This document shows positions 1 through 64,000 of a DNA stretch of 64,000 nucleotides, piece after piece. The translations under genes were made by a program, and so were the position numbers. Location: contig NZ_CP045571.1 of the NCBI RefSeq assembly GCF_009662475.1, positions 2,974,501 to 3,038,500 on the forward strand, read 5' to 3'. Positions within the stretch are counted from its first letter, which is position 1. Each line of letters opens with the position of its first letter. The stretch comes from Acidithiobacillus thiooxidans ATCC 19377 (GTDB lineage: Bacteria; Pseudomonadota; Gammaproteobacteria; Acidithiobacillales; Acidithiobacillaceae). The notes below the pieces were generated by a model. That model searched no databases and had not been told where the DNA came from. It was given only the letters and a program-made list of their open reading frames with translations.

Positions 1-1120
1 GTGCGTTCATGCCACCAGAAATGATCGGTGTAGTGGGTTTCATGCCATACCACTTCTGGTAGTACACCGGACCCTGACACTCATCGCGTTCAATCATGTA
101 AGCGATGTTGCGATCGTCATTTTCGCCTTCCATTTTGCCGTAACCCATGGTACCGACGTGGATGCCGGATGCCCCCTGCAGACGGGAAATTTTAGCCAGC
201 ACGAAAGCAGTGTATCCGCGCAGGGCTGAGGGTGAGGTGATCATGCCATGTCCGGCCCGGTGATAATGGAGATATTGGCCGGGATATTGGCGGCGTGCCG
301 TCGTGATCATGCCGGGACCACCGACAAAACCGTCCACGAGGAAGGCCACTTTGTCAGCGTCCGGACCAAAAATACCGAGAATATAGTCAGCACGGGCACA
401 CATTTCATAATGATCATCGGCCGTGATATTGGCGGAAAAAAGCTTGGGCTGCCCGGTCTTGTCCATGGCACGCTTCATCGCATCGGCAACCAGCGGAATG
501 GTTTTTTTCAAGGGAGAAAACACCTGATTTCCCTGAGGCTCATCGTTCTTGATGAAATCACCGCCCAACCAGAACTGATAAGCGGCTTCCGCAAAGGGTT
601 CCGGCCGCAGGCCGAGTTTCGGCTTGATGATGGTGCCGGCAATATAACCGCCATCTTTGATGGGCCGACCCAGAATCCGCCATAAATCAGAAATATCCCT
701 GGCAGGACCATCAAAGAGTTGTATCGCCCGGGGCGGGAAAAAGATATCGATCATTTTGGCATGCGCAATATCCCCCATGCCCTGGTTATTACCGATAGCC
801 AGCGTGAGAAAGGACACAATCATCATGCGCCCGTCGAGAATATTGCGGTCAAACAGATCCATAGGATAGGCAATACGCATATCCTCGGTGGCTTCGTCAA
901 TGTGATAAACCAGAGCATCCACGCCCTTGGTGAAATCATCTGTAGTCGATACTTCCACATTGGTTCCGGTTGAGGATTCCGCCGCAAAGTGCGCGGCTGA
1001 TGCAAGATAGCCATATCCTGCTTTGGGTTTCATTTTGTAGGCAACCAGTATGTGCTTGCCACCGGCGATCAGATCTTCTTCGCGCAAAGAGAGATCGGCA
1101 TAACGTGAGGACTGGTCCAT
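1..1120 (-). CDS. cbbM: Form II ribulose-1,5-bisphosphate carboxylase/oxygenase, C-terminus beyond window
   Basis: Fixes CO2 onto ribulose bisphosphate in the Calvin cycle. I translated the minus strand from the ATG at 1118-1120. It stays open to base 1 (373 codons), so roughly the last 90 residues of a usual 460-residue form II enzyme are missing. Numbering matches Rhodospirillum RuBisCO: catalytic Lys166 in IIKPKLG, the carbamylated Lys191 followed by Asp193 and Glu194 in [10 protein letters not shown], Asn111, and the loop-6 Lys near 329 in GYGKMEG. A purine-rich stretch (GGAACGGAAC) lies directly upstream of the start. The divergent LysR gene 140 bp away is the expected CbbR regulator. 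Form II, rather than form I, suits CO2-rich or low-oxygen conditions (family knowledge). Confidence 0.96.
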
Positions 1121-1259
1121 GTTCCGTTCCTTAAATTGATTGAGAAGTCAACAGACAGTACACTATAAAAATCATTATAAAAAACGATTAATTCATATGC
1201 GTATAATAGATAAAATATATTATTAAGGCCGCAGCCCCTGCACTTAAGGAGATCCATTC
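1121..1259. promoter_or_regulatory. cbbM-cbbR divergent control region with LysR-type dyads
   Basis: This very AT-rich 139-bp spacer separates two divergent genes. It contains imperfect dyads typical of LysR-family boxes (T-N11-A): ATT...AAT at 1191-1207 around ATATGCGTAT, and TAATA (1204-1208) facing TATTA (1221-1225). An AAGGAG ribosome-binding site precedes cbbR. The position between cbbM and cbbR suggests CbbR binds here to activate cbbM and repress itself. The exact boxes are inferred by eye. Confidence 0.55.
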
Positions 1260-2186
1260 ATGAGAAACCTGACCCTGCGCCAACTGGAGATTCTGGGCAT
1301 GTTAGAAGCGACTGGATCCTACACGAAAGCCGCCAACCAGTTGCATCTCACTCAATCAGCGGTGTATCTGCAGGTACGCAAACTCGAACAGGAAATTGGT
1401 TTGCCCGTGACCGAACAGGTCGGCAAAAAAGTCTACCTGACCGATGCCGGAGCACAGGTTCTCCGCTCCGGCGCACTAATCGGTACAGAACTGGAAAACC
1501 TGAAACGCTCTCTGGAGCATTTACGGGATATAGAAGACGGACTCCTCCGCATTTCCGTGACCTCCACCGCCAATGCTTTTGCCGTGGAATTGCTTTCCCG
1601 ATTTTTGAATAAACATCCCCGGGTCAAAATCCATTTAAACATTGCCAACCGCAAAGACGTCCTCGCAGGACTCGAACGTAATGACGTAGACATGGCCATC
1701 ATGGGCGAGCCGTCTCCGGCGCTGGACCTGGTTGCCCTGCCCTTTCATCGTAATTATCTGATTCTGGTTGCTTCGTCCAATCATCCCCTGGCTTGGCAAA
1801 AAAACATTCCGCAAGCTGAAATTGTTAAGGAACCCTTTGTGTTGCGGGAGCCTGGATCGGGAACGCGGGAGACCGTATTGCGCTATTTTTCCGAACAGGG
1901 ATTGCACATCAAGGAAGGGGTGATCATGGACAGTAATGAATCCATCAAACAGGCGGTGACTGTTGGTATGGGGATTGGTTTTCTCGCGCGCCACAGTGTC
2001 GTGGTAAAAATAGCAGCAGGTTATCTGCGCGAACTTTCTGTGGAGGGGTTTCCTTTGCAGAGAGCCTGGCATCTGGTGCACCGCAAAGGCAAGCATCTGG
2101 CCCCTGCACCGCAGGCATTTAAAGAGTTTCTACTGCAGCATCAATATGTCAGAACCATCGAAGAGCAGGGACAAATTATCAACTGA
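1260..2186 (+). CDS. cbbR: LysR-family transcriptional regulator CbbR
   Basis: A 308-residue LysR-type regulator. Residues 5-64 form the winged helix-turn-helix (TLRQLEILGM, then TQSAVYLQVRKLE). The rest is the periplasmic-binding-like effector domain with the usual IMGEP and GMGIGFL signatures. The start is the ATG right after an AAGGAG box. Its divergent placement from cbbM and its CbbR-like N-terminus identify it as the Calvin-cycle regulator. CbbR proteins sense Calvin-cycle or redox metabolites (family knowledge); the effector here is not visible. Confidence 0.92.
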   Translation: MRNLTLRQLEILGMLEATGSYTKAANQLHLTQSAVYLQVRKLEQEIGLPVTEQVGKKVYLTDAGAQVLRSGALIGTELENLKRSLEHLRDIEDGLLRISVTSTANAFAVELLSRFLNKHPRVKIHLNIANRKDVLAGLERNDVDMAIMGEPSPALDLVALPFHRNYLILVASSNHPLAWQKNIPQAEIVKEPFVLREPGSGTRETVLRYFSEQGLHIKEGVIMDSNESIKQAVTVGMGIGFLARHSVVVKIAAGYLRELSVEGFPLQRAWHLVHRKGKHLAPAPQAFKEFLLQHQYVRTIEEQGQIIN

Positions 2187-2224
2187 TTGTGGCTGGTGAT
2201 GCTGGCCGTGCTGCTCTGATGCCA

Positions 2225-3013
2225 TCACAACACGTATAGCCGACTCAATTTTTGGATCAGTTTGTGGGCCGTACTATTCAGGGAAACATCATGCAATGCA
2301 CTCATCCTCCGCGCTCTTTCGGATATTTTCCTGGCTAGTCGTGGAAATTGATCCCCCTTGTATGCAAAGAGAATCTTGTTGCCGGATTTTTCCGCATCCA
2401 CAACAATGACCTGATCATCAAAGCTGGTCTGAATACGACTGATATAGGCATCCATCCGCGCATCACTATTGAGCAAATTGACCACCAGTACACCGTAATT
2501 GCGCAGGTTGGCATAGCAATGGTCATAGAAGCGGGTAGTACATAATTCTTCGGCTTGGCCATTACGATTGAAGCCGTCTAGCAAAAGAACATCATTGGTT
2601 TTTGGATTTTCTCTGACATATTCGGCACCGTCAGCGCAGAGCACCTGAAAACCGGGGCCATCCGGCGGAATGTGAAAGCGGTCACGCAATGCAATCACCT
2701 CCGGATTGATTTCCACCGCCGTAAACTGCGCGTCGGGAAGATGACGCCGGCAATATTTGGCAAGTGACCCGCCTCCCAGACCAATCATGGCGATATGTTT
2801 GGGTTTGGGATGAAACAGCAAAAATCCCATCATGGTTCGGGTATAGCCGAGGACGAGACAATCCGGATCGCTCTTATGCATCATGCTTTGCGTTGCCGAA
2901 TAGTCGAATCCTAGCGATACCAGCCGATAATCTTCCTGGACGATAGGTTCGTTCTGATGACCAGCCTCTGTTTCTTTGTCCGAAGGAGATCGGGATGGTA
3001 CAGGGTAGTTCAT
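2225..3013 (-). CDS. Spermidine-synthase-like Rossmann-fold protein
   Basis: A 262-residue SAM-dependent methyltransferase/spermidine-synthase fold. The nucleotide-binding loop is GLGGGS at 78-83, the ribose-binding acidic residue sits in AVEINPEV near 101, and an acidic DGAEYV motif lies near 128. Where true aminopropyltransferases carry a DSSDP-type active-site motif, this protein has LLLDGFN (about 144-150), and the N-terminal beta hairpin domain is short. It is therefore probably not a bona fide spermidine synthase. It converges on cbbR with 38 bp between the stops. Confidence 0.75.
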   Translation of the reverse strand: MNYPVPSRSPSDKETEAGHQNEPIVQEDYRLVSLGFDYSATQSMMHKSDPDCLVLGYTRTMMGFLLFHPKPKHIAMIGLGGGSLAKYCRRHLPDAQFTAVEINPEVIALRDRFHIPPDGPGFQVLCADGAEYVRENPKTNDVLLLDGFNRNGQAEELCTTRFYDHCYANLRNYGVLVVNLLNSDARMDAYISRIQTSFDDQVIVVDAEKSGNKILFAYKGDQFPRLARKISERARRMSALHDVSLNSTAHKLIQKLSRLYVL

Positions 3014-3061
3014 GGAGCGATGATGAGATGCGCTTGCTGATCAGTAGGCATGTTTTCGATT

Positions 3062-3253
3062 CTAGCGCTTGCTGGCAACATGAATCTGCGAGCGTAGCCA
3101 TTCTTCAATAATGCGATCCCTGGTCTGGAGCGTACGTAAACCATCGCGAATGACTTCACTTTCACTGGCATACTCACCGGAAGCGACCTTGTCCTTGATG
3201 AAACGAACCATTTCCAGAGGTAAGGTAATACTCATCTGCTGCGTGGATCGCAT
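3062..3253 (-). CDS. Orphan ParD-family ribbon-helix-helix antitoxin
   Basis: A 63-residue protein with the ParD signature: an N-terminal beta strand (MSITLPLEMV), then helices around SEVIRDGLRTLQ, and a C-terminal tail that in relatives neutralises a ParE or RelE toxin. ParD normally precedes parE, but here only 48 bp separate its stop from the start of the spermidine-synthase-like gene. No toxin frame is present, so it is a solitary antitoxin. The ATG at 3253 is preceded by an AGGAAGAGG stretch; the ATG seven codons in (MSITLP) is an alternative start. A palindrome just upstream is a good candidate operator. Confidence 0.8.
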   Translation of the reverse strand: MRSTQQMSITLPLEMVRFIKDKVASGEYASESEVIRDGLRTLQTRDRIIEEWLRSQIHVASKR

Positions 3254-3282
3254 GGTCAGGGGCCTCTTCCTACTGGTATTGA

Positions 3283-3299
3283 GTAGGATATAATCCTAC
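3283..3299. promoter_or_regulatory. Palindromic candidate operator of the ParD gene
   Basis: GTAGGAT-ATA-ATCCTAC is a perfect 7-bp inverted repeat around 3 bases. It lies 30 bp upstream of the ParD-like start, in the spacer shared with the DUF167 gene. Ribbon-helix-helix antitoxins autoregulate through such short dyads. The central TATAAT also resembles a -10 element, so repressor and polymerase would compete here. Binding is inferred. Confidence 0.55.
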
Positions 3300-3346
3300 C
3301 ATGTACTCACCGTTTTGCGTACCCCGGATGAGGAAACAGGAAACCG

Positions 3347-3661
3347 ATGTCCGAATCAGCACAAAAATTTTTTTGGTGGGAAGGCGATGTTCTGGTTGTC
3401 AATATTTTGGGGAAACCCAATGCCTCCCGCGATGTCATTGGCAAACCCAAGGGTAACCAACTCAAAGTCAGCGTCACCGCAAAACCCCAGGATGGTCGCG
3501 CCACCGATCATATGCTGCGCTTTTTGGCCCGGGAGTTTGATGTCCCCCCTTCTTCCATCGAAGTCGTATTTGGGCGAATGAATGTGAACAAACAGCTCAG
3601 AATACCTTGCCCTAAACGTTTACCCGCAGTTTTTCAGATTCAGACTTCCCTGTTGGAATAA
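3347..3661 (+). CDS. DUF167 (YggU-type) protein
   Basis: A 104-residue protein matching the YggU/DUF167 family: VNILGKPNASRDVIG, then KVSVTAKPQDGRAT, then LAREFDVPPSSIEVVFG. These are small alpha/beta proteins of unknown function found across bacteria and archaea. It starts at the ATG at 3347 and is divergent from the ParD gene. Most family members end near residue 95; here about ten additional residues follow. The N-terminal EGDVLVVNI is typical of the family's first strand. Confidence 0.8.
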   Translation: MSESAQKFFWWEGDVLVVNILGKPNASRDVIGKPKGNQLKVSVTAKPQDGRATDHMLRFLAREFDVPPSSIEVVFGRMNVNKQLRIPCPKRLPAVFQIQTSLLE

Positions 3662-3836
3662 TTATGGCATATGCTCTGAACCTATCTCATCGATCATGGC
3701 CTATCCCATGATCATCCGGGTTGCCCATCCTTGAAACCATTAGGATATTATGTAATATTGTATTGAATTGCTTAAATACTGAACAGGTAATCATTCTACC
3801 GATGTAAAGCTTTCTCCCCCCTAGCTGTAACTCAAC

Positions 3837-3856
3837 TTATGGAAAAGCTTCCATAA
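3837..3856. promoter_or_regulatory. Perfect inverted repeat upstream of the SulP gene
   Basis: TTATGGAA and TTCCATAA are exact 8-bp inverted arms separated by AAGC, about 112 bp upstream of the SulP start. A second perfect dyad, GATCATGG/CCATGATC at 3692-3713, lies near the end of the DUF167 gene and has no T-run. The downstream dyad is a candidate operator; nothing else in the 3662-3968 spacer looks coding. Confidence 0.4.
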
Positions 3857-3968
3857 ATCTCATCTGTGTAGTTATTTTTTAAGTTTTGCTGCTTCTTGCT
3901 GGTGTAACCGGGGCTGAACTCCGATTGCCACATACAGAATACGCATTCTCGCCTTGGAGAAGACATCT

Positions 3969-5492
3969 ATGCGTGCTATGTCACGATTTGAAGAAAACAA
4001 AACGAATATCCTGAGTGGAATAGTCGTCGCTTTGGCATTAGTTCCTGAAGCCATTGCCTTTGCTTTTGTCGCCCATGTTCCGCCGCTAACCGGATTGTAT
4101 GCTGCCTTTATTCTCGTATTGATTACTTCCATTATGGGCGGTCGGCCAGGCATGGTCTCCGGTGCCAGTGGTGCCACGGCAGTGGTGATGGTGGCGCTGG
4201 TGGTGACCCATGGCTTTGAGTATCTGTTTGCTGCTGTGGTTCTTATGGGGCTGCTGCAAATTGTTTTTGCCCTCGCCAAACTGAGCAAGTACGCAAGAAT
4301 GATTCCTCATCAGGTCAATCTGGGATTCATTAATGGTCTGGCCATTGTGATTTTTCTGGCACAGCTGGATCATTTCAAAGTCCCCTCCGCCACAGGTGCT
4401 GAGCACTGGATGCAGGGTACGCAGCTTTACACCATGATTGGTCTGGTGGCCTTGACCATGCTGGTGATTTATTTGTTTCCTCGCTTGACCAAAGCCTTTC
4501 CGGCGACCCTTGCCGGCGCCTTGGTGGTTACATTCGTAGTGATCATCTTCCATATCCCAACTACTACGGTAGGCGATGTGGCGCATTTAGCGGGTGGATT
4601 GCCGACGTTTCACGTACCTAATGTACCGTTAGACTGGCATACACTGGAGATCATTTTTCCCTACTCGCTGATCATGGCAGCAAACGGACTGGTAGAAACC
4701 TTGCTGACTTTGAACCTGATTGATGAAATGACCGACACTCGGGGAAAGCCCAATAAGGAGTCTCTGGCTCAGGGCGTTTCCAATGTGGTCAGTGGTTTTT
4801 TTGGAGCGATGGGCGGTTGTGCCATGCTGGGTGAAAGCATCATCAACGTCAATAACGGAGCCATCAAGAGACTGTCAGGCATCACTACAGCCGTTTTTCT
4901 GATTTCCTTTATTCTTTTTGCTTCACAATGGATTGAACAGGTACCTATTGCCGCTTTGGTGGGGGTCATGTTTGTGGTTGTGGAAAAAACTTTTGAATGG
5001 AGCAGTTTTCGCTTCTTCGGGAAAATACCCCATACAGATGCATTTGTTGGCATTTTAGTGGCGGCACTGACCGTACTGGTCAACATTACGCTTGCCGTCA
5101 TTGTTGGTGTCATTATTGCCGCCCTGGTGTTTGCCTGGCAGCACGCCAAGCAAATTACTGTGCATACCTATCATGATGAGCATGACCGTAAAGTTTATGC
5201 CGTAGAAGGTACAATATTTTTTGCCTCGGTTGCCCAGTTCTCGCGCCTGTTCAGTCCCAAGGATGATCCTGAAGAAGTCATCATTGATTTTGCCAAGGCA
5301 AAAATAATGGATCACTCCGCCATACAGGCCATTGACTCGCTGGCAGAACGCTACCAGCGGCGCGGCAAGCACCTGATGATAAAACATCTTTGCAAGGACT
5401 GTCTGGAGTTGCTGGATAAAGCAAAGGATTTGTGCGTATTCAATCTGGCAGAAGATCCACATTATCATGTAGCCGATGATAAAATCAGCTAA
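3969..5492 (+). CDS. SulP-family anion transporter with STAS domain
   Basis: A 507-residue inner-membrane anion permease of the SulP/SLC26 family. About 10-12 hydrophobic helices span roughly residues 10-390, starting with the conserved LSGIVVALALVPEAIAFAF. A cytoplasmic STAS domain follows (about 415-500), with VIIDFAKAKIMDHSAIQAID as its core strand-helix. Substrates of relatives include sulfate, bicarbonate and molybdate; which one applies here cannot be read from sequence. With RuBisCO nearby, bicarbonate uptake is a reasonable guess only. I chose the ATG at 3969 because GGAGAAG sits 6 nt before it; an in-frame TTG at 3954 is the upstream alternative. Confidence 0.9.
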   Translation: MRAMSRFEENKTNILSGIVVALALVPEAIAFAFVAHVPPLTGLYAAFILVLITSIMGGRPGMVSGASGATAVVMVALVVTHGFEYLFAAVVLMGLLQIVFALAKLSKYARMIPHQVNLGFINGLAIVIFLAQLDHFKVPSATGAEHWMQGTQLYTMIGLVALTMLVIYLFPRLTKAFPATLAGALVVTFVVIIFHIPTTTVGDVAHLAGGLPTFHVPNVPLDWHTLEIIFPYSLIMAANGLVETLLTLNLIDEMTDTRGKPNKESLAQGVSNVVSGFFGAMGGCAMLGESIINVNNGAIKRLSGITTAVFLISFILFASQWIEQVPIAALVGVMFVVVEKTFEWSSFRFFGKIPHTDAFVGILVAALTVLVNITLAVIVGVIIAALVFAWQHAKQITVHTYHDEHDRKVYAVEGTIFFASVAQFSRLFSPKDDPEEVIIDFAKAKIMDHSAIQAIDSLAERYQRRGKHLMIKHLCKDCLELLDKAKDLCVFNLAEDPHYHVADDKIS

Positions 5493-5494
5493 CG

Positions 5495-5590
5495 GACATT
5501 AACGCCGCCTTACGGGAACAGATGTCCGCGCAGGATAGGACTCTGGAACGCGTGTTGCGACGGGTGATCCGTAAAGAAATGCTGACATGA
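5495..5590 (+). pseudogene. Short gene remnant after the SulP gene
   Basis: Directly after the SulP stop, another frame reads INAALREQMSAQDRT, continues LERVLRRVIRK, and ends at a TGA (5588-5590). It looks like the charged C-terminal helix of a lost protein. The only internal ATG (5519-5521) would give about 23 residues with no clear ribosome-binding site. I do not recognise the family. Confidence 0.3.
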
Positions 5591-5662
5591 CAGAAGGATT
5601 TTACTTTTCATAATCACTTAGTTCGCATATTCTCGCAGAATAGTCTTACAAGGGGGTGCCTC

Positions 5663-6124
5663 ATGACTACGGCAAGACAGTTTGAGCAGCCAATAACCAA
5701 TCTATACGAAAAGGACTTTCTGGCATGGATAGAAGACCAGGCTCAGGCCTTGCGTACCCGAAAGGCAAACAGCCTAGATTGGGACAACATTCTGGAGGAA
5801 TTGGAGAGCATGGGCAGAAGTGAAAAAAACGCCCTCAGAAGCCATCTACGCGTATTGCTCATGCACTTGATAAAATGGCAATGGCAGCCCCAAAAACAGA
5901 GCAAGAGCTGGGCGACCACCATAAGAAACCAACGGCTTGATCTCAAGTATCTCCTCAAGGATTCACCAAGTCTCAAGAGGCTGATTCCTGAAATGCTGCC
6001 GGACGCTTGGGATAGTGCTACTGACGAATCTGCTTTTGAAACTGATCTACCGATCTCCACTTTTCCAGAGTCGTGCCCTTGGGATATCGACACGCAAATC
6101 CTGGCTAACTGGTGGCCAGAATAA
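5663..6124 (+). CDS. DUF29 family protein
   Basis: A 153-residue protein with the DUF29 pattern: LYEKDFLAWIEDQAQALR, then WDNILEELESMGRSEKNALRSHLRVLLMHLIKW, with a C-terminal tail containing CPWD. DUF29 proteins are small, helical, of unknown function and patchily distributed, often in accessory DNA. The start at 5663 follows an AGGGGGTG purine stretch. The 6125-6393 spacer after it shows no supported gene. Confidence 0.82.
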   Translation: MTTARQFEQPITNLYEKDFLAWIEDQAQALRTRKANSLDWDNILEELESMGRSEKNALRSHLRVLLMHLIKWQWQPQKQSKSWATTIRNQRLDLKYLLKDSPSLKRLIPEMLPDAWDSATDESAFETDLPISTFPESCPWDIDTQILANWWPE

Positions 6125-6393
6125 GTACGGTTGCCGTAATGTCCCATAATCGGTCATCCTGAGTGACAGAAGAACTGAGTAAAACCGAGCGATCTGTCGT
6201 TCAGAGTTTGCTGTCCACAAGACAGAATGATGCATTGTGTCTTGTGGAAACGCTATCCTCATAAGAAGAAATATATGTTCTGGAAGTTTCTGAATCCTTC
6301 GACATCCGCCTGCCTACCATGATTGGAAACTAAGAACGACAGAAAGCCTGTTAGCTCCATCTTTCCGTCTTACTTTCACAAAAGGTTAAGTTT

Positions 6394-7121
6394 ATGCATA
6401 TTAAAGAAGAGTTTGCGAAGTGGACAACTGGCTACTCAGGTTGTGATGGAGGAGACATAGGCTCTCCTGCGTCTCCAAGCACTTGGGTGTGCGGCATTGA
6501 GTGGGGTGGAGACTATATAAGCTATAACTGGCTAAAAGAAGAACTAGAAAGACAAGCTGATTGTGATCCTTTTGGCGGTTACGACACAGAAAAAGCAAAC
6601 ACAGATTATCGTTACAATGTAAATGCAACAAAATCTCTAGCTGCCATAAATGGATTACAAGTGAGTTAGTATAAAAAGTTCTCAACGGATATAAAACCAT
6701 TTTTTAAAGGTCAGAAAGGGTATTTTAAAATGAATCTTTTCCCACTTCCATTTAAGAATACATCTGCTGAAAGATGAAAGATTTGGATAAATGAACTGAC
6801 AGGATTATCAACAAAGCATGAATATGTAGAATGGTGCAGAAATAATAGATTTAGATTTTTAGAGAATCATTAAAAAAACATAAACCAAAATTAGTAGTTT
6901 GCTTTGGCAAGAGTTATAAAGATGATTTTTTTAATGCTTTCCGTGGTGAAGAAGCTGAAGTCATCAATGAAAAAATAGGTGGCAGAGATCTTTATTGGTC
7001 TAGATGTGAAAATACATTTGTCACCGTATGTCCTTTTCCTACAAGCAGATATGGCTTAAACAGTAATAAGTTACTACAGGATTTTGGTGTAAGAATTAGG
7101 GATATTTTGAACAATTATTAA
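6394..7121 (+). pseudogene. Decayed gene, possibly uracil-DNA-glycosylase-fold protein
   Basis: One ancestral protein of about 240 residues is readable but broken. The first 91 codons (MHIKEEFAKWTTGYSGCDGG...) stop at a TAG (6667-6669). The same frame continues (FKGQKGYFKMNLFPLPFKN) to a TGA (6775-6777). After an A-run near 6869 the frame shifts and continues with KPKLVVCFGKSYKDDFF and TVCPFPTSRYGLN to a TAA at 7119-7121. The VVCFG...CPFP..R pattern recalls the uracil-DNA glycosylase-like fold, but this is tentative. Codon use is strongly AT-rich, unlike the neighbouring core genes, which suggests horizontal transfer followed by decay. Confidence 0.72.
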
Positions 7122-7171
7122 TCATGACAAAAACAAATCCCCACATTTTAACATAAAGGAATGAATATCTA

Positions 7172-7855
7172 ATGAATAAATTAGCGATAATTATTTTATC
7201 ATCACTTGGTTTTCTGTTTTGCAACTCGGCCATAGCAAACAACTGGAGGATGGTCATGGGGCATGCCTGTGTAAGTGGAAGCGAACTCGGAGGCTCTGAC
7301 AGCAGCCTTAGTCCACAAATATATTTATCTGATCTCACTAAAAAGGCACAGGATAACGGAGAATCAGCAGGCGGCTCAATACAAACCGTTAAAAGTAAAT
7401 CTGGTGACATTTCTCGCGTTAAATTCTTGCTTGGAAACTCCCACAAGGCTAATTTTATTTTTGTAGAAAATTCTCCAACATGTGCTAGATTTATAAATTA
7501 CTGTGTTAAAAATAAATACCCATCTCCACAAAATTGTTTTTCTGCATTATATCAAAAAAATTATACCAATTATCAATTAAAAACATCAAAACTTAATGGT
7601 GAAAGTGGAGAAAGCTCTTCTGCCGTTGACAAGCAGCTTAACATTGTTTATAACAAACTAATAAAAGAAATGCCTCCACAATTTAAAGAAAAATTAATCC
7701 AATCTGAGCAAGATTGGATTAAGTACCGAGATTCAACAGTAAGCATTACCGCCTGGCAGGAGGCTAGAGGTAGCGCTCAGTTGCTTAATCAAGATGGTGA
7801 ATATCTATCTATTGAAAAGAGCAGGCTCAAATTTTTAAAGTCACTTCTAAATTAA
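7172..7855 (+). CDS. Secreted protein with C-terminal LprI-like (DUF1311) domain
   Basis: A 227-residue protein with a clear Sec signal peptide (MNKLAIIILSSLGFLFCNSAIA, cleavage after ALA-like SAIA-N). The C-terminal half (about residues 145-225) fits the LprI/DUF1311 pattern: AVDKQLNIVYNKLIKEMPPQFKEKLIQ, then EQDWIKYRD. LprI of Mycobacterium is a lysozyme inhibitor. The N-terminal half is unrecognised and contains several cysteines (C27, C93 region) that could pair in the periplasm. The gene is AT-rich like the pseudogene before it, consistent with foreign origin. A short AAAGGAATG stretch precedes the start. Confidence 0.72.
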   Translation: MNKLAIIILSSLGFLFCNSAIANNWRMVMGHACVSGSELGGSDSSLSPQIYLSDLTKKAQDNGESAGGSIQTVKSKSGDISRVKFLLGNSHKANFIFVENSPTCARFINYCVKNKYPSPQNCFSALYQKNYTNYQLKTSKLNGESGESSSAVDKQLNIVYNKLIKEMPPQFKEKLIQSEQDWIKYRDSTVSITAWQEARGSAQLLNQDGEYLSIEKSRLKFLKSLLN

Positions 7856-8411
7856 TTTAATCCGCGCTTTTCAATTCCGCGATGGCAGATTAAATTCGAC
7901 CATCGCCTTTTAATGACAGGACACGTCCCGCTTTTTGTTACTGTAACGTGTACTCCACTGGACCATCGGATTGAAAATCCGCTGGCCTGAACCACTAAAT
8001 ATCCAGTAAACACAGTAGGTTCATCGGGCAGTGTGCCGAAAGGCGCTTTGCCCAAATAATGCCCAAGTGAAGCCTCAAATACCCTGGACGACTCATCACG
8101 ATAAAACTACGTTACGCAGTAACATTGTTCAATTATGAAGCCAGGCTTACCGGACAGTATGACCAGCGACTCTCCCGGATATTGGCGGCCGGCATTGCTG
8201 GTGAGTGGTACCACAAACACGCGACCTATGGTGGACTAGTGAGGTTACCAAGGGCAAACGATTGGAGGACGTATCACGACGGAAAAAAGTGAACTCTCCA
8301 TCGCAAAAGTCGATGGCTTCATTTGCGACTGAAAGCTAACCCCAAATGCCTTTTGTCGGGCGCCTGCGCGCAAGGTAACATGTCACTATACATGCAACCA
8401 GTGGAGGTATC
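7856..8411. other. Non-coding accessory spacer with recurrent GTTAC/GTAAC dyads
   Basis: No convincing gene is present in these 556 bp. A start-less open frame (about 8071-8290) ends in GEWYHKHATYGGLVRLPRAND-WRTYHDGKK and may be a gene fragment of unknown origin. The motif GTTAC facing GTAAC recurs: GTTAC-T-GTAAC near 7939, GTTAC-GCA-GTAAC near 8111, then single GGTTACC (about 8243) and GGTAAC (about 8374) copies. A hairpin GGGCA...TGCCC lies at 8026-8053. Such repeats near a tRNA-bounded islet could be recombinase or regulator sites, but that is inference. Confidence 0.4.
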
Positions 8412-8633
8412 ATGTCATCTCTTCACACCTCAACGGACAAGACTACCCGTCATCGCGAGAGAATGAAGGCTGCAGGTTTACGCCCTGTTCAGTTCTGGGT
8501 GCCAGACACCCGCTCCCCTGAGTTCGTTGCACAAGTTCGCCATCAGTGCCTGAAACTCAACAATGATCCAACCGAAGCGGATATTTTACAGTTTACCGAA
8601 GAAGCCGCTGCGCAGATGGATGGATGGGTATAA
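8412..8633 (+). CDS. MazE-type antitoxin (DUF3018)
   Basis: A 73-residue antitoxin of the DUF3018/MazE group. The basic N-terminal segment (RHRERMKAAGLRPVQFWVPDTR) is the DNA-binding part, and the acidic C-terminus would wrap the MazF toxin. GGAGG precedes the ATG. Its stop overlaps the start of the mazF remnant (TAATG), the usual coupled arrangement. The toxin is truncated, so this is now an antitoxin without a working partner at this locus. Confidence 0.85.
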   Translation: MSSLHTSTDKTTRHRERMKAAGLRPVQFWVPDTRSPEFVAQVRHQCLKLNNDPTEADILQFTEEAAAQMDGWV

Positions 8634-8727
8634 TGCAACGGGGAGACTTGGTCACAGTGTCCCTGCACGGTGACTATGGGAAACCCCGTCCCGCCGTCAT
8701 TGTGCAGTCTAATCTGTTGAATGAATA
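8633..8727 (+). pseudogene. MazF toxin, truncated at the tRNA-Arg junction
   Basis: The frame opens as a normal MazF: MQRGDLVTVSLHGDYGKPRP, then AVIVQSNLLNEY. It then runs straight into the 3' end of tRNA-Arg at 8728. Only about 31 of roughly 105-110 residues remain, so the PemK/MazF barrel and its catalytic Thr are lost. The frame stays open for 46 further codons, but these are antisense tRNA and intergenic sequence. The exact coincidence of the break with the tRNA 3' end points to site-specific recombination at that tRNA. Confidence 0.85.
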
Positions 8728-8804
8728 TGGTGCGCAGTACTGGATTCGAACCAGTGACCTTCGGCTTCGGAGGCCGACACTCTATCCAGCTGAGCTAACT
8801 GCGC
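8728..8804 (-). tRNA. tRNA-Arg (CCG anticodon)
   Basis: Complete cloverleaf on the minus strand. The acceptor GCGCAGT pairs with ACTGCGC, discriminator A and encoded CCA follow, the D-arm is GCTC/GAGT, and the T-arm is ACTGG-TTCGAAT-CCAGT. The anticodon stem TCGGC/GCCGA encloses loop CTCCGAA, giving CCG, which reads the CGG arginine codon. Its 3' end abuts truncated mazF, so it is the likely attachment site of the accessory strip to its left. Confidence 0.97.
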
Positions 8805-8814
8805 GTGCTGCAGA

Positions 8815-9474
8815 TTATAGGGAACTCGCTGGCGCGTTGTCCAACCTTTCCTGTGCAACTCCCTGAAAGTCCAGCGCCAGCCAGTACTGTTCGGTAGAAC
8901 GGGCGCGGGAAGCTTCCGGTTTACGTACCACAATTTTTTTGAAATCCTTGCGCAGGGCACGACGCAGCTCTTCAGCACCCGCCCCCATAAACACCTTGAT
9001 CAACAGTGACCCGCCCGGACGCAGCCAGCGTTGGGCCATATCCAGCGCCAGCTCCGCCAGGTCTATGGCGCGCGCCTGATCGACACTGGCGATTCCGGAC
9101 ATATTGGGGGCCATGTCACTCATGATCAGATCGGCACCTTCCGGCAGGGCCTCACGACAGGCGGCAATCACCGCATCTTCGTAAACATCACCACAAATTA
9201 CCGTGACATCGGCGACCGGATCCATGGCCAGGCGGTCCACAGCCACCAGCCGCCCGTTACGGCCGATGAGCGGGGCAGCCACCTGGGTCCAGCCGCCCGG
9301 CGCGGCACCTACGTCAAGGACGCGCATACCGGGGCGAATCAGCCGATCCTTCTCCTGAATTTCCAGTAATTTATAGGCTGCCCGGGAACGATATCCTTCT
9401 TTCATGGCACGCTGCACGAACACATCCCGAAAATGTTCTTTCAGCCATTTTTCACTGGATTTACTTCTAGCCAC
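8815..9474 (-). CDS. rlmE: 23S rRNA (uridine-2552-2'-O)-methyltransferase RlmE
   Basis: A 219-residue RrmJ/FtsJ-family enzyme that methylates the ribose of U2552 in the A-loop of 23S rRNA during late 50S assembly. SAM-binding motif I is VLDVGAAPGGW. The K-D-K-E tetrad is represented by Lys near 40 (AAYKLLEIQEKD), Asp in SDMAPNMSG, Lys in LLIKVFMG, and the late Glu in RARSTEQYW. Length is normal. It is divergent from the CRM-domain gene, the same partnership as yhbY/rlmE in enterics. Confidence 0.96.
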   Translation of the reverse strand: MARSKSSEKWLKEHFRDVFVQRAMKEGYRSRAAYKLLEIQEKDRLIRPGMRVLDVGAAPGGWTQVAAPLIGRNGRLVAVDRLAMDPVADVTVICGDVYEDAVIAACREALPEGADLIMSDMAPNMSGIASVDQARAIDLAELALDMAQRWLRPGGSLLIKVFMGAGAEELRRALRKDFKKIVVRKPEASRARSTEQYWLALDFQGVAQERLDNAPASSL

Positions 9475-9563
9475 TGCACCAACCTCCGACCTTTGACCAC
9501 CGCATCGCGCAAACGTACACTCCCGTCCACCATTTATCGAATCATCTGTCTGACGAGGATACC

Positions 9564-9857
9564 ATGCTGGACGCCAAACAAAGACAAAACCTGCGCGGTC
9601 AGGCCCATACCCTCAAACCGGTTGTGATGATTGGTGCTCAGGGCGTCACTGATGCCCTGCTCGCCGAACTGGAAATCGCTCTGGATGCTCACGAACTCAT
9701 CAAAGTCCGCTTGCCGCAAGTGGAACATGCGCTGCGCGATGCCCTGATTACCCGGTTGGTCAGCGCCAGTCACGCCGAAATCGTTGGCCGTATTGGCCGT
9801 ATTGTCATCCTGTATCGGCTCCGGCCTGCTGCAAAAATGCCCAACAAACGACGCTGA
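9564..9857 (+). CDS. yhbY: YhbY-type CRM-domain RNA-binding protein
   Basis: A 97-residue single CRM-domain protein associated with pre-50S ribosomal particles in relatives. The fold-specific GxxG loop appears as MIGAQGVTDALLAEL (residues 23-37), preceded by RGQAHTLKPVV and followed by ALDAHELIKVRLP. It starts at ATG 9564 and lies opposite rlmE, another 50S-maturation gene, so the pair probably shares a divergent promoter region at 9475-9563. Confidence 0.92.
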   Translation: MLDAKQRQNLRGQAHTLKPVVMIGAQGVTDALLAELEIALDAHELIKVRLPQVEHALRDALITRLVSASHAEIVGRIGRIVILYRLRPAAKMPNKRR

Positions 9858-9935
9858 AGCGGCTTGGCAGGTGGCTTCCCGCTCGTTAGACTGGTTCTTG
9901 ATAATCCTAGCGGCTCAACGCCCGGAGTAAAGATC

Positions 9936-10319
9936 ATGGCAGAAAACGCCCCCACAGACATTCGGATCACCGTAGAAACCCGATATATTCCCGAACAATC
10001 CAGTCCCGAGCAGGCGCACTATGCTTTTGCCTACCAGATCACCATCGAAAACCACGGCCCGCAAACCGCACAGCTGCTCAATCGTCATTGGATTATTACC
10101 GACGCCGAAGGCCATATCCAGGAAGTCAAAGGTCCCGGCGTAGTCGGCGAACAGCCCACTCTGCAGCCTGGACAACGCTTTCGCTATTCCAGCGGCTCAG
10201 TTCTCTCTACGGCTGTAGGCAGCATGCACGGCAGTTACGAATGGATTACTGCAGATGGGGAAACCTTCGAAAGCCCCATTCCTGCATTTCGTCTGGCCGT
10301 CGCTACGGTATTTCATTGA
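9936..10319 (+). CDS. apaG: ApaG domain protein
   Basis: A 127-residue ApaG protein with a fibronectin-type beta sandwich. Signatures are ITVETRYIPEQSSPEQAHYAFAYQITIEN, LLNRHWIITD, GEQPTLQPGQ and the closing AFRLA. The molecular role of ApaG is unclear; it is linked to cobalt resistance and Mg2+ efflux in Salmonella and often neighbours RNA-modification genes. I chose the ATG at 9936, preceded by CGGAGTAAAG; the frame is open further upstream but without family similarity. Its stop overlaps the TTG start of the next gene. Confidence 0.93.
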   Translation: MAENAPTDIRITVETRYIPEQSSPEQAHYAFAYQITIENHGPQTAQLLNRHWIITDAEGHIQEVKGPGVVGEQPTLQPGQRFRYSSGSVLSTAVGSMHGSYEWITADGETFESPIPAFRLAVATVFH

Positions 10320-10918
10320 GCCGCAGCAGCCTACAACGCGCCTACGGCATCTGGGCGCCCATTTACGATCAGGCAGTACGCGGCTTTTCCGAACCTTTAC
10401 GTCAGCGCAGCCTCCGCCAAATCCCCCAGAATGCGTCCTGTCAGATTTTAATTGATGGCATTGGCACCGGGCTGGACATTCCCTTTTTGCCAAATCACTG
10501 TACCGCCATTGGCATTGACCTGACCTATGCCATGCTGCGCCGTGCGCAAAATCTGCCAAGTCCCATTCCATTGGTTCAGGCAGACGCAGAAGTACTGCCC
10601 TTTGCCAATGCGACCTTCGATTTTGTGGTGATGCATTTGATTCTGGCGGTGGTCCCCAATGCCGGCAAAGCGTTGGCAGAAGCCAGCCGGGTTCTCAAAC
10701 CCGGGGGCCGGATTTTGCTACTCGACAAATTTTTACGCCCCGGCCAAAAAGCATGGATAAGACGTGCGTTGGGTCGGGTAGCGGGTGCCGTGGCCACCCA
10801 TACCGATCTGACCTTTGAGGAAATTCTGGAAGAGCGCCCGGAATTGCAGTGTATGCGTAACGAACCGGGTGCCATGGGCGGCTGGTTCCGCCTCATCACG
10901 CTGGAAAAGACCGCATAA
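10316..10918 (+). CDS. Class I SAM-dependent methyltransferase
   Basis: A 200-residue UbiE/type-11 methyltransferase. It begins YGIWAPIYDQAV, and has a SAM loop at DGIGTGLDIPFLP, motif II (AIGIDLTYAMLRRA), and the post-motif VLKPGGRILLLDKF. The substrate is unknown; the opening YDxxVR pattern is common in small-molecule and phospholipid methyltransferases. The frame has no ATG near the family N-terminus. The TTG at 10316 overlaps the apaG TGA and gives the expected start, so translation is probably coupled to apaG. Confidence 0.85.
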   Translation: MSRSSLQRAYGIWAPIYDQAVRGFSEPLRQRSLRQIPQNASCQILIDGIGTGLDIPFLPNHCTAIGIDLTYAMLRRAQNLPSPIPLVQADAEVLPFANATFDFVVMHLILAVVPNAGKALAEASRVLKPGGRILLLDKFLRPGQKAWIRRALGRVAGAVATHTDLTFEEILEERPELQCMRNEPGAMGGWFRLITLEKTA

Positions 10919-11004
10919 AATATCAAGCCCGGTAAGCGTTGCAGCTTCAGGGCCTGCAGTCAGCCACCGAACACAGCGTGTTAAGGGGGCAAGGTCCTCT
11001 TAAC

Positions 11005-11198
11005 TTAAAAACGGCAGTTGCCGTGGATGCTTTTTGCTCCGTTGTTCCTCGCCTGTTGTTCTAGGGCTCATCCTGCTGTCAGGAGAGAACTCGCCCTGCG
11101 GGCTCAGACAGCTTTCCTGACGAGCGCTGGATTTCGCCAAGAACAACAACGGCTCGAAACACGCTGCAAAGCACCCACGGCAACTGTCGTTTTTAGGG
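11005..11198. repeat. Hairpin repeat element, copy A (MITE-like)
   Basis: A roughly 195-bp element whose ends are inverted copies beginning CTAAAAACGGCAGTTGCCGT. Nested internal complementarity (CCGTTGTT/AACAACGG, GTCAGGAGAG/CTTTCCTGAC) lets almost the whole unit fold as one long hairpin. A near-identical copy lies at 45046-45249. CTTAAC occurs directly on both sides (10999-11004 and 11199-11204), a plausible 6-bp target duplication; the right copy contains the typA stop codon. There is no open frame inside. It lies between convergent genes and could also act as a terminator. Confidence 0.8.
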
Positions 11199-11199
11199 C

Positions 11200-13026
11200 T
11201 TAACCGTTTCCGGCACCGCCACGTGACGCTTTTTTACGCTCGTTTTCTGTGAGATAGCGCTTGCGAATCCGGATGGACTGGGGTGTTGCTTCCACCAGTT
11301 CATCGTCGGCCAGAAACTCTACCGCAGCTTCCAGCGTCATCTTGATGGGTGGCGTCAACATGATGTTTTCATCAGAACCTGAAGCCCGCATGTTGGTCAG
11401 TTTCTTTTCCTTGAGGGGGTTGACCACGAGATCATTGTCGCGGCTATGAATACCAATCACCATGCCTTCATAAACCTTATCTCCGGGGCTGACAAACATC
11501 CGCCCCCGATCCTGCAGATTGAAGAGGGCAAAACCCACTGCTTCGCCTTCTTCTGCAGAAATCAACACACCATTATTACGCGCCGGAATGCTGCCCTTGA
11601 CCGGACCGTATCCGTCGAAAATATGGCTGATCACCCCTGTACCGGAAGTGGCCGTCAGAAACTCGGTATGAAAGCCGATCAGACCGCGTGCGGGAATTTT
11701 GTATTCCAGACGCACCCGGCCACGACCATCGGGCATCATGTCCTGCAATTCACCGCGCCGGATGCCCAGACGCTCCATGATGGTGCCCTGGTGGGTTTCT
11801 TCCACGTCTACGGTCAAGGCTTCATAAGGCTCTTCCCAGACACCATCCACCTGACGCTGAATCACCCGGGGACGGGATACGGCCAGTTCATAGCCTTCCC
11901 GGCGCATGTTTTCAATGAGGATGGTGAGATGCAGCTCGCCGCGTCCGGACACCATGAACACATCGGCATTATCCGTATCTTCCACCCGTAACGCTACGTT
12001 AATGAGCAACTCCTTATACAGGCGATCGCGCAACTGGCGGCTGGTGACAAACTTGCCTTCGCGCCCGGCAAAGGGGCTGGTATTCACCTGAAAGGTCATG
12101 TTCAGGGTCGGTTCATCAATCGGTTTCCAGGGCAGGGCTTCGGGCGCTTCCGGTGCGGCAATGGTCGCACCAATGGAAGGCTCTTCAATACCGGTCACCG
12201 CCACAATATCGCCCACCGTGGCCGTTTCCCAGGGCACCCGCTTGAGGCCATCAAAACCCAGCAACTGCAAAATCCGCGCCTTGGTCTGGGTCTGATCCAC
12301 ACCATGAATCAGGACAATATCCTGACCGGGTTTCATGGAACCACGGCGGATCCGGCCAATAGCAATACGACCCACATAACTGGAGTAATCCAGATCGGCA
12401 ATCTGCATTTGCAAAGGGCCTTCCGGATCACCTTCCGGGGCATGCACATGGGTCAGAATCATCTCGAATAGGGGTTTCATGTCACCCGAGCGCACCTCAG
12501 GATCTTCACCCGCATAGCCCTGCAGACCAGAGGCGTAAATAACCGGGAAATCCAGTTGTTCTTCGGTAGCACCGAGTTTATCGAAAAGATCAAAAGTGGC
12601 GCTGATGACATAGTCGGCGCGAGCGCCGGGGCGGTCTACTTTATTAATAACGACAATAGGTTTCAGACCCAGCTCCAGGGCCTTGCGGGTCACGAAGCGG
12701 GTCTGCGGCATCGGGCCTTCGACAGCGTCCACCAGCAGCAGTACGCCATCCACCATGCCCAGCACCCGCTCCACCTCGGCACCGAAGTCCGCATGTCCGG
12801 GAGTGTCGACAATGTTGATATGGGTATCGCCCCATTGCACCGCCGTGTTTTTCGCCATAATGGTAATGCCGCGCTCTTTTTCAAGATCGTTGCTGTCCAT
12901 CACCCGCTCTTCCAGCTGCTGGTGTGCGGCAAAAGTACCGGACTGACGGAGCAACTGATCCACCAGCGTGGTTTTGCCATGGTCAACGTGGGCGATGATA
13001 GCGATATTACGAATTTGACGAGCCAC
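11200..13026 (-). CDS. typA: Ribosome-associated GTPase TypA/BipA
   Basis: A 608-residue translational GTPase related to EF-G that binds the ribosome and aids 50S assembly and stress growth. The G1 motif is [10 protein letters not shown] (residues 11-20), G2 is RGITI, G3 is DTPGHADF and G4 is NKVDRP. Domains II, III, V and the TypA-specific C-terminal domain ([20 protein letters not shown]) follow. The start is GTG with GGGGAA upstream. The stop lies 2 bp from the hairpin element, which may form its 3' end. Confidence 0.97.
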
Positions 13027-13117
13027 TGATATTCCCCAAAACGGTCATAAGAAAAAACGCGGGATAAAACCTCCCCGCAGCGGGTTTTCTTATAACGGTA
13101 TCTTGCTCAAAAAGCAA

Positions 13118-13142
13118 ATAAAAACCGCCCCCGAAGGGGCGG
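13118..13142 (-). terminator. Rho-independent terminator of the porin gene
   Basis: On the minus strand CCGCCCC-TTCG-GGGGCGG is followed by TTTTTATTT. The perfect GC stem with a UUCG tetraloop and U-tract lies 39 bp after the porin stop. Confidence 0.9.
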
Positions 13143-13180
13143 CAAGGAGGCGACCGAAGCCGCCCGGGAATTGCTTTGAC

Positions 13181-14434
13181 TTAGAAACCAGCCTGGAACT
13201 GCAACACCAAGGTGTTGTAGATGTAGCCGTTAGTAGGAACTGCACCTGTGTTACCCTCAGCATATGCAGTGCGGAAGGCAGCACCCTGCGTGGGAATCAC
13301 GTAGTTCAACTGAATACGGGCAGCGTAGGGGTTGTCAGGATTCACAGAGTAGTTGATACCAAGTGTCGTATTGTTGAGGTATTGCGCTTGACCATTGTAG
13401 TTCCAGTTGAAACGCTCGAAACGAACTGCTGGCTCAATATCCAACCAATCTGGGGTCAAGGTCATTTCATGCAAATTAGCAGCCAAAGCGACGTACCAAT
13501 CATTGGCATTCAATCCGCCAACACCCTGGTAACTGGTGACATGACTATACTCACCCATGTACTTGAGGCCCATCATTCCACCACGGGCACCCACGTTCCA
13601 CGCTGTAATGGAATTAGCCAGACCTGGGCCAGCATTCAAAGCATCCGCACGCGCACCAGAAAGCTCAATATTCAATAACGGATTCAGCTTGTATCCCACC
13701 ATACCCGCAAACAAATAACGGCCAGAACCCTGCGTCAATACTCCGCCCACACTTGTCTGTGCTGTGGTTTTTACAAAGGGAACCCCAACATTAGCTATAC
13801 CTGTCGGGTTACCGTTACCAAACAGTGTAAATGCATTGTTTCCATCCAGAGAATGATTATCAAACACACCCAAGCTGTAGTACACACCTGTATTCATTAC
13901 GTCGGGGCTATGGAACATAATGCCAGCACTACGGTCGGCGCCCAAGGACTGATTCATAGAACGCTGGATAAACCACAAGTCATCACCACCGAACTGGGTC
14001 CGCTCCATGCCGACCGGGACACGGAACTTACCGACTTTCAGCTGGACTTCAGGAATGAAACCAAAATTGATTTCGGCATCTTGAACGCCAGACTCACCAC
14101 TCACACCTGGGAAAATTTTGTTGGCATTTTCCAAAGAACCGCCACTCATCCAAGCACCATCCCACTTGTACTGGAAGTTATAGGTCACGCCGGGAACAGC
14201 GGTACCCTTCACACCCAGACGAATGCGATGCGCACCGAAAATAAGACCCTCGTTTCCGGGCGTACCAAACTGCTGACTACCGGTAATCTGGGCAAATCCA
14301 TAGAGGATAGGACCGGTATCCTGGGAGTTCTCAGGCAGAAATACCTTGCTGGAAGTGTCACTATCTGCAGCAAAAGCCACTCCAGGAACCAAAACTGCGG
14401 CCGCAACGGCCAAAGCGATAAGATTCTTCTTCAT
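13181..14434 (-). CDS. Outer-membrane porin (beta-barrel)
   Basis: A 417-residue outer-membrane protein. A typical signal peptide (MKKNLIALAVAAAVLVPGVAFAA) is followed by beta-barrel sequence with alternating hydrophobic strands. The chain ends in Phe (LVLQFQAGF), the usual signal for BAM-dependent insertion. The middle, with KVGKFRVPVGMERTQ, resembles phosphate-selective/O-P type porins, but substrate preference is not evident. The ATG at 14434 is preceded by GAGGAGGAGC; the open frame continues 15 codons upstream without support. A strong terminator follows, so it is probably a highly expressed single gene. Confidence 0.88.
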   Translation of the reverse strand: MKKNLIALAVAAAVLVPGVAFAADSDTSSKVFLPENSQDTGPILYGFAQITGSQQFGTPGNEGLIFGAHRIRLGVKGTAVPGVTYNFQYKWDGAWMSGGSLENANKIFPGVSGESGVQDAEINFGFIPEVQLKVGKFRVPVGMERTQFGGDDLWFIQRSMNQSLGADRSAGIMFHSPDVMNTGVYYSLGVFDNHSLDGNNAFTLFGNGNPTGIANVGVPFVKTTAQTSVGGVLTQGSGRYLFAGMVGYKLNPLLNIELSGARADALNAGPGLANSITAWNVGARGGMMGLKYMGEYSHVTSYQGVGGLNANDWYVALAANLHEMTLTPDWLDIEPAVRFERFNWNYNGQAQYLNNTTLGINYSVNPDNPYAARIQLNYVIPTQGAAFRTAYAEGNTGAVPTNGYIYNTLVLQFQAGF

Positions 14435-14631
14435 GATAAAGCTCCTCCTCGAGAGCATTGTTTGGATACTACGGTGCAAGTTATAGCACCGGTGTGGACA
14501 CTATGAAACATTTTGACAACACCTTTTTTACAACGTCGGCAAAATAAATACAAAGCCAGGGTTATTTTCACCTGATCCGGCAATCCGGTTTGACAGGGAA
14601 GCTGGCCTGAAGCTATCATCGCCGCCACTCT

Positions 14632-14705
14632 TGGGGAATCGTCTAGCGGCAGGACAGCGGACTCTGACTCCGCTAACCGTGGTTCGAATCCACGTTCCCC
14701 AGCCA
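14632..14705 (+). tRNA. tRNA-Gln (CTG anticodon)
   Basis: Complete cloverleaf with encoded CCA. The acceptor TGGGGAA pairs with TTCCCCA and G is the discriminator. The anticodon stem GCGGA/TCCGC encloses CTCTGAC, giving CTG, which reads CAG. The T-arm is CGTGG-TTCGAAT-CCACG. Confidence 0.97.
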
Positions 14706-14715
14706 AGAACATAGC

Positions 14716-14745
14716 AGCGCCCAGGTTTTTCCTTGGCGCTTTTTT
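14716..14745 (+). terminator. Rho-independent terminator after tRNA-Gln
   Basis: AGCGCCCAGG and CCTTGGCGCT form a stem with one mismatch around TTTTT, followed by a further T5 run. It ends the tRNA transcript just before dapF. Confidence 0.8.
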
Positions 14746-14808
14746 GTTGCCATGATGACACTGACCCTTTTCGAGCCTTCCGCCTTAGTCCGTGCTAAAC
14801 TCTTGTCC

Positions 14809-15669
14809 ATGATAGCTAAAACCGATCAAACTGCCCGCAGCGTACTGAATTTCACGAAAATGCATGGCCTCGGCAATGATTTTGTCGTGTTCGATGGTAT
14901 CCGCCAGCGGGTCCATCTGACGCCAGAACAAATATGCGCCATGGCTGACCGCCATTTTGGTATCGGCTGCGATCAAATCCTGCTGGTAGAAAACCCCCAG
15001 TCCCCGGACTGTGATTTTCGTTATCGCATTTTCAATGCGGACGGCGGTGAAGTTGCTCAGTGTGGTAATGGTGCGCGCTGCTTTGCGGTTTTTGTCCGCC
15101 GCGCGGGGCTCAGTGACAAGGAAGTCATTCAGGTAGAAACCCAATCCGGACAAATGCAACTGCGTATTCTCGAAAATGGCGAGGTAAGCGTCAATATGGG
15201 GGCTCCGCGTTTTGCTCCGGAGGCCATTCCTTTTAAAACCTTGGAAGAAGGCCCCGAATACCTGCTGGAAGTCCATCATGACACCCTGCGCCTGGCCGCA
15301 CTCAGCATGGGTAATCCCCATGCCGTGCTGCGCGTGCCGGATGTGGCCACAGCACCCGTCACCCAGCTCGGGCCACAAATCGAAAAGCACCCGGATTTTC
15401 CGCAGCGCTGCAATGTCGGATTCATGGAAATCTGTGACAGCTCCCATATTCGTCTGCGGGTCTGGGAACGTGGTGCCGGAGAAACCCTGGCCTGCGGCAG
15501 TAATGCCTGTGCGGCGGTGGTGGCCGGGATCCGCTGGGGAGCGCTGGACCCGGCCGTTGCGGTAGATCTTCCGGGGGGTCGCTTGCACATTCAATGGGCA
15601 GGACCAGGACAAGCCGTTATGATGACAGGACCAGCGCAGGTGGTTTTTGACGGAACCTGGCCCTTATAA
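14809..15669 (+). CDS. dapF: Diaminopimelate epimerase DapF
   Basis: Converts LL- to meso-diaminopimelate for lysine and peptidoglycan synthesis. The family opens with [16 protein letters not shown]. Both catalytic cysteines are present, in [10 protein letters not shown] and in [14 protein letters not shown] chose the ATG at 14809 (286 residues), which leaves a 13-residue lead before the conserved start; an upstream ATG at 14752 lies almost on the tRNA terminator. It heads the run dapF, small ORF, DUF484, xerC, hslVU. Confidence 0.96.
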
Positions 15670-15702
15670 CGCATTGTTTGACAGACAAAGGGGAACATCC
15701 TC

Positions 15703-15879
15703 ATGCAGAACACCACAGTACAAGCCATAGCTGACAGCCTGAACTGCGACGCCCGGGATCTGGCTTTTCTGCACAAACTGACAGATCAGGAAGGCGAAAC
15801 CCTCGCCCATCTGATCGCGGCGCTGGAAGTACACAGTGCCCCCGAACGCTACAGCGACACCCACTGGGAGGATGATTAA
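15703..15879 (+). CDS. Small conserved-context protein between dapF and the DUF484 gene
   Basis: A 58-residue acidic protein starting MQNTTVQAIADSLNCDARDL and ending YSDTHWEDD. AGGGGAAC precedes the ATG, and the stop overlaps the start of the DUF484 gene, so it looks translated and coupled. I do not recognise a domain. The first half could form a short helical pair. In enterics a small gene (yigA-type) sits in the same dapF-xerC interval, but YigA is itself the DUF484 protein, so this is an additional gene. Confidence 0.7.
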   Translation: MQNTTVQAIADSLNCDARDLAFLHKLTDQEGETLAHLIAALEVHSAPERYSDTHWEDD

Positions 15880-16564
15880 GTTGGCAACAGCCCCCGAACA
15901 CGATGATCAGGCAGAACAAGTCCGCCAGTACCTGCTCGAACATCCGCAATATTTATGGGATCAGGAAGATTTGTTACTGTCCCTGACCCTTCCCCATGTC
16001 GGTCGCGGGTCAGCTTCTTCCCTGCTGGAAAGACAGGCACAGGTTTTACGCGACGAAAATAGCCGCCTGCAGCAGCGCATTGCCGCCCTGCTGGGTGCCG
16101 CCCAACAAAATGCGGCGCTGGGCCTGCACCTTTCTGATCTGGCCACCGAATTGCTGAACACGCCGGACTGTCCGGCTACCTTGAATACCGTACTGACCCG
16201 GCTGCACGAAGGTTTTCAGGTGGAGGCGCTGGCCCTAATTGCCCGCACGCCGGTGTCGGGTCTACCCCAGTTTACGGCGCTTGAAGAAGCGGATTTTCTG
16301 GAGATACTGGACGGCTCGCCGCCCACCCAAGCGGCTACCGGCCTATCTCTCAATCCGACATTGCGAAGTACCTTGTTTGCAGCCGAGGGCGCGGCTCTGG
16401 AATCTTTTGCCCTGATTCCATTGGTCGGCCAGCATATTCAGGCGGGCATTGTGCTGGGCAGTCAAGATCCTATGCGTTATGCCAAGGATGCGGGTGCGGA
16501 TTTGCTCAATCAAATTGCCCGTCTGGTGACGGCCGCTCTGGATCGCTGCCTGACCCCATGTTGA
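15872..16564 (+). CDS. DUF484 family protein (YigA-like)
   Basis: A 230-residue DUF484 protein. An N-terminal helical part (VRQYLLEHPQYL, then LTLPH) leads into a coiled-coil with SLLERQAQVLRDENSRLQQ (about 45-80) and a GAF-like C-terminal half. Function is unknown; it is almost always located between dapF and xerC in proteobacteria. I chose the ATG at 15872, overlapping the previous stop; a TTG at 15881 is the alternative. It overlaps xerC by 7 bp. Confidence 0.88.
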   Translation: MIKLATAPEHDDQAEQVRQYLLEHPQYLWDQEDLLLSLTLPHVGRGSASSLLERQAQVLRDENSRLQQRIAALLGAAQQNAALGLHLSDLATELLNTPDCPATLNTVLTRLHEGFQVEALALIARTPVSGLPQFTALEEADFLEILDGSPPTQAATGLSLNPTLRSTLFAAEGAALESFALIPLVGQHIQAGIVLGSQDPMRYAKDAGADLLNQIARLVTAALDRCLTPC

Positions 16565-17502
16565 TGCAGGAAGCAGTCAACGACTTCACAGACACGCTTG
16601 CCCGCAACGGGCGCAGCAGCCCTGCCACCGTCGCGGCTTATCATCGCGACTTACAAGGCTGGTTGCACTTTATGCAAAGCCGTGGACATCAGGACATTGC
16701 CCATATTCAGCCCGGCGATTTGCGCGCTTATCTGATGGCGGAACGCAGTCGTGGAGTGGCCGTGCGCAGCCTGCGCAGACGCTTCGCCGCCCTGCGTGCC
16801 CTGTATCGGCATTTGCAAAAGGCATCACCGGATTTGTCGAATCCGGTGCAGGGCATCATGATGCCTAAATCCGAACAACGCCTGCCGGACTGGTTGACCG
16901 TCGATCAGGCCAAACAGTTGATGGACCCTGTCAAAAAGCCCTCTACAGCCCCCAATTTTGCGCAGAGCCGTGATCAACTGATCCTGGAACTGCTCTATTC
17001 CAGCGCCCTGCGCGTCAGTGAACTGGCGGGATTGGACCTGCAGGATCTGGATCGTCATGGCGGGACCGTGCGGGTCATGGGCAAAGGCAGCAAGGAGCGC
17101 ATTGTTCCAGCCGGAAAAACCGTCTGGCGAATGCTCGATCTGTATTTACCCCTCCGTCATGCTCTGCTTATGGACAAGCATCTGCTTGAAGAAAACGCTT
17201 TACTGCTCAACGCCGCTGGTCATCGCCTCAGTGTTCGCAGCATTCAGATCCGCATAAAGGAAATGGGAGAAAAACGCCTGGGGCAGCATATTCATCCCCA
17301 CACCCTGCGCCATAGTGCAGCCAGCCATTTTCTCCAGTCCGCCGGAGATTTGCGCGCCGTGCAGGAGTATTTGGGACACGCAGGTATTGCAACCACGGCA
17401 ATTTATACCCATATGGACTACCAGCAGTTGGCGCATGTATATGATGCGGCTCACCCGCGCGCCAGACACACAAAACGCCCGGAAACCGAGGACAAGTTAT
17501 GA
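16558..17502 (+). CDS. xerC: Tyrosine recombinase XerC
   Basis: A 314-residue tyrosine recombinase that, with XerD, resolves chromosome dimers at dif. The N-terminal SAM-like DNA-binding domain covers about residues 1-95. Catalytic residues are Arg in [13 protein letters not shown], Lys in [12 protein letters not shown], His-x-x-Arg in [10 protein letters not shown], His in [14 protein letters not shown], and Tyr in the latter. Gene order with dapF and DUF484 identifies it as XerC rather than XerD. The stop overlaps the hslV start by 4 bp. Confidence 0.94.
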
Positions 17503-18038
17503 CAGATGCATTACCCATGCACGGCACCACCATACTTTGCGTGCGTCGCGGCAGCAATGTGGTGATGGCCGGAGATGGTCAGGTAACTTTTGGCAATACC
17601 GTCATGAAAGGCAATGCCCGCAAGGTACGCCGCATTGAACCGGGCGTATTGACTGGCTTCGCGGGGGCCACCGCCGATGCTTTTACCCTGCTCGAACGCT
17701 TTGAGGCCAAACTGAAAGCCCATCCCGGACAACTGGCCAAGGCGGCCGTTGAACTCGCCAAAGAGTGGCGCACCGACCGGGTATTGCGGCGCCTGGAGGC
17801 GATGCTGGCCGTTGCGGACGATAAACAAAGTCTGATTATTACCGGCCAGGGCGATGTGCTGGAACCGGAATTCGGCATTATTGCCATTGGCTCCGGCGGT
17901 CCATTTGCCCTTTCTGCAGCCCGTGCCCTGCTTGAAAATACCGAGTTGCCAGCCCGTGAGGTCGCCGAACGGGCGCTGGGCATCGCCGGGGACATCTGCA
18001 TTTATACCAACCACAACCATACGATTGAAGAACTATGA
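17499..18038 (+). CDS. hslV: ATP-dependent protease subunit HslV
   Basis: A 179-residue proteasome-like peptidase; hexameric rings stack with HslU. The mature N-terminal nucleophile is Thr10 in [12 protein letters not shown], so a nine-residue propeptide must be removed, longer than in E. coli where only Met precedes it. Other landmarks are [15 protein letters not shown] and [14 protein letters not shown]. HslVU degrades misfolded proteins and regulators such as SulA and sigma-32. It is coupled to xerC upstream and hslU downstream by short overlaps. Confidence 0.97.
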
Positions 18039-19363
18039 GCATGTCTGAAATGACCCCCCGTGAAATCGTCCAGGAACTGGACAAGTACATCATCGGCCAG
18101 TCTGACGCCAAGCGTGCAGTGGCAATTGCCCTGCGCAACCGCTGGCGGCGCGGCCAGGTGCCTGCCCCCCTGCATCAGGAAATCACCCCCAAAAACATCC
18201 TGATGATTGGGCCTACCGGCGTCGGCAAAACCGAAATTGCCCGCCGTCTGGCGCAATTGGCCAACGCCCCTTTCATCAAGGTCGAAGCCACCAAATTCAC
18301 AGAAGTGGGTTACGTCGGCAAGGATGTGGAATCCATTATCCGGGACTTGACCGAAACGGCCGTAGACATGATTCGTAGTGAACGCCAAACGGCCATGCGC
18401 CAGCGCGCTGAAGAAATGGCCGAAGAACGCATTCTCGATGCGTTGATTCCCGGCCCCCGGGACAGCACGGTGCCACGCAGCGATGAAGGGACCCGCCAGA
18501 AATTCCGCAAAATGCTCCGCGAGGGCAAGCTGGATCAGCAGGAAATCGAAATTGAGGTTGCGGCTCCCAAAGCGGGTGTGGAAATCATGGCACCAGCGGG
18601 TATGGAAGAAATGACCAACCAGCTGCGGGATATGTTCTCCAATATGTCCCAGGGTAAAACCAGCACCCGCAAGGTGCCGGTGGCAGAAGCCCGGCGTCTG
18701 CTGACGGAAGACGAAGCTGCCAAGCTGGTCAATGAAGAAGAAGTACGGGCTCTGGCCCTGGAAAGGGTGCAATCTGGCGGCATTGTTTTCATTGATGAAA
18801 TCGACAAAGTCGCCGTGCGCTCCGGTAGTCAGCAGGGTACCGACATTTCCCGGGAAGGGGTGCAGCGGGATTTGTTGCCGCTAGTGGAAGGATCCAACGT
18901 CAGCACCCGTTATGGCGTGGTGAAAACCGACCATATCCTGTTCATTGCCTCCGGGGCATTTCATCTCAGCAAACCTTCGGACCTGATCCCGGAACTGCAG
19001 GGACGACTCCCCATTCGCGTAGAGTTGGATGCCCTGAGTGCGGCAGACCTGGTCCGTATTCTGCAGGAGCCAGAAAACGCCCTGGTTCGTCAGTACAGCG
19101 CCCTGCTCGCCAGTGATGGGGTCACACTGCAATTTACTGATGATGGCGTACAGCGCATTGCCGAAATCGCGCAACAGGTCAACGAACGGGTCGAGAACAT
19201 TGGCGCCCGCCGCCTGCATACCATCATGGAACGCCTGCTGGAAGAAGTGGCTTTTTCAGCGCCAGACCTGAGTCAGCCCAGCGTGGAAGTCAACGCAGCC
19301 TATGTGGATGGACGCTTGCAGGACCTCGCCCAGGACGAAGACCTGTCCCGCTATATTTTATAA
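18035..19363 (+). CDS. hslU: HslU ATPase, unfoldase partner of HslV
   Basis: A 442-residue AAA+ unfoldase. Walker A is GPTGVGKTE (59-67) and Walker B is [10 protein letters not shown]. The insertion I domain (about 110-235) and the sensor-2 segment near [14 protein letters not shown] are present, and the extreme C-terminus DLSRYIL is the tail that docks into HslV. The ATG overlaps the hslV stop (ATGA). It converges with the rpoH/DsrE-like pair, leaving 26 bp between the stops. Confidence 0.98.
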
Positions 19364-19389
19364 ATTGGGTTGTGTTACCGAAATGTAGC

Positions 19390-19713
19390 TCACGGCTTGA
19401 GATAAAACGCTCCGGCCGCCTGGGCTTGGGCAATGGCAATGACACCAGACAGAACCAGATGACTGCCAGCAGGCCGGGCGGCTGGATCAAGGCCCATGTT
19501 GCGCAGACTGTTTTCACAAAAATCCACACATAAACCGGCGCTGATCCGCTCTTCGATTTCCCGCCGCCAGTGACCATGCGCCCACAATGATACCGGGGAC
19601 TGACCATTGGCAATAACGCGCAGCGCCTGTTCGGGATCCGCCGCCGCTGCATTGCGCACATTGGCCAACAAATTCGGCCAGCGCCCTGCATCATCAATAT
19701 GAAACAACAGCAT
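19390..19713 (-). CDS. DsrE-like sulfur-relay family protein
   Basis: A 107-residue DsrE/DsrF-like protein: an opening beta strand (LLFHIDDAG), then EQALRVIANG, and the conserved cysteine in VDFCENSLRNMGLD (about residues 68-81). Members of this family carry persulfides during sulfur oxidation or tRNA thiolation. It starts at ATG 19713, 4 bp after the rpoH stop, so it is probably the second gene of the rpoH operon. The link between a heat-shock sigma factor and a sulfur-relay protein is unexplained. Confidence 0.78.
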   Translation of the reverse strand: MLLFHIDDAGRWPNLLANVRNAAAADPEQALRVIANGQSPVSLWAHGHWRREIEERISAGLCVDFCENSLRNMGLDPAARPAGSHLVLSGVIAIAQAQAAGAFYLKP

Positions 19714-19717
19714 CGTT

Positions 19718-20578
19718 TCAGGCCGCCGGACTGAGTGCCAGCATTTTCTGACGCAGCTTGCCCATGCTGCTTTTTTCCAGCTGGCGGATACGCTCTGCCG
19801 AAACTCCCAGCTCATCACCCAGCACTTGTAGGGTCTTGGGATCTTCGCTGAGCCAACGGTTTTCAATGATGTAGCGATCACGCTGAGGCAGGGCCGACAA
19901 GGCACTCTGCAATACGGTATGCTGGTGCTCGTCCCAATCCCTATCCAGGAGTTGATCCACAGTGGACTCCGCAGGATCAGCCAGTTCCATGACCCGCGAA
20001 TGACCACTTTCCTCATCGGGCTCCATATTCAGGGAATAGTCATGACCAGTCATCCGGCCTTCCATTTCCAGCACCTGCTCCCGGGTAACGCCAAGATCTT
20101 CAGCAATGGCCGCACTTTCCTCACCACTCAACCAGCCCGTGTGGGTTCGGCTGGAACGCAGATTAAAGAACAGCTTGCGCTGGGCCTTGGTGGTAGCCAC
20201 TTTGACAATACGCCAGTTGCGCAAAATGAATTCATGAATTTCCGCTTTGACCCAATGTACGGCAAAAGAGACCAGGCGTACGCCATGATCAGGATCATAG
20301 CGCTTGACGGCTTTCATCAGACCGATATTCCCTTCCTGAATCAGGTCGGCTTCCTGCAGGCCGTAGCCCCGATAACCCCGGGCAATCCGCACCACAAAGC
20401 GCAAATGACTGAGCACCAGGGATTTTGCCGCTTCGACATCGTCATGATCGCGCAGACGCAGGGCCAGATCCCGCTCTTCTTCAGGCTCCAGCATGGGCTG
20501 GGCATTGACAAAACGCAGGTAAGCCGTCAGCCCGTCTGCACTGACCAAATCCCTACTGGCTATAGCAAGTTCATTCAT
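19718..20578 (-). CDS. rpoH: Heat-shock sigma factor RpoH (sigma-32)
   Basis: A 286-residue sigma-70-family group 3 factor. Region 2 (HLRFVVRIARGYRGYGL, QEGNIGLMKAVKRYDP, RLVSFAVHWVKAEI) recognises -10 DNA. The RpoH box is visible in QRKLFFNLR. Region 4 (RDRYIIENRWL, DELGVSAERIRQLEKSSM) reads -35 DNA. I chose the ATG at 20578 (MNELAIAS); the open frame starts six codons earlier. It directs chaperone and protease genes on protein-folding stress. A sigma-32-type promoter is visible upstream. Confidence 0.96.
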   Translation of the reverse strand: MNELAIASRDLVSADGLTAYLRFVNAQPMLEPEEERDLALRLRDHDDVEAAKSLVLSHLRFVVRIARGYRGYGLQEADLIQEGNIGLMKAVKRYDPDHGVRLVSFAVHWVKAEIHEFILRNWRIVKVATTKAQRKLFFNLRSSRTHTGWLSGEESAAIAEDLGVTREQVLEMEGRMTGHDYSLNMEPDEESGHSRVMELADPAESTVDQLLDRDWDEHQHTVLQSALSALPQRDRYIIENRWLSEDPKTLQVLGDELGVSAERIRQLEKSSMGKLRQKMLALSPAA

Positions 20579-20686
20579 AGTTAGTCCTCGCAACAATCAA
20601 CATACATTGGACTCTCAAGATCTGCAGCTGGTTCCTTAATTCCAAAAACTGAGCCGAGCCTCTCAATACATATAGAGCATAAGGAT

Positions 20687-20716
20687 TAGATGGAGATCCC
20701 GAACAATATTTTCAAG
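20687..20716 (-). promoter_or_regulatory. Candidate sigma-32 promoter for rpoH
   Basis: On the minus strand CTTGAAA (20710-20716) is followed, after 14 nt, by CTCCATCTA (20687-20695). This fits the sigma-32 consensus CTTGAAA / CCCCATNT with the usual spacing. It lies about 110 bp upstream of the rpoH start, in the gap after ftsX, and points into rpoH, suggesting positive autoregulation. Confidence 0.6.
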
Positions 20717-20729
20717 GGCAGCTCATCCA

Positions 20730-21638
20730 TTATGAAAAAGTATGGTCGAGGTGTTGACCCACTGCAAGGCGTGAACCCAGCCAACCAAGAATAGCGCTGA
20801 TAATAATCAGGATCAGTCCTTCCAGACCCGTCAGGCCTAAAAGCTGAAACCGGGTACCATACAAAGTCGCCAGACGATCAACCGGTTCCTGCAAAATCGC
20901 GATGGTAATCGCAATAATAATCCAGGCCAGTATTCCGGCAATGGCCCCCTGAATCAGTCCCTGATACAAAAACGGCCGGCGGATGAAGGCCCGCGTTGCC
21001 CCCACCAGACTGGCAATATCAATTTCATCGCGGCGCTGGGCAATATGCAGGCGAATGGTATTACCCATAACCAGAATTGCACCCACGGCCAACATAATGG
21101 CCAAAATCCAGACAGCCCTTTTGCCCAGGGCCAGAATGGCCTGCAGACGTGCCACCCAATGCAAATCGGATTGGGCACTGGCAACTCCGGGTTGACGCGC
21201 CCACTCCTGAACTTGCGCCTGCAAGGCCGCCGGACTTTCAGATAATGGATTCAGTTCAACAATAAACGAAGCCGGGAGTGGGTTTTCTCCGAGAATTTTG
21301 ATGGCAGCCGTCATTCCGGCGTTTTTTTCAAACGTTTTCAATGCGGCTTCCTTACCGACATAGCGCACATTGACGACTCCGGTGCTGCCCTGTAACTGCT
21401 TCTGCAGCTGCTGTATGTCTTGCTCTGTAGCATCCTGATGGAGAAAAAGTGAAATCTGGGCTTGATCTCGCCATTGCCCAAACAATTGCTGGAGATTATT
21501 GAGCGCCGCAAAAAGGCCCACAGGTAGCGCCAGCACAATAGCCAGGGCAAAAATGGTCATTAGCGTTGCTAACGGCTGCTTCAGCAGGGTGTTCAAGGCA
21601 TTTTGGGCGGCTTCCCGACGAATATGTAAGGCACTCAC
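20730..21638 (-). CDS. ftsX: Cell division protein FtsX
   Basis: A 302-residue four-helix membrane subunit of the FtsEX complex. A first helix (LATLMTIFALAIVLALPVGL, about 21-40) precedes a large periplasmic domain (about 45-165) that in relatives activates peptidoglycan amidases through EnvC. Three more helices follow (AVWILAIMLAVGAILVMG and two near the C-terminus). The start is GTG, overlapping the ftsE stop. ATP use by FtsE drives conformational change in the periplasm at the septum. Confidence 0.96.
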   Translation of the reverse strand: MSALHIRREAAQNALNTLLKQPLATLMTIFALAIVLALPVGLFAALNNLQQLFGQWRDQAQISLFLHQDATEQDIQQLQKQLQGSTGVVNVRYVGKEAALKTFEKNAGMTAAIKILGENPLPASFIVELNPLSESPAALQAQVQEWARQPGVASAQSDLHWVARLQAILALGKRAVWILAIMLAVGAILVMGNTIRLHIAQRRDEIDIASLVGATRAFIRRPFLYQGLIQGAIAGILAWIIIAITIAILQEPVDRLATLYGTRFQLLGLTGLEGLILIIISAILGWLGSRLAVGQHLDHTFS

Positions 21639-22306
21639 GCGGATTTCTCCTTGGAATTTTGTAGCATCCCTTGCTCCAGATGAAAGACGGGGAGCCCCAA
21701 ACGTTCTACCTGGGACTGGTCATGGGTAGCCACCAGAACCGTGGTACCGTGCTGATGAAAGTCCCGGAACAGATCCAGAATTTCCGTGCTCAACGAACCA
21801 TCGAGATTACCGGTCGGCTCATCGGCGAGCAAAATTTCCGGGGTATGCACAATGGCCCGGGCAATCCCCACCCGCTGCTGTTCGCCGCCCGACAGAGTGG
21901 CCGGCAAATTATGAATCCGGTTACCCAATCCGACTTTTTCCAGCGCTGCCCTTACCCGGCTCTGAATCTGCTTTCCAGATACCCCACTGACCTGCAAAGT
22001 CAGGGCGACATTATTGAACACGTCACGATCCATCAATAATTTGTGATCCTGAAAAACCACCCCAATGCGCCGACGATAGGCGGGGATATGGCGTTTTTTC
22101 AGGGTCGAAACATCCACGCCATTGACCATCAGCGTGCCATGACTGACGTCCTCCAGACGCAACAACAATTTCAGAAGCGTGCTTTTGCCTGCCCCCGAAG
22201 GCCCAGTCAATAAAGCCATCTGCCCGGTCGGCAATTTAAGATTCAGTTCACGCAGCACATGATGGCGGCCGGGATAATGTTTGGTGACATTGATAAATTC
22301 AATCAT
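21635..22306 (-). CDS. ftsE: Cell division ATP-binding protein FtsE
   Basis: A 223-residue ABC ATPase partnering FtsX. Walker A is [16 protein letters not shown] (34-49), Q-loop VVFQDHKLL, signature [14 protein letters not shown], Walker [13 protein letters not shown], and the H-loop is in VATHD. Start and stop overlap ftsY and ftsX by 4 bp each (ATGA-type), giving the standard ftsYEX operon. The division site recruits it through FtsX and FtsZ. Confidence 0.97.
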
Positions 22307-23490
22307 GACTTCGGCTCCGCGAAGAGGGCATCAACAAAAGATTCTGGATCAAAGGGACGCAAGTCAGCCACCTGTTCGCCTACACCAATGTAACGAATCG
22401 GAATCGGCAGAGCCTTGGCAATAGCCGCCACCACCCCGCCCTTGGCGGTGCCATCCAGTTTGGTAATACAGATACCCGTCAGACCAATAGCCTCATGAAA
22501 CTGCTGGGCCTGATTCAGGGCATTTTGTCCGGTTCCTGCATCCAGCACCAACCAGACCTGATGGGGCGCTTCGGGATCCTTCTTTGCCAGTACTCTTTTG
22601 ACTTTTTTCAGTTCTTCCATCAAATGGTCCTGGGTATGCAGGCGTCCTGCCGTATCGGCAATGAGCAGATCGGCAGATCGGGCCCGCGCCGCCGCAAACG
22701 CATCAAAAACTACCGAGGCACTATCCGCACCGGTTCCCTGCGCAACTACCGGAACCTGCACCCGTTGTCCCCAGCCCTGCAACTGTTCAACCGCAGCCGC
22801 CCGAAAAGTGTCTCCGGCCGCCAGCACCATGGAAAACCCATCGGCCTTCCAGCGTGCGGCGAGCTTGCCCGTAGTCGTCGTTTTCCCGGCACCATTGATG
22901 CCTACCATCATCAATACCTGCGTCCGTCCCTTTTCCGGCACCCAGAGTTCCGCACGCGGCCGCAAAATATCGAGCAACGCATCGCGCAGGGCTTTTTTCA
23001 GGATGGCAGGATCTGTCAGTTCCTTACGACGCACTTTTTCCGTCACCGAGGCCATGATTTCCCGAGTCGCTGCAGAACCCAGATCCGCTTGTAACAATAA
23101 CGCTTCCAGATCTTCCAGCAATTCGTCATCAATGACTTTTTTACCCAGGACCAGTCGGCCGACGCCTTCGGTAAATTGCTCCCGACTCCGGTTCAGACCC
23201 TCTCGTAGTCGTGCAAAAAGCCCTTTTTGCACGGAACCAGCGGCAGGTTCGGCAGCAGGCAACGCCATATCGGGAGACTCCGCTGGCTGATCTTCCGGCT
23301 CTTCCAATAGCTGTGCGGGTGGCGGGGTGGTCTCATCTTCAGATGCGGCTTCTGGTACTGCCTCAACATGTGCAGGCAGAACAGTCTCAGGTTTTTCCTC
23401 AGCAGGCTCAGGCTGGACAGTTGCGTCAGCGGCTTCTGTCATTTCCTCCTGAGAAGGGCTTTTGTTACGCTTGAACCAGTTAAAAACCAT
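22303..23490 (-). CDS. ftsY: Signal recognition particle receptor FtsY
   Basis: A 395-residue SRP receptor GTPase. The acidic N-terminal A domain (about 12-90, rich in Glu, Pro and Ala) mediates membrane contact. The helical N domain (LVLGKKVIDDELLEDLEALLLQAD) and G domain follow. The G1 loop is GINGAGKTTTTGKLA, DTAGR is G3, and TKLDGTAKGG is G4. It delivers ribosome-nascent chains to SecYEG. It is first in the ftsYEX operon and divergent from rsmD; the 116-bp gap must hold both promoters. Confidence 0.97.
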   Translation of the reverse strand: MVFNWFKRNKSPSQEEMTEAADATVQPEPAEEKPETVLPAHVEAVPEAASEDETTPPPAQLLEEPEDQPAESPDMALPAAEPAAGSVQKGLFARLREGLNRSREQFTEGVGRLVLGKKVIDDELLEDLEALLLQADLGSAATREIMASVTEKVRRKELTDPAILKKALRDALLDILRPRAELWVPEKGRTQVLMMVGINGAGKTTTTGKLAARWKADGFSMVLAAGDTFRAAAVEQLQGWGQRVQVPVVAQGTGADSASVVFDAFAAARARSADLLIADTAGRLHTQDHLMEELKKVKRVLAKKDPEAPHQVWLVLDAGTGQNALNQAQQFHEAIGLTGICITKLDGTAKGGVVAAIAKALPIPIRYIGVGEQVADLRPFDPESFVDALFAEPKS

Positions 23491-23606
23491 TGAACGGGCA
23501 GAACCTCAGACATTATGAATAGTTGCATTATCCACCGAAGCAGCGCAGCGAACAATGCGCCCATCGCTGATGACTATCTGTCACCGGCAATTTGGGGTAA
23601 AAATCC

Positions 23607-24158
23607 ATGACCGTCAGCATCATTGCTGGACGGCATCGAGGTCGCCGGCTGTTGACCCCCTCAGATTCAGGCGTTCGCCCTACGCCCGGGGTAGTCCGTG
23701 AACGACTGTTTAACTGGTTGGGCGGGGTGGTTGCAGGCGCGCGGGTTCTGGACCTTTTCGCCGGAAGTGGCGCTTTGGGGCTGGAAGCCTGGTCAAGAGA
23801 TGCCAAGGAAGTGGTTTTTGTCGAAAAAAATCCCCGGCATCGCGCCCTGTTGTTACAGAATCTCAAGGCTTGTGGGATTCCGGAAAGCCAGCTTGCCGGC
23901 AAGAATGCTCTGCACTATCTACAGCAGAATGCGCCTTCCTTTGATATAGTGTTTGCTGATCCGCCCTTTGATCAGGGCTGGCCGCAGCGTCTGGCGTCTT
24001 GTTTTGCTGCCTGCGCAACATCGGAAAAACCCTGCTGGCTTTACCTGGAAAGCTCGGCTGCGGAACAATGGCAGGCCGCAGATATTCCTCAAGGTTGGCA
24101 GTCTTATCGCCACGGACATTGTGGTGATGCTTTTTACACCCTGTTTAGCAAGCAGTAG
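23607..24158 (+). CDS. rsmD: 16S rRNA (guanine-966-N2)-methyltransferase RsmD
   Basis: A 183-residue N2-guanine methyltransferase acting on G966 of 16S rRNA in assembled 30S subunits. It starts with the family's IIAGRHRGRRL and RPTPGVVRERLFNWL. The SAM loop is VLDLFAGSGALGLEA and the catalytic motif is DPPF (in FADPPFDQGW). coaD follows 6 bp later, a widely conserved rsmD-coaD pairing. Confidence 0.95.
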   Translation: MTVSIIAGRHRGRRLLTPSDSGVRPTPGVVRERLFNWLGGVVAGARVLDLFAGSGALGLEAWSRDAKEVVFVEKNPRHRALLLQNLKACGIPESQLAGKNALHYLQQNAPSFDIVFADPPFDQGWPQRLASCFAACATSEKPCWLYLESSAAEQWQAADIPQGWQSYRHGHCGDAFYTLFSKQ

Positions 24159-24164
24159 GAGCAC

Positions 24165-24689
24165 ATGCGCACAAAACCTCAGCCCAGACGGATTATATAT
24201 CCCGGCACTTTTGATCCAATCACCCATGGGCATGAAGACCTGGTCCGCCGCGCTGCCCAGCTTTTTGACGAGGTCGTGGTGGCCATCGCCTCGGAAACTC
24301 CCAAAAATCCCATATTTCCTCTAACTGAAAGAGTCGCCCTGGCCACGGAAACCCTCACAGGCATTCCGGGAGTCCGGGTACGCGCTTTTTCCGGATTATT
24401 GATCCACCTCTTGCAGGAAGAAAAAACCCATCTGATTTTGCGCGGGTTGCGCGCCATTTCTGATTTTGAGCATGAATTTCAATTGGCCTCCATCAATCGC
24501 CGCATGGATGCGCAAATTGAGACCCTGTTTTTGATGACTTCTGATCAGCATACTTTTCTTTCCTCCAGCCTGGTTCGGGAAATCAGTCGCCTGGGCGGAG
24601 ATGTCAGCGCTTTTGTCCATCCTGCGGTAGCCAGCGCCCTGAAAAGACATTTTCTTAACGGAGTGGACCTAAGCCATTCAGAAAAGTAG
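24165..24689 (+). CDS. coaD: Phosphopantetheine adenylyltransferase CoaD
   Basis: A 174-residue nucleotidyltransferase making dephospho-CoA from 4'-phosphopantetheine and ATP, the fourth step of CoA synthesis. It carries YPGTFDPITHGHEDL with the TxGH-like HGH motif, LRGLRAISDFEHEFQ, and the second ATP motif in TFLSSSLVREISRLGG. AGGAG precedes the ATG. The enzyme forms hexamers in relatives and is feedback-controlled by CoA. Confidence 0.96.
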   Translation: MRTKPQPRRIIYPGTFDPITHGHEDLVRRAAQLFDEVVVAIASETPKNPIFPLTERVALATETLTGIPGVRVRAFSGLLIHLLQEEKTHLILRGLRAISDFEHEFQLASINRRMDAQIETLFLMTSDQHTFLSSSLVREISRLGGDVSAFVHPAVASALKRHFLNGVDLSHSEK

Positions 24690-24717
24690 AATATGCTATT
24701 GATCCAAGGAGAAATAA

Positions 24718-26932
<2,215 letters not shown>

Positions 26933-26948
26933 GGGTACTCCCGACAGG

Positions 26949-27761
26949 TCAGTGCTGACAATGGGAACAATAAGTGGTCGCCCGCCCGCCGATGCGTATT
27001 CCCTGCAAAGCTTTTCCACAGCGGATACAGGCTTGTCCTTCTCGTCCGTATACCGCCAGAGATAGTCGAAAATATCCATTTCTGCCATCTGGTCGGGTAA
27101 AGTCGCGCAGAGTCGTCCCCCCCTGCTGAATAGCAGCTTCCAGCACGACACGCACGGCTGCGGCCAGGAGGGTGTAGCGAGCCAGAGAGATGCGTCCGGC
27201 CGGGCGACGCGGATCAATGCCTGCGGCAAAAAGGGCCTCATTGGCGTAAATATTTCCCACACCCACCACTTGATGCGCATCCATCAGAAAGGCTTTTACC
27301 GGAATCTGGCGCTGACGACTCTGAGCATGGAGATAGGCTCCGGAAAAATCCTCGCCCAGAGGTTCGGGACCAAGGCGGGCAATCAATGGGTGCGTATCCG
27401 CTTCTTTCAGCCAGCAAAGTACGCCAAAACGGCGGGGATCATGGAAACGCAAACACGTATCCTGAGCAAAAAGCAGGTCCACATGATCATGCTTCTCCAC
27501 CGGAGTGTCCTGCGGGAGTACCCGCAAGTGTCCACTCATCCCCAAATGAATCAGAATGCTGCCCCGTTGCAAATCCAGCAGCAGATATTTGCCGCGCCGT
27601 CTTATTTGCTCCAGTTTCTGACCGGCAACCTGCGCGCTCAAGTCCGCATTCACAGCCAGGCGCAAACGTGATTCACGCACGATCGCGCCCTGCAGATTTT
27701 TTCCCAAAAGATGCGGACTGATTCCCAGACGGGTCACTTCCACTTCCGGTAACTCAGGCAT
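26949..27761 (-). CDS. mutM: Formamidopyrimidine-DNA glycosylase MutM (Fpg)
   Basis: A 270-residue base-excision repair enzyme removing 8-oxoguanine. The mature N-terminus PELPEVEV has the catalytic Pro and Glu. The helix-two-turn-helix segment includes VVGVGNIYANEALFAAGI. The C-terminal zinc finger has CIRCGKAL and CSHCQH. The ATG at 27761 places Pro directly after Met, as catalysis requires. It overlaps prmC by 8 bp. Oxidised-base repair suits an aerobic metal- or sulfur-oxidising lifestyle. Confidence 0.97.
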   Translation of the reverse strand: MPELPEVEVTRLGISPHLLGKNLQGAIVRESRLRLAVNADLSAQVAGQKLEQIRRRGKYLLLDLQRGSILIHLGMSGHLRVLPQDTPVEKHDHVDLLFAQDTCLRFHDPRRFGVLCWLKEADTHPLIARLGPEPLGEDFSGAYLHAQSRQRQIPVKAFLMDAHQVVGVGNIYANEALFAAGIDPRRPAGRISLARYTLLAAAVRVVLEAAIQQGGTTLRDFTRPDGRNGYFRLSLAVYGREGQACIRCGKALQGIRIGGRATTYCSHCQH

Positions 27762-28599
27762 GATCAGGACTCCTGGCACTACTTACACGTTCTCTGCCCG
27801 CCAGATCACAATGCGTGTGTACCTGCTGAAAACCATGGTCATGCAGGAGTGTGTGCACTGCAGCAGCTTGCTCGCAACCATGCTCCAGCAAAATACGTCC
27901 CCCCGGGCGCAAGCGCGAACGGGCACCGATAATAATAGGTTCCAGACATTCCAGACCCGTTGCACCAGCCACCAGCGCAGTCCTGGGCTCATGCTGTAAG
28001 TCCGGCAGATGGGGGTCATTACTGGCGAGATAAGGCGGGTTGGAAATAATTTGATCAAAACGCAGGTTCGGATCCAGGGGAGTATACCAATCACCTTGCA
28101 ACCACTGGATGTTTTTCACCCCGATTCGATCCCCATTCAGCCGGGCGACGGCCAAGGCTTCCGGGCTTTGCTCCACCGCAAAAACGCTGGCTTGCGGCCG
28201 TTCACGGGCCAGCACCAGGGCCAGTGCTCCGGACCCTGTGCCCAGATCAAGCAGTTGCAGGTCATCCTCTACCTGACTCTCCATAAGCGCCAGACTGACC
28301 AGCAATTCACTATCGGGACGAGGAATTAATACTGCAGCAGTGACTGTCAGATCCAGTCCATAAAAGGACCATTCACCCAGACAGTAAGCCAGAGGCACAC
28401 CGCTGAGTCGCTGGTCCAGAAGTGTCTGTAATTGTGCTCTTTCAGTGGGAGTCAAAACCTTTTGCGGGTTTATCAAAAGTTCCGTGGAACGGAGACCGAG
28501 ACCATGGGTCATCAACCAGCGCGCTTCCTGGATAGGCTGGTCACTGACTGCCGCCAACTGTGCACCCAGATGGCGCTGCCAATCCTGAAGACTAATCAT
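27754..28599 (-). CDS. prmC: Release-factor glutamine methyltransferase PrmC
   Basis: A 281-residue N5-glutamine methyltransferase that modifies the GGQ glutamine of release factors, raising termination efficiency. The SAM loop is [16 protein letters not shown], the catalytic motif is NPPY ([10 protein letters not shown]), and the N-terminal helical domain binds the release factor. It sits directly downstream of prfA, its substrate, with an 8-bp overlap. The ATG at 28599 is preferred over the adjacent GTG at 28602. Confidence 0.96.
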
Positions 28600-29686
28600 C
28601 ACCCAGATTTTGCAGCAAATCGGCCTGATATTCCTTGATCAGCGGCTCAATCACGGCATCCAGATCTCCCGCCAGAATAGCTTCCAGCCGGTACAAGGTC
28701 AGATTGATCCGATGATCCGTCAGGCGTCCTTGCGGAAAATTATAAGTACGAATGCGTTCGGAGCGATCACCGGAACCAATCAAAAGCCGCCGGGTTTGTG
28801 CAGCACTGCTCTGCTGTTTTTCCTGCTCTGTTTCCAGCAGTCGGGCCTGTAACAAGGCCATCGCCTTGGCGCGGTTTTTGTGCTGTGAGCGATCTTCCTG
28901 ACAGGCTACCACCAGACCCGAAGGAATATGGGTAATCCGGATAGCCGAATCGGTCTTGTTGATGTGCTGACCACCGGCGCCACTGGCTCGAAAGGTATCA
29001 ATTCGCAGATCCGCAGGATTGATATTGATCTCGCTGACCGTATCCACCTCCGGCAATACCGCCACCGTACAGGCGGAGGTATGGATACGCCCCTGGGCTT
29101 CAGTTTCCGGGACGCGCTGAACCCGATGGCCGCCCGATTCAAACTTGAGTCGGGAATAAGCACCGCGCCCGCTGATTTCCAGCACGGCCTCCTTGTAGCC
29201 GCCCCGCTCCGACTCCGATGCGGACAACAACAGCACTGTAAAACCCTGACTCTCGGCATAACGGGTATACATGCGCACCAGGTCGCCGGCAAACAGAGCG
29301 GCTTCTTCTCCCCCGGTCCCCGCACGTACTTCCACGAAAACGTTGCGCTCATCATTGGGGTCTTTGGGCAACAAGCGCAAGCGCAAGGACTCTTCCAGTT
29401 CCTCCAGATCTTTATTGGCGCTCGCCAGCTCGTCATGGGCCATTTCCCGCAAATCGGGATCGCGCTCTTCAAGCAGCATTTTTTCCGCCTCGTCATGATC
29501 GCGTTGGCGCTGTTCGTGACGGCGTAACAAATCCAGTATGGGACTGATTTCACCCAACTCCCTGGAAAGGCTCTGAAAGCGCTGGGTATCATTGACCAAC
29601 TCAGGGCTGGTCAACATCTGGCTCAGCTCTTCAAAGCGAAAGGCCAATTGTTCCAGCTGGCCCTGCAAACGCGGACTGAGGCTCAT
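28592..29686 (-). CDS. prfA: Peptide chain release factor 1
   Basis: A 364-residue RF1 that terminates translation at UAA and UAG. The catalytic GGQ is in [14 protein letters not shown] (about residues 227-240). RF1 identity is supported by location between hemA and prmC and by the absence of the RF2 programmed frameshift. A coiled N-terminal domain ([19 protein letters not shown]) is normal for the family. The start overlaps the hemA stop. Confidence 0.97.
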
Positions 29687-31014
29687 CCTTCAGCATCACT
29701 GAGATGAAAAAGAATGTCCAAAGCCGCGACCAGACTCTCATTGGTGGCTTCCTGGCAGGGCTGGCGCAAGGTCGCAATGGGATCATGCAGCACTTTATTG
29801 ATCAGCGCCTTGGAAAAAGCATCCAGAACCGCGTGCGGATCCTGGCCCTGATCCAGATAATGCTGAAAACGCCGCACTTCCTCCTGACGCCGTTCTTCCA
29901 CGTGATCGCGCAGGCGGCGGATAGCCGGCACCACATCCAGACTTTCGCGCCACTGCTGAAATTGGCCCACTTCATCGGCAATGATCAACTCGGCAGCTGC
30001 AGCGGCTTCACGTCGCGCCCGCATTCCTGCCTGGGCAATATCATTCAGATCGTCCAGCGTGTACAAATAACACTGCTCAATGCTTTCCACTTCGGGGGCA
30101 ATATCCCGGGGTACGGCCAGATCCACCAGCATCAGATCACCACGTTCGCGCTGCGCCATGACGGCAGACACCGCCTCACGGCTGACAATGGGCTGGGTGC
30201 TGGCCGTGCAGCTCACCACCACATCAGCGTCATGCAGAAGACTGGGGATCATTTCCAGGGTATGGGCATTCCCCGCAAACTTTGCGGCCAGTTGCTCACC
30301 ACGTTCGGAGCTGCGATTGGCCACAGCAAAAGTGCTTACGCCGTGCTCCCGCAAATGGGTAGCCACCAGTTCTATGGTATCTCCAGCCCCGATCAGTAAT
30401 ACCGAGCGACCTTCCAGACCCCCGAGCAACTGTTTGGCAAGACTGACCGCTGCATAGGCCACGCTCACCGGGGCAGAGCCAATGGCGGTTTCCGAACGCA
30501 CCCGTTTGGCAACCCGAAACGTCCAGTGCAGCAGGCGATTCAAGACTGGACCGGCTGCACCACTGTCGGCAGCTGCCTGATAGGCATCTTTCACCTGTCC
30601 CAAAATCTGGGGTTCACCAATAATCATGGAATCGAGACCGCAGGCTACCCGAAACAGATGGCGGACAGCCTCTGCGTCGCTGGAGTAATAAATGTGTCCA
30701 TCCAGAGAACGGGGATCAATCTGATGAAACGCACAGAGCCAGTTCTGCAAGGCCTGACGATTCGACCCATGACCGCCATGCACGTAAATTTCGGTGCGGT
30801 TGCAGGTAGATACAATCAGAGCTTCCTTGACGAGTCCCTGATCAAGCAGATCGCGGTAAGCCGCAGCCAGCGATTCCGGAGAAAAGGCGACCTTTTCCCG
30901 AACCGCAATCGGGGCAGTATGATGACTTAGACCAAAGCAGAAAATAGCAGCGACCGTCCCTGCAGAGCGACGATGGAGGGGCTGAATTGTCGCTGACCGC
31001 GCACAGGATTGCAA
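29683..31014 (-). CDS. hemA: Glutamyl-tRNA reductase HemA
   Basis: First enzyme of the C5 heme pathway, reducing Glu-tRNA to glutamate semialdehyde. The catalytic Cys is in [11 protein letters not shown], the NADPH loop in [12 protein letters not shown], and the C-terminal dimerisation helix in REEVRRF-type sequence near 370-410. The family N-terminus ([13 protein letters not shown]) begins about 24 residues after the only upstream start, a TTG at 31014. No ATG or GTG fits better, so either there is an extension or initiation occurs at a rare codon. Two consecutive 4-bp overlaps link it with prfA and prmC. Confidence 0.95.
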
Positions 31015-31069
31015 GCCGCTGCGCCAGCAGTTATTGTGCTCGCTGAATGATCAATCCGGAGCAGATGGT

Positions 31070-32731
31070 ATGAGAAGCAAGCTGAGCGGCATGGTGGCAG
31101 GAATACTGCTCAGCCTTATCGCTGGGAATGCTGTGGCCGATACCAAGCCTGCCGGGATGACTGGAGAACAGTTGTATTACCTCCTGGTTGCCGAATTTGC
31201 GACCTTGCAGCAGGAGCCGAAGCTCGCCATACCGGCATGGGCGGAAGCAGCCAAACTGGCACCCGAGGCAAATGTTCTGGAGCGCGCCACCCAGGCTACC
31301 GCCCGCTTCGGGGATTTTGATGACGCCCTGACCCTGGCCAGAAAATGGCGGGAACTGGCACCTAACAGCGCCAAGGCCGACCAGTTTGAGGCAGCACTGC
31401 TGCTGACCAAAGGTCAAGAACAGCAAGCCATCAACCTGCTCCAGGCAACTCTGGCGCGTTTTCCGGATGATCCCAAAATCACCCTGCAACTCTCGGAATT
31501 ACTGATTGCCCACGGCCAAAGTGGCGAAGCGAAGCGACTATTAACTGCTTTGGCCAGCAAAAATCCAAACTCTGCCAGTGCTTATTACACCTTGGGTCGG
31601 ATTGATCTGATCGAGAACCATCCCGATCATGCTATCACCTGGCTGGAAAAAGCGCTCAGCCTGCGACCTGACTGGCAGGAAGCTGCCATTCAACTGGCCG
31701 AGGCCCTGCAAACCACCCAAGGGCCGACCGTGGCCCTGCACAGTATTCAGTCTTTTACAGCGCATCATCCAGACGCGACAAAAGCCCACCAGTACTTGGC
31801 CGCGCTTTATCTGAAAATGGGGGGCACGACCCAGGCCTACCGGATTTATCAGGGAATGGCGCGGCAACACCCGGATAATCCTGAAATCGCCTTGTCCTTA
31901 GGGATCATGGACATTGAACGCCACAACTGGCCTGCAGCCCAAAGTAATCTGCAGCGCGCCCGTGATCTCGCGCCCCAATCCCCCGCACCCATTTACTATT
32001 TGGGCCGATTGTATGAAGCCCAGGGTCACTGGGCGGAGTCTCTGCAATGGTACCAGCGCATTCACTCCGGTCCCCTGTATGCAGAAGTGGAGCTGCACAG
32101 TGCACGCGTTGAGTATCAGCTGGGTGACCATAAAAAAGCCCTGACCCGTCTGCAAACTCTGGCAACCGCTCACCCCAAAGAGGCGCAGATTCCCCTGCTC
32201 CAGGCCGATTTGTTACAAGGCAGCGGCCACCTGCAGCAGGCCCTGCAAATACTTCAGCAAGCTCTCGAACGTCTTCCGGAAAATGCGGAGCTCTGGTATG
32301 CCCAAGGTGCCGTCCAGGAACAACTCCATGATTTTCCAGCCATGGAGAAATCCATGCATCAGGTCATTCAGCTCGCCCCTGATAATGCCCAGGCCTATAA
32401 TTTTCTGGGCTACAGCCTTGTGGAAAGAAATCAGAACCTCTCCGAAGCCAGCACGCTATTACACCAAGCGATTGAACTAGAACCCGAAAACCCGGAGATT
32501 CTGGACAGTATCGGCTGGCTCCATCATCGTCAGGGCGACAACCAGAAAGCCCTGGAATACTTGCAAAAAGCCCACCAGGCCCTTCCTGATGATCCCGAAC
32601 TCAGCATGCATCTGGGACGTATCCTCTGGGCTCTCGGCAAACATCAGGAAGCCCGTAACGTCTGGCAACAGGCGCTGGACAAAAATCCCAACGACACTCC
32701 TCTCCGCCAGGAACTGACCCGCCAGCCATGA
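31070..32731 (+). CDS. Periplasmic or membrane-anchored TPR-repeat protein
   Basis: A 553-residue protein with a signal peptide (MRSKLSGMVAGILLSLIAGNAVA) followed by about a dozen tetratricopeptide repeats. Several canonical units are visible, for example NSASAYYTLGRIDLIENHPDHA, APIYYLGRLYEAQGHW and NAQAYNFLGYSLVE. Such proteins are scaffolds in the envelope; the place just before lolB is typical in beta- and gamma-proteobacteria. I chose the ATG at 31070 with CCGGAG nearby; the frame opens 12 codons earlier. The stop overlaps lolB. Confidence 0.88.
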   Translation: MRSKLSGMVAGILLSLIAGNAVADTKPAGMTGEQLYYLLVAEFATLQQEPKLAIPAWAEAAKLAPEANVLERATQATARFGDFDDALTLARKWRELAPNSAKADQFEAALLLTKGQEQQAINLLQATLARFPDDPKITLQLSELLIAHGQSGEAKRLLTALASKNPNSASAYYTLGRIDLIENHPDHAITWLEKALSLRPDWQEAAIQLAEALQTTQGPTVALHSIQSFTAHHPDATKAHQYLAALYLKMGGTTQAYRIYQGMARQHPDNPEIALSLGIMDIERHNWPAAQSNLQRARDLAPQSPAPIYYLGRLYEAQGHWAESLQWYQRIHSGPLYAEVELHSARVEYQLGDHKKALTRLQTLATAHPKEAQIPLLQADLLQGSGHLQQALQILQQALERLPENAELWYAQGAVQEQLHDFPAMEKSMHQVIQLAPDNAQAYNFLGYSLVERNQNLSEASTLLHQAIELEPENPEILDSIGWLHHRQGDNQKALEYLQKAHQALPDDPELSMHLGRILWALGKHQEARNVWQQALDKNPNDTPLRQELTRQP

Positions 32732-33378
32732 CTCCTTCTTTTCGCAAAATTTTTCTTTTTATGAGGCTGAACCGGGCACTGCAACTCGGTGCCGGGGCCA
32801 TTCTCGCGTTGACACTCTCGGCCTGCGCGACGATGACTCCCGTGCATCCCAACACATCCCGCGTTCTCCCCACAGTGGAACGTAATCAGGTAATTTCCAG
32901 CTTGAAATACTGGCGTGCCAGTGGCGAAGCCGTCCTCAGCACACCCAAACAGAATGAAAACTTTGGCTTTCGCTGGAAACAGTCGCCCCAGCTGCAGGAA
33001 CTTTCCATTTATGACCCTCTGGGCAGAACCGTGGCACGCATCACGGTAGAGGCTTCCGGGGCTCATCTGGAAACCATCACCGGAGAACATCGGCAAGCTC
33101 GCAATCTGTCCACGCTACTGAGCATGGTCCTGCATGTCGAACTGCCGGCTGCGGAGCTGCCGGACTGGATGCTCGGCTTGCGCGGTAACACCAGCACCAT
33201 CAGCAACAACGCTTCAGGATTGCCGAACATTCTCCGCAGTGGCCCCTGGCAGGTCCACTATTTGCAATATACCCCCGTCGGCGGACTGACCATGCCCAAA
33301 TTATTGCAGGCAAATGGTCCGGATGGCATTGCCCTGCGGATGGCCATTACTCAGTGGCAAATGGGTCAAGCAGAATAA
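32728..33378 (+). CDS. lolB: Outer-membrane lipoprotein receptor LolB
   Basis: A 216-residue LolB that accepts lipoproteins from LolA and inserts them into the outer membrane. The lipobox is LTLSAC with Cys32. The mature part follows the LolB fold: YWRASGEAVLS, FGFRWKQS, LSIYDPLGRTVARI, and DWMLGLRG. The N-terminus is longer than usual (an extra MTPSFRKIFLF before MRLNR), so the internal ATG at 32761 may be the true start. It overlaps the TPR gene. Confidence 0.9.
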   Translation: MTPSFRKIFLFMRLNRALQLGAGAILALTLSACATMTPVHPNTSRVLPTVERNQVISSLKYWRASGEAVLSTPKQNENFGFRWKQSPQLQELSIYDPLGRTVARITVEASGAHLETITGEHRQARNLSTLLSMVLHVELPAAELPDWMLGLRGNTSTISNNASGLPNILRSGPWQVHYLQYTPVGGLTMPKLLQANGPDGIALRMAITQWQMGQAE

Positions 33379-33380
33379 AC

Positions 33381-34226
33381 ATGAGCATTTCCTACCCTGC
33401 CCCGGCAAAACTGAACCTGATGCTCCGGGTCGTCGGACAACGGCCCGACGGCTACCATGAACTACAGACCGTTTTTCAATTTATTGATTTTGCCGATCAG
33501 CTACAATTCAGTTCGCGACCCGCCGGCCAATTCTCCCGAAGTGGCGGAGCCGCAACCGTCGCTGAGGCAGATGATCTCAGCATCCGTGCAGCCCGCCTGC
33601 TGATGGAAAACGCTGGCATCCAGGAAGGGGTCCATATTCACATCGACAAGGTTCTGCCGCTGGGCGGCGGGATTGGCGGTGGCTCTTCGGATGCCGCCAG
33701 CACCCTGATCGTTCTCAACCGACTCTGGCGAACCGGTTTTACCCGCCAGGAGCTGATGGCCCTCGGCACCCAACTGGGTGCGGATGTTCCCGTGTTCATT
33801 TTTGGACAGAGCGCCTGGGCAGAAGGAATCGGTGAACAGCTATCCGCTCTGGCTGAAGTCCCAGAATCTCATTATGTACTCGTACATCCCGGCATTGCTG
33901 TCAGTACCCGGGAAATTTTTACCGCTCCAGAATTGACACGACAGCACCCGCCCAGCACAATAGGCGCGTTTCTCGGCGGGGTCATGGAAAACACCCTGCA
34001 AAGCACAGTATGTGCACGCTACCCGGAGGTCGAATCCGCTACCCAATGGCTGAAAAGTCATGGTTTGCGCAATGTTCGTTTAACGGGGAGCGGTGCCTGT
34101 GTTTTCGGGGTTGCAGAAGATGCAAGTAGCGCCCGGATCATCGCTGGACAAGTACCTTTGCCATGGCGATCCTGGGCAGTCAAAGGATGTAATCGGCATC
34201 CTCTATTTGATCCTGCCGAGCAATGA
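33381..34226 (+). CDS. ispE: 4-diphosphocytidyl-2-C-methyl-D-erythritol kinase IspE
   Basis: A 281-residue GHMP kinase of the MEP isoprenoid pathway. Motif 1 is YPAPAKLNLMLRVVGQRPDGYHEL. The ATP loop is PLGGGIGGGSSDAAS (about 91-105). The third motif is LTGSGACVFGV. I chose the ATG at 33381, 2 bp after the lolB stop. The lolB-ispE-tRNA-prs order is widespread in proteobacteria. Confidence 0.97.
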   Translation: MSISYPAPAKLNLMLRVVGQRPDGYHELQTVFQFIDFADQLQFSSRPAGQFSRSGGAATVAEADDLSIRAARLLMENAGIQEGVHIHIDKVLPLGGGIGGGSSDAASTLIVLNRLWRTGFTRQELMALGTQLGADVPVFIFGQSAWAEGIGEQLSALAEVPESHYVLVHPGIAVSTREIFTAPELTRQHPPSTIGAFLGGVMENTLQSTVCARYPEVESATQWLKSHGLRNVRLTGSGACVFGVAEDASSARIIAGQVPLPWRSWAVKGCNRHPLFDPAEQ

Positions 34227-34231
34227 GTTAT

Positions 34232-34306
34232 TGGGGCGTAGCCAAGCGGTAAGGCACCGGATTTTGATTCCGGCATTCCCAGGTTCGATCCCTGGCGCCC
34301 CAGCCA
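34232..34306 (+). tRNA. tRNA-Gln (TTG anticodon)
   Basis: Complete cloverleaf: acceptor TGGGGCG with CGCCCCA, discriminator G, encoded CCA. The anticodon stem CCGGA/TCCGG encloses TTTTGAT, giving TTG, which reads CAA. It lies 5 bp after ispE and 47 bp before prs, so it is probably cut out of the ispE-prs transcript. Confidence 0.97.
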
Positions 34307-34353
34307 ATTGTCCTCGGACTGTTTTGCCACCTGCACAGAGAGAATGACATCAC

Positions 34354-35301
34354 ATGGCCCACGGCAATCTTATGGTGTTCAGTGGAAACGCCAATCCTGT
34401 TCTTGCTGCGCAAGTAGCCCGTTTTCTGCAAATCCCCCTTGGTCGCGCCGAGGTCAGTTCTTTCAGTGACGGCGAAGTGTTTGTCGAAATCCTCGAAAAC
34501 GTCCGGGGGCGCGATGTATTCGTCCTTCAGCCCACCTGCGCACCTACCAATGATCATCTCATGGAATTACTCACCATGATTGACGCCCTGAAACGCGCTT
34601 CGGCCAACCGGATTACTGCTGCCATGCCTTATTTCGGTTATGCACGCCAGGACCGGAAATCCCGCTCGCGCACGGCTATTACGGCCAAGCTGGTGGCGGA
34701 CCTCATCACCAGCGCCGGGGCCAATCGGGTTTTAACCATGGATCTGCATGCAGATCAAATTCAAGGGTTTTTTGATGTTCCTGTGGATAATATTTACGCC
34801 TCCCCCATTTTACTGGGTGACATCTGGCGGAAAAGCTACCCGGAACTCATTGTCGTTTCTCCTGACGTAGGGGGTGTAGTTCGTGCCCGCGCTATTGCCA
34901 AACGGCTGGAAGTGGATCTGGCCATCATCGATAAACGCCGTCCCCGCCCCAATGAGTCCGTGGTCATGAACATTATTGGTGACGTCGAAGGACGCACCTG
35001 CGTATTGGTAGATGATATGGTAGATACCGCCAATACCCTTTGTGAGGCTGCTCATGCCCTCAAAGCCCAAGGGGCAGTCAAGGTCTGCGCCTATTGTACT
35101 CACCCGGTTCTCTCCGGACCGGCCATGGAACGGATAGCGCGCTCTGAACTGGATGAACTGGTGGTTACGGATACCATTCCGCTCAGTAAAGAAGCGCAGG
35201 AGAGCCCGAAAATTCGCGTACTGTCGGTCGCCGAACTCATGGCGGAAACCATTCGTCGCATTGCTGAAGAAGACTCTGTCAGCTCATTATTCATGGACTG
35301 A
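34354..35301 (+). CDS. prs: Ribose-phosphate pyrophosphokinase
   Basis: A 315-residue PRPP synthase transferring pyrophosphate from ATP to ribose 5-phosphate, feeding nucleotide, histidine and tryptophan synthesis. The PRPP-binding loop is [14 protein letters not shown] and the flexible ATP site includes [18 protein letters not shown]. It starts [18 protein letters not shown]. Length and motifs are fully normal. It is transcribed with the upstream tRNA-Gln/ispE group. Confidence 0.98.
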
Positions 35302-35369
35302 GAATTAACTCCTGCCTGTCGCCTTGCGGCCAGACTTTGGCCGTTGTATCATGCGTTTTCTCCAATATG

Positions 35370-35445
35370 GTGGCTGTAGCTCAGTCGGTAGAGTCCCGGA
35401 TTGTGATTCCGGTTGTCGCGGGTTCGAGCCCCGTCAGCCACCCCA
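35370..35445 (+). tRNA. tRNA-His (GTG anticodon)
   Basis: Complete cloverleaf: acceptor GTGGCTG with CAGCCAC, C discriminator that can pair with the extra G-1 at 35369, encoded CCA. The anticodon stem CCGGA/TCCGG encloses TTGTGAT, giving GTG. An accessory islet begins directly after its terminator, so its 3' end is a possible integration site. Confidence 0.97.
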
Positions 35446-35456
35446 TATAAGACAAT

Positions 35457-35484
35457 CACTTAGCGATGTTTGCTAAGTGTTTTT
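35457..35484 (+). terminator. Rho-independent terminator after tRNA-His
   Basis: CACTTAGC and GCTAAGTG form a perfect 8-bp stem around a 7-nt loop, followed by TTTTT. It ends the tRNA-His transcript. Confidence 0.85.
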
Positions 35485-35569
35485 CTGCGTCTTAGTTTTT
35501 ATCAAGGCTTGCAGATAGCAAGGAATATCCTTACCATGAGTCGCCTCGGAACCTGCAGGAATAATCGCC

Positions 35570-35785
35570 ATGATTACCAGCAAATTGACCAGCAAAGCCC
35601 AAACCACCATTCCGCAGCCGGTGCGGATTGCATTGCATCTTCGTGAGGGGGATGCGATCGCCTACCGCATTGAGGATGGCCGGGTCATTCTGAGTAAAGC
35701 GACTCAAGAAGCTGAGGAAGACCCCTTCGTGCTATTTTCCGAATGGGACAGCGAAGCAGATCGACGGGCCTATGGGCAGTTGTGA
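35570..35785 (+). CDS. PrlF/AbrB-type antitoxin
   Basis: A 71-residue swapped-hairpin AbrB-type antitoxin: ITSKLTSKAQTTIPQPVRIALHLREGDAIAYRIEDG is the DNA-binding half. The acidic tail (EEDPFVLFSEWDSEADRRAY) should bind the toxin. It overlaps the downstream MazF-like toxin by 14 bp, the standard coupled layout. It probably represses its own promoter in the 35485-35569 spacer. Confidence 0.9.
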   Translation: MITSKLTSKAQTTIPQPVRIALHLREGDAIAYRIEDGRVILSKATQEAEEDPFVLFSEWDSEADRRAYGQL

Positions 35786-36128
35786 AGTTTGGGATGTCGT
35801 AAGGCTACCGTTCCCCTATACCAACCGACCTGTTCATCAGTACCGCCCCGCTCTGGTCCTTGCTATCAACAACGGTACAGGGTCTCTACGTCTGCTGTGG
35901 GTACTCATGGTCACCAGCGCGGAAAACAGGGGGTGGCCCGGAGATGTTGAGATTGCCGATCTCGCAGGTGTCGGCCTGCCGGTGGCATCGGTGGTGCGCA
36001 CAGCAAAAATCGCCACTGTAGAGATGGACATGGCGGAACGCATAGGCCGTCTGGCCATGCCGGATCGCCGGCGTGTCATTGATGCAGTCCGGGACCGCCT
36101 TTCCGTGGCGGGGATTTGTAATTACTAA
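35772..36128 (+). CDS. MazF/PemK-family endoribonuclease toxin
   Basis: A 118-residue toxin of the PemK/MazF group: VWDVVRLPFPYTNRPVHQYRPALVLA is the first sheet with the RPALV motif, and VASVVRTAKIATVEMD corresponds to the strand carrying the conserved catalytic Ser/Thr. These toxins cleave mRNA when unbound. Paired with a PrlF-type antitoxin, it makes a hybrid-type TA system common in proteobacteria. Both partners look intact, unlike the mazEF remnant at 8.4-8.7 kb. Confidence 0.87.
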   Translation: MGSCEVWDVVRLPFPYTNRPVHQYRPALVLAINNGTGSLRLLWVLMVTSAENRGWPGDVEIADLAGVGLPVASVVRTAKIATVEMDMAERIGRLAMPDRRRVIDAVRDRLSVAGICNY

Positions 36129-36166
36129 GGGTGCTGGACCTGTGATGGACGATGAAGGGGATGGTG

Positions 36167-36511
36167 ATGGAAAATAATATCCTGATACTCACCATCAACG
36201 ACTGCCCCGGTATGCGGGTGGTTCGGGTCCTTGGGCCGGTCTATGGTACGGGTGTCCGGTCCCGCAATATCGTCGGCAATCTTCTGGGCGGTATCCGTGC
36301 CGTTTTTGGCGGAAAACAGTCTGGCTACTTAAAAATGATTGCTCAGACCCGTGATGATGCTCTGGAACAACTGGCGGAACATGCCCGCTCCCTTGGGGCC
36401 AACGCGGTATTGGGGATGCGCTTTGATTCCGGTGAGTTTGATGCAGGACAGGGGCAGGCCATGAATGAGGTCACGGCCTATGGGACGGCGGTGGTGGTGG
36501 AAGCACTATAA
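36167..36511 (+). CDS. YbjQ/DUF74 heavy-metal-binding-like protein
   Basis: A 114-residue YbjQ-family protein that forms pentamers in relatives. Signatures are VRVLGPVYGTGVRSRNIVGNLLGGIRAVFGG, DALEQLAEHARSLGANAVLGMRFD and the closing strand YGTAVVVE. Function is not established despite the 'heavy-metal-binding' label. Of three close in-frame ATGs (36152, 36161, 36167), the last has the best-spaced AAGGGG. It may be carried by the same islet. Confidence 0.86.
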   Translation: MENNILILTINDCPGMRVVRVLGPVYGTGVRSRNIVGNLLGGIRAVFGGKQSGYLKMIAQTRDDALEQLAEHARSLGANAVLGMRFDSGEFDAGQGQAMNEVTAYGTAVVVEAL

Positions 36512-36666
36512 TGCCGGTGGAATTATCCCCTGTTGTGCCGCTACTGGCAGGACTGGATGCCAAACAGCGAGAAACTTCTTTGAGTGTGGGGGCTTCTGTG
36601 CACCATCCCGAAGTCTGTGCCATGCTGTATGGGACCTGCACGGTGCCGTCTGGTGTATCCGCCTGA
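36511..36666 (+). CDS. Small uncharacterised protein coupled to the YbjQ gene
   Basis: A 51-codon frame (MPVELSPVVPLLAGLDAKQR...) whose ATG overlaps the YbjQ stop (TAATG). It ends at 36666. A different frame continues coding-like (NGPGLPVFQDDWFQSYAKI) to 36737, so the original protein may have been longer and frameshifted near 36620-36660. No family is recognised. Confidence 0.4.
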   Translation: MPVELSPVVPLLAGLDAKQRETSLSVGASVHHPEVCAMLYGTCTVPSGVSA

Positions 36667-36747
36667 ACGGACCGGGTTTGCCGGTCTTTCAGGATGACTG
36701 GTTCCAAAGTTACGCCAAGATTGCCGTGCTGGTATAACGGGCTTTGG

Positions 36748-36998
36748 TTATGCCACCAACCCCTCAGCCTGTTCAATAACCATATTCACCGCCCCTTCCT
36801 GCATATCGGGCGGATAACCATGTTTCCGTAAAACCCGTTTCACCATGCGCCGTAGATGCGCCCGTGCCTGTTCACGGATGGACCAGTCGATGCGGGTGTT
36901 CTGGCGCACGGTATCGGCTACTTCCTTGGCAATCATTTTCAGGGCTTCGCCGCCCATGGCCTGTACGGCAGAATCATTGGTCGCCAGTGCGCCCTGTT
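36748..36998 (-). pseudogene. C-terminal remnant of type I restriction subunit HsdR
   Basis: The frame reads [21 protein letters not shown], then [17 protein letters not shown], then [24 protein letters not shown]. This is the typical C-terminal helical domain of EcoR124-type HsdR (residues about 880 onwards of a 1,000-residue protein). A stop lies just upstream in frame, so the nuclease and translocase domains are gone. No hsdM or hsdS is present. It marks a deleted restriction-modification locus. Confidence 0.8.
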
Positions 36999-37023
36999 TT
37001 TAATGCATCAGTGATCTACGTCT

Positions 37024-37422
37024 TCATTTTTTACTATTGCACATGTCGCAAAGCACAGTCTTCCAACGGCGTTCCACGCGAATTTCGCCCGGGTTCCCGC
37101 ATTGTTCACAGGTGTGAGTAGCCTGTTCGTTATGTGCGTTGATGATCTGGTTCAGTTCATCGTTCTGCAGCGTTGTATTGCAGCGCAACAGACAGTAATC
37201 CGTTTTGATCTGGGTGATCCGCAAGAAATCGTCAATCTCATGGTGTTCTGCGTAGATCGCGATTCGATCAATCATGTGCCCAACGATGGGAAACCAGCCT
37301 TGATAGACCTCTATTCCATATCGATTAATAGCGTAGTCCTCATTTTCCGGTTCAGGGAACAGGTTCGGATACTTTGATCGCATGGACTCGGTGAAAGCCC
37401 TTTGGGTTTCTGCAAGTTTCAT
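37024..37422 (-). CDS. Uncharacterised protein with C-terminal zinc-ribbon-like motif
   Basis: A 132-residue protein. The N-terminal part (MKLAETQRAFTESMRSKYPN...) is predicted helical, with aromatic-rich YGIEVYQGWFPIVGHMIDR in the middle. The C-terminus carries CEQCG and, after 15 residues, LCDMC, spaced like a four-cysteine zinc ribbon. No family is recognised. It is last in a compact minus-strand series (37.0-38.15 kb), starting 4 bp after the micro-ORF before it. Its stop lies 26 bp from the HsdR remnant. Confidence 0.65.
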   Translation of the reverse strand: MKLAETQRAFTESMRSKYPNLFPEPENEDYAINRYGIEVYQGWFPIVGHMIDRIAIYAEHHEIDDFLRITQIKTDYCLLRCNTTLQNDELNQIINAHNEQATHTCEQCGNPGEIRVERRWKTVLCDMCNSKK

Positions 37423-37425
37423 TGA

Positions 37426-37488
37426 CTATGCCCCACAACAAACACAGATTTTTCTTCTGCCCTTACCCTTGAAAAAACCAAACTTCAT
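37426..37488 (-). CDS. Micro-ORF with vicinal cysteines
   Basis: A 20-residue frame, basic at first (MKFGFFKGKGRRK) and ending ICVCCGA. Its ATG overlaps the DUF4926 stop (TGATG) and its stop is 3 bp before the zinc-ribbon gene's start, so it sits exactly within the operon. It could be a coupling or leader peptide, or the leftover of a larger protein. Translation is unproven. Confidence 0.35.
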   Translation of the reverse strand: MKFGFFKGKGRRKICVCCGA

Positions 37489-37709
37489 CACACCACCCTC
37501 ACATGCGGCACATCCCTTGCGGAAATAGGCCGAATTTCATCTTCTGCCAAGGTCAGTACCCCCAATGGATCACCGGCCAAAGTGGTAAACTCAACCTCAA
37601 AGGCTTTTCCGCCTTCGTGGATGAATACCACGGTCCCTACATCACCTTTCACCAGACCTTCATGGAGTCGATCCTTCACCAGAATGACGGTATCCAGTTC
37701 GCTGATCAT
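37488..37709 (-). CDS. DUF4926 protein
   Basis: A 73-residue protein fitting DUF4926: ELDTVILVKDRLHEGLVKGDVGTVVFIH, then KAFEVEFTTLAGDPLGVLTL and a terminal valine-rich strand. The fold is probably a small SH3-like barrel. Members often lie beside small toxin- or immunity-like genes, function unknown. I chose the ATG at 37709; an upstream in-frame start adds 16 residues without similarity. It follows the next gene by 13 bp. Confidence 0.75.
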   Translation of the reverse strand: MISELDTVILVKDRLHEGLVKGDVGTVVFIHEGGKAFEVEFTTLAGDPLGVLTLAEDEIRPISARDVPHVRVV

Positions 37710-37722
37710 GGTTTCCCCCGTA

Positions 37723-37932
37723 TTACCTGACCGGCTGCAAGTAGGCCCATGCCTCATCCTCTGAGGGTTTCAACCAGTCTTCAGCCAGCACGGATTCTGA
37801 AAGCAGCGATTCCTCGTTGGCAAGCGGCGTCAGCAAGGCCAACAAGGCACGGCACGCCGGAAGCTGCTTGCCCAACCCCACGGGATGAACCTGTCCCTGT
37901 GCATCAATTTCCACTTCAATGGTTGGTAGCAA
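37723..37932 (-). CDS. Antitoxin-like small protein paired with the DUF4926 gene
   Basis: A 69-residue acidic protein: MLPTIEVEIDAQGQVHPVG, a helix with LPACRALLALLTPL, and an acidic C-terminus (SEDEAWAYLQPV). The shape, a short beta start with a Gly-turn followed by an acidic helix, resembles many small antitoxins. It lies directly upstream of the DUF4926 gene. I cannot assign a family with confidence. Confidence 0.6.
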   Translation of the reverse strand: MLPTIEVEIDAQGQVHPVGLGKQLPACRALLALLTPLANEESLLSESVLAEDWLKPSEDEAWAYLQPVR

Positions 37933-37935
37933 GGC

Positions 37936-38149
37936 TCAATCCTCGGATTCATCATCCAGTTGAAGGTACACCACATACTCACCCTCGACATCCACGGCAA
38001 TGATTTTGCCTTCCATCAGGGCATTCAATTCCTTGGGCGTTATGCGGATGCGTTCGCCACTACCCCATCGCTGCCCAAACACGGTATCCATCCAGAGGGT
38101 CTACAGCCTCGTTGACAATCGCCACCCCACGATCACGGTCTACGCTCAT
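37936..38149 (-). pseudogene. Frameshifted small gene of unknown family
   Basis: From ATG 38149 the frame reads MSVDRDRGVAIVNEAVDP and soon goes out of register. A second frame from about 38103 reads TLWMDTVFGQRWGSGERIRI, continues to YVVYLQLDDESED and stops at 37936. Joining them by one base shift yields a sensible protein of about 70 residues. Alternatively only the 51-residue part from ATG 38091 is made. It starts the compact minus-strand series and ends 4 bp before the antitoxin-like gene. Confidence 0.45.
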
Positions 38150-38191
38150 GATGCCCCCTTAAATGACCTCGCGGACAGACCACTAGCCGCT

Positions 38192-38530
38192 TTAGTCCGT
38201 ATGGTGCAATTCTTCCCGAACCACTTTGCGCACGGCATCCAGCAAGGATTCCCGCTCCATGGATTCCCGCAAGGTGCGGTTGATCAGCGTCTGATACCCA
38301 CGTTGCCCCGCTTTTTGGCGAAAGTAGTCGAGAATGTCCGGATCAATCAGCATATTAACCTGCTTTTTTCGTAAGCGGGCACGAAAGGCAGCTTGGCCTT
38401 TTCTGGTTTCTATGGGCTGACCGTCTTGCAGCCAGCGGCCTTCCGGGTGATCCAGTTCTTTACCGGTTAATTCCTCTGCGTCGTCTTCATCCAGCCAGAC
38501 GTTCGAGGTAGATTTTGATTTCACGCTCAT
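38192..38530 (-). CDS. brnA: BrnA antitoxin
   Basis: A 112-residue BrnA-family antitoxin. The C-terminal ribbon-helix-helix segment is visible in KKQVNMLIDPDILDYFRQKAGQRGYQTLINRTLRESM. The N-terminal acidic part (WLDEDDAEELTGKELDHPEGRW) would cover the toxin. It overlaps brnT by 44 bp, the usual brnTA order. It should autoregulate the operon. Confidence 0.88.
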   Translation of the reverse strand: MSVKSKSTSNVWLDEDDAEELTGKELDHPEGRWLQDGQPIETRKGQAAFRARLRKKQVNMLIDPDILDYFRQKAGQRGYQTLINRTLRESMERESLLDAVRKVVREELHHTD

Positions 38531-38762
38531 TACATTTCCTCATTGAAATAATCCGCCGGGTATCCCCACGTTGCGTGTACACCACTGCAACCATGCGATT
38601 TTTAAGGAATCCGATGCAAACGGTACGCGCTTCACCATAGTCCTTGCGCTTATCAGGAAACTCAAAGGTGACATCGGCAAACACTTCTACGCAATCTGCA
38701 AAGTCCAGTTCCCGATGAGCGAGGGTAGACCGCCTTTTTTCTTCATCCCAATCCAGATTCAT
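38487..38762 (-). CDS. brnT: BrnT ribonuclease toxin
   Basis: A 91-residue BrnT toxin: LDWDEEKRRSTLAHRELDFADCVEVF (the family's DWDxxK-N/H-x-K opening), VAVVYTQRGDTRRIISMRKCNEREIKIY (the RIISxRxxxxxE tail). BrnT is a RelE-fold RNase blocking translation. In relatives Lys, Arg, and Glu of these motifs are needed; Arg and Glu are present. The usual KHGV..EEA is replaced by AHRELDFADC, but the pattern is otherwise normal. Confidence 0.86.
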   Translation of the reverse strand: MNLDWDEEKRRSTLAHRELDFADCVEVFADVTFEFPDKRKDYGEARTVCIGFLKNRMVAVVYTQRGDTRRIISMRKCNEREIKIYLERLAG

Positions 38763-38800
38763 ATTGATTATTATGTTGATACCTTATTTCGTCAAGGTGA

Positions 38801-38944
38801 GGGGTTATTGGTTATGATAATGAGCGTGGCAAAGGCGACCATGTTCACTTTTCCGATGAGGAAACGGCTTACGCATTTATCAGTGTGGATCAATTGATTG
38901 AGGATTTTATTGCAGAGGTGGAACGATGGAAGCGCGAACACTGA
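38801..38944 (+). pseudogene. C-terminal remnant of a TumE-type toxin
   Basis: The frame reads GVIGYDNERGKGDHVHFSDE, then AYAFISVDQLIEDFIAEVERW, and stops at 38942-38944. This is the end of a TumE-like (DUF6516) toxin. An in-frame TGA sits right before it and the N-terminal half is missing. It overlaps the start of the TumA-like gene, as in intact tumEA pairs. Confidence 0.65.
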
Positions 38945-39281
38945 CCATTACCGTACAACCGGACTGGCAGGCTGCTCTACGCAGTGCGGGCAAGGCTGCT
39001 CAGTCTGAAACCTACCAGGGAGAAACCCTGAATTTTGAATCGGCGGATGTATTTCTTGGCCGACTAACGGCATTACGCTGGTCGTTACTACGCCAGATTA
39101 TGCGGTTAGGGGATGTCTCCATCCGCGAGCTGGCCCGGCAGATAGGTCGAGATGTGCGCCGCGTACATGATGATGTGGTGGTACTCACGGAGCTCGGATT
39201 GATTGAGCGTCAGCCAGTGGGGGCGTACTGTGTCCTTTTGTGGATATTCATGTGGATTTGCATTTTCGCAAGGCGGGTTAA
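38926..39281 (+). pseudogene. TumA-like HTH antitoxin with a frameshift
   Basis: The first ~95 codons give a helix-turn-helix antitoxin/regulator (LTITVQPDWQAALRSAGKAAQ, then RWSLLRQIMRLGDVSIRELARQIGRDVRRVHDDVVVLTELG). At the GGGGG run 39219-39223 the frame breaks. The other register continues GGVLCPFVDIHVDLHFRKAG to a TAA at 39279-39281, the normal family ending. As sequenced the frame instead runs on to 39381 with an unrelated tail that reads through the Lpp terminator. It is either a true mutation or a sequencing error. Confidence 0.7.
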
Positions 39282-39320
39282 TCAAGACCACACCAAACTT
39301 TCTATAGCCTCATGTAAGTA

Positions 39321-39360
39321 CAAAAAACCAAAGGCCCCGCCGGAAACCGGCGGGGCCTTT
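39321..39360 (-). terminator. Rho-independent terminator of the Lpp-like gene
   Basis: On the minus strand AAAGGCCCCGCCGG and its complement pair perfectly over 14 bp around TTT, followed by GGTTTTTTG. It is the strongest terminator of the window, lying 24 bp after the Lpp-like stop. Confidence 0.93.
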
Positions 39361-39383
39361 GCACATCCAGTACGACGATAAAA

Positions 39384-39689
39384 TTACTTCATCATCGCCT
39401 TTTTGAACATGCGCTCTACCTTCTCATTGGCTTCTTCAGCCTTCTGGTTGGCAGAATTGGCAGTGCTCATGGCCTGATCAGCCGTGCTCTGTGCGGCATT
39501 AGCCTTGCTCAAAGCGTCAGTTGCAGTGCTCTGTGCGGCATTAGCCTTGGCAAGAGCCTCGTTGGCGGTGGACTGCGCGGCATCAGCCTTGGCAGAAACC
39601 TTAGCGAGGTCAGAACTGGTAGCGCAACCGGCCAGGCCCAAGGGCAAAATCAGCGCAGTTACTTTCAAAGCTGTGGTAAACTTGCTCAT
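39384..39689 (-). CDS. Lpp-like alanine-zipper lipoprotein with 14-residue repeats
   Basis: A 101-residue lipoprotein: signal peptide MSKFTTALKVTALILPLGLAGC, lipobox LAGC with Cys22. Nearly perfect 14-residue repeats follow (KADAAQSTANEALA, KANAAQSTATDALS, KANAAQSTADQAMS), rich in Ala and with heptad spacing, forming a long coiled coil. The C-terminus ends KAMMK, reminiscent of the Lys by which Lpp is linked to peptidoglycan. The repeats are also visible in DNA (42-nt units). The strong terminator and GGAG site suggest high expression. Confidence 0.85.
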   Translation of the reverse strand: MSKFTTALKVTALILPLGLAGCATSSDLAKVSAKADAAQSTANEALAKANAAQSTATDALSKANAAQSTADQAMSTANSANQKAEEANEKVERMFKKAMMK

Positions 39690-39997
39690 AGCAGTCTCCT
39701 TTGTTGGGTTGGAAAACGAGCAGAGGGATCATAACTAAAAAAATAACTATACGCTAGTCTTAGCGTCACTATGGATACTAGTTTTTTGAATCCATCTTGC
39801 AAAAAAAGGCAGCGCAACACCACGCACAAGCCGGTACACAATCGCAACCAATTGTTTTTAATAAAATTAATTTATCTCCTTGATTTTTTCCACATTTTTT
39901 ATAAAATATCGTTCCTTTTCATGATTTGAGAACAATACCCGTCTGTGTTTCGACTGGAAACCGGCTCCAGAATGCCAGCTCAAAGTGGGAGAACCCT
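39690..39997. other. AT-rich intergenic region between divergent envelope genes
   Basis: These 308 bp hold no supported gene. The segment around 39850-39915 is very AT-rich and must contain promoters for the Lpp-like gene (leftward) and the 3D-domain gene (rightward). I see no obvious terminator, RNA or repeat. Confidence 0.5.
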
Positions 39998-40582
39998 ATG
40001 ATTAAAAGTCTGTCTGCAGGAATGGGCGTTGCCCTGATGGCTTTATTATTACCGAATGCGCTGGCACTTAATTCTTCCGGATTACCAGCCGGGATGCTCA
40101 CTCAACTCACTCCGAAAACAGCCATCGTCATGAACCCTTCTCAATCTGGTTCCCTGGAAAAAACCAGCGATCAAGATAGTAACACCCGCAATGAATCCAC
40201 TGCTGCACAAGGGGATAGCGCTCTCATCATCCACCATCAAGTTTTTTATTTGCGCCGGGTTACGGCATATAACGCTTTACCCAGCCAAACCAACAGCAAT
40301 CCTGGCATCTCAGCCTGCGGACCCACCCGGCCTGACCAGATCGCCCTGTCACCTGATCTTTTCTTTCGCAGCAATGGCAGCAATCGCTGTGGAGAAAAAA
40401 TCAACATCGTTCTCTCTTCGGGAAAAATCATTCATGGCATCGTATGGGACACCATGAATCCCCGTTACCACATGGCCGCAGATATTCTTATGGGCAGCGT
40501 CCAGCAAGCCATGGATTTTGGTGTTCGAAAAGCCCGCTTGCGTTTTGTGCATTCCAGCAAACCCGCTACCAGCGGCGTCTGA
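39998..40582 (+). CDS. Exported 3D-domain (double-psi barrel) protein
   Basis: A 194-residue protein with a signal peptide (MIKSLSAGMGVALMALLLPNALA) and a low-complexity linker. The C-terminal 3D/RlpA-like domain has VTAYNALPSQTNSNPGISACG, IALSPDLF, CGEKINIVLSSG, and DTMNPRYHMAADILMG with the two invariant aspartates (D of DTMN and D of ADI). The fold occurs in lytic transglycosylases such as MltA. It probably acts on peptidoglycan or is structural. I chose the ATG at 39998 after GGGAGAACC. It converges with pepP, 10 bp apart. Confidence 0.78.
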   Translation: MIKSLSAGMGVALMALLLPNALALNSSGLPAGMLTQLTPKTAIVMNPSQSGSLEKTSDQDSNTRNESTAAQGDSALIIHHQVFYLRRVTAYNALPSQTNSNPGISACGPTRPDQIALSPDLFFRSNGSNRCGEKINIVLSSGKIIHGIVWDTMNPRYHMAADILMGSVQQAMDFGVRKARLRFVHSSKPATSGV

Positions 40583-40592
40583 ACACTTCAGC

Positions 40593-41927
40593 TCAGGCCG
40601 GCCCCGCAGCCATCATGGCCTCAATGTCTGCCACCTTTTTAGGGACATTTTGCGAAAGAATCTCGGGATCTGCCGCTGTTACCACTACATCATCTTCAAT
40701 CCGGATTCCGATTCCCCGCCACCTTTCCGGTACCGCAAGATTCGCCGGAGCAAAGTACAGACCCGGCTCTACCGTCAACACCATTCCGGATTCCAGTTTC
40801 CGTGAGGTCTTGTCTTTATTGCGATAATGTCCCACATCGTGCACATCCAGGCCCAACCAGTGACCGGTACCATGCATATAAAAAGCTTTATACGCTCCCT
40901 GTTCAATCAGGGCATCACGACTGCCTGAGAGGATTTTCAGATCACGCAGGCCATCTACCAAAACCTTGACCGCCTCATCGTGATAATCAGAAACCGGCCT
41001 CCCGGCCTGCACCGCAGCAATTCCAGCCTCCTGAGCAGCCAGCACAATTTCGTAGATTTCCCGCTGGGCAGGACTATACACACCATTCACCGGGAAAGTA
41101 CGGGTGATATCCCCCGCATATCCGGCAACTTCTGCCCCGGCATCAATCAGAACCAGATCTCCGTCGCGTAATTCCGCATTATTTTCCGTGTAGTGAAGAA
41201 TACAGGCATTTTCACCGCCGCCGACAATACTGGGATAGGCCACGCTCGGTGAACCCAGGCGCCGAAAAACATGTTCAATTTCCGAACACAGGGCATATTC
41301 CATCATTCCCGGCTGACACTGGCGCATGGCATGACGATGTCCGGCACCACTGATGCCCACGGCGGCCCGCATGCACTCCAGCTCGGCAGGATCCTTAAAA
41401 AGGCGCATTTCATGAACCAGACCGCCGACATCCACTACTTCCTGCGGATAACGAATACCCTGACGAATCTTGCTTTTCGCCAGATTTCGCCAATGCATGA
41501 CTCTGGCGTCAAAATCACTGTTTTGCCCCATGGGATAAAACAGAAGCTCCCGGCCTTCCAGAAGCGCCGGTATTTGCTCATTCAAGTCATGAATGGAATA
41601 ACAGCGATCCACCTGGCATTGGGCCAGCGCCCCCTCCAGGCCCGCCCTGCGCCCATCCCAGGTTTCCCGAGCCGGATCACGAGGACGACAGAACAGAATT
41701 TGCTCCCCCTCAGAATGTCCAGGAATCAGGACGAGGACGGCCTCAGGCTCCTCAAATCCGGTGAGATATAAAAAGTCGCTGTCGCCGCGAAACGGATATT
41801 GCACATCACTATTACGCTGTTTGGGGACAGCCGTAGGAATAATGGCAACGGCAGAGTCATGCATTTTCTGCATCAGCTGACGGCGTCGGAATGGATAATC
41901 GGAAGTAGGTAAATCAAGTATGGGCAT
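40593..41927 (-). CDS. pepP: Xaa-Pro aminopeptidase (PepP)
   Basis: A 444-residue dimetallo aminopeptidase releasing N-terminal residues before proline. The pita-bread catalytic domain has LVLIDAGAEVAGYAGDITRTFPV (two metal-binding Asp), HGTGHWLGLDVHD (His), LTVEPGLYF (Glu) and RIEDDVVVT (Glu). The N-terminal domain starts RRQLMQKM and has FLYLTGFEEPEAVLVLIPG. Length is normal. The start at 41927 is the ATG following CCTCC complement (GGAGG) in the upstream spacer. Confidence 0.95.
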   Translation of the reverse strand: MPILDLPTSDYPFRRRQLMQKMHDSAVAIIPTAVPKQRNSDVQYPFRGDSDFLYLTGFEEPEAVLVLIPGHSEGEQILFCRPRDPARETWDGRRAGLEGALAQCQVDRCYSIHDLNEQIPALLEGRELLFYPMGQNSDFDARVMHWRNLAKSKIRQGIRYPQEVVDVGGLVHEMRLFKDPAELECMRAAVGISGAGHRHAMRQCQPGMMEYALCSEIEHVFRRLGSPSVAYPSIVGGGENACILHYTENNAELRDGDLVLIDAGAEVAGYAGDITRTFPVNGVYSPAQREIYEIVLAAQEAGIAAVQAGRPVSDYHDEAVKVLVDGLRDLKILSGSRDALIEQGAYKAFYMHGTGHWLGLDVHDVGHYRNKDKTSRKLESGMVLTVEPGLYFAPANLAVPERWRGIGIRIEDDVVVTAADPEILSQNVPKKVADIEAMMAAGPA

Positions 41928-41967
41928 AAGGCAGGCCTCCTATGCCCCTATTATCACACAAATAACC

Positions 41968-42004
41968 CTGAAAACGACAGTTGGCCTGAAGGCTTTGCAG
42001 CACC
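41968..42004. repeat. Solo degenerate end of the hairpin repeat
   Basis: CTGAAAACGACAGTTG, an 8-nt variable core and GCTTTGCAGC align without gaps to the outer 34 bp of the full elements (CTAAAAACGACAGTTG...GCTTTGCAGC). Only one end is present, between pepP and the DUF4168 gene. A shorter 13-nt match (CTGAAAACGACAG) lies at 44994-45006, next to copy B. Confidence 0.6.
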
Positions 42005-42014
42005 AATCTGGATT

Positions 42015-42374
42015 TTAGTGCATCGCCGCTTCAACCTGTTTGAGAAAGGCTGGGTCAGTCTGGGTTTGCTTGAGCATGCTGGAATATTGTTCAGCGCTCA
42101 GATGGTTGGTCGCCAGCACTTTGTCCAACTTTTCCACATAGGATTTTTTGACCGCGTCCTGCTTGGCTTTACTCACGCCTTTCTGACTGATTTCAGCATG
42201 AGCCTGCGCGTTCAGGGGTTTGATCTGCGCAACAGCATGGGCAAAATCCTTAATCTGGGCCGGGCTTGCGGCCATGGCATCACTGGCAAAAGCCACATTG
42301 CTGCCTAGTCCCAACCCGCCCAGCGCCAACACGACCAATCCGAATTTAAGGGAATGACTCGACGATTTCTGCAT
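42015..42374 (-). CDS. Exported DUF4168 protein
   Basis: A 119-residue protein with signal peptide (SLKFGLVVLALGGLGLGSNVAFA) and a DUF4168-like helical domain: IKDFAHAVAQIKPLNAQAHAEIS, then SYVEKLDKVLATNHLSAEQYSSMLKQTQTDPAFLKQV. Function unknown; it is periplasmic. I chose the ATG at 42374 because GAGAGGAGG lies just upstream. The open frame begins 20 codons earlier without support. Confidence 0.8.
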   Translation of the reverse strand: MQKSSSHSLKFGLVVLALGGLGLGSNVAFASDAMAASPAQIKDFAHAVAQIKPLNAQAHAEISQKGVSKAKQDAVKKSYVEKLDKVLATNHLSAEQYSSMLKQTQTDPAFLKQVEAAMH

Positions 42375-42513
42375 GGTGTTCCTCCTCTCGTAAAAGCAAA
42401 AATAAACCACATATATCAGTATATTACGTGACAAATTACTAACTACACAGTCGATACCCTAACGACTCCCAGGAGGTTTTGCAAGCCATGAAAGTGTATC
42501 TGGAAAAATCTTC

Positions 42514-43872
42514 CTAACATTCTGAAAAAGCATCATCCATAGCATCACCCAGGCGCAATGCCGGAGAGATTTTAAAAGTGCCGGGAGCCTGCAACTGATC
42601 TCCACGCGGAGTAATCGCGCCCTTAAAGCCCAGTTTGACCGCTTCGCGAATACGCCCCTGGGCATCGGCTACGGGTCGCACCTCTCCGGCCAGACCCAGT
42701 TCTCCAAACACCACCCGTCTTCCCGTCAAGGCCTTGTTACGAAAACTGCTCAACAAGGCCAAGGCCACAGCCAGATCGGCGGCGGGTTCATTGACCCGAA
42801 TCCCCCCGGCTATATTCACAAAAACGTCCTGATCAAAAAACATGCTGTCCCCATGCCGGTGCAAGATAGCCAACAGTAAAGACAAGCGATTGGGATCCAA
42901 GCCAATGGCGACGCGGCGGGGATTAGCCAATGGACTGGGGGTCACCAGTGCCTGCACCTCGACGAGCAGCGGGCGTGTACCCTCCTGGGTTGCCAGTACC
43001 ACACTGCCGGGCACCGGTTTTTCATGCTGGGAGAGAAACAACTGCGAGGGATTGGCCACTTCACTCAGTCCAGCTTCCTGCATCTGGAATACGCCCAACT
43101 CATTGGCTGCACCAAAACGATTTTTGATGGCGCGCACAATCCGGTAGGGGCTGCCAGCTTCGCCTTCAAAGTACAGCACCGTATCAACCATGTGTTCGAG
43201 AACACGCGGACCGGCAATTGCGCCTTCCTTGGTCACATGCCCAACCAGCCAGACGGTGGTTGTACTGGCCTTGGCAAAACGCACCAGACGGGCGGCACAT
43301 TCACGCACCTGGGCTACAGATCCGGGTGCCGACTGCAGGCTATCGGTATATAAGGTCTGTATGGAATCAATCAGCAACAAATCGGGTTTTTCAGCCTGCA
43401 GTAGTGCTTCGATGGCTTCCAGATGGTTTTCAGCCAAAACCCGCACCGGACTTTTCCCGAGGCTTAATCGCTGGGCGCGCATGGCCACCTGAGCTGCCGA
43501 TTCTTCACCCGTCACATAGAGCACTTTGCTACGCAGACTGAGATGATGGGCCGTCTGGAGAAGCAGGGTCGATTTACCGATTCCCGGCTCGCCTCCCAGC
43601 AAAATAGCCGCACCGGGGACTTGCCCACCTCCCAGTACCCGATCCAGCTCTGACAATCCGGTCGTTCTTCGGCCAGCATCTTCCAAAGGTACCGCATGGA
43701 GAAACTGGGGCGGGCTCGCATTGGCAAAAGCGGTCTGCGAGCGCGGACTGCTTTTTTCGACACGCTGTTCCACAAAGCTGTTCCAGGCCCCGCAATCCGG
43801 ACAGCGGCCCAGCCATTTGCTGCTGCTGCTGCCGCAATCCTGGCACACGAATACATTTTTATCGCGACTCAT
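42514..43872 (-). CDS. radA: DNA repair protein RadA (Sms)
   Basis: A 452-residue RecA-like branch-migration helicase. The N-terminal zinc finger has CQDCG and CPDCG (about 9-27). Walker A is [13 protein letters not shown], Walker B LLLIDSIQ, and the RadA-specific [13 protein letters not shown] is present. The C-terminal Lon-like domain includes [18 protein letters not shown] and a non-proteolytic Ser region. I chose ATG 43872, overlapping the alr stop by 4 bp; the frame opens 13 codons further up. Confidence 0.96.
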
Positions 43873-44963
43873 GCCCGCAGACTCCTGGGTACGCGCATCT
43901 GGATGCGGCAACCCATTTCATAAGGGATGGTATCCAGCTGCTGAGCGAGAGACTCCAGAGTAGGTCCTTCGCCACCCATCAGCGTCACCTTGCTGCCGAT
44001 GTCTGCCTGAATATGGGTAATATCCACAAACAGCATATCCATACTGACCCGCGCCAGAGTACGGGTTTCCTGACCGGCCACCCTGATGGCAGCACCTGAT
44101 CCTAGCTGACGCGGATATCCATCGCCATAGCCTGCTGCGACAACCCCCACCCGACAGGCCTCTGCTGCCTGCCAGGTGGCGCCGTAACCCAGCCAGTCGC
44201 CCGCCTGAAGATGGCGCGTCGCGACAATTTCACTTTGCCAGGAAAGCACCGGTTGCAGGCCCAGATCCACACCATTTTTACCGGTGAAGGGCGATAATCC
44301 GTACATCATCAAACCCGGCCGTACCCAGTATTGATGGGTCGAAGGCAGACTCAGAACAGCCCCGGAGTTGGCCAGACTATGCTGGCCCAGCGTGCGACCT
44401 GAATATGCTTTGACCATGCGCTCAAATACCGCTATCTGTTGATCATTGAATGGATCTTGCGGGCAATCAGAACGCGCCAGATGGCTCATCAGGCCCAGCA
44501 CCTGCCAGTGCGGATAGGACTGCAGTTTTGCAAAAACCTCCCCCAATCGTTCCGGCGCAAAGCCCAGACGGTGCATGCCCGTATCCACCTTGATGAAGAT
44601 TTGCAGGGCACGATGCGGGATCTGGCTTTCGAGCCAGGCCAGTTGGCGATCTTCATGAATGACCAGCCAGTAAGCGCGTTCGGTGGCGAGCAGTACTTCT
44701 TCCGCTGTAAAAGGACCGCCCAACAGACAAATGGGCTTGTTCAATGCCAAAGCTTGCAGCGTTTCGGCTTCTTCCAGAGAGGCCACGGCAAAAGCATCCA
44801 CACCGGCTGCAGTCAGAACCGGAGCACAAACACGCACATCATGACCATAGGCATTGGCCTTGACCGCCGCCATGATTCTGGCCTGAGGCGCATGATTACG
44901 AGCCACCTGAAGATTATGGCGCAAGGCTGAAGAGGAAATTTCGGCGATGATGGGGCGGGTCAT
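43869..44963 (-). CDS. alr: Alanine racemase Alr
   Basis: A 364-residue PLP enzyme making D-alanine for peptidoglycan. The PLP-lysine motif is [11 protein letters not shown] (about 33-43). The catalytic Tyr of the C-terminal domain is in [16 protein letters not shown] region, and [15 protein letters not shown] closes the chain. I chose ATG 44963 ([10 protein letters not shown]); an ATG six codons up is possible. It overlaps radA. The dnaB-alr order is common in proteobacteria. Confidence 0.95.
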
Positions 44964-45045
44964 GGGGCTATGATAATCCAAGCGCCGTTAAATCTGAAAA
45001 CGACAGGCGGAGGGAAGCATTACAGCGGCTGTGATGTTCATGATT

Positions 45046-45249
45046 ATCCTAAAAACGGCAGTTGCCGTGGGTGCTTTTTTGCTCCGTTGTTCCTCACCTG
45101 TTGTTCTAGGGCTCATCCTGCTGTCAGGAGAGAACTCGCCCTGCGGGCTCAAACAGCTCTCCTGACGGGCGCAGGATTTCGCCAAGAACAACAACGGCTC
45201 AAAACAAAAGTCGCTGCAAAGCACCCACGGCAACTGCCGTTTTTAGGAT
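45046..45249. repeat. Hairpin repeat element, copy B (MITE-like)
   Basis: A 204-bp element with 32-bp perfect terminal inverted repeats (45046-45077 and 45218-45249), beginning ATCCTAAAAACGGCAGTTGC. Inside, CCGTTGTT/AACAACGG, GAGCCC-type and GTCAGGAGAG/CTCTCCTGAC arms let the whole unit fold into one hairpin. It is about 90 % identical to copy A. GATTA occurs on both sides (45042-45046 and 45247-45251), a possible target duplication. It lies between dnaB (stop 27 bp away) and alr. Confidence 0.85.
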
Positions 45250-45276
45250 TACGGCTGTGCACGCAACCGGAGAAAA

Positions 45277-46650
45277 TCAGTGACTATATTCGCCGCCCGT
45301 TGGCGCATAATTTTCGAAGCGGGTATATTCACCGAAAAAGCTCATCCGCACGGTTCCGATGGGTCCATTGCGCTGCTTGCCGATAATGACTTCGGCGATG
45401 CCTTTTACCTCTTCATTATCCTTGTTGTACACCTCGTCCCGATACAAAAACAGGATCAGATCGGCGTCCTGCTCGATGGCCCCGGACTCGCGCAAGTCCG
45501 ACATTTGTGGACGCTTTTCAGTGCGGTTTTCCAGACTGCGATTGAGCTGGGACAAGGCGATGACAGGAATGGACAACTCCTTGGCAAGGGCTTTCAATGA
45601 ACGGCTGATTTCGGAAATTTCGGCCACCCGGTTATCGCCTCTACCCGGAACCTGCATGAGCTGCAGATAATCGACCACAATCAAATCCAGGCCCTGCTCG
45701 CGCTTCAGACGGCGTGCCCGGGAGCGCAGGTCGGCAGGAGACAGGGCAGCAGAATCATCGGCAAAAAGCGGGGCGGTGCCCAATTCGCCAATGGCATGGG
45801 CCAGTCTTGGCCAATCGTCATTTCCCAAAGTGCCGTTACGCAGACGGTGCTGATCTACTCGCCCCCGCGACGACAAGGCCCGCAAAACAATTTCGTCTGT
45901 AGGCATTTCCATGCTGAACACCAGCACATTTTTGCCTTCAACGCAGGCGACGTGCTCGGCCACATTCATGGCAAAAGACGTTTTTCCCATACTGGGACGA
46001 CCTGCCACAATTACCAGTTGGCCCGGATGCAAACCCGAAGTTTTTTCATCCAGATCAGCAAAACCCGTAGCCAGACCGGTAACCCCTTTTTTGTCACGGG
46101 CGACCGCCTCAATACGATCAATTACGGCGGGCAAGGCTTCTTTCAGCTGCACAAAACCTTTACCTGCCCGCTGTTGCCCTTCTGCCAGTTGGAAAACCCG
46201 ACTTTCGGCTTCATCCAGAAGCATACGCGCTTCGCGCCCATCAGGCCGGTAAGCCAACTCGGCAATTTCCCGGCCGACACGAATCAATTGGCGCAGGGTG
46301 GCCCGCTCACGCACAATGCGGGCATAAGCCAGCACATTGGCCGCAGAGGGCGTTTCATTGGCCAGCAAGAGCAAATACTGTACACCGCCGGCATCAGCGA
46401 GATGCTCATGATCCTGCAAGGTTTCTGACACCGTGACCGCATCCACGACGCGACCGGCATTGAGCATGTTACTGATCGTCTGAAATATCAGGCGATGCCG
46501 ACGCTCATAAAAATCTTCTGCGGCGACCGCTTCCATGACCTGATCCGCAGATTCCGGGTCAATCAGTAACGCACCGATCACCGATTGTTCGGCCTCAATG
46601 GAATGCGGCGGAGCTTTCACCCCGCCGCCGTAGTCATCCTCTTCGTACAA
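45277..46650 (-). CDS. dnaB: Replicative DNA helicase DnaB
   Basis: A 457-residue hexameric helicase for chromosome replication. The N-terminal helical domain begins PPHSIEAEQSVIGALLIDPES. Walker A is VAGRPSMGKTSFAMN, Walker B LDLIVVDYLQLM, and the arginine-finger/loop segment SQLNRSLENRTEKRPQMSDLRESGAIEQDAD is intact. No intein is present. It ends the rpsF-rpsR-DUF2232-rplI-dnaB operon. Confidence 0.98.
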   Translation of the reverse strand: MYEEDDYGGGVKAPPHSIEAEQSVIGALLIDPESADQVMEAVAAEDFYERRHRLIFQTISNMLNAGRVVDAVTVSETLQDHEHLADAGGVQYLLLLANETPSAANVLAYARIVRERATLRQLIRVGREIAELAYRPDGREARMLLDEAESRVFQLAEGQQRAGKGFVQLKEALPAVIDRIEAVARDKKGVTGLATGFADLDEKTSGLHPGQLVIVAGRPSMGKTSFAMNVAEHVACVEGKNVLVFSMEMPTDEIVLRALSSRGRVDQHRLRNGTLGNDDWPRLAHAIGELGTAPLFADDSAALSPADLRSRARRLKREQGLDLIVVDYLQLMQVPGRGDNRVAEISEISRSLKALAKELSIPVIALSQLNRSLENRTEKRPQMSDLRESGAIEQDADLILFLYRDEVYNKDNEEVKGIAEVIIGKQRNGPIGTVRMSFFGEYTRFENYAPTGGEYSH

Positions 46651-46675
46651 GGTCGCGTCTCAGCGTGCCCGGTAA

Positions 46676-47122
46676 TCAGGCCCGCTCGACAAAAACCATG
46701 ACATCCAGCTCGACTTCAGGGTGCAGATGGATACGGGCGGGGAATTCACCAATCCGCTTGATGGGACCATCTACCAGACGAATTTCGGTATGCGCCACTT
46801 CATGACCCTGTGACTTGAGAGCAGCACTGATATCGTGCAAACCCACAGAACCGAACAGACGACCGTCTTCACCCGCCTGCAGGGCAATTTTCACGACGGC
46901 ATCAGCCAGAGCGGCTGCACGCTGCTGGGCGGCCTGCAGGCGTTCCATTTCAACCTGCTCCAAAGCCGCCTTGCGCTCGGCAAATTCTTCCAGATTCCGT
47001 TGATTGGCCACTACTGCCTTGCCCTGGGGCACCAAAAAGTTACGGCCATAACCGGGTTTGACTTCGACAACATCACCCAGGCGACCCAGTTTGTTAATAC
47101 GTTCCAGCAAAATCACTTTCAT
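46676..47122 (-). CDS. rplI: 50S ribosomal protein L9
   Basis: A 148-residue bL9. The N-terminal domain starts MKVILLERINKLGRLGDVVEVKPGYGRNFLVPQGKAV, followed by the long connecting helix (EEFAERKAALEQVEMERLQAA) and the C-terminal RNA-binding domain. I chose ATG 47122; two codons upstream is another ATG (MNMKV). It lies 25 bp before dnaB. Confidence 0.97.
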   Translation of the reverse strand: MKVILLERINKLGRLGDVVEVKPGYGRNFLVPQGKAVVANQRNLEEFAERKAALEQVEMERLQAAQQRAAALADAVVKIALQAGEDGRLFGSVGLHDISAALKSQGHEVAHTEIRLVDGPIKRIGEFPARIHLHPEVELDVMVFVERA

Positions 47123-47158
47123 GTTCAATTCCTCCCAAAAATCCTTGCAAAACGTTCC

Positions 47159-48076
47159 TCAGGAACGTGGTCTCAATAGTCTTTGCCGCAGGTGAAACAC
47201 CCTGTCCAGAATTCCCAGCACACTCAGTACCAGCAGCAACTGTGACAACAAAATCAGGGCAATATATAGTCCTAACAAGGCTATGGTGGGCCAGCCTTTG
47301 GCAGCAAACCACAAATGCACAAAGCTCAAGCCCTGCAGGAGGTACCAGGTCCCGACCAGCAGCGCCAGATTTTGCAGTGGCCAGGCCAATGCACCGTGGA
47401 GCAGACTAATGCCCAGCAGAGTTGCCACCACCAGCCAGATCAGCATACCCGGCAATTCCAGACTGCCATAAACGCGTTGCGGTCGATCCAGACCTTGATA
47501 ACGCTCGTACCAACGACTGGCCAGCAATGCCGCAAGGGTCCATAGCAAAACCAAACCCGCTGCCATGATGCCCGGCAACAAGGGTGCCATGCGCAAAACT
47601 GCCGCCATCTGTACTTTACTGATCTCCTTGGTCAGGGGTTTCAGCATCTGCGTCATCTGGGTCTGCCAGAAATCTGGCCCGGCCCCCAGCGGGACTACCC
47701 ACAACATCAGTACCAGAATCAGCAGAGACAAGCCAATCAGCACCCAGACCACACCACTCCACTGCGTATCCCAATGCAGCCCCTCACCCAACAGTCGCCC
47801 CGGCAACCAGGCCACCAGTGCAAATATCACCCCAAACCAGGGGTTAAAGGTAAAGAGCATACTGGCGATGCCGGCGATGACCAGCACTTCCAGACTTTCC
47901 TTGCGTCCTGCCTGTATAGTGACCAGTGCCACCAAAGCCACACAGTTCAAGAAGAGGGGCGCCGCCAGAAAGGGTACCAACCCGGCCAGACTGAACAGGA
48001 CAGCAATACTTAAACCGGCTTGCCAGCGTCCGCTGAGAAACCAGCGCAGAACTCCGCCCTGTGGCTGCGCCGTCAC
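47159..48076 (-). CDS. DUF2232 (YybS-like) multi-pass membrane protein
   Basis: A 305-residue protein with about eight hydrophobic helices (for example GLSIAVLFSLAGLVPFLAAPLFL, LLILVLMLWVVPLG, IALLGLYIALILLSQLLLVLSVLGIL). It fits DUF2232, often encoded between rpsR and rplI. A substrate-binding component of ECF-type transporters or an energy-coupling role has been suggested for relatives, but it remains unknown. It starts at 48076, 15 bp after the rpsR stop. Confidence 0.8.
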   Translation of the reverse strand: MTAQPQGGVLRWFLSGRWQAGLSIAVLFSLAGLVPFLAAPLFLNCVALVALVTIQAGRKESLEVLVIAGIASMLFTFNPWFGVIFALVAWLPGRLLGEGLHWDTQWSGVVWVLIGLSLLILVLMLWVVPLGAGPDFWQTQMTQMLKPLTKEISKVQMAAVLRMAPLLPGIMAAGLVLLWTLAALLASRWYERYQGLDRPQRVYGSLELPGMLIWLVVATLLGISLLHGALAWPLQNLALLVGTWYLLQGLSFVHLWFAAKGWPTIALLGLYIALILLSQLLLVLSVLGILDRVFHLRQRLLRPRS

Positions 48077-48091
48077 CGCTCCGTCAGTGCC

Positions 48092-48364
48092 TTAGCGAAC
48101 GACGTAAGGTAACAGGGCCAGAAAGCGCGCACGCTTGATAGCTGTGGTCAACTGCCGCTGATACAAATTACTGGTGCCTGTGATCCGGCTGGGGACAATT
48201 TTACCGGTCTCGCCCACATAAGCCTGCAGGGTTTTCAGATCCTTGTAGTCAATTTCCTTGACGCCTTCTGCCTTGAAACGACAGAACTTGCGACGCCGGG
48301 TAAAATTTCCACCGCCACGTTTATCACCGTCACCGTCCCGATCTCTATCCCGATTAAATGCCAT
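48092..48364 (-). CDS. rpsR: 30S ribosomal protein S18
   Basis: A 90-residue bS18. The N-terminal tail carries an unusual RD repeat ([17 protein letters not shown]); then the normal core [44 protein letters not shown]18 pairs with S6 on the 30S platform. The Asp/Arg-alternating tail is longer than in E. coli. Confidence 0.97.
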
Positions 48365-48381
48365 CTTGTCCGCTCCTTGAA

Positions 48382-48789
48382 TCAGGCCGTCTCAACGGCT
48401 TCATTATCACTGTGAATGGATTCGCTTTCGCCTTCTTCGCTGTCGGTTTCGACGCGTTCCCGACGATCATTTTCGTCACGGGCCAGAAAAGACGCTTCGG
48501 TTACGGCCTCTTCACGCACCAGAATCAGATGCCGCAATACCGCATCATTAAAGCGGAAAGCATCTTCCACTTCAGCCAGGGCAGCACCGCTGCATTCCAC
48601 ATTCATCAGCACATAATGAGCCTTATGGGCCTTTTTGATAGGATAAGCCAGTTGCCGACGACCCCAGTCCTCCAGGCGATGGAAATGACCGCCATCGCCT
48701 TCGATCATGCCGCGATAGCGTTCAATCATCTGGGGGACTTGTTCACTCTGATCAGGATGGACCAGAAACACGATTTCATAATGACGCAA
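48382..48789 (-). CDS. rpsF: 30S ribosomal protein S6
   Basis: A 135-residue bS6: [56 protein letters not shown]-terminal acidic tail rich in Glu ([10 protein letters not shown]) follows. I chose TTG 48789 as the start because AAGGAG lies 6 nt before it and it aligns with the family N-terminus; the upstream ATG (48810) would have the Shine-Dalgarno inside its coding sequence. It is first in the ribosomal operon. Confidence 0.93.
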
Positions 48790-48899
48790 ACGTTGCTCCT
48801 TATGGTTCACTGCGGAGTCCGGACGCCCATCGCCCGAACAAGGAGTAAAAAATGGTGAGGGCGTATTCTAATACGCGACGCGGGAAAAACAAGAGCTTA

Positions 48900-49907
48900 T
48901 CAGGATAATTCGGTGATTTCGCGCATACAGCGGGCACGCTCAGGGGCCGACAGGGGAATTCCGGCGGCTCCAGCAAGAGCGGCAAGCGTGTTGGTCCCGG
49001 TCTGCATTCCTTGATTTTGCAGGTGCTCAATGGCTGCATAGGCACCATTGGGATCATTGCAAACCAGGAGCAAATCCGCGCCCGCAGCCTGTGCCGCATC
49101 TACCCGTGCAGCCATGTCTCCCGCCACATGGGCACCCACCATACTCAAATCGTCACTGACAATAACACCTGTGAAACCCATTGCTCCACGCAACACGCCG
49201 TTAAGCCAACGCGAGGAAAACCCGGCGGGCTGCTCGGGGTCTATTTGCGGATACAGGCAATGGGCTGGCATGATCGCCGGAATGGCTGCCTGAATCATAG
49301 AACGGAAAGGCTGCAAGTCTTCCTCAATAGCGGCAAGTGGTCGATCATCGCGAGGCAAAGCCAGATGCGAATCGGCCGCCACAGCACCATGACCCGGAAA
49401 ATGTTTGGCCACCCCCTGCAGACCGGAATCAGACATCCCCTGCCAAAGACGCGCTGCAATGGCACCCACCCAATCCGGGTTACGGTGAATGGCGCGATCA
49501 CCGATCACCCGGGAAATCCCGCGATCCAGATCCACACAAGGCGTAAAACTGAAATCCACGCCAATTTCCCGCAATTCAGTGGCCAGCAGACGCCCCCAGT
49601 CATAAGCCAAAGATTGCGCCGCCTCCAGACCCAGAACTTCCGCCTTTTGGCCCAGCCTGGCCATGGGTGGAAAGCGTGTCACGCCCTTTTGGAGACGTTG
49701 CACCCGGCCACCTTCCTGGTCGATGCCAATCAGGAGTGGGGGACTGCGCAGCGCATGAATTTCCCGGCAAAGTGCCTGAACCTGTTGCGCATCTTCGCAG
49801 TTACGGGCGAACAGGATGACGCCACCCACCGCCGGCTGGCGAAGCCGCTCACACTCTTCAGGTGTTGGCCAAAGACCAGCAATATCCACCATCAAGGGAC
49901 CACGCAT
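48900..49907 (-). CDS. nagZ: Beta-N-acetylhexosaminidase NagZ
   Basis: A 335-residue family-3 glycoside hydrolase in peptidoglycan recycling, cleaving GlcNAc from anhydro-muropeptides in the cytoplasm. Motifs are IGIDQEGGRVQRLQKGVTRFPPM, KHFPGHGAVAADSHLALP (His/Asp general acid pair), and VSDDLSMVGA with the nucleophile Asp. I chose ATG 49907 (MRGPLMVD); a longer open frame upstream overlaps the APC transporter gene. It starts 13 bp after that gene. Confidence 0.95.
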   Translation of the reverse strand: MRGPLMVDIAGLWPTPEECERLRQPAVGGVILFARNCEDAQQVQALCREIHALRSPPLLIGIDQEGGRVQRLQKGVTRFPPMARLGQKAEVLGLEAAQSLAYDWGRLLATELREIGVDFSFTPCVDLDRGISRVIGDRAIHRNPDWVGAIAARLWQGMSDSGLQGVAKHFPGHGAVAADSHLALPRDDRPLAAIEEDLQPFRSMIQAAIPAIMPAHCLYPQIDPEQPAGFSSRWLNGVLRGAMGFTGVIVSDDLSMVGAHVAGDMAARVDAAQAAGADLLLVCNDPNGAYAAIEHLQNQGMQTGTNTLAALAGAAGIPLSAPERARCMREITELS

Positions 49908-49920
49908 GAGCAAGCGCGGT

Positions 49921-52059
49921 TCAGCGGAGTGGGGCATCCGGGCCGGTATCCACGATCGAATCGGCTTTTGCTGCAGAGGAGGCCTGAGCCGCTGCCTTAC
50001 CCCCCTCCTTATCCACCTCCTCCTGCTGGACCAATTCCATATCCGGCGACATGGAAATCGGTAACTCAATACGCGGAGGCTGACTGGGAATACCGTGCAC
50101 ATGGACTGGAACAATCATCATACTGAAACCGTCATGCTGGAGGCGGTCCTGCACGATGAAACTGACTTCGTCATGGAGTAGACCATGGAAAGGCCCCTTA
50201 CTCCGATTGTCAATCACCCGTCCCGCAAAAAAGATACTTTGTGGAAAGTAGCGAATAGCCACATCCGCCAGTTCTTCCATGGCCAGAATGCGGTCGGTGG
50301 AGTAGGTAGCAAACCAGGTGGCAGCCATCCCTTCATTACGACAGAAGGCCATATACTGATTGGCTTCTGCTTCCACATAAACCTTCAGGTCTTCAAGCGC
50401 CTTGATGCCTTTGAACTCACCCTGCCCGACAATACCGGCCAGCAAAAACACGTAATTTTTGACAAAGCCACCGACCATACGATGTGCCGTCAGCAAGGTA
50501 TGCAAACCCAGGCCATCAAAGCGGCTCACAAAAAAGACTGCTGTTGCTCCCCGGGGGTCCAGGGGCAAATTGGGACCCGGTTCCAGATGTTCCGGCACCA
50601 CGTCCAGCATGGTCTCATCCAGCTCAGCAGTAATTTTGCGGATACTTTTGTAGTGCCGATAAATCAGGTATCCAAGCCCCACTAAAATCGCCGTGACCAG
50701 CAGGGTAAACCAGCCACCAGCATCGAATTTTTCGAAAATGGTAATCGCCAGAATGGATGCAGTGACTATAAAACCGATAATGCTCATTGCAAGCCGGCCC
50801 TTCCAGCGCGGTTCATGGTGACGCTGGGTAAACCAGTGACGACTCAGCCCTGCCATGGTCAGCGTGAAGGTAATAAACACGTTGATACTGTAAAGCACCA
50901 CCAGAACACTCACATGTCCGCCGGTAGCCAGTAAAATGGCCACCGCCGCAAAACCGACCAGCATTATGCCATTTCGTGATACAAAGCGATCCGACAAATA
51001 GGAAAAGCGTTCTGGAAGCCAGCGGTCTACCGCCATATTGGCCATGACAATGGGGGCGGTGATAATACCGTTATTAGCCGCAACAAATAGCAACATTCCT
51101 TCCGAAATTAGCGTAATTATCGTCGCCGTAGGACCGAAATGAATGCCGCCAATAGTCCAGTCGTTGGTGATGGCCGTGTAAAGGACGGCATTGAGGGTCT
51201 GCCCCTGATGTTCATGCACATGATACATGAGATAGAGAAATATCAGGCTTCCAGCCACCAGTGACAGGGAGGTGGCCAGCAGGGTCATAGTCCGCTGACC
51301 AGTCTGGATGCGCGGTTCGCGCATGATATGGACCCCGTTGGCCACGGCCTCCAGACCCGTATAGGTTCCACCACCCAGACTGAAGGCACGCATGATCAGT
51401 GCAGCAATGAATATCCAGCCATACAACTGGTTATCATGTTGGGCCCCAACTACCGTTTTGTGGGCAATACTCGGAAAATCGCCGACATGACTGACCAGAC
51501 CAAAACCCAGCACGATGATATGCGTAATGATAAAAGCCATAAAAATGGGCAGGAGAATCTTGATGGACTCTTTCATGCCCCGCAAATTGCTTAAAATCAA
51601 AAAGAGGAGTACGGCTACATCAATCAGGATGCGCTCACTGTACCAGGAGGCGGGCAAACTGCTGAGTAATGTTTCGGTACCGGAGGCCACGGAAACGGCT
51701 GCGGTCAGAATGTAATCCACGATCAGGGCGGAACCGCTGACCAGACCGGCTATCGGACCGAGCAGCGTGGAAGCCGTATGATAACCACCGCCACCATCCG
51801 GGAATAAGGCAATGACCTGCTTATAACCCGCCGAGATGATGAACACTGAAACCGGAATACCAATGGCCAGGAAAACCGCGAGATACTCATGCCCCTTCAA
51901 GGCATAATAAATTTCCGGCGGGCCATAGGCGGATGAAGTCAAAGCATCTGAGCCAAGACCTACCCAGGCCAGAAAGGCAGCCAGAGACAAGCTTTCAAAC
52001 AGTTTCGGGTTGAATACGTTTACGGCACGACGAAATCGGGGTAAGCGAATCCAGGCCAT
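49921..52059 (-). CDS. APC-superfamily permease with C-terminal cytoplasmic domain
   Basis: A 712-residue transporter. Residues about 20-470 contain about 12 helices, with GLGSDALTSSAYGPPEIYYAL (first broken helix) and LFPDGGGGYHTAS, which resemble KimA/YdaO-like potassium transporters and related APC permeases. A roughly 200-residue hydrophilic C-terminal part (about 480-690) follows, with a Pro- and Ala-rich end. Substrate is uncertain; K+ is a guess by family resemblance. It lies between the L,D-transpeptidase gene and nagZ. Confidence 0.8.
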   Translation of the reverse strand: MAWIRLPRFRRAVNVFNPKLFESLSLAAFLAWVGLGSDALTSSAYGPPEIYYALKGHEYLAVFLAIGIPVSVFIISAGYKQVIALFPDGGGGYHTASTLLGPIAGLVSGSALIVDYILTAAVSVASGTETLLSSLPASWYSERILIDVAVLLFLILSNLRGMKESIKILLPIFMAFIITHIIVLGFGLVSHVGDFPSIAHKTVVGAQHDNQLYGWIFIAALIMRAFSLGGGTYTGLEAVANGVHIMREPRIQTGQRTMTLLATSLSLVAGSLIFLYLMYHVHEHQGQTLNAVLYTAITNDWTIGGIHFGPTATIITLISEGMLLFVAANNGIITAPIVMANMAVDRWLPERFSYLSDRFVSRNGIMLVGFAAVAILLATGGHVSVLVVLYSINVFITFTLTMAGLSRHWFTQRHHEPRWKGRLAMSIIGFIVTASILAITIFEKFDAGGWFTLLVTAILVGLGYLIYRHYKSIRKITAELDETMLDVVPEHLEPGPNLPLDPRGATAVFFVSRFDGLGLHTLLTAHRMVGGFVKNYVFLLAGIVGQGEFKGIKALEDLKVYVEAEANQYMAFCRNEGMAATWFATYSTDRILAMEELADVAIRYFPQSIFFAGRVIDNRSKGPFHGLLHDEVSFIVQDRLQHDGFSMMIVPVHVHGIPSQPPRIELPISMSPDMELVQQEEVDKEGGKAAAQASSAAKADSIVDTGPDAPLR

Positions 52060-52070
52060 TCAGAACCTCC

Positions 52071-52616
52071 TCAACGGGGGAAATCAACAGGGGGCTGTAG
52101 CCCAATAAAAACAGGGAGCCCTGGAGTAGTTTCAGGGAAAAGAATGCATACATCCTCCGGGCTCATGCGAATACAGCCTGCCGAGACGGACTGACCGAGT
52201 CGAGCGGTATCGGCGGTGCCATGAATATAAATGTAGCGCCGGAATGTGTCGCAATACCCGCCGCGATTAACCCCGGATTCCATACCGGAAAGCCAGAGAA
52301 TCCGCCCCAGTATCCAGTCCTGATGGCCGTTTTCGTCTGGATCCTTACTGGCATCATAGCAGTCTCCCGTCCAGCGGCGTCCGCGCAGAATGGCATTAGC
52401 TGGCAATCCCGCGCCAATTCTTGCCCTGACTTGATGCCAACCGCGTGGCGTACAGGCGCTGTTACGCCTTTCTCCAAGTCCGTTAAAGGCCGTTGAAATG
52501 GGATATCGCACTGTTTCGTGCGCGGCTTTCATAACCCGCAGGTTCTGAGTGGAAACATCCACCCAAAACCAGTTTACTGGCGTTTCATTTTTCAAAAAGG
52601 GCAATGGATTCGACAT
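52071..52616 (-). CDS. L,D-transpeptidase (YkuD domain)
   Basis: A 181-residue YkuD-type enzyme. The active-site signature is [28 protein letters not shown], with the nucleophilic Cys in SAGCIRM (about 157) and His in IHGT. It starts [28 protein letters not shown] without a signal peptide, unusual for an enzyme that normally acts on periplasmic peptidoglycan. The 32-bp overlap with rlmD and the 11-bp gap to the APC gene indicate an operon. Confidence 0.85.
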
Positions 52617-53907
52617 GGGCAGTATGTGGAAACATATTAATGACACCTGCTGCTTTCAAGTGATAACCACGCTCGTGCACCAGATATTCGGCATCCCGAG
52701 CCAGAGTCGCCGGATTACAGGAAACATAGACCAGACGCGACACCCCGGGAGTCAGGCTTTGTAACACTTCCATGGCGCCACTTCGGGGCGGATCAATCAG
52801 CATTTTGTCGATAGTTCCTGCCATCTGAAAGTCACTCATCCGCGCCTGGGTCAGATCAGCCACCTGATATCGGGCTTGCGCCGAGAGCCCATTGGAAGCA
52901 GCATTTTCCGAAGCCAGTGCCACCAACCGTGCATCGCCTTCAACGCCCAGCACATTCGCGCCCAAACGCGCCATGGGCAAGGTGAAGTTCCCTAAACCAC
53001 AAAACAGATCAAGAATATGATCACCGGCCTGAGGACGGAGCAGAGCCATGGCACGACGCACGGTTACCTGATTGACAGACTGATTCACCTGAGTAAATAC
53101 CAACGGATCAAAACGCATCCGCAGTTGATAATCCGGCAGTTCATAATGCAGGGCGGACGGTTGTTCGGGGATCAGCGGATGCAAAGTATCGGGACCGCGC
53201 GGCTGCAACCAGATTTGCAGGTCGTGATCCCGCCCGAATTGACGTAAATGCATGAGGTCACTGTCCGCCAGAGGACGCATATGCCGAAACACCAAAGCTA
53301 CAGCGTCGGGGGTACAAGCTACTTCAATCTGGGGAAAATCCTGGGGAGACTGCATTTTGCCAATCAGGGCCCGCAGTTCCGGAATACGCTGGCCAACGCG
53401 GGGGTCGAGCACCAGACACTGATTCATATCGACCACGTAATTGCTACTGCGTTCTCGAAAACCCACAAGAGCACCACGGGTTTTGGGGGTCCGCACCGAA
53501 AGGCGGGCCTTGCTTCGATAAGCCAAACCCGGACCAAAAATGGGCGGGAGAATTCTCTGCGGACGCACTTTTCCAATGCGCCAGAGATTGTCCTCCAACT
53601 GCCGCTGCTTGATGGCTACCTGCGCGCTCACATCCAGATGCTGCAAACTGCAACCGCCGCACAATCCAAAATGAGGACAGGGGGGTGTTACCCGCAATGA
53701 AGAAGTTTTCAGGAGCGTGACCGTTTCGGCCCGTTCAAAAGTTTTGTGATTTTCAGTGCGCCGGGCCATGACCTCTTCGCCCGGCAGAGCGCCATCGACA
53801 AAAAGCACCTTGCCGTCCACCCGGGCAACACCCCGTCCTTCTGCATCCAGGCTTTCAATGTGTACCCGCTCAGGCACTGCATCACGAATAGGCTTAGGAC
53901 GCGACAT
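52585..53907 (-). CDS. rlmD: 23S rRNA (uracil-1939-C5)-methyltransferase RlmD
   Basis: A 440-residue [4Fe-4S] methyltransferase. The TRAM domain covers residues 10-65. The cluster motif [15 protein letters not shown] plus a later CLVL Cys bind the iron-sulfur centre. SAM loop [16 protein letters not shown]; catalytic Cys in [14 protein letters not shown] chose ATG 53907 (MSRPKPIRD); upstream frame overlaps the exonuclease gene. It overlaps both neighbours, consistent with one transcript. Confidence 0.96.
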
Positions 53908-54715
53908 GCAGGTTCTCCGGCCACAAGTCCAGAAACTCGCGGATATGGGCTTCATCACGGCCCTGTAAATAGCTGCGCAACTGGTTCTGACACGTCTCAT
54001 AAGCCAACTTGTCCAGATGCCCCCGGGTCAACTCAAAGCGCAAATGCAGCAGCGCAGTATTCAGAACGTCCACTTCGCAGTACTGGCGAATGGCTTGTTT
54101 TTCGCCCTGCTGATAATGATTCAGGACCTCCGCACCGCTCATGCCGAGTTTGCCCGGCAGCCCCAGCAACAGAGCCATGTCCTGCAAGCGCGCAACATTA
54201 CGCGCCTGGTAAGCAGAAAGCACATCCATAAGATCCAAATGGCGCTCATGATAACGACTGGTGTAATTATTCCAGCGATAGTTGGGTTCGTTTTGCCCCT
54301 GTTCCCAGTACCGCGTTGCCGGAATGCCGTGCAAAAAAGCCCGATAGTGCAACACCGGTAAATCAAAGGCTGCACCATTCCAGGACACCAACTGTGGAGC
54401 GTGACGCTGAATCATCTGAAAAAAAGCATGCACTAGCGTCGCTTCCGGATCTTCAATTGCGCCAAAGCTGCTGAGTTTAACCTGATCGCCCTGCCACCAA
54501 AGCGCAGAAATGGCGACCACCTGATGCAGATAAGGGCGTAAAAACTCGCTGGCACCCTGAGTTTCAATTCGGCGTTGATGCTGCAGCAATTCGGCCACTC
54601 CTGCATCATCGGCAAGATCAATACCATGCAGGCGCCGACCTCCGGAAATATCCGGAATCGTTTCGATATCAAAAACCAGAATATTCTGCAAAATGGTGTT
54701 TATTTCTTCTGCCAC
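53894..54715 (-). CDS. Predicted 3'-5' exonuclease (PolB-exo-like)
   Basis: A 273-residue DEDD-type exonuclease. Exo I is [11 protein letters not shown] (DxE), Exo [20 protein letters not shown] (D), Exo III Y..D in [16 protein letters not shown]. This matches the PolB-exo2 group of stand-alone exonucleases of unknown biological role. The start is not certain: GTG 54715 (VAEEIN) lies close to the conserved domain and overlaps the lipoprotein stop, while a longer open frame runs upstream. Confidence 0.85.
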
Positions 54716-55392
54716 TGACCGCTGGCGTTCTGATACCAGTATCCTGCAGGGGCCTTGCTGATCCAGGTCTGGGCAAAAGTCTGTTGAATTTGCCCTTCCC
54801 AATCAGGATGACCATTGGCATTGGCGATTTGTTGGTAAAGATTCTGCAAGGCACTGTTATTACTACTAACCAGGCCACTGAGGCCGGCGCGGGCCTGCAA
54901 AGGCACTGCCGAAGCATCATGGATGGCAACCAACCCGTTGGCCGTCCAGCCGACGGCACCGCTGTCAAAATAGGGGCGCATCTGCGCGGCAATAGATTCC
55001 AGCTGGGCCCGTGCGGCCTGCACCCCGGGACTGGAAGCATTCAGATCGGCTGCCGCCTCGGCTGGTGTACTCAATGCTGAAAAGCTCGTCGCCAGAAGAT
55101 AACCGGCCACATGAGCCGGTGTCAGACGCTCAAAAGCACTGGGGGCTGGTGCAGCGGCGGGCGCAGCAGGAGCCACCTGAGCAGGCGCCGAAAGAGTGGG
55201 CGCTGTGGGCGTCGAAACGGCGCCATGGGCTGCTGCCTTGTACACTTCACCCACCACCTGATCAGCAAGACGTTTGGCAGCAGCTGCCGGAAAATAAATA
55301 TTTACCGTGACGCAAGCCGAAAGCCCCATCAGCATGCCCAGCATCAGCAGTGCCTGCCAGGTTCGGTTTTTCAGCAAAGCTTGCTTCATCAT
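54700..55392 (-). CDS. DUF1318 (YdbL-like) lipoprotein
   Basis: A 230-residue protein. The signal peptide ends in lipobox LSAC (Cys27), followed by VTVNIYFPAAAAKRLADQVVGEVYK, the N-terminal DUF1318 pattern. A low-complexity Ala/Pro linker and a DUF1318-like C-terminal part (ARAQLESIAAQMRPYFDSGAVGWTANGLVAIHDASA) come after. E. coli has YdbL plus a separate small lipoprotein YnbE; here one lipoprotein may unite both roles. It lies 5 bp downstream of the YdbH-like gene. Confidence 0.82.
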   Translation of the reverse strand: MMKQALLKNRTWQALLMLGMLMGLSACVTVNIYFPAAAAKRLADQVVGEVYKAAAHGAVSTPTAPTLSAPAQVAPAAPAAAPAPSAFERLTPAHVAGYLLATSFSALSTPAEAAADLNASSPGVQAARAQLESIAAQMRPYFDSGAVGWTANGLVAIHDASAVPLQARAGLSGLVSSNNSALQNLYQQIANANGHPDWEGQIQQTFAQTWISKAPAGYWYQNASGQWQKK

Positions 55393-55397
55393 TCTGT

Positions 55398-57470
55398 CTA
55401 TTCTCCTGTGTGCATCTGCGGCCCGGTTTCCATGGCCGTTTTCAGTCTTGCCAGCAACTCATCCCAACTCACCCGGCGATTGTACCCCACTATATCCACC
55501 CTGGGCAGTCCTTGTCCCTGCAAAATGACAAAGCCACCATTTTCCGGATGGACGCCGGAAAGTTCTGCCACGCCATTAGATAGATCAACGCCCATCCCCA
55601 GATGACTGTAACTGAAGGTATTGAACATCCGCAAAAACATGCCCTGGAAGAAGCCGCTGATCCCGTCTCCCCCGCCCAGTTTGGTAATACTCTGAACCGC
55701 CTGATAACTGATTTTTTGGGGAACCCCAGGCGTCTTGACGGTTTCAAAATGTCCCTGAAAAGCTTCTGGAGACCAGTTCAACAAGTACAGATTGCGGAGA
55801 TTTCCATCCAAAACCCCGCTGATATACCCAAAATGAAAAGCGTCCGTGAGCGGCTTCAATTGCAAGCCCTGAACGGACACGTTAGCCCGCAACAACGGCA
55901 TCACGCCCAGGAAATTCTGCACCTGCAGGTCACTTACCCGCAGCTTGCCGCCAAAAATACCTGCACTTAACTCTCCGCTGGTCTGTATTGTCCCGGCGTG
56001 ATACGTCAAGCGCGGAATGGAAGCCTCAATCGTGCCGGTGAAGGGCGGCCAGTGCATAATCTGCGTCAGGGATTTCATGCTCACCCCCTGCAAGTTACCC
56101 TGCATTGAAAAACCGGAATGGGGTCCCCTCCAATGACCGGAAAGCTCCTGAAAATGCAACACCCCACCTAGAAGGTGGAGATCCACCGGTTGTTGCAGGG
56201 CAAATCCTCCAGGATGCAACGCCACTCGCACGGCCAGCGGACCCAGAGGAATATGGTATAAAGTGGCACTTTGCCATTTAAAAACCGCCTTTTCCACAGG
56301 TACATTGGCATCCCAGGCGCCATGACTGAAGACGCCTGCCAGGCTCGTTTGTTGAGTAGAAAAATCACCGTGCTGTAAATCCCAATGCACAGAACGCAAA
56401 GCCGGGTTTCCCGCCACCGAAAAATGCAAATGACCCGCCAGCAAAGCCTGTGCTGCAAAACTGCTGGCTGGCAATAACGGTTTAATCCAGGTCGTAAAAA
56501 GGGGTGCCAAGGCGACATCTGCATCCTGCAAATGCCAGTCCAGCTTACTCCCCTGAACGGGTTCACTGACGGCAAATTTTGCAGTTCCCAGATTCGGCCA
56601 ATTTATCTGACCCCGCTCCAGATGCCAGCTTTTTGCCGACTGGCGCCAGCGACTCTCCATGACGACCGGTCGCACCGGCGCCGCCCAGTACCAGGGACTC
56701 CATAAAATGCCCCCCTCGTCCCAACGCAGCTGAACGTGTCCCTGCCAGTGTCCTTGCAGATGCCCATCACCCGACAATTGTGCGGCGACATTCTGGGCTG
56801 CCTGCAACCCATCGGGACTACTGAACTGCCCTTTGTGCAGTTGCGCCCTGAAATGAACTGCAGAAATATGTGACCAACTAGCACCCGAAGAATGCATCTG
56901 CCAAGCGAGTTCTCCGCCACTTTGCCAGTGGGCCGGGAGCAGATGCAGGGCGGAAACCCAATCGCTTAAAGCGACTTCTCCCTGGGTCTGTAATTGCCAG
57001 CGACCTGAAGCCGCACTGCGCGCAAGCAGGGTCAGCTTGCCCAATTTTGCCCCCTCCAGTAGAAAGTGCAGACTGCCCAGCCCCCCGGAACGCAGCACCT
57101 GAAAACGTCCGGTACCTTGCAAAGCTCCCCAGGGACTTCCCGAAATCGCCAGGTGCAAGGCTGAACACGACCAACCCTGCTGGGTCTGCAGGACACAGTT
57201 ACCCTGTATGGCTTGCCAGGGACGTTGTTTGCCAATCTGCAAGGTTCCGGCCAGGAATTCCAGACTGGCATTTTTCCGCGCATGCGCCCGCAGCACGACC
57301 TTCAGATGCTGCGCTTGCCAGGCGGCGCCCTGAACCCGTGCCGCCGTGATTTCCAGCGTTTGCGCCCATGCCGGACCGGATAGCAAAAATCCCGCACAAA
57401 AAAATATAAGCCAATACCTGAGTCTGAACCCGGTGGTCTTTGGCAGGCGCAAGGGCTTAGAATCCTGCAT
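55398..57470 (-). CDS. YdbH-like AsmA-family envelope protein
   Basis: A 690-residue protein with an N-terminal membrane anchor (LRYWLIFFCAGFLLSGPAWA) and a long beta-rich body. The YdbH domain at the end is clear: FHFGYISGVLDGNLRNLYLLNW, ISYQAVQSITKLGGGDG, and VGYNRRVSWDELLARLKTAM. YdbH is one of three AsmA-like proteins that bridge inner and outer membranes for phospholipid transport in E. coli. The E. coli protein has about 880 residues, so this one is shorter. ATG 57470 was chosen; a GTG at 57476 abuts the cysM stop. Confidence 0.85.
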   Translation of the reverse strand: MQDSKPLRLPKTTGFRLRYWLIFFCAGFLLSGPAWAQTLEITAARVQGAAWQAQHLKVVLRAHARKNASLEFLAGTLQIGKQRPWQAIQGNCVLQTQQGWSCSALHLAISGSPWGALQGTGRFQVLRSGGLGSLHFLLEGAKLGKLTLLARSAASGRWQLQTQGEVALSDWVSALHLLPAHWQSGGELAWQMHSSGASWSHISAVHFRAQLHKGQFSSPDGLQAAQNVAAQLSGDGHLQGHWQGHVQLRWDEGGILWSPWYWAAPVRPVVMESRWRQSAKSWHLERGQINWPNLGTAKFAVSEPVQGSKLDWHLQDADVALAPLFTTWIKPLLPASSFAAQALLAGHLHFSVAGNPALRSVHWDLQHGDFSTQQTSLAGVFSHGAWDANVPVEKAVFKWQSATLYHIPLGPLAVRVALHPGGFALQQPVDLHLLGGVLHFQELSGHWRGPHSGFSMQGNLQGVSMKSLTQIMHWPPFTGTIEASIPRLTYHAGTIQTSGELSAGIFGGKLRVSDLQVQNFLGVMPLLRANVSVQGLQLKPLTDAFHFGYISGVLDGNLRNLYLLNWSPEAFQGHFETVKTPGVPQKISYQAVQSITKLGGGDGISGFFQGMFLRMFNTFSYSHLGMGVDLSNGVAELSGVHPENGGFVILQGQGLPRVDIVGYNRRVSWDELLARLKTAMETGPQMHTGE

Positions 57471-57476
57471 AAGCAC

Positions 57477-58361
57477 TCAGGCCGGAAAAACGCCTGTACT
57501 CAGGTAGCGATCACCGCGATCGCAGATAATCGCCACCAAGACCCCAGACTCCAGGGTTTGAGCAACACGCAGCGCGGCGGCCACCGCGCCTCCAGAAGAT
57601 ATTCCGGCCAGTACCCCTTCATCGCGCGCCAGACGCCGGGTCATGTCCTCGGCTTCCTCCTGGGTCACGTCTTCTATCTGGCTGACCATCTCCCGATGGT
57701 AGATTTTTGGCAAATAGGCTTCCGGCCAACGGCGAATACCAGGAATTTTAGCTCCTTCAGCAGGTTGTACGCCGACAATCTGAATATCCGGAGAGACCAT
57801 CCGCAAGTAGCGGGAGGTACCCATGATCGTCCCGGTGGTACCCATGGAGGATACAAAATGGGTGATGCTGCCGCGTGTATCCCGCCAGATTTCCGGCCCT
57901 GTACTGAGATAATGGGCTTCCGGGTTATCGGGATTGGAAAACTGGTCAAGCATGAAGCCTTCTCCGGCGGCCACCATTTGCCGGGCCAAATCAATAGACC
58001 CTTCAATACTGCGTTCAGCTGGCGTCAAAATGACCTCAGCGCCATAGGCCCGCATCACCTGACGCCGCTCGATGCTCATGTTTTCCGGCATAATCAGGGT
58101 CATCGGGATCTTCCGCACCGAAGCCGCCATGGCCAGAGCAATGCCGGTATTGCCGCTGGTGGGTTCAATCAATCGGGTGGAAGTCGTGATGGTGCCGCGC
58201 TCCAGAGCCCGCCGGATCATGTTCATGGCTGGGCGGTCCTTGACGGAACCTGCCGGATTATTCCCCTCCAGCTTGCCAAAAATATGGACACCCGCTCTGG
58301 GTGTCAAACTCCTGAATTCGCAAAGCGGGGTATTCCCCACCCAATCTTCCAATCCGCCCAT
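57477..58361 (-). CDS. cysM: Cysteine synthase B (CysM)
   Basis: A 294-residue PLP-dependent enzyme of cysteine synthesis. The PLP lysine is in NPAGSVKDRPAMNM (about 42), substrate loop PTSGNTGIALAMAA, and phosphate-binding GTTGTIMGTSRYL. The residues KIYHREMVSQIEDV match CysM rather than CysK, so thiosulfate may be a sulfur donor, fitting a sulfur-oxidising host. AAGGAGAAG precedes ATG 58361. Confidence 0.93.
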   Translation of the reverse strand: MGGLEDWVGNTPLCEFRSLTPRAGVHIFGKLEGNNPAGSVKDRPAMNMIRRALERGTITTSTRLIEPTSGNTGIALAMAASVRKIPMTLIMPENMSIERRQVMRAYGAEVILTPAERSIEGSIDLARQMVAAGEGFMLDQFSNPDNPEAHYLSTGPEIWRDTRGSITHFVSSMGTTGTIMGTSRYLRMVSPDIQIVGVQPAEGAKIPGIRRWPEAYLPKIYHREMVSQIEDVTQEEAEDMTRRLARDEGVLAGISSGGAVAAALRVAQTLESGVLVAIICDRGDRYLSTGVFPA

Positions 58362-58457
58362 ATGCTTCTCCTTGCCTGAACATGACGCCATCATAGACCC
58401 AAGCCCTAAACCGGGGCTATCCTGAACCCCCTTCAAGTCGGGATTGGAATCCTTGGA

Positions 58458-59153
58458 ATGGAAAACAACCACACAGAAAGTCACGAGAAAAACACGGGTT
58501 GGCTGCGTGCTGGCGTGCTGGGTGCAAACGATGGTCTCCTTTCTACTGCAGGACTGCTCAGTGGAGTCATTGCGGGTCAGGCCAATCATGATCAGATTCT
58601 GCTGGCCGGAGTTGCCGCCTTGTTATCCGGAGCGCTGTCCATGGCTGCCGGTGAATATGTTTCCGTCAGCTCTCAGCGCGACAGCCAGAAAGCGCAGCTG
58701 CGGCAGGAAGCCCATGAGATAAAGCAAAATCCTGAACTGGAACAACTCGAACTTTGTCGAATTTATATGGACCGGGGCCTGGATGAAGCTCTGGCACGGC
58801 AAGTTTCTTTTCAATTGATGCAGCGTGATCCTCTTGAAGCGCATGCGCGGGAAGAGTTGGGCCTGACTGAAGTCGCTGAAGCGCGCCCTGTTCAGGCGGC
58901 ATTAGCCTCCGCTGTTTCTTTTGTGAGCGGCGCGGTACCGCCGGTTCTGATCGGCGCTTTTGTCCCGCACGCCTATGCGCTACCCATGCTCTTTGTAAGC
59001 ACATTGATTCTTTTAGTCATACTGGGGGTCATCTCTGCCAAACTGGGTGGATCAAACCCTTTGAAGGGTGCCTTGAGAATCCTGTTTTGGGGCACAGTCG
59101 CACTCGCCTTTACGGCACTGATCGGTCACCTTCTCGGTCAGGCTATCGGCTAG
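58458..59153 (+). CDS. VIT-family (CCC1-like) iron/manganese transporter
   Basis: A 231-residue membrane protein of the VIT1/CCC1 family with five helices. The first two are in LRAGVLGANDGLLSTAGLLSGVIAG and LLAGVAALLSGALSMAAGEYVSVSSQRD; the latter contains the conserved GEYVSVSSQRD signature. A cytoplasmic metal-binding loop (about 75-140) is rich in Glu and His. Such proteins move Fe2+ or Mn2+ out of the cytoplasm. It is divergent from cysM. Confidence 0.9.
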   Translation: MENNHTESHEKNTGWLRAGVLGANDGLLSTAGLLSGVIAGQANHDQILLAGVAALLSGALSMAAGEYVSVSSQRDSQKAQLRQEAHEIKQNPELEQLELCRIYMDRGLDEALARQVSFQLMQRDPLEAHAREELGLTEVAEARPVQAALASAVSFVSGAVPPVLIGAFVPHAYALPMLFVSTLILLVILGVISAKLGGSNPLKGALRILFWGTVALAFTALIGHLLGQAIG

Positions 59154-59177
59154 GACTATTTTTCGGAGGTATTCAGC

Positions 59178-59882
59178 ATGCTGGAAGAAAACTCACTACC
59201 AAGATGGCATATTTATCCAGACCAGGAACAGATCAGTACCCATCTTGCGGCGGCCATCACCCGCATGGCGGCCGAGGCCATCGCCCTGCGCGGTGCTTTT
59301 CACTTGGTGGTAGCGGGAGGCAATACGCCACGTGCCACTTATGCCCGGCTGCCGTCCATGGGCCGCGACTGGCAACGCTGGCATATTTATCATGGCGATG
59401 AGCGCTGCCTGCCACCCGAAGATCCCGAACGTAATAGTCTGATGCTTGCACAAACCTGGTTGTCCCAGGTACCCATTCCAGGCGCCCAGATTCATACCAT
59501 ACCCGCCGAAGCGGGAGCCAGTGAAGCGGCCCGCCGCTATGCTGCCATTCTGCCCGCACAACGTTTTGATTTGGTTCTTTTGGGTTTGGGGGAGGATGGA
59601 CATACGGCCAGTTTGTTTCCCGGACATGACTGGGGACAGGAAAAAAGCAGTTCTCCCACCCTCAGTATTCTGGATGCTGCTAAAGCCCCCCCGCAGAGAG
59701 TCAGCCTCAGCGCCTGGCGACTGCGCCACACGCACGCCCTGTTTTTTCTGGCCTGCGGCTCAGGAAAGCAGGACGCCATCGCTTCCTGGTTACGCGGTGA
59801 AAACATTCCTGCAGCGGTGGTGGGTCGTGGCGCTGATGTTTGGCTGGATAAGGCTGCGTGGCCGGAAAGTCTGCCCAAGTAG
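59178..59882 (+). CDS. pgl: 6-phosphogluconolactonase
   Basis: A 234-residue DevB-type lactonase of the oxidative pentose-phosphate pathway. Conserved motifs are LVVAGGNTPRATYARL, WHIYHGDERCLPPEDPERN, and DLVLLGLGEDGHTASLFPGH. AGGAGGT-like TTCGGAGG precedes the ATG. No zwf or gnd is adjacent; its pairing with the VIT gene is probably incidental. Confidence 0.93.
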   Translation: MLEENSLPRWHIYPDQEQISTHLAAAITRMAAEAIALRGAFHLVVAGGNTPRATYARLPSMGRDWQRWHIYHGDERCLPPEDPERNSLMLAQTWLSQVPIPGAQIHTIPAEAGASEAARRYAAILPAQRFDLVLLGLGEDGHTASLFPGHDWGQEKSSSPTLSILDAAKAPPQRVSLSAWRLRHTHALFFLACGSGKQDAIASWLRGENIPAAVVGRGADVWLDKAAWPESLPK

Positions 59883-59914
59883 TTTACTCTATACGAACCT
59901 CACTATAGGCGTGG

Positions 59915-60847
59915 TCAATCCGCCGCAGCCGTTTTCTGCGACTGCTTAACCATAGAAAGCGCCGTACCCACCAAAGCGCCAATATTGCCGAGATCGGAAG
60001 GAATCACCAGGCTGGTACTGCTCTTGGCCAAATATCCCCACTTTTCGATGTAGTCCTTGGCGAGCTGCATTTGCAGGGCTTCGTAGCCTCCGGGTTCACG
60101 AGCAGCCGAACCAATAACCCGGATGGCTTCGGCGGTAGCCTCGGCAACCAGTTGAATGGCCTTGGCTTCACCTTCAGCACGCAATACTTCCGCCTGTTTG
60201 CGGCCATCTGCCACATTGATGTCCTGTTGCCGCTGACCTTCAGAAGTGTTGATTTGCTGTTGTCTTTGACCTTCGGATTTAGCAATCAGGGCGCGCTTTT
60301 CCCGCTCTGCGGTAATCTGCAGTTCCATGGCGCGGATGATTTCCTGGGGTGGGGTGATGTCCCGTATTTCGTAGCGGAGCACCTTGACGCCCCAGTTCAG
60401 GGCCGCTTCATCCACCGAAGCCGCCACCGCCGTATTGAGCAGCTGCCGGGAAGACAGGGCTGCATCCAGATGCAACTTGCCGATTTCTGAACGCATGGTG
60501 GTTTGTGCCAACTGGATGACGGCAGTAAAGGGGTTGCTCGAACCATAAGCCGCCTTGACGGAATCCGTAATTTGCAAATAGAGAATCCCGTCTACCGTCA
60601 TGGTGGTGTTATCAAAGGAAATACAGGCCTGCGCCGGCACTTCCATGGGTACTTCGCGCATATCAAAACGAAAGGCCACACGGTCCAGAAAAGGAATAAT
60701 AAAATTCAGGCCAGGCTCCAGAACTGCGTGATATTTACCAAGTCTTTCAACCACCCAGGCACGCTGCTGGGGAACCACCCGGATGGTGGTGCGTAAAATC
60801 AGAAAAGCCGCGACTATAACAATCAGGATGATGATGAGGGAGGACAT
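59915..60847 (-). CDS. qmcA: SPFH/stomatin-like membrane protein QmcA
   Basis: A 310-residue SPFH protein. One N-terminal helix (LIIILIVIVAAFLILRTT) anchors it in the membrane. The SPFH domain has VVERLGKYHAVLEPGLNFIIPFLD and MRSEIGKLHLDAALSSR. A coiled-coil with repeats such as EGQRQQQINTSEGQRQQDINVADGRKQAEVLRAEGE follows. It builds membrane microdomain scaffolds and is encoded with NfeD, a typical pair. Confidence 0.94.
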   Translation of the reverse strand: MSSLIIILIVIVAAFLILRTTIRVVPQQRAWVVERLGKYHAVLEPGLNFIIPFLDRVAFRFDMREVPMEVPAQACISFDNTTMTVDGILYLQITDSVKAAYGSSNPFTAVIQLAQTTMRSEIGKLHLDAALSSRQLLNTAVAASVDEAALNWGVKVLRYEIRDITPPQEIIRAMELQITAEREKRALIAKSEGQRQQQINTSEGQRQQDINVADGRKQAEVLRAEGEAKAIQLVAEATAEAIRVIGSAAREPGGYEALQMQLAKDYIEKWGYLAKSSTSLVIPSDLGNIGALVGTALSMVKQSQKTAAAD

Positions 60848-61284
60848 AAAGACTCCTTGTCGGAGGGTTGCCGGGGTAGCACCCCTAAATGTAGCAGGTT
60901 ATCGGTCTTGCCCACGATCACGGCGCGATCACCGGCACAGGGGGCCGGGCCATCATCTACCACCGCCATCCATTCGCTGCCCCGGTAACGCACCGTATAA
61001 TGTTCATTCTGGTCAGGACCACGAATCACATCCACGCCCTGACCCAAATCAAAATCCGTCAGTCCCTGAGATTTTCCGGCGAGGCGGTGGCGCAGCCACA
61101 TTCCGGCAGGCAACAACACCAGACAGAAGCCCAGAAACACCCAGTGCAAAACCGCGCCAGGCAGCACCAACCCGGTAATGGCGGTAAACAAGGCGGCTAG
61201 AGCCACCGCCGCCAGATAAAAAGTTCCGGTGAACAATTCGAATATTCCCGCTGCGAAAGCAATAATGACATAAATATAAAGCAT
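60823..61284 (-). CDS. NfeD-family membrane protein
   Basis: A 153-residue NfeD1b-type protein with four hydrophobic segments (YVIIAFAAGIFELFTGTFYLAAVALAAL, LPGAVLHWVFLGFCLVLLPAGMWL) and a C-terminal OB-fold (GQGVDVIRGPDQNEHYTVRYRGSEWMAVVDDG). NfeD partners SPFH proteins, in keeping with qmcA directly downstream and overlapping by 25 bp. I chose ATG 61284. Confidence 0.9.
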   Translation of the reverse strand: MLYIYVIIAFAAGIFELFTGTFYLAAVALAALFTAITGLVLPGAVLHWVFLGFCLVLLPAGMWLRHRLAGKSQGLTDFDLGQGVDVIRGPDQNEHYTVRYRGSEWMAVVDDGPAPCAGDRAVIVGKTDNLLHLGVLPRQPSDKESLCPPSSSS

Positions 61285-61314
61285 GCTAATCACCCACGCC
61301 GGGAGTCATTCTCC

Positions 61315-63510
61315 TCAGTCCATTTGCAAAAACAGTGCTGCCAGGGGCGGCAGAGTCAATTCCAGTGAACAGGGTAATCCCATCCAGCTCCGCGCTTCGG
61401 CAAACAGCGGAAGGTTACCCACATTACTGCCCTGATACGCCGCTGCATCACTATTGAAAATTTCCCGGTAACGCCCGGACTCTGGAACGCCGATACGATA
61501 ATTTTTGCGCAGTACCGGGGTAAAATTGAACACGGCCAGAATAAAAGCACCGTTGCGATCGCGGCGCAGAAAGCTGAGTATAGACTGGTCTGCGTCATGA
61601 CAATCCACCCAGGCAAAACCCTCCGGGGCAAAATCCAGGTCATAAAAAGCTGGCAGGTCGCGGTACAGGTGCCCGAGATCCCGACTCAGCCACTGTATCC
61701 CCTGATGCCAGGGTATTTGCAGCAAATCCCAGTCCAGGGCCTGCCCACAATTCCACTCCGTTCCCTGAGCAAATTCATTGCCCATGAAATTCAGTTTTTT
61801 ACCCGGATGAGCACACTGATAACTGAGCAGCAGACGTAAATTAGCAAAACGCTGCCAGGTGTCGCCAGGCATTTTATCCAGCAAAGAGTATTTTCCATGC
61901 ACCACCTCGTCATGAGAGAGGGGCAGTACAAAATTTTCTGCGTACGCATATAGCTGACTGAAGGTCAGATCATTCTGATGAAAACGCCGATAAACCGGAT
62001 CCTGCTGCATGTAGGACAGGGTGTCATTCATCCAGCCCATATTCCATTTCATGGAAAAACCCAACCCGCCTACATAGGTAGGGCGGGAGACCATGGGCCA
62101 GGAGGTCGATTCTTCGGCAATGGTCAAAATACCCGGATAGCGCTCATTGAGCACCACATTCATTTCCCGGAGAAAATCAATGGCTTCAAGGTTCTCCCTG
62201 CCTCCATACTGGTTGGGAATCCATTCCCCCTCGTTTCGGGAATAATCCCGGTAAAGCAGGGAAGCAACCGCATCTACCCGCAGGCCATCAATATGAAAAC
62301 TGTCCGCCCAATAGCAGGCATTAGCCAACAGAAAATTGCGCACTTCGTTGCGGCCAAAATTGAAAATATAAGTTCCCCAGTCACGGTGTTCACCTTCACG
62401 GGGGTCTGCATATTCATATAAAGCGGTGCCATCAAAACGAGCCAGTCCCCAGTCATCCTTGGGGAAATGCCCCGGCACCCAATCCAGCAGCACGCCAATA
62501 CCGGCCTGATGAAAAGCATCTATAAAGGCTCGAAAACCATCCGGGTTCCCGAAGCGGCTGGTCGGTGCATAATAACCGCTGACCTGATACCCCCAGGATT
62601 CGTCCAGAGGATGCTCCATCACCGGCATCAGTTCGATATGGGTGTAACCCATGTTCTGCACATAGCGCAGCAGACGTTCGGCAAGCTCGGCATAGCCCAG
62701 AAAGTCCCCTTTCTCGTCGCGCTGCCAGGATCCTAAATGCACTTCGTAAATATTCATGGGGGCATGCTGCCAGTCGGCCTGCGTCCGCGCAGTCATCCAG
62801 TCCTGATCCTTCCAGACATGCTGACTATCCACTACCCGGGCTGCAGTACTTGGACGTCTTTCAAAAGCATTGGCATAAGGATCGGTTTTCACAAAAACCG
62901 CGCCGGACTCCCGGTGGCGGAGCTCAAACTTGTAGATTTCACCCAATTCCAGTCCGGGAATGAACAATTCCCAGAGGCCACTCATTCCCCGGACCCGCAT
63001 CGGGTGATAACGACCATCCCAGTGATTAAAATCGCCAACGACACTGACCCGCTCCGCATTGGGTGCCCAAACGGTAAACAAAACGCCTTCGACACCTTCA
63101 TGATAACGACGATGGGCACCCAGATGTCGATAGGCTTCATATAATCGGCCTTCACTGAACAAATAAACTTCCAGATCGCCCAGTACCGGACTGAACACGT
63201 AGGGATCATAAGCTTCGTGTGTGCCCAGGGAATCCTGCCAGCGGTAACAATAGGGGGTGGGCAGGCTATCTCCGGTATGAATAAAAATCCCGTCGGGATG
63301 CTGCATGGTCATCAGCACCCATCCCTGCGGGGTTTGCAGCTCTACCTGAGCGGCCCCTGGCAGAAAAACGCGCTGCACAGCTTGATTGTCGTTACCGATC
63401 CGGTGCTGCCCCAACCAGGCGAAGGGATCGTGATGACGGGCCTCGCGAATGGCTATTTCATCATGATTCCAATCTTCGCCATGATTTTTTTTTGGTAATT
63501 TCGTCACCAC
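61315..63510 (-). CDS. glgB: 1,4-alpha-glucan branching enzyme GlgB
   Basis: A 731-residue family-13 enzyme introducing alpha-1,6 branches into glycogen. An N-terminal CBM48 domain (about 20-225) is followed by the TIM barrel with [27 protein letters not shown] (nucleophile Asp), [10 protein letters not shown] (Glu) and [11 protein letters not shown]. The start is GTG with AAGGAG 5-6 nt upstream. It is divergent from glgC, so glycogen synthesis genes flank the 63511-63702 promoter region. Confidence 0.97.
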
Positions 63511-63702
63511 AATCTCCTTTTCATCATTGTGATTGAGGAGCCACTCCCACTAAGAGCATAACACATCGCCGGAAAAGACCATTGTCCCCTTTGAGTGCTT
63601 GCCGACATCCTCCAAGTTCAGTACCTTTAAACCGAAAGCACGGGGGAATCCTGTCTATACTCCAGGTCAGGTGTAATACCAGTGCCCGACAAGGAGAAGA
63701 GC

Positions 63703-64000
63703 ATGTCCGAAGAAAACCAGAGTGGCCCCAGCAATTCCCCGCGCTTTGTCAGTAACCTGACCAAAAATACCCTCGCCCTGGTCCTGGCGGGTGGTCGTGG
63801 TAGTCGCCTCGGACCATTGACCGACTGGCGCGCCAAGCCCGCCGTGCCTTTCGGGGGCAAATTCCGCATCGTTGATTTTTGTTTATCCAACTGCATGAAC
63901 TCCGGCATTCGCCGTATTGGTGTGCTGACCCAGTACAAAGCGCACAGCTTGATTCGTCACATTCAGCTGGGCTGGGGATTCCTGAGAGGCGAGTTCAGCG
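63703..64000 (+). CDS. glgC: Glucose-1-phosphate adenylyltransferase, 5' part
   Basis: The first 99 codons of an ADP-glucose pyrophosphorylase, cut by the window. The nucleotide-binding motif is [37 protein letters not shown], then [27 protein letters not shown]. It forms ADP-glucose, the committed donor for glycogen. AAGGAG lies 7 nt before the ATG. Short N-terminal extension of about 22 residues precedes the conserved part. Confidence 0.95.

Follow-up and report, generated by a model that had tools for sequence, protein, structure and literature searches.

The rpoH locus and its neighbours

The window, i.e. the whole stretch of 64,000 nucleotides that was analysed, comes from an Acidithiobacillus of the A. 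thiooxidans group and carries rpoH, the gene for sigma-32, on its minus strand (19718..20578, with the ATG at 20578-20576). The encoded protein of 286 aa scores 395.6 bits against NCBIfam TIGR02392 (cut-off 323.1) and is 98% identical to the RpoH of A. concretivorus, A. sulfurivorans and strain HP-2. The ribosome-binding sequence GAGGA precedes the start codon on the same strand (20585..20589). Both published A. thiooxidans rpoH primers have exact matches in the window, at 20098 and 20191 (PMC10487802). In the same paper, rpoH and dnaK did not move together in RT-PCR of A. thiooxidans under pH stress, a point against a sigma-32 promoter at rpoH, although the stress was other than heat.

The upstream gene, identified by a profile match, is ftsX (20730..21638, minus strand); ftsE and ftsY, named by eye, lie farther upstream. 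No terminator-like site was found between ftsX and rpoH on the rpoH strand, so that read-through from ftsYEX is possible. An open reading frame of 107 aa (19390-19713, minus strand) begins 4 bases past the rpoH stop codon, between rpoH and the end of hslU at 19363. It has no NCBIfam or Pfam match and is probably co-transcribed with rpoH.

The convergent neighbour of rpoH is hslV-hslU (17499..19363, plus strand; profile match), an arrangement in which the initial annotation had seen an activator and its attenuator side by side. The synteny is real: by motif search, a convergent hslU is present at 12 of 12 named loci of the family Acidithiobacillaceae, versus none of 52 others with at least 2.5 kb of downstream sequence. 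The functional half of the proposal fared less well, since HslVU is a minor protease of sigma-32 in E. coli, where FtsH is the main one (PMC1523291), and no convincing sigma-32 promoter was found upstream of hslVU in the window. One candidate, ATTGCAA-14-ACCCATATG (score 11, 113 nt before hslV), was rejected because it lies within xerC codons and its -35 box decays in relatives. According to work cited in PMC5760092, E. coli HslUV in purified form degrades sigma-32 in vitro when the temperature is raised; the same paper found no degradation by wild-type HslUV in Caulobacter. The synteny makes a weak case for a circuit and we do not read it as one; convergent genes share no promoter.

A sigma-32-type site directed at rpoH

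On the minus strand, at 20716-20687, the sequence CTTGAAA-14-CTCCATCTA stands about 110-138 bases upstream of the rpoH start and is directed at rpoH. Its -35 box (20710..20716) agrees with the sigma-32 consensus at 7 of 7 positions and begins 13 bases beyond the ftsX stop codon. The spacer of 14 nt, atattgttcgggat (20696..20709), is followed by a -10 box (20687..20695) that departs from the consensus CCCCATNT by a single mismatch (CTCCAT); the four closest relatives have CCCCATNT in three cases and CCCCATCC in one. The boxes, their spacing and their orientation, all claimed in the initial annotation, were thus borne out. A start 5-9 nt past the -10 box would place the 5' end of the transcript at 20678..20682 and give a leader of about 100-104 nt. 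An RNA thermometer in this leader, with a stable fold that hides the start, is not supported, as the fold was no better than that of shuffled sequences (z +0.95).

Sites were scored over 14 consensus positions, with a -35 box CTTGAAA and a -10 box CCCCATNT lying 13-15 nt apart, according to the consensus established for E. coli sigma-32. The motif TTGAA / ccATcT, quoted elsewhere for sigma-32, is close to it (PMC9866376). The site upstream of rpoH obtained 13 of 14, the top score on both strands of the 64 kb, where the runner-up reached 11.5, and CTTGAAA-N14-CTCCATCTA occurs a single time in the 3.4-Mb genome. When the 170-nt stretch upstream of rpoH was shuffled with conservation of its dinucleotides, none of 2000 sequences reached the score of the site. 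Across ten site-bearing regions, 0-3 of 2000 shuffles did so, as compared with 253-1494 of 2000 for three regions lacking the site.

The strict pattern CTTGAAA-N14-CNCCATNT has two matches in the window's genome, upstream of rpoH and of grpE-dnaK, and none in the reversed control. A looser form, TTGAA-N13..17-CNCCATNT, gave 12 matches versus 1 in the reversed control: the same two upstream sites, nine inside longer open reading frames on either strand, and one (L035) that precedes an open reading frame resembling, by eye, a phage antirepressor. Throughout the family (29 genomes), there are 43 occurrences of the strict pattern and none of the reversed control. The downstream gene is grpE in 26 cases, rpoH in 11, lon in 3 (L305 and L306 assigned by NCBIfam on partial proteins below the full-length cut-offs, the G003 match by similar sequence only), a J-domain gene in 1 (L323, identified from its protein) and rpoD in 1 (L324, from a partial protein), the last match (L327) being unexplained. 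These targets, together with the empty reversed control, make the pattern a specific mark of sigma-32 promoters in this family. The genes grpE, lon, rpoD and that for the J-domain protein are classical sigma-32 targets. The site at L324 sits inside an open reading frame that is dnaG by eye; in E. coli, too, a sigma-32 site upstream of rpoD lies within dnaG. The gene dnaK is a sigma-32 target (PMC5760092), and sigma-32 promoters have been predicted for three small heat-shock genes (PMC3252397).

As a positive control we used grpE, which is preceded by CTTGAAA with CCCCATNT in all 27 family genomes that have the gene with a score over the cut-off, the spacing being N14 in 26 of them and N15 in one (L126). 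In the window's genome the grpE-dnaK promoter reads CTTGAAA-N14-CCCCATAT. It shares its spacing with the rpoH site, but, unlike the latter, it has a perfect -10 box and serves chaperones rather than a sigma factor. groES has no sigma-32-type site, and a CIRCE repeat with at most 2 mismatches was found in 27 of the 27 groES loci examined (of 29). In the window's genome, the region upstream of groES (L168, G000:C1:2504493-2507771) contains a TTGACA/TATGAT pair, which we take to be a sigma-70 promoter, next to the repeat, presumably the HrcA/CIRCE operator. Judged by these motifs, the two big chaperone operons, groESL and grpE-dnaK, seem to be under different control.

We considered the possibility that the distal site is read by another sigma factor, either sigma-70 or a second ECF factor. 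The genome does have other sigma-70-family factors, to judge from four weaker matches and from PMC12194929. Yet the other locations of the pattern (grpE, lon, the J-domain gene and rpoD) make up a sigma-32 set. In addition, the sole sigma-70-like match ahead of rpoH lies elsewhere in the region and, with 1 match found versus 1.0 expected, is at chance level, so that we rejected it as a promoter. Reading by another factor is therefore very unlikely.

Conservation of the distal site within and outside the family

Twenty-six of the 29 family genomes have rpoH, the other three being 69-85% complete. Conservation in close relatives had been named in the initial annotation as its own test and was borne out, though not throughout the family: a site scoring 11-14 precedes rpoH in 18 of the 26 genomes, but the remaining eight lack a working pair of boxes. 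In all 18 the spacer is N14, the score exceeds that of every control block of the same locus, and the site begins 102-143 nt ahead of the ATG. Among 13 representatives, constraint differed along the element: mean pairwise identity was 0.70 in the -10 box, 0.30 in the spacer, which differs between clades, and 0.31-0.45 in the flanks, the value of 1.00 for the -35 box being a product of row selection. The spacer is common to the window and the four relatives closest to it (L002-L006); these do not count as independent. In three of the four genera, the boxes have been kept while the spacer diverged, which calls for selection.

In genera g2 and g4, CTTGA overlaps the stop codon of ftsX (TCT-TGA of ftsX falling within the -35 box), so that coding could preserve part of this box. 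As an explanation of the match as a whole, preservation by the end of ftsX, or plain chance, has next to no probability: the -35 box of the window lies clear of the ftsX stop codon, the -10 boxes lie beyond it in all 18 site-bearing genomes, and neither the shuffles of the window's upstream stretch nor the reversed control in 29 genomes yielded an equivalent.

The eight genomes without the pair (L009-L012, L014, L015, L017 and L019) include A. ferriphilus, A. ferrivorans and A. ferruginosus. Neither box is found upstream of rpoH at L009-L012, L017 and L019. L014 has no -35 box and retains TTCCATATG; L015 has no -10 box and retains CTTGAAA, which is thus present before rpoH in 19 of the 26 genomes. 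These two remnants look like decaying sites, i.e. like loss. On the RpoH tree, the presence and absence of the site require three changes, and three are also forced by the well-supported branches alone. In the outgroup family, the site was found in 0 of 2 genomes. It is retained in G003 and G007, which we take to be A. ferridurans and A. ferrooxidans; with these two assignments assumed, iron oxidation is no clean sorter of site-bearing and site-free species.

The statement in the initial annotation that E. coli rpoH is not read by sigma-32 agrees with our scan, in which no such site was found within 300 nt upstream of rpoH in E. coli MG1655. The best match scored 10 of 14, a value reached by 529 of 2998 background blocks of 470 nt, of which 5 reach 12 and 1 reaches 13. 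Genomic SELEX with E. coli gave a strong peak for RpoE (37.4) in the ftsX-rpoH gap, the only mention of ftsX in the text of the paper (PMC5493296), which fits an absence of RpoH binding there at the SELEX cut-off. At 68 named rpoH loci of other bacteria, a score of 13 never occurred, and at least 12 was attained once (Actinobacillus vicugnae, 350 nt upstream). In the 73 other gammaproteobacteria of the phylum sample, a score of at least 12 was found once, versus 0 of 73 on the reverse strand. This one locus (L203, G226:C1), from another gammaproteobacterial order, has a perfect 14, CTTGAAA-14-CCCCATCT, 224 nt ahead of the RpoH match, and may be an independent gain. Of the genomes of other classes (36 examined of 145), two reach 12 (L283 with 13, L260 with 12), versus 0 on the reverse strand; the alphaproteobacterial sigma-32 consensus differs from the one scored, which makes this comparison a weak test.

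A probable second promoter and the likely control of rpoH

The initial annotation was silent on a second element, situated some 55 bases ahead of the rpoH start and conserved more widely than the sigma-32 site. It reads GGAACC-17-GTCCAA (20607..20635, minus strand), looks like a sigma-E (ECF)-type promoter and would give a leader of about 20-24 nt. The sigma-E consensus consists of GGAACT/C and TCYAA/TCTGA, 16-17 nt apart. The pattern RRAACY-16/17-GTCYAA finds its best match at 53-59 nt before the ATG of rpoH in every one of the 26 family genomes, with 11 or 12 of 12 in 24 of them and 10 in two. No reverse strand (0 of 26) attained a score of 11, and among shuffles 0.4% did. The pattern was derived from the same sequences, so that the weight is borne by the constant place and by these controls. 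With a looser form, 32 of the 73 other gammaproteobacteria had at least 12 of 13, as against none on the reverse strand, and 55 had at least 11, as against 14 on the reverse strand.

A cognate RpoE is encoded in the window's genome (335.5 bits versus a cut-off of 236.15), where degP/htrA is preceded by a site of the same form. Among degP-like loci, 13 of the 28 examined (of 30) score at least 11.7, all 13 in the window's genus. Genome-wide, GGAAC-N17/18-GTCYAA was not enriched (5 matches versus 9 in the reversed control), and no sigma-E-type motif was seen by eye in the 400 nt upstream of rpoE in the window's genome. In view of the lack of genome-wide enrichment, the sigma-E assignment draws its support from the conservation of the element, from its form and from the site ahead of degP.

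The proximal promoter raises the possibility that it governs rpoH for the main part, together with read-through, and that the sigma-32 site is weak and dispensable, with little effect on RpoH. Such a division would be in keeping with the constant presence of the sigma-E-type site at one place in 26 of 26 family genomes (24 with a clear score) and its frequency in other gammaproteobacteria, with the absence of the sigma-32 site from several lineages, and with the situation in E. coli, where translation, sequestration and proteolysis provide most of the control over sigma-32 (PMC1523291). It does not account for the selection needed to retain the sigma-32 boxes in three of four genera while the spacer between them diverged, and we consider it rather unlikely.

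Very probably, then, the distal site is a real sigma-32 promoter that reads rpoH and provides positive feedback beside the sigma-E-type promoter and read-through. While both sites, their positions and conservation, and the specificity of the distal one are observed directly, we infer from them that sigma-32 polymerase initiates at the distal site, that heat induces it and that a net amplification results. The control exerted on sigma-32 by chaperone and protease would be lifted by unfolded protein, and polymerase carrying free sigma-32 would then initiate at about 20680, producing extra rpoH mRNA and hence more sigma-32. Envelope stress would act through the sigma-E-type promoter (20635-20607), with a start near 20600, and ftsYEX read-through would add to rpoH transcription. 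The loop would be limited by DnaK-J, owing to the perfect sigma-32 promoter of grpE-dnaK, and by proteolysis, probably mostly through FtsH as in E. coli.

A broader generalization is more speculative, and we put it forward only tentatively: in Acidithiobacillaceae, transcription of rpoH might be run by two stress sigma factors, sigma-E and sigma-32 itself, no housekeeping promoter of its own being evident except for ftsYEX read-through. The gene would then act as a two-input, self-amplifying switch, with a feedback arm that some species have retained while close relatives lack it or have it in a decayed state. If so, the latter difference would be a natural experiment on the purpose of sigma-32 feedback, which the usual E. 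coli scheme does not include at the level of rpoH transcription. The patchy distribution of the site would allow one to compare, in otherwise similar bacteria, how positive feedback alters the speed and size of the heat-shock response and the way it is shut off. Of the two inputs to rpoH, the sigma-E-type one is the more widely kept. One member of the family, A. ferrooxidans, is used in metal bioleaching (PMC3252397). Among the matches listed for titles and abstract openings in the open-access PMC literature, there was no report of an rpoH promoter in Acidithiobacillus.

E. coli and Acidithiobacillus have the gene order ftsX-rpoH in common. The sigma-E promoter of E. coli rpoH, which we take to be the one named P3, has the same form and spacing as the proximal site of the family (TGAACT-16-GTCTGA in E. 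coli). An identical placement is ruled out by the distances to the gene, as about 121 nt separate P3 from the E. coli ATG, compared with 53-59 nt for the Acidithiobacillus site. The two organisms also differ in the sigma-32 site ahead of rpoH, present in Acidithiobacillus and absent from E. coli. A closer parallel is offered by promoter P2 of Caulobacter crescentus rpoH, reportedly described by Wu and Newton in 1997. This promoter is sigma-32-dependent, heat-inducible and autoregulated (PMC3751524), so that the kind of circuit proposed here is already known. In both cases rpoH would have its own sigma-32-type promoter, directly upstream on the same strand, beside a second promoter. The partner differs: it is a sigma-70 promoter (P1) in the alphaproteobacterium Caulobacter, whereas in Acidithiobacillia it looks like a sigma-E promoter.
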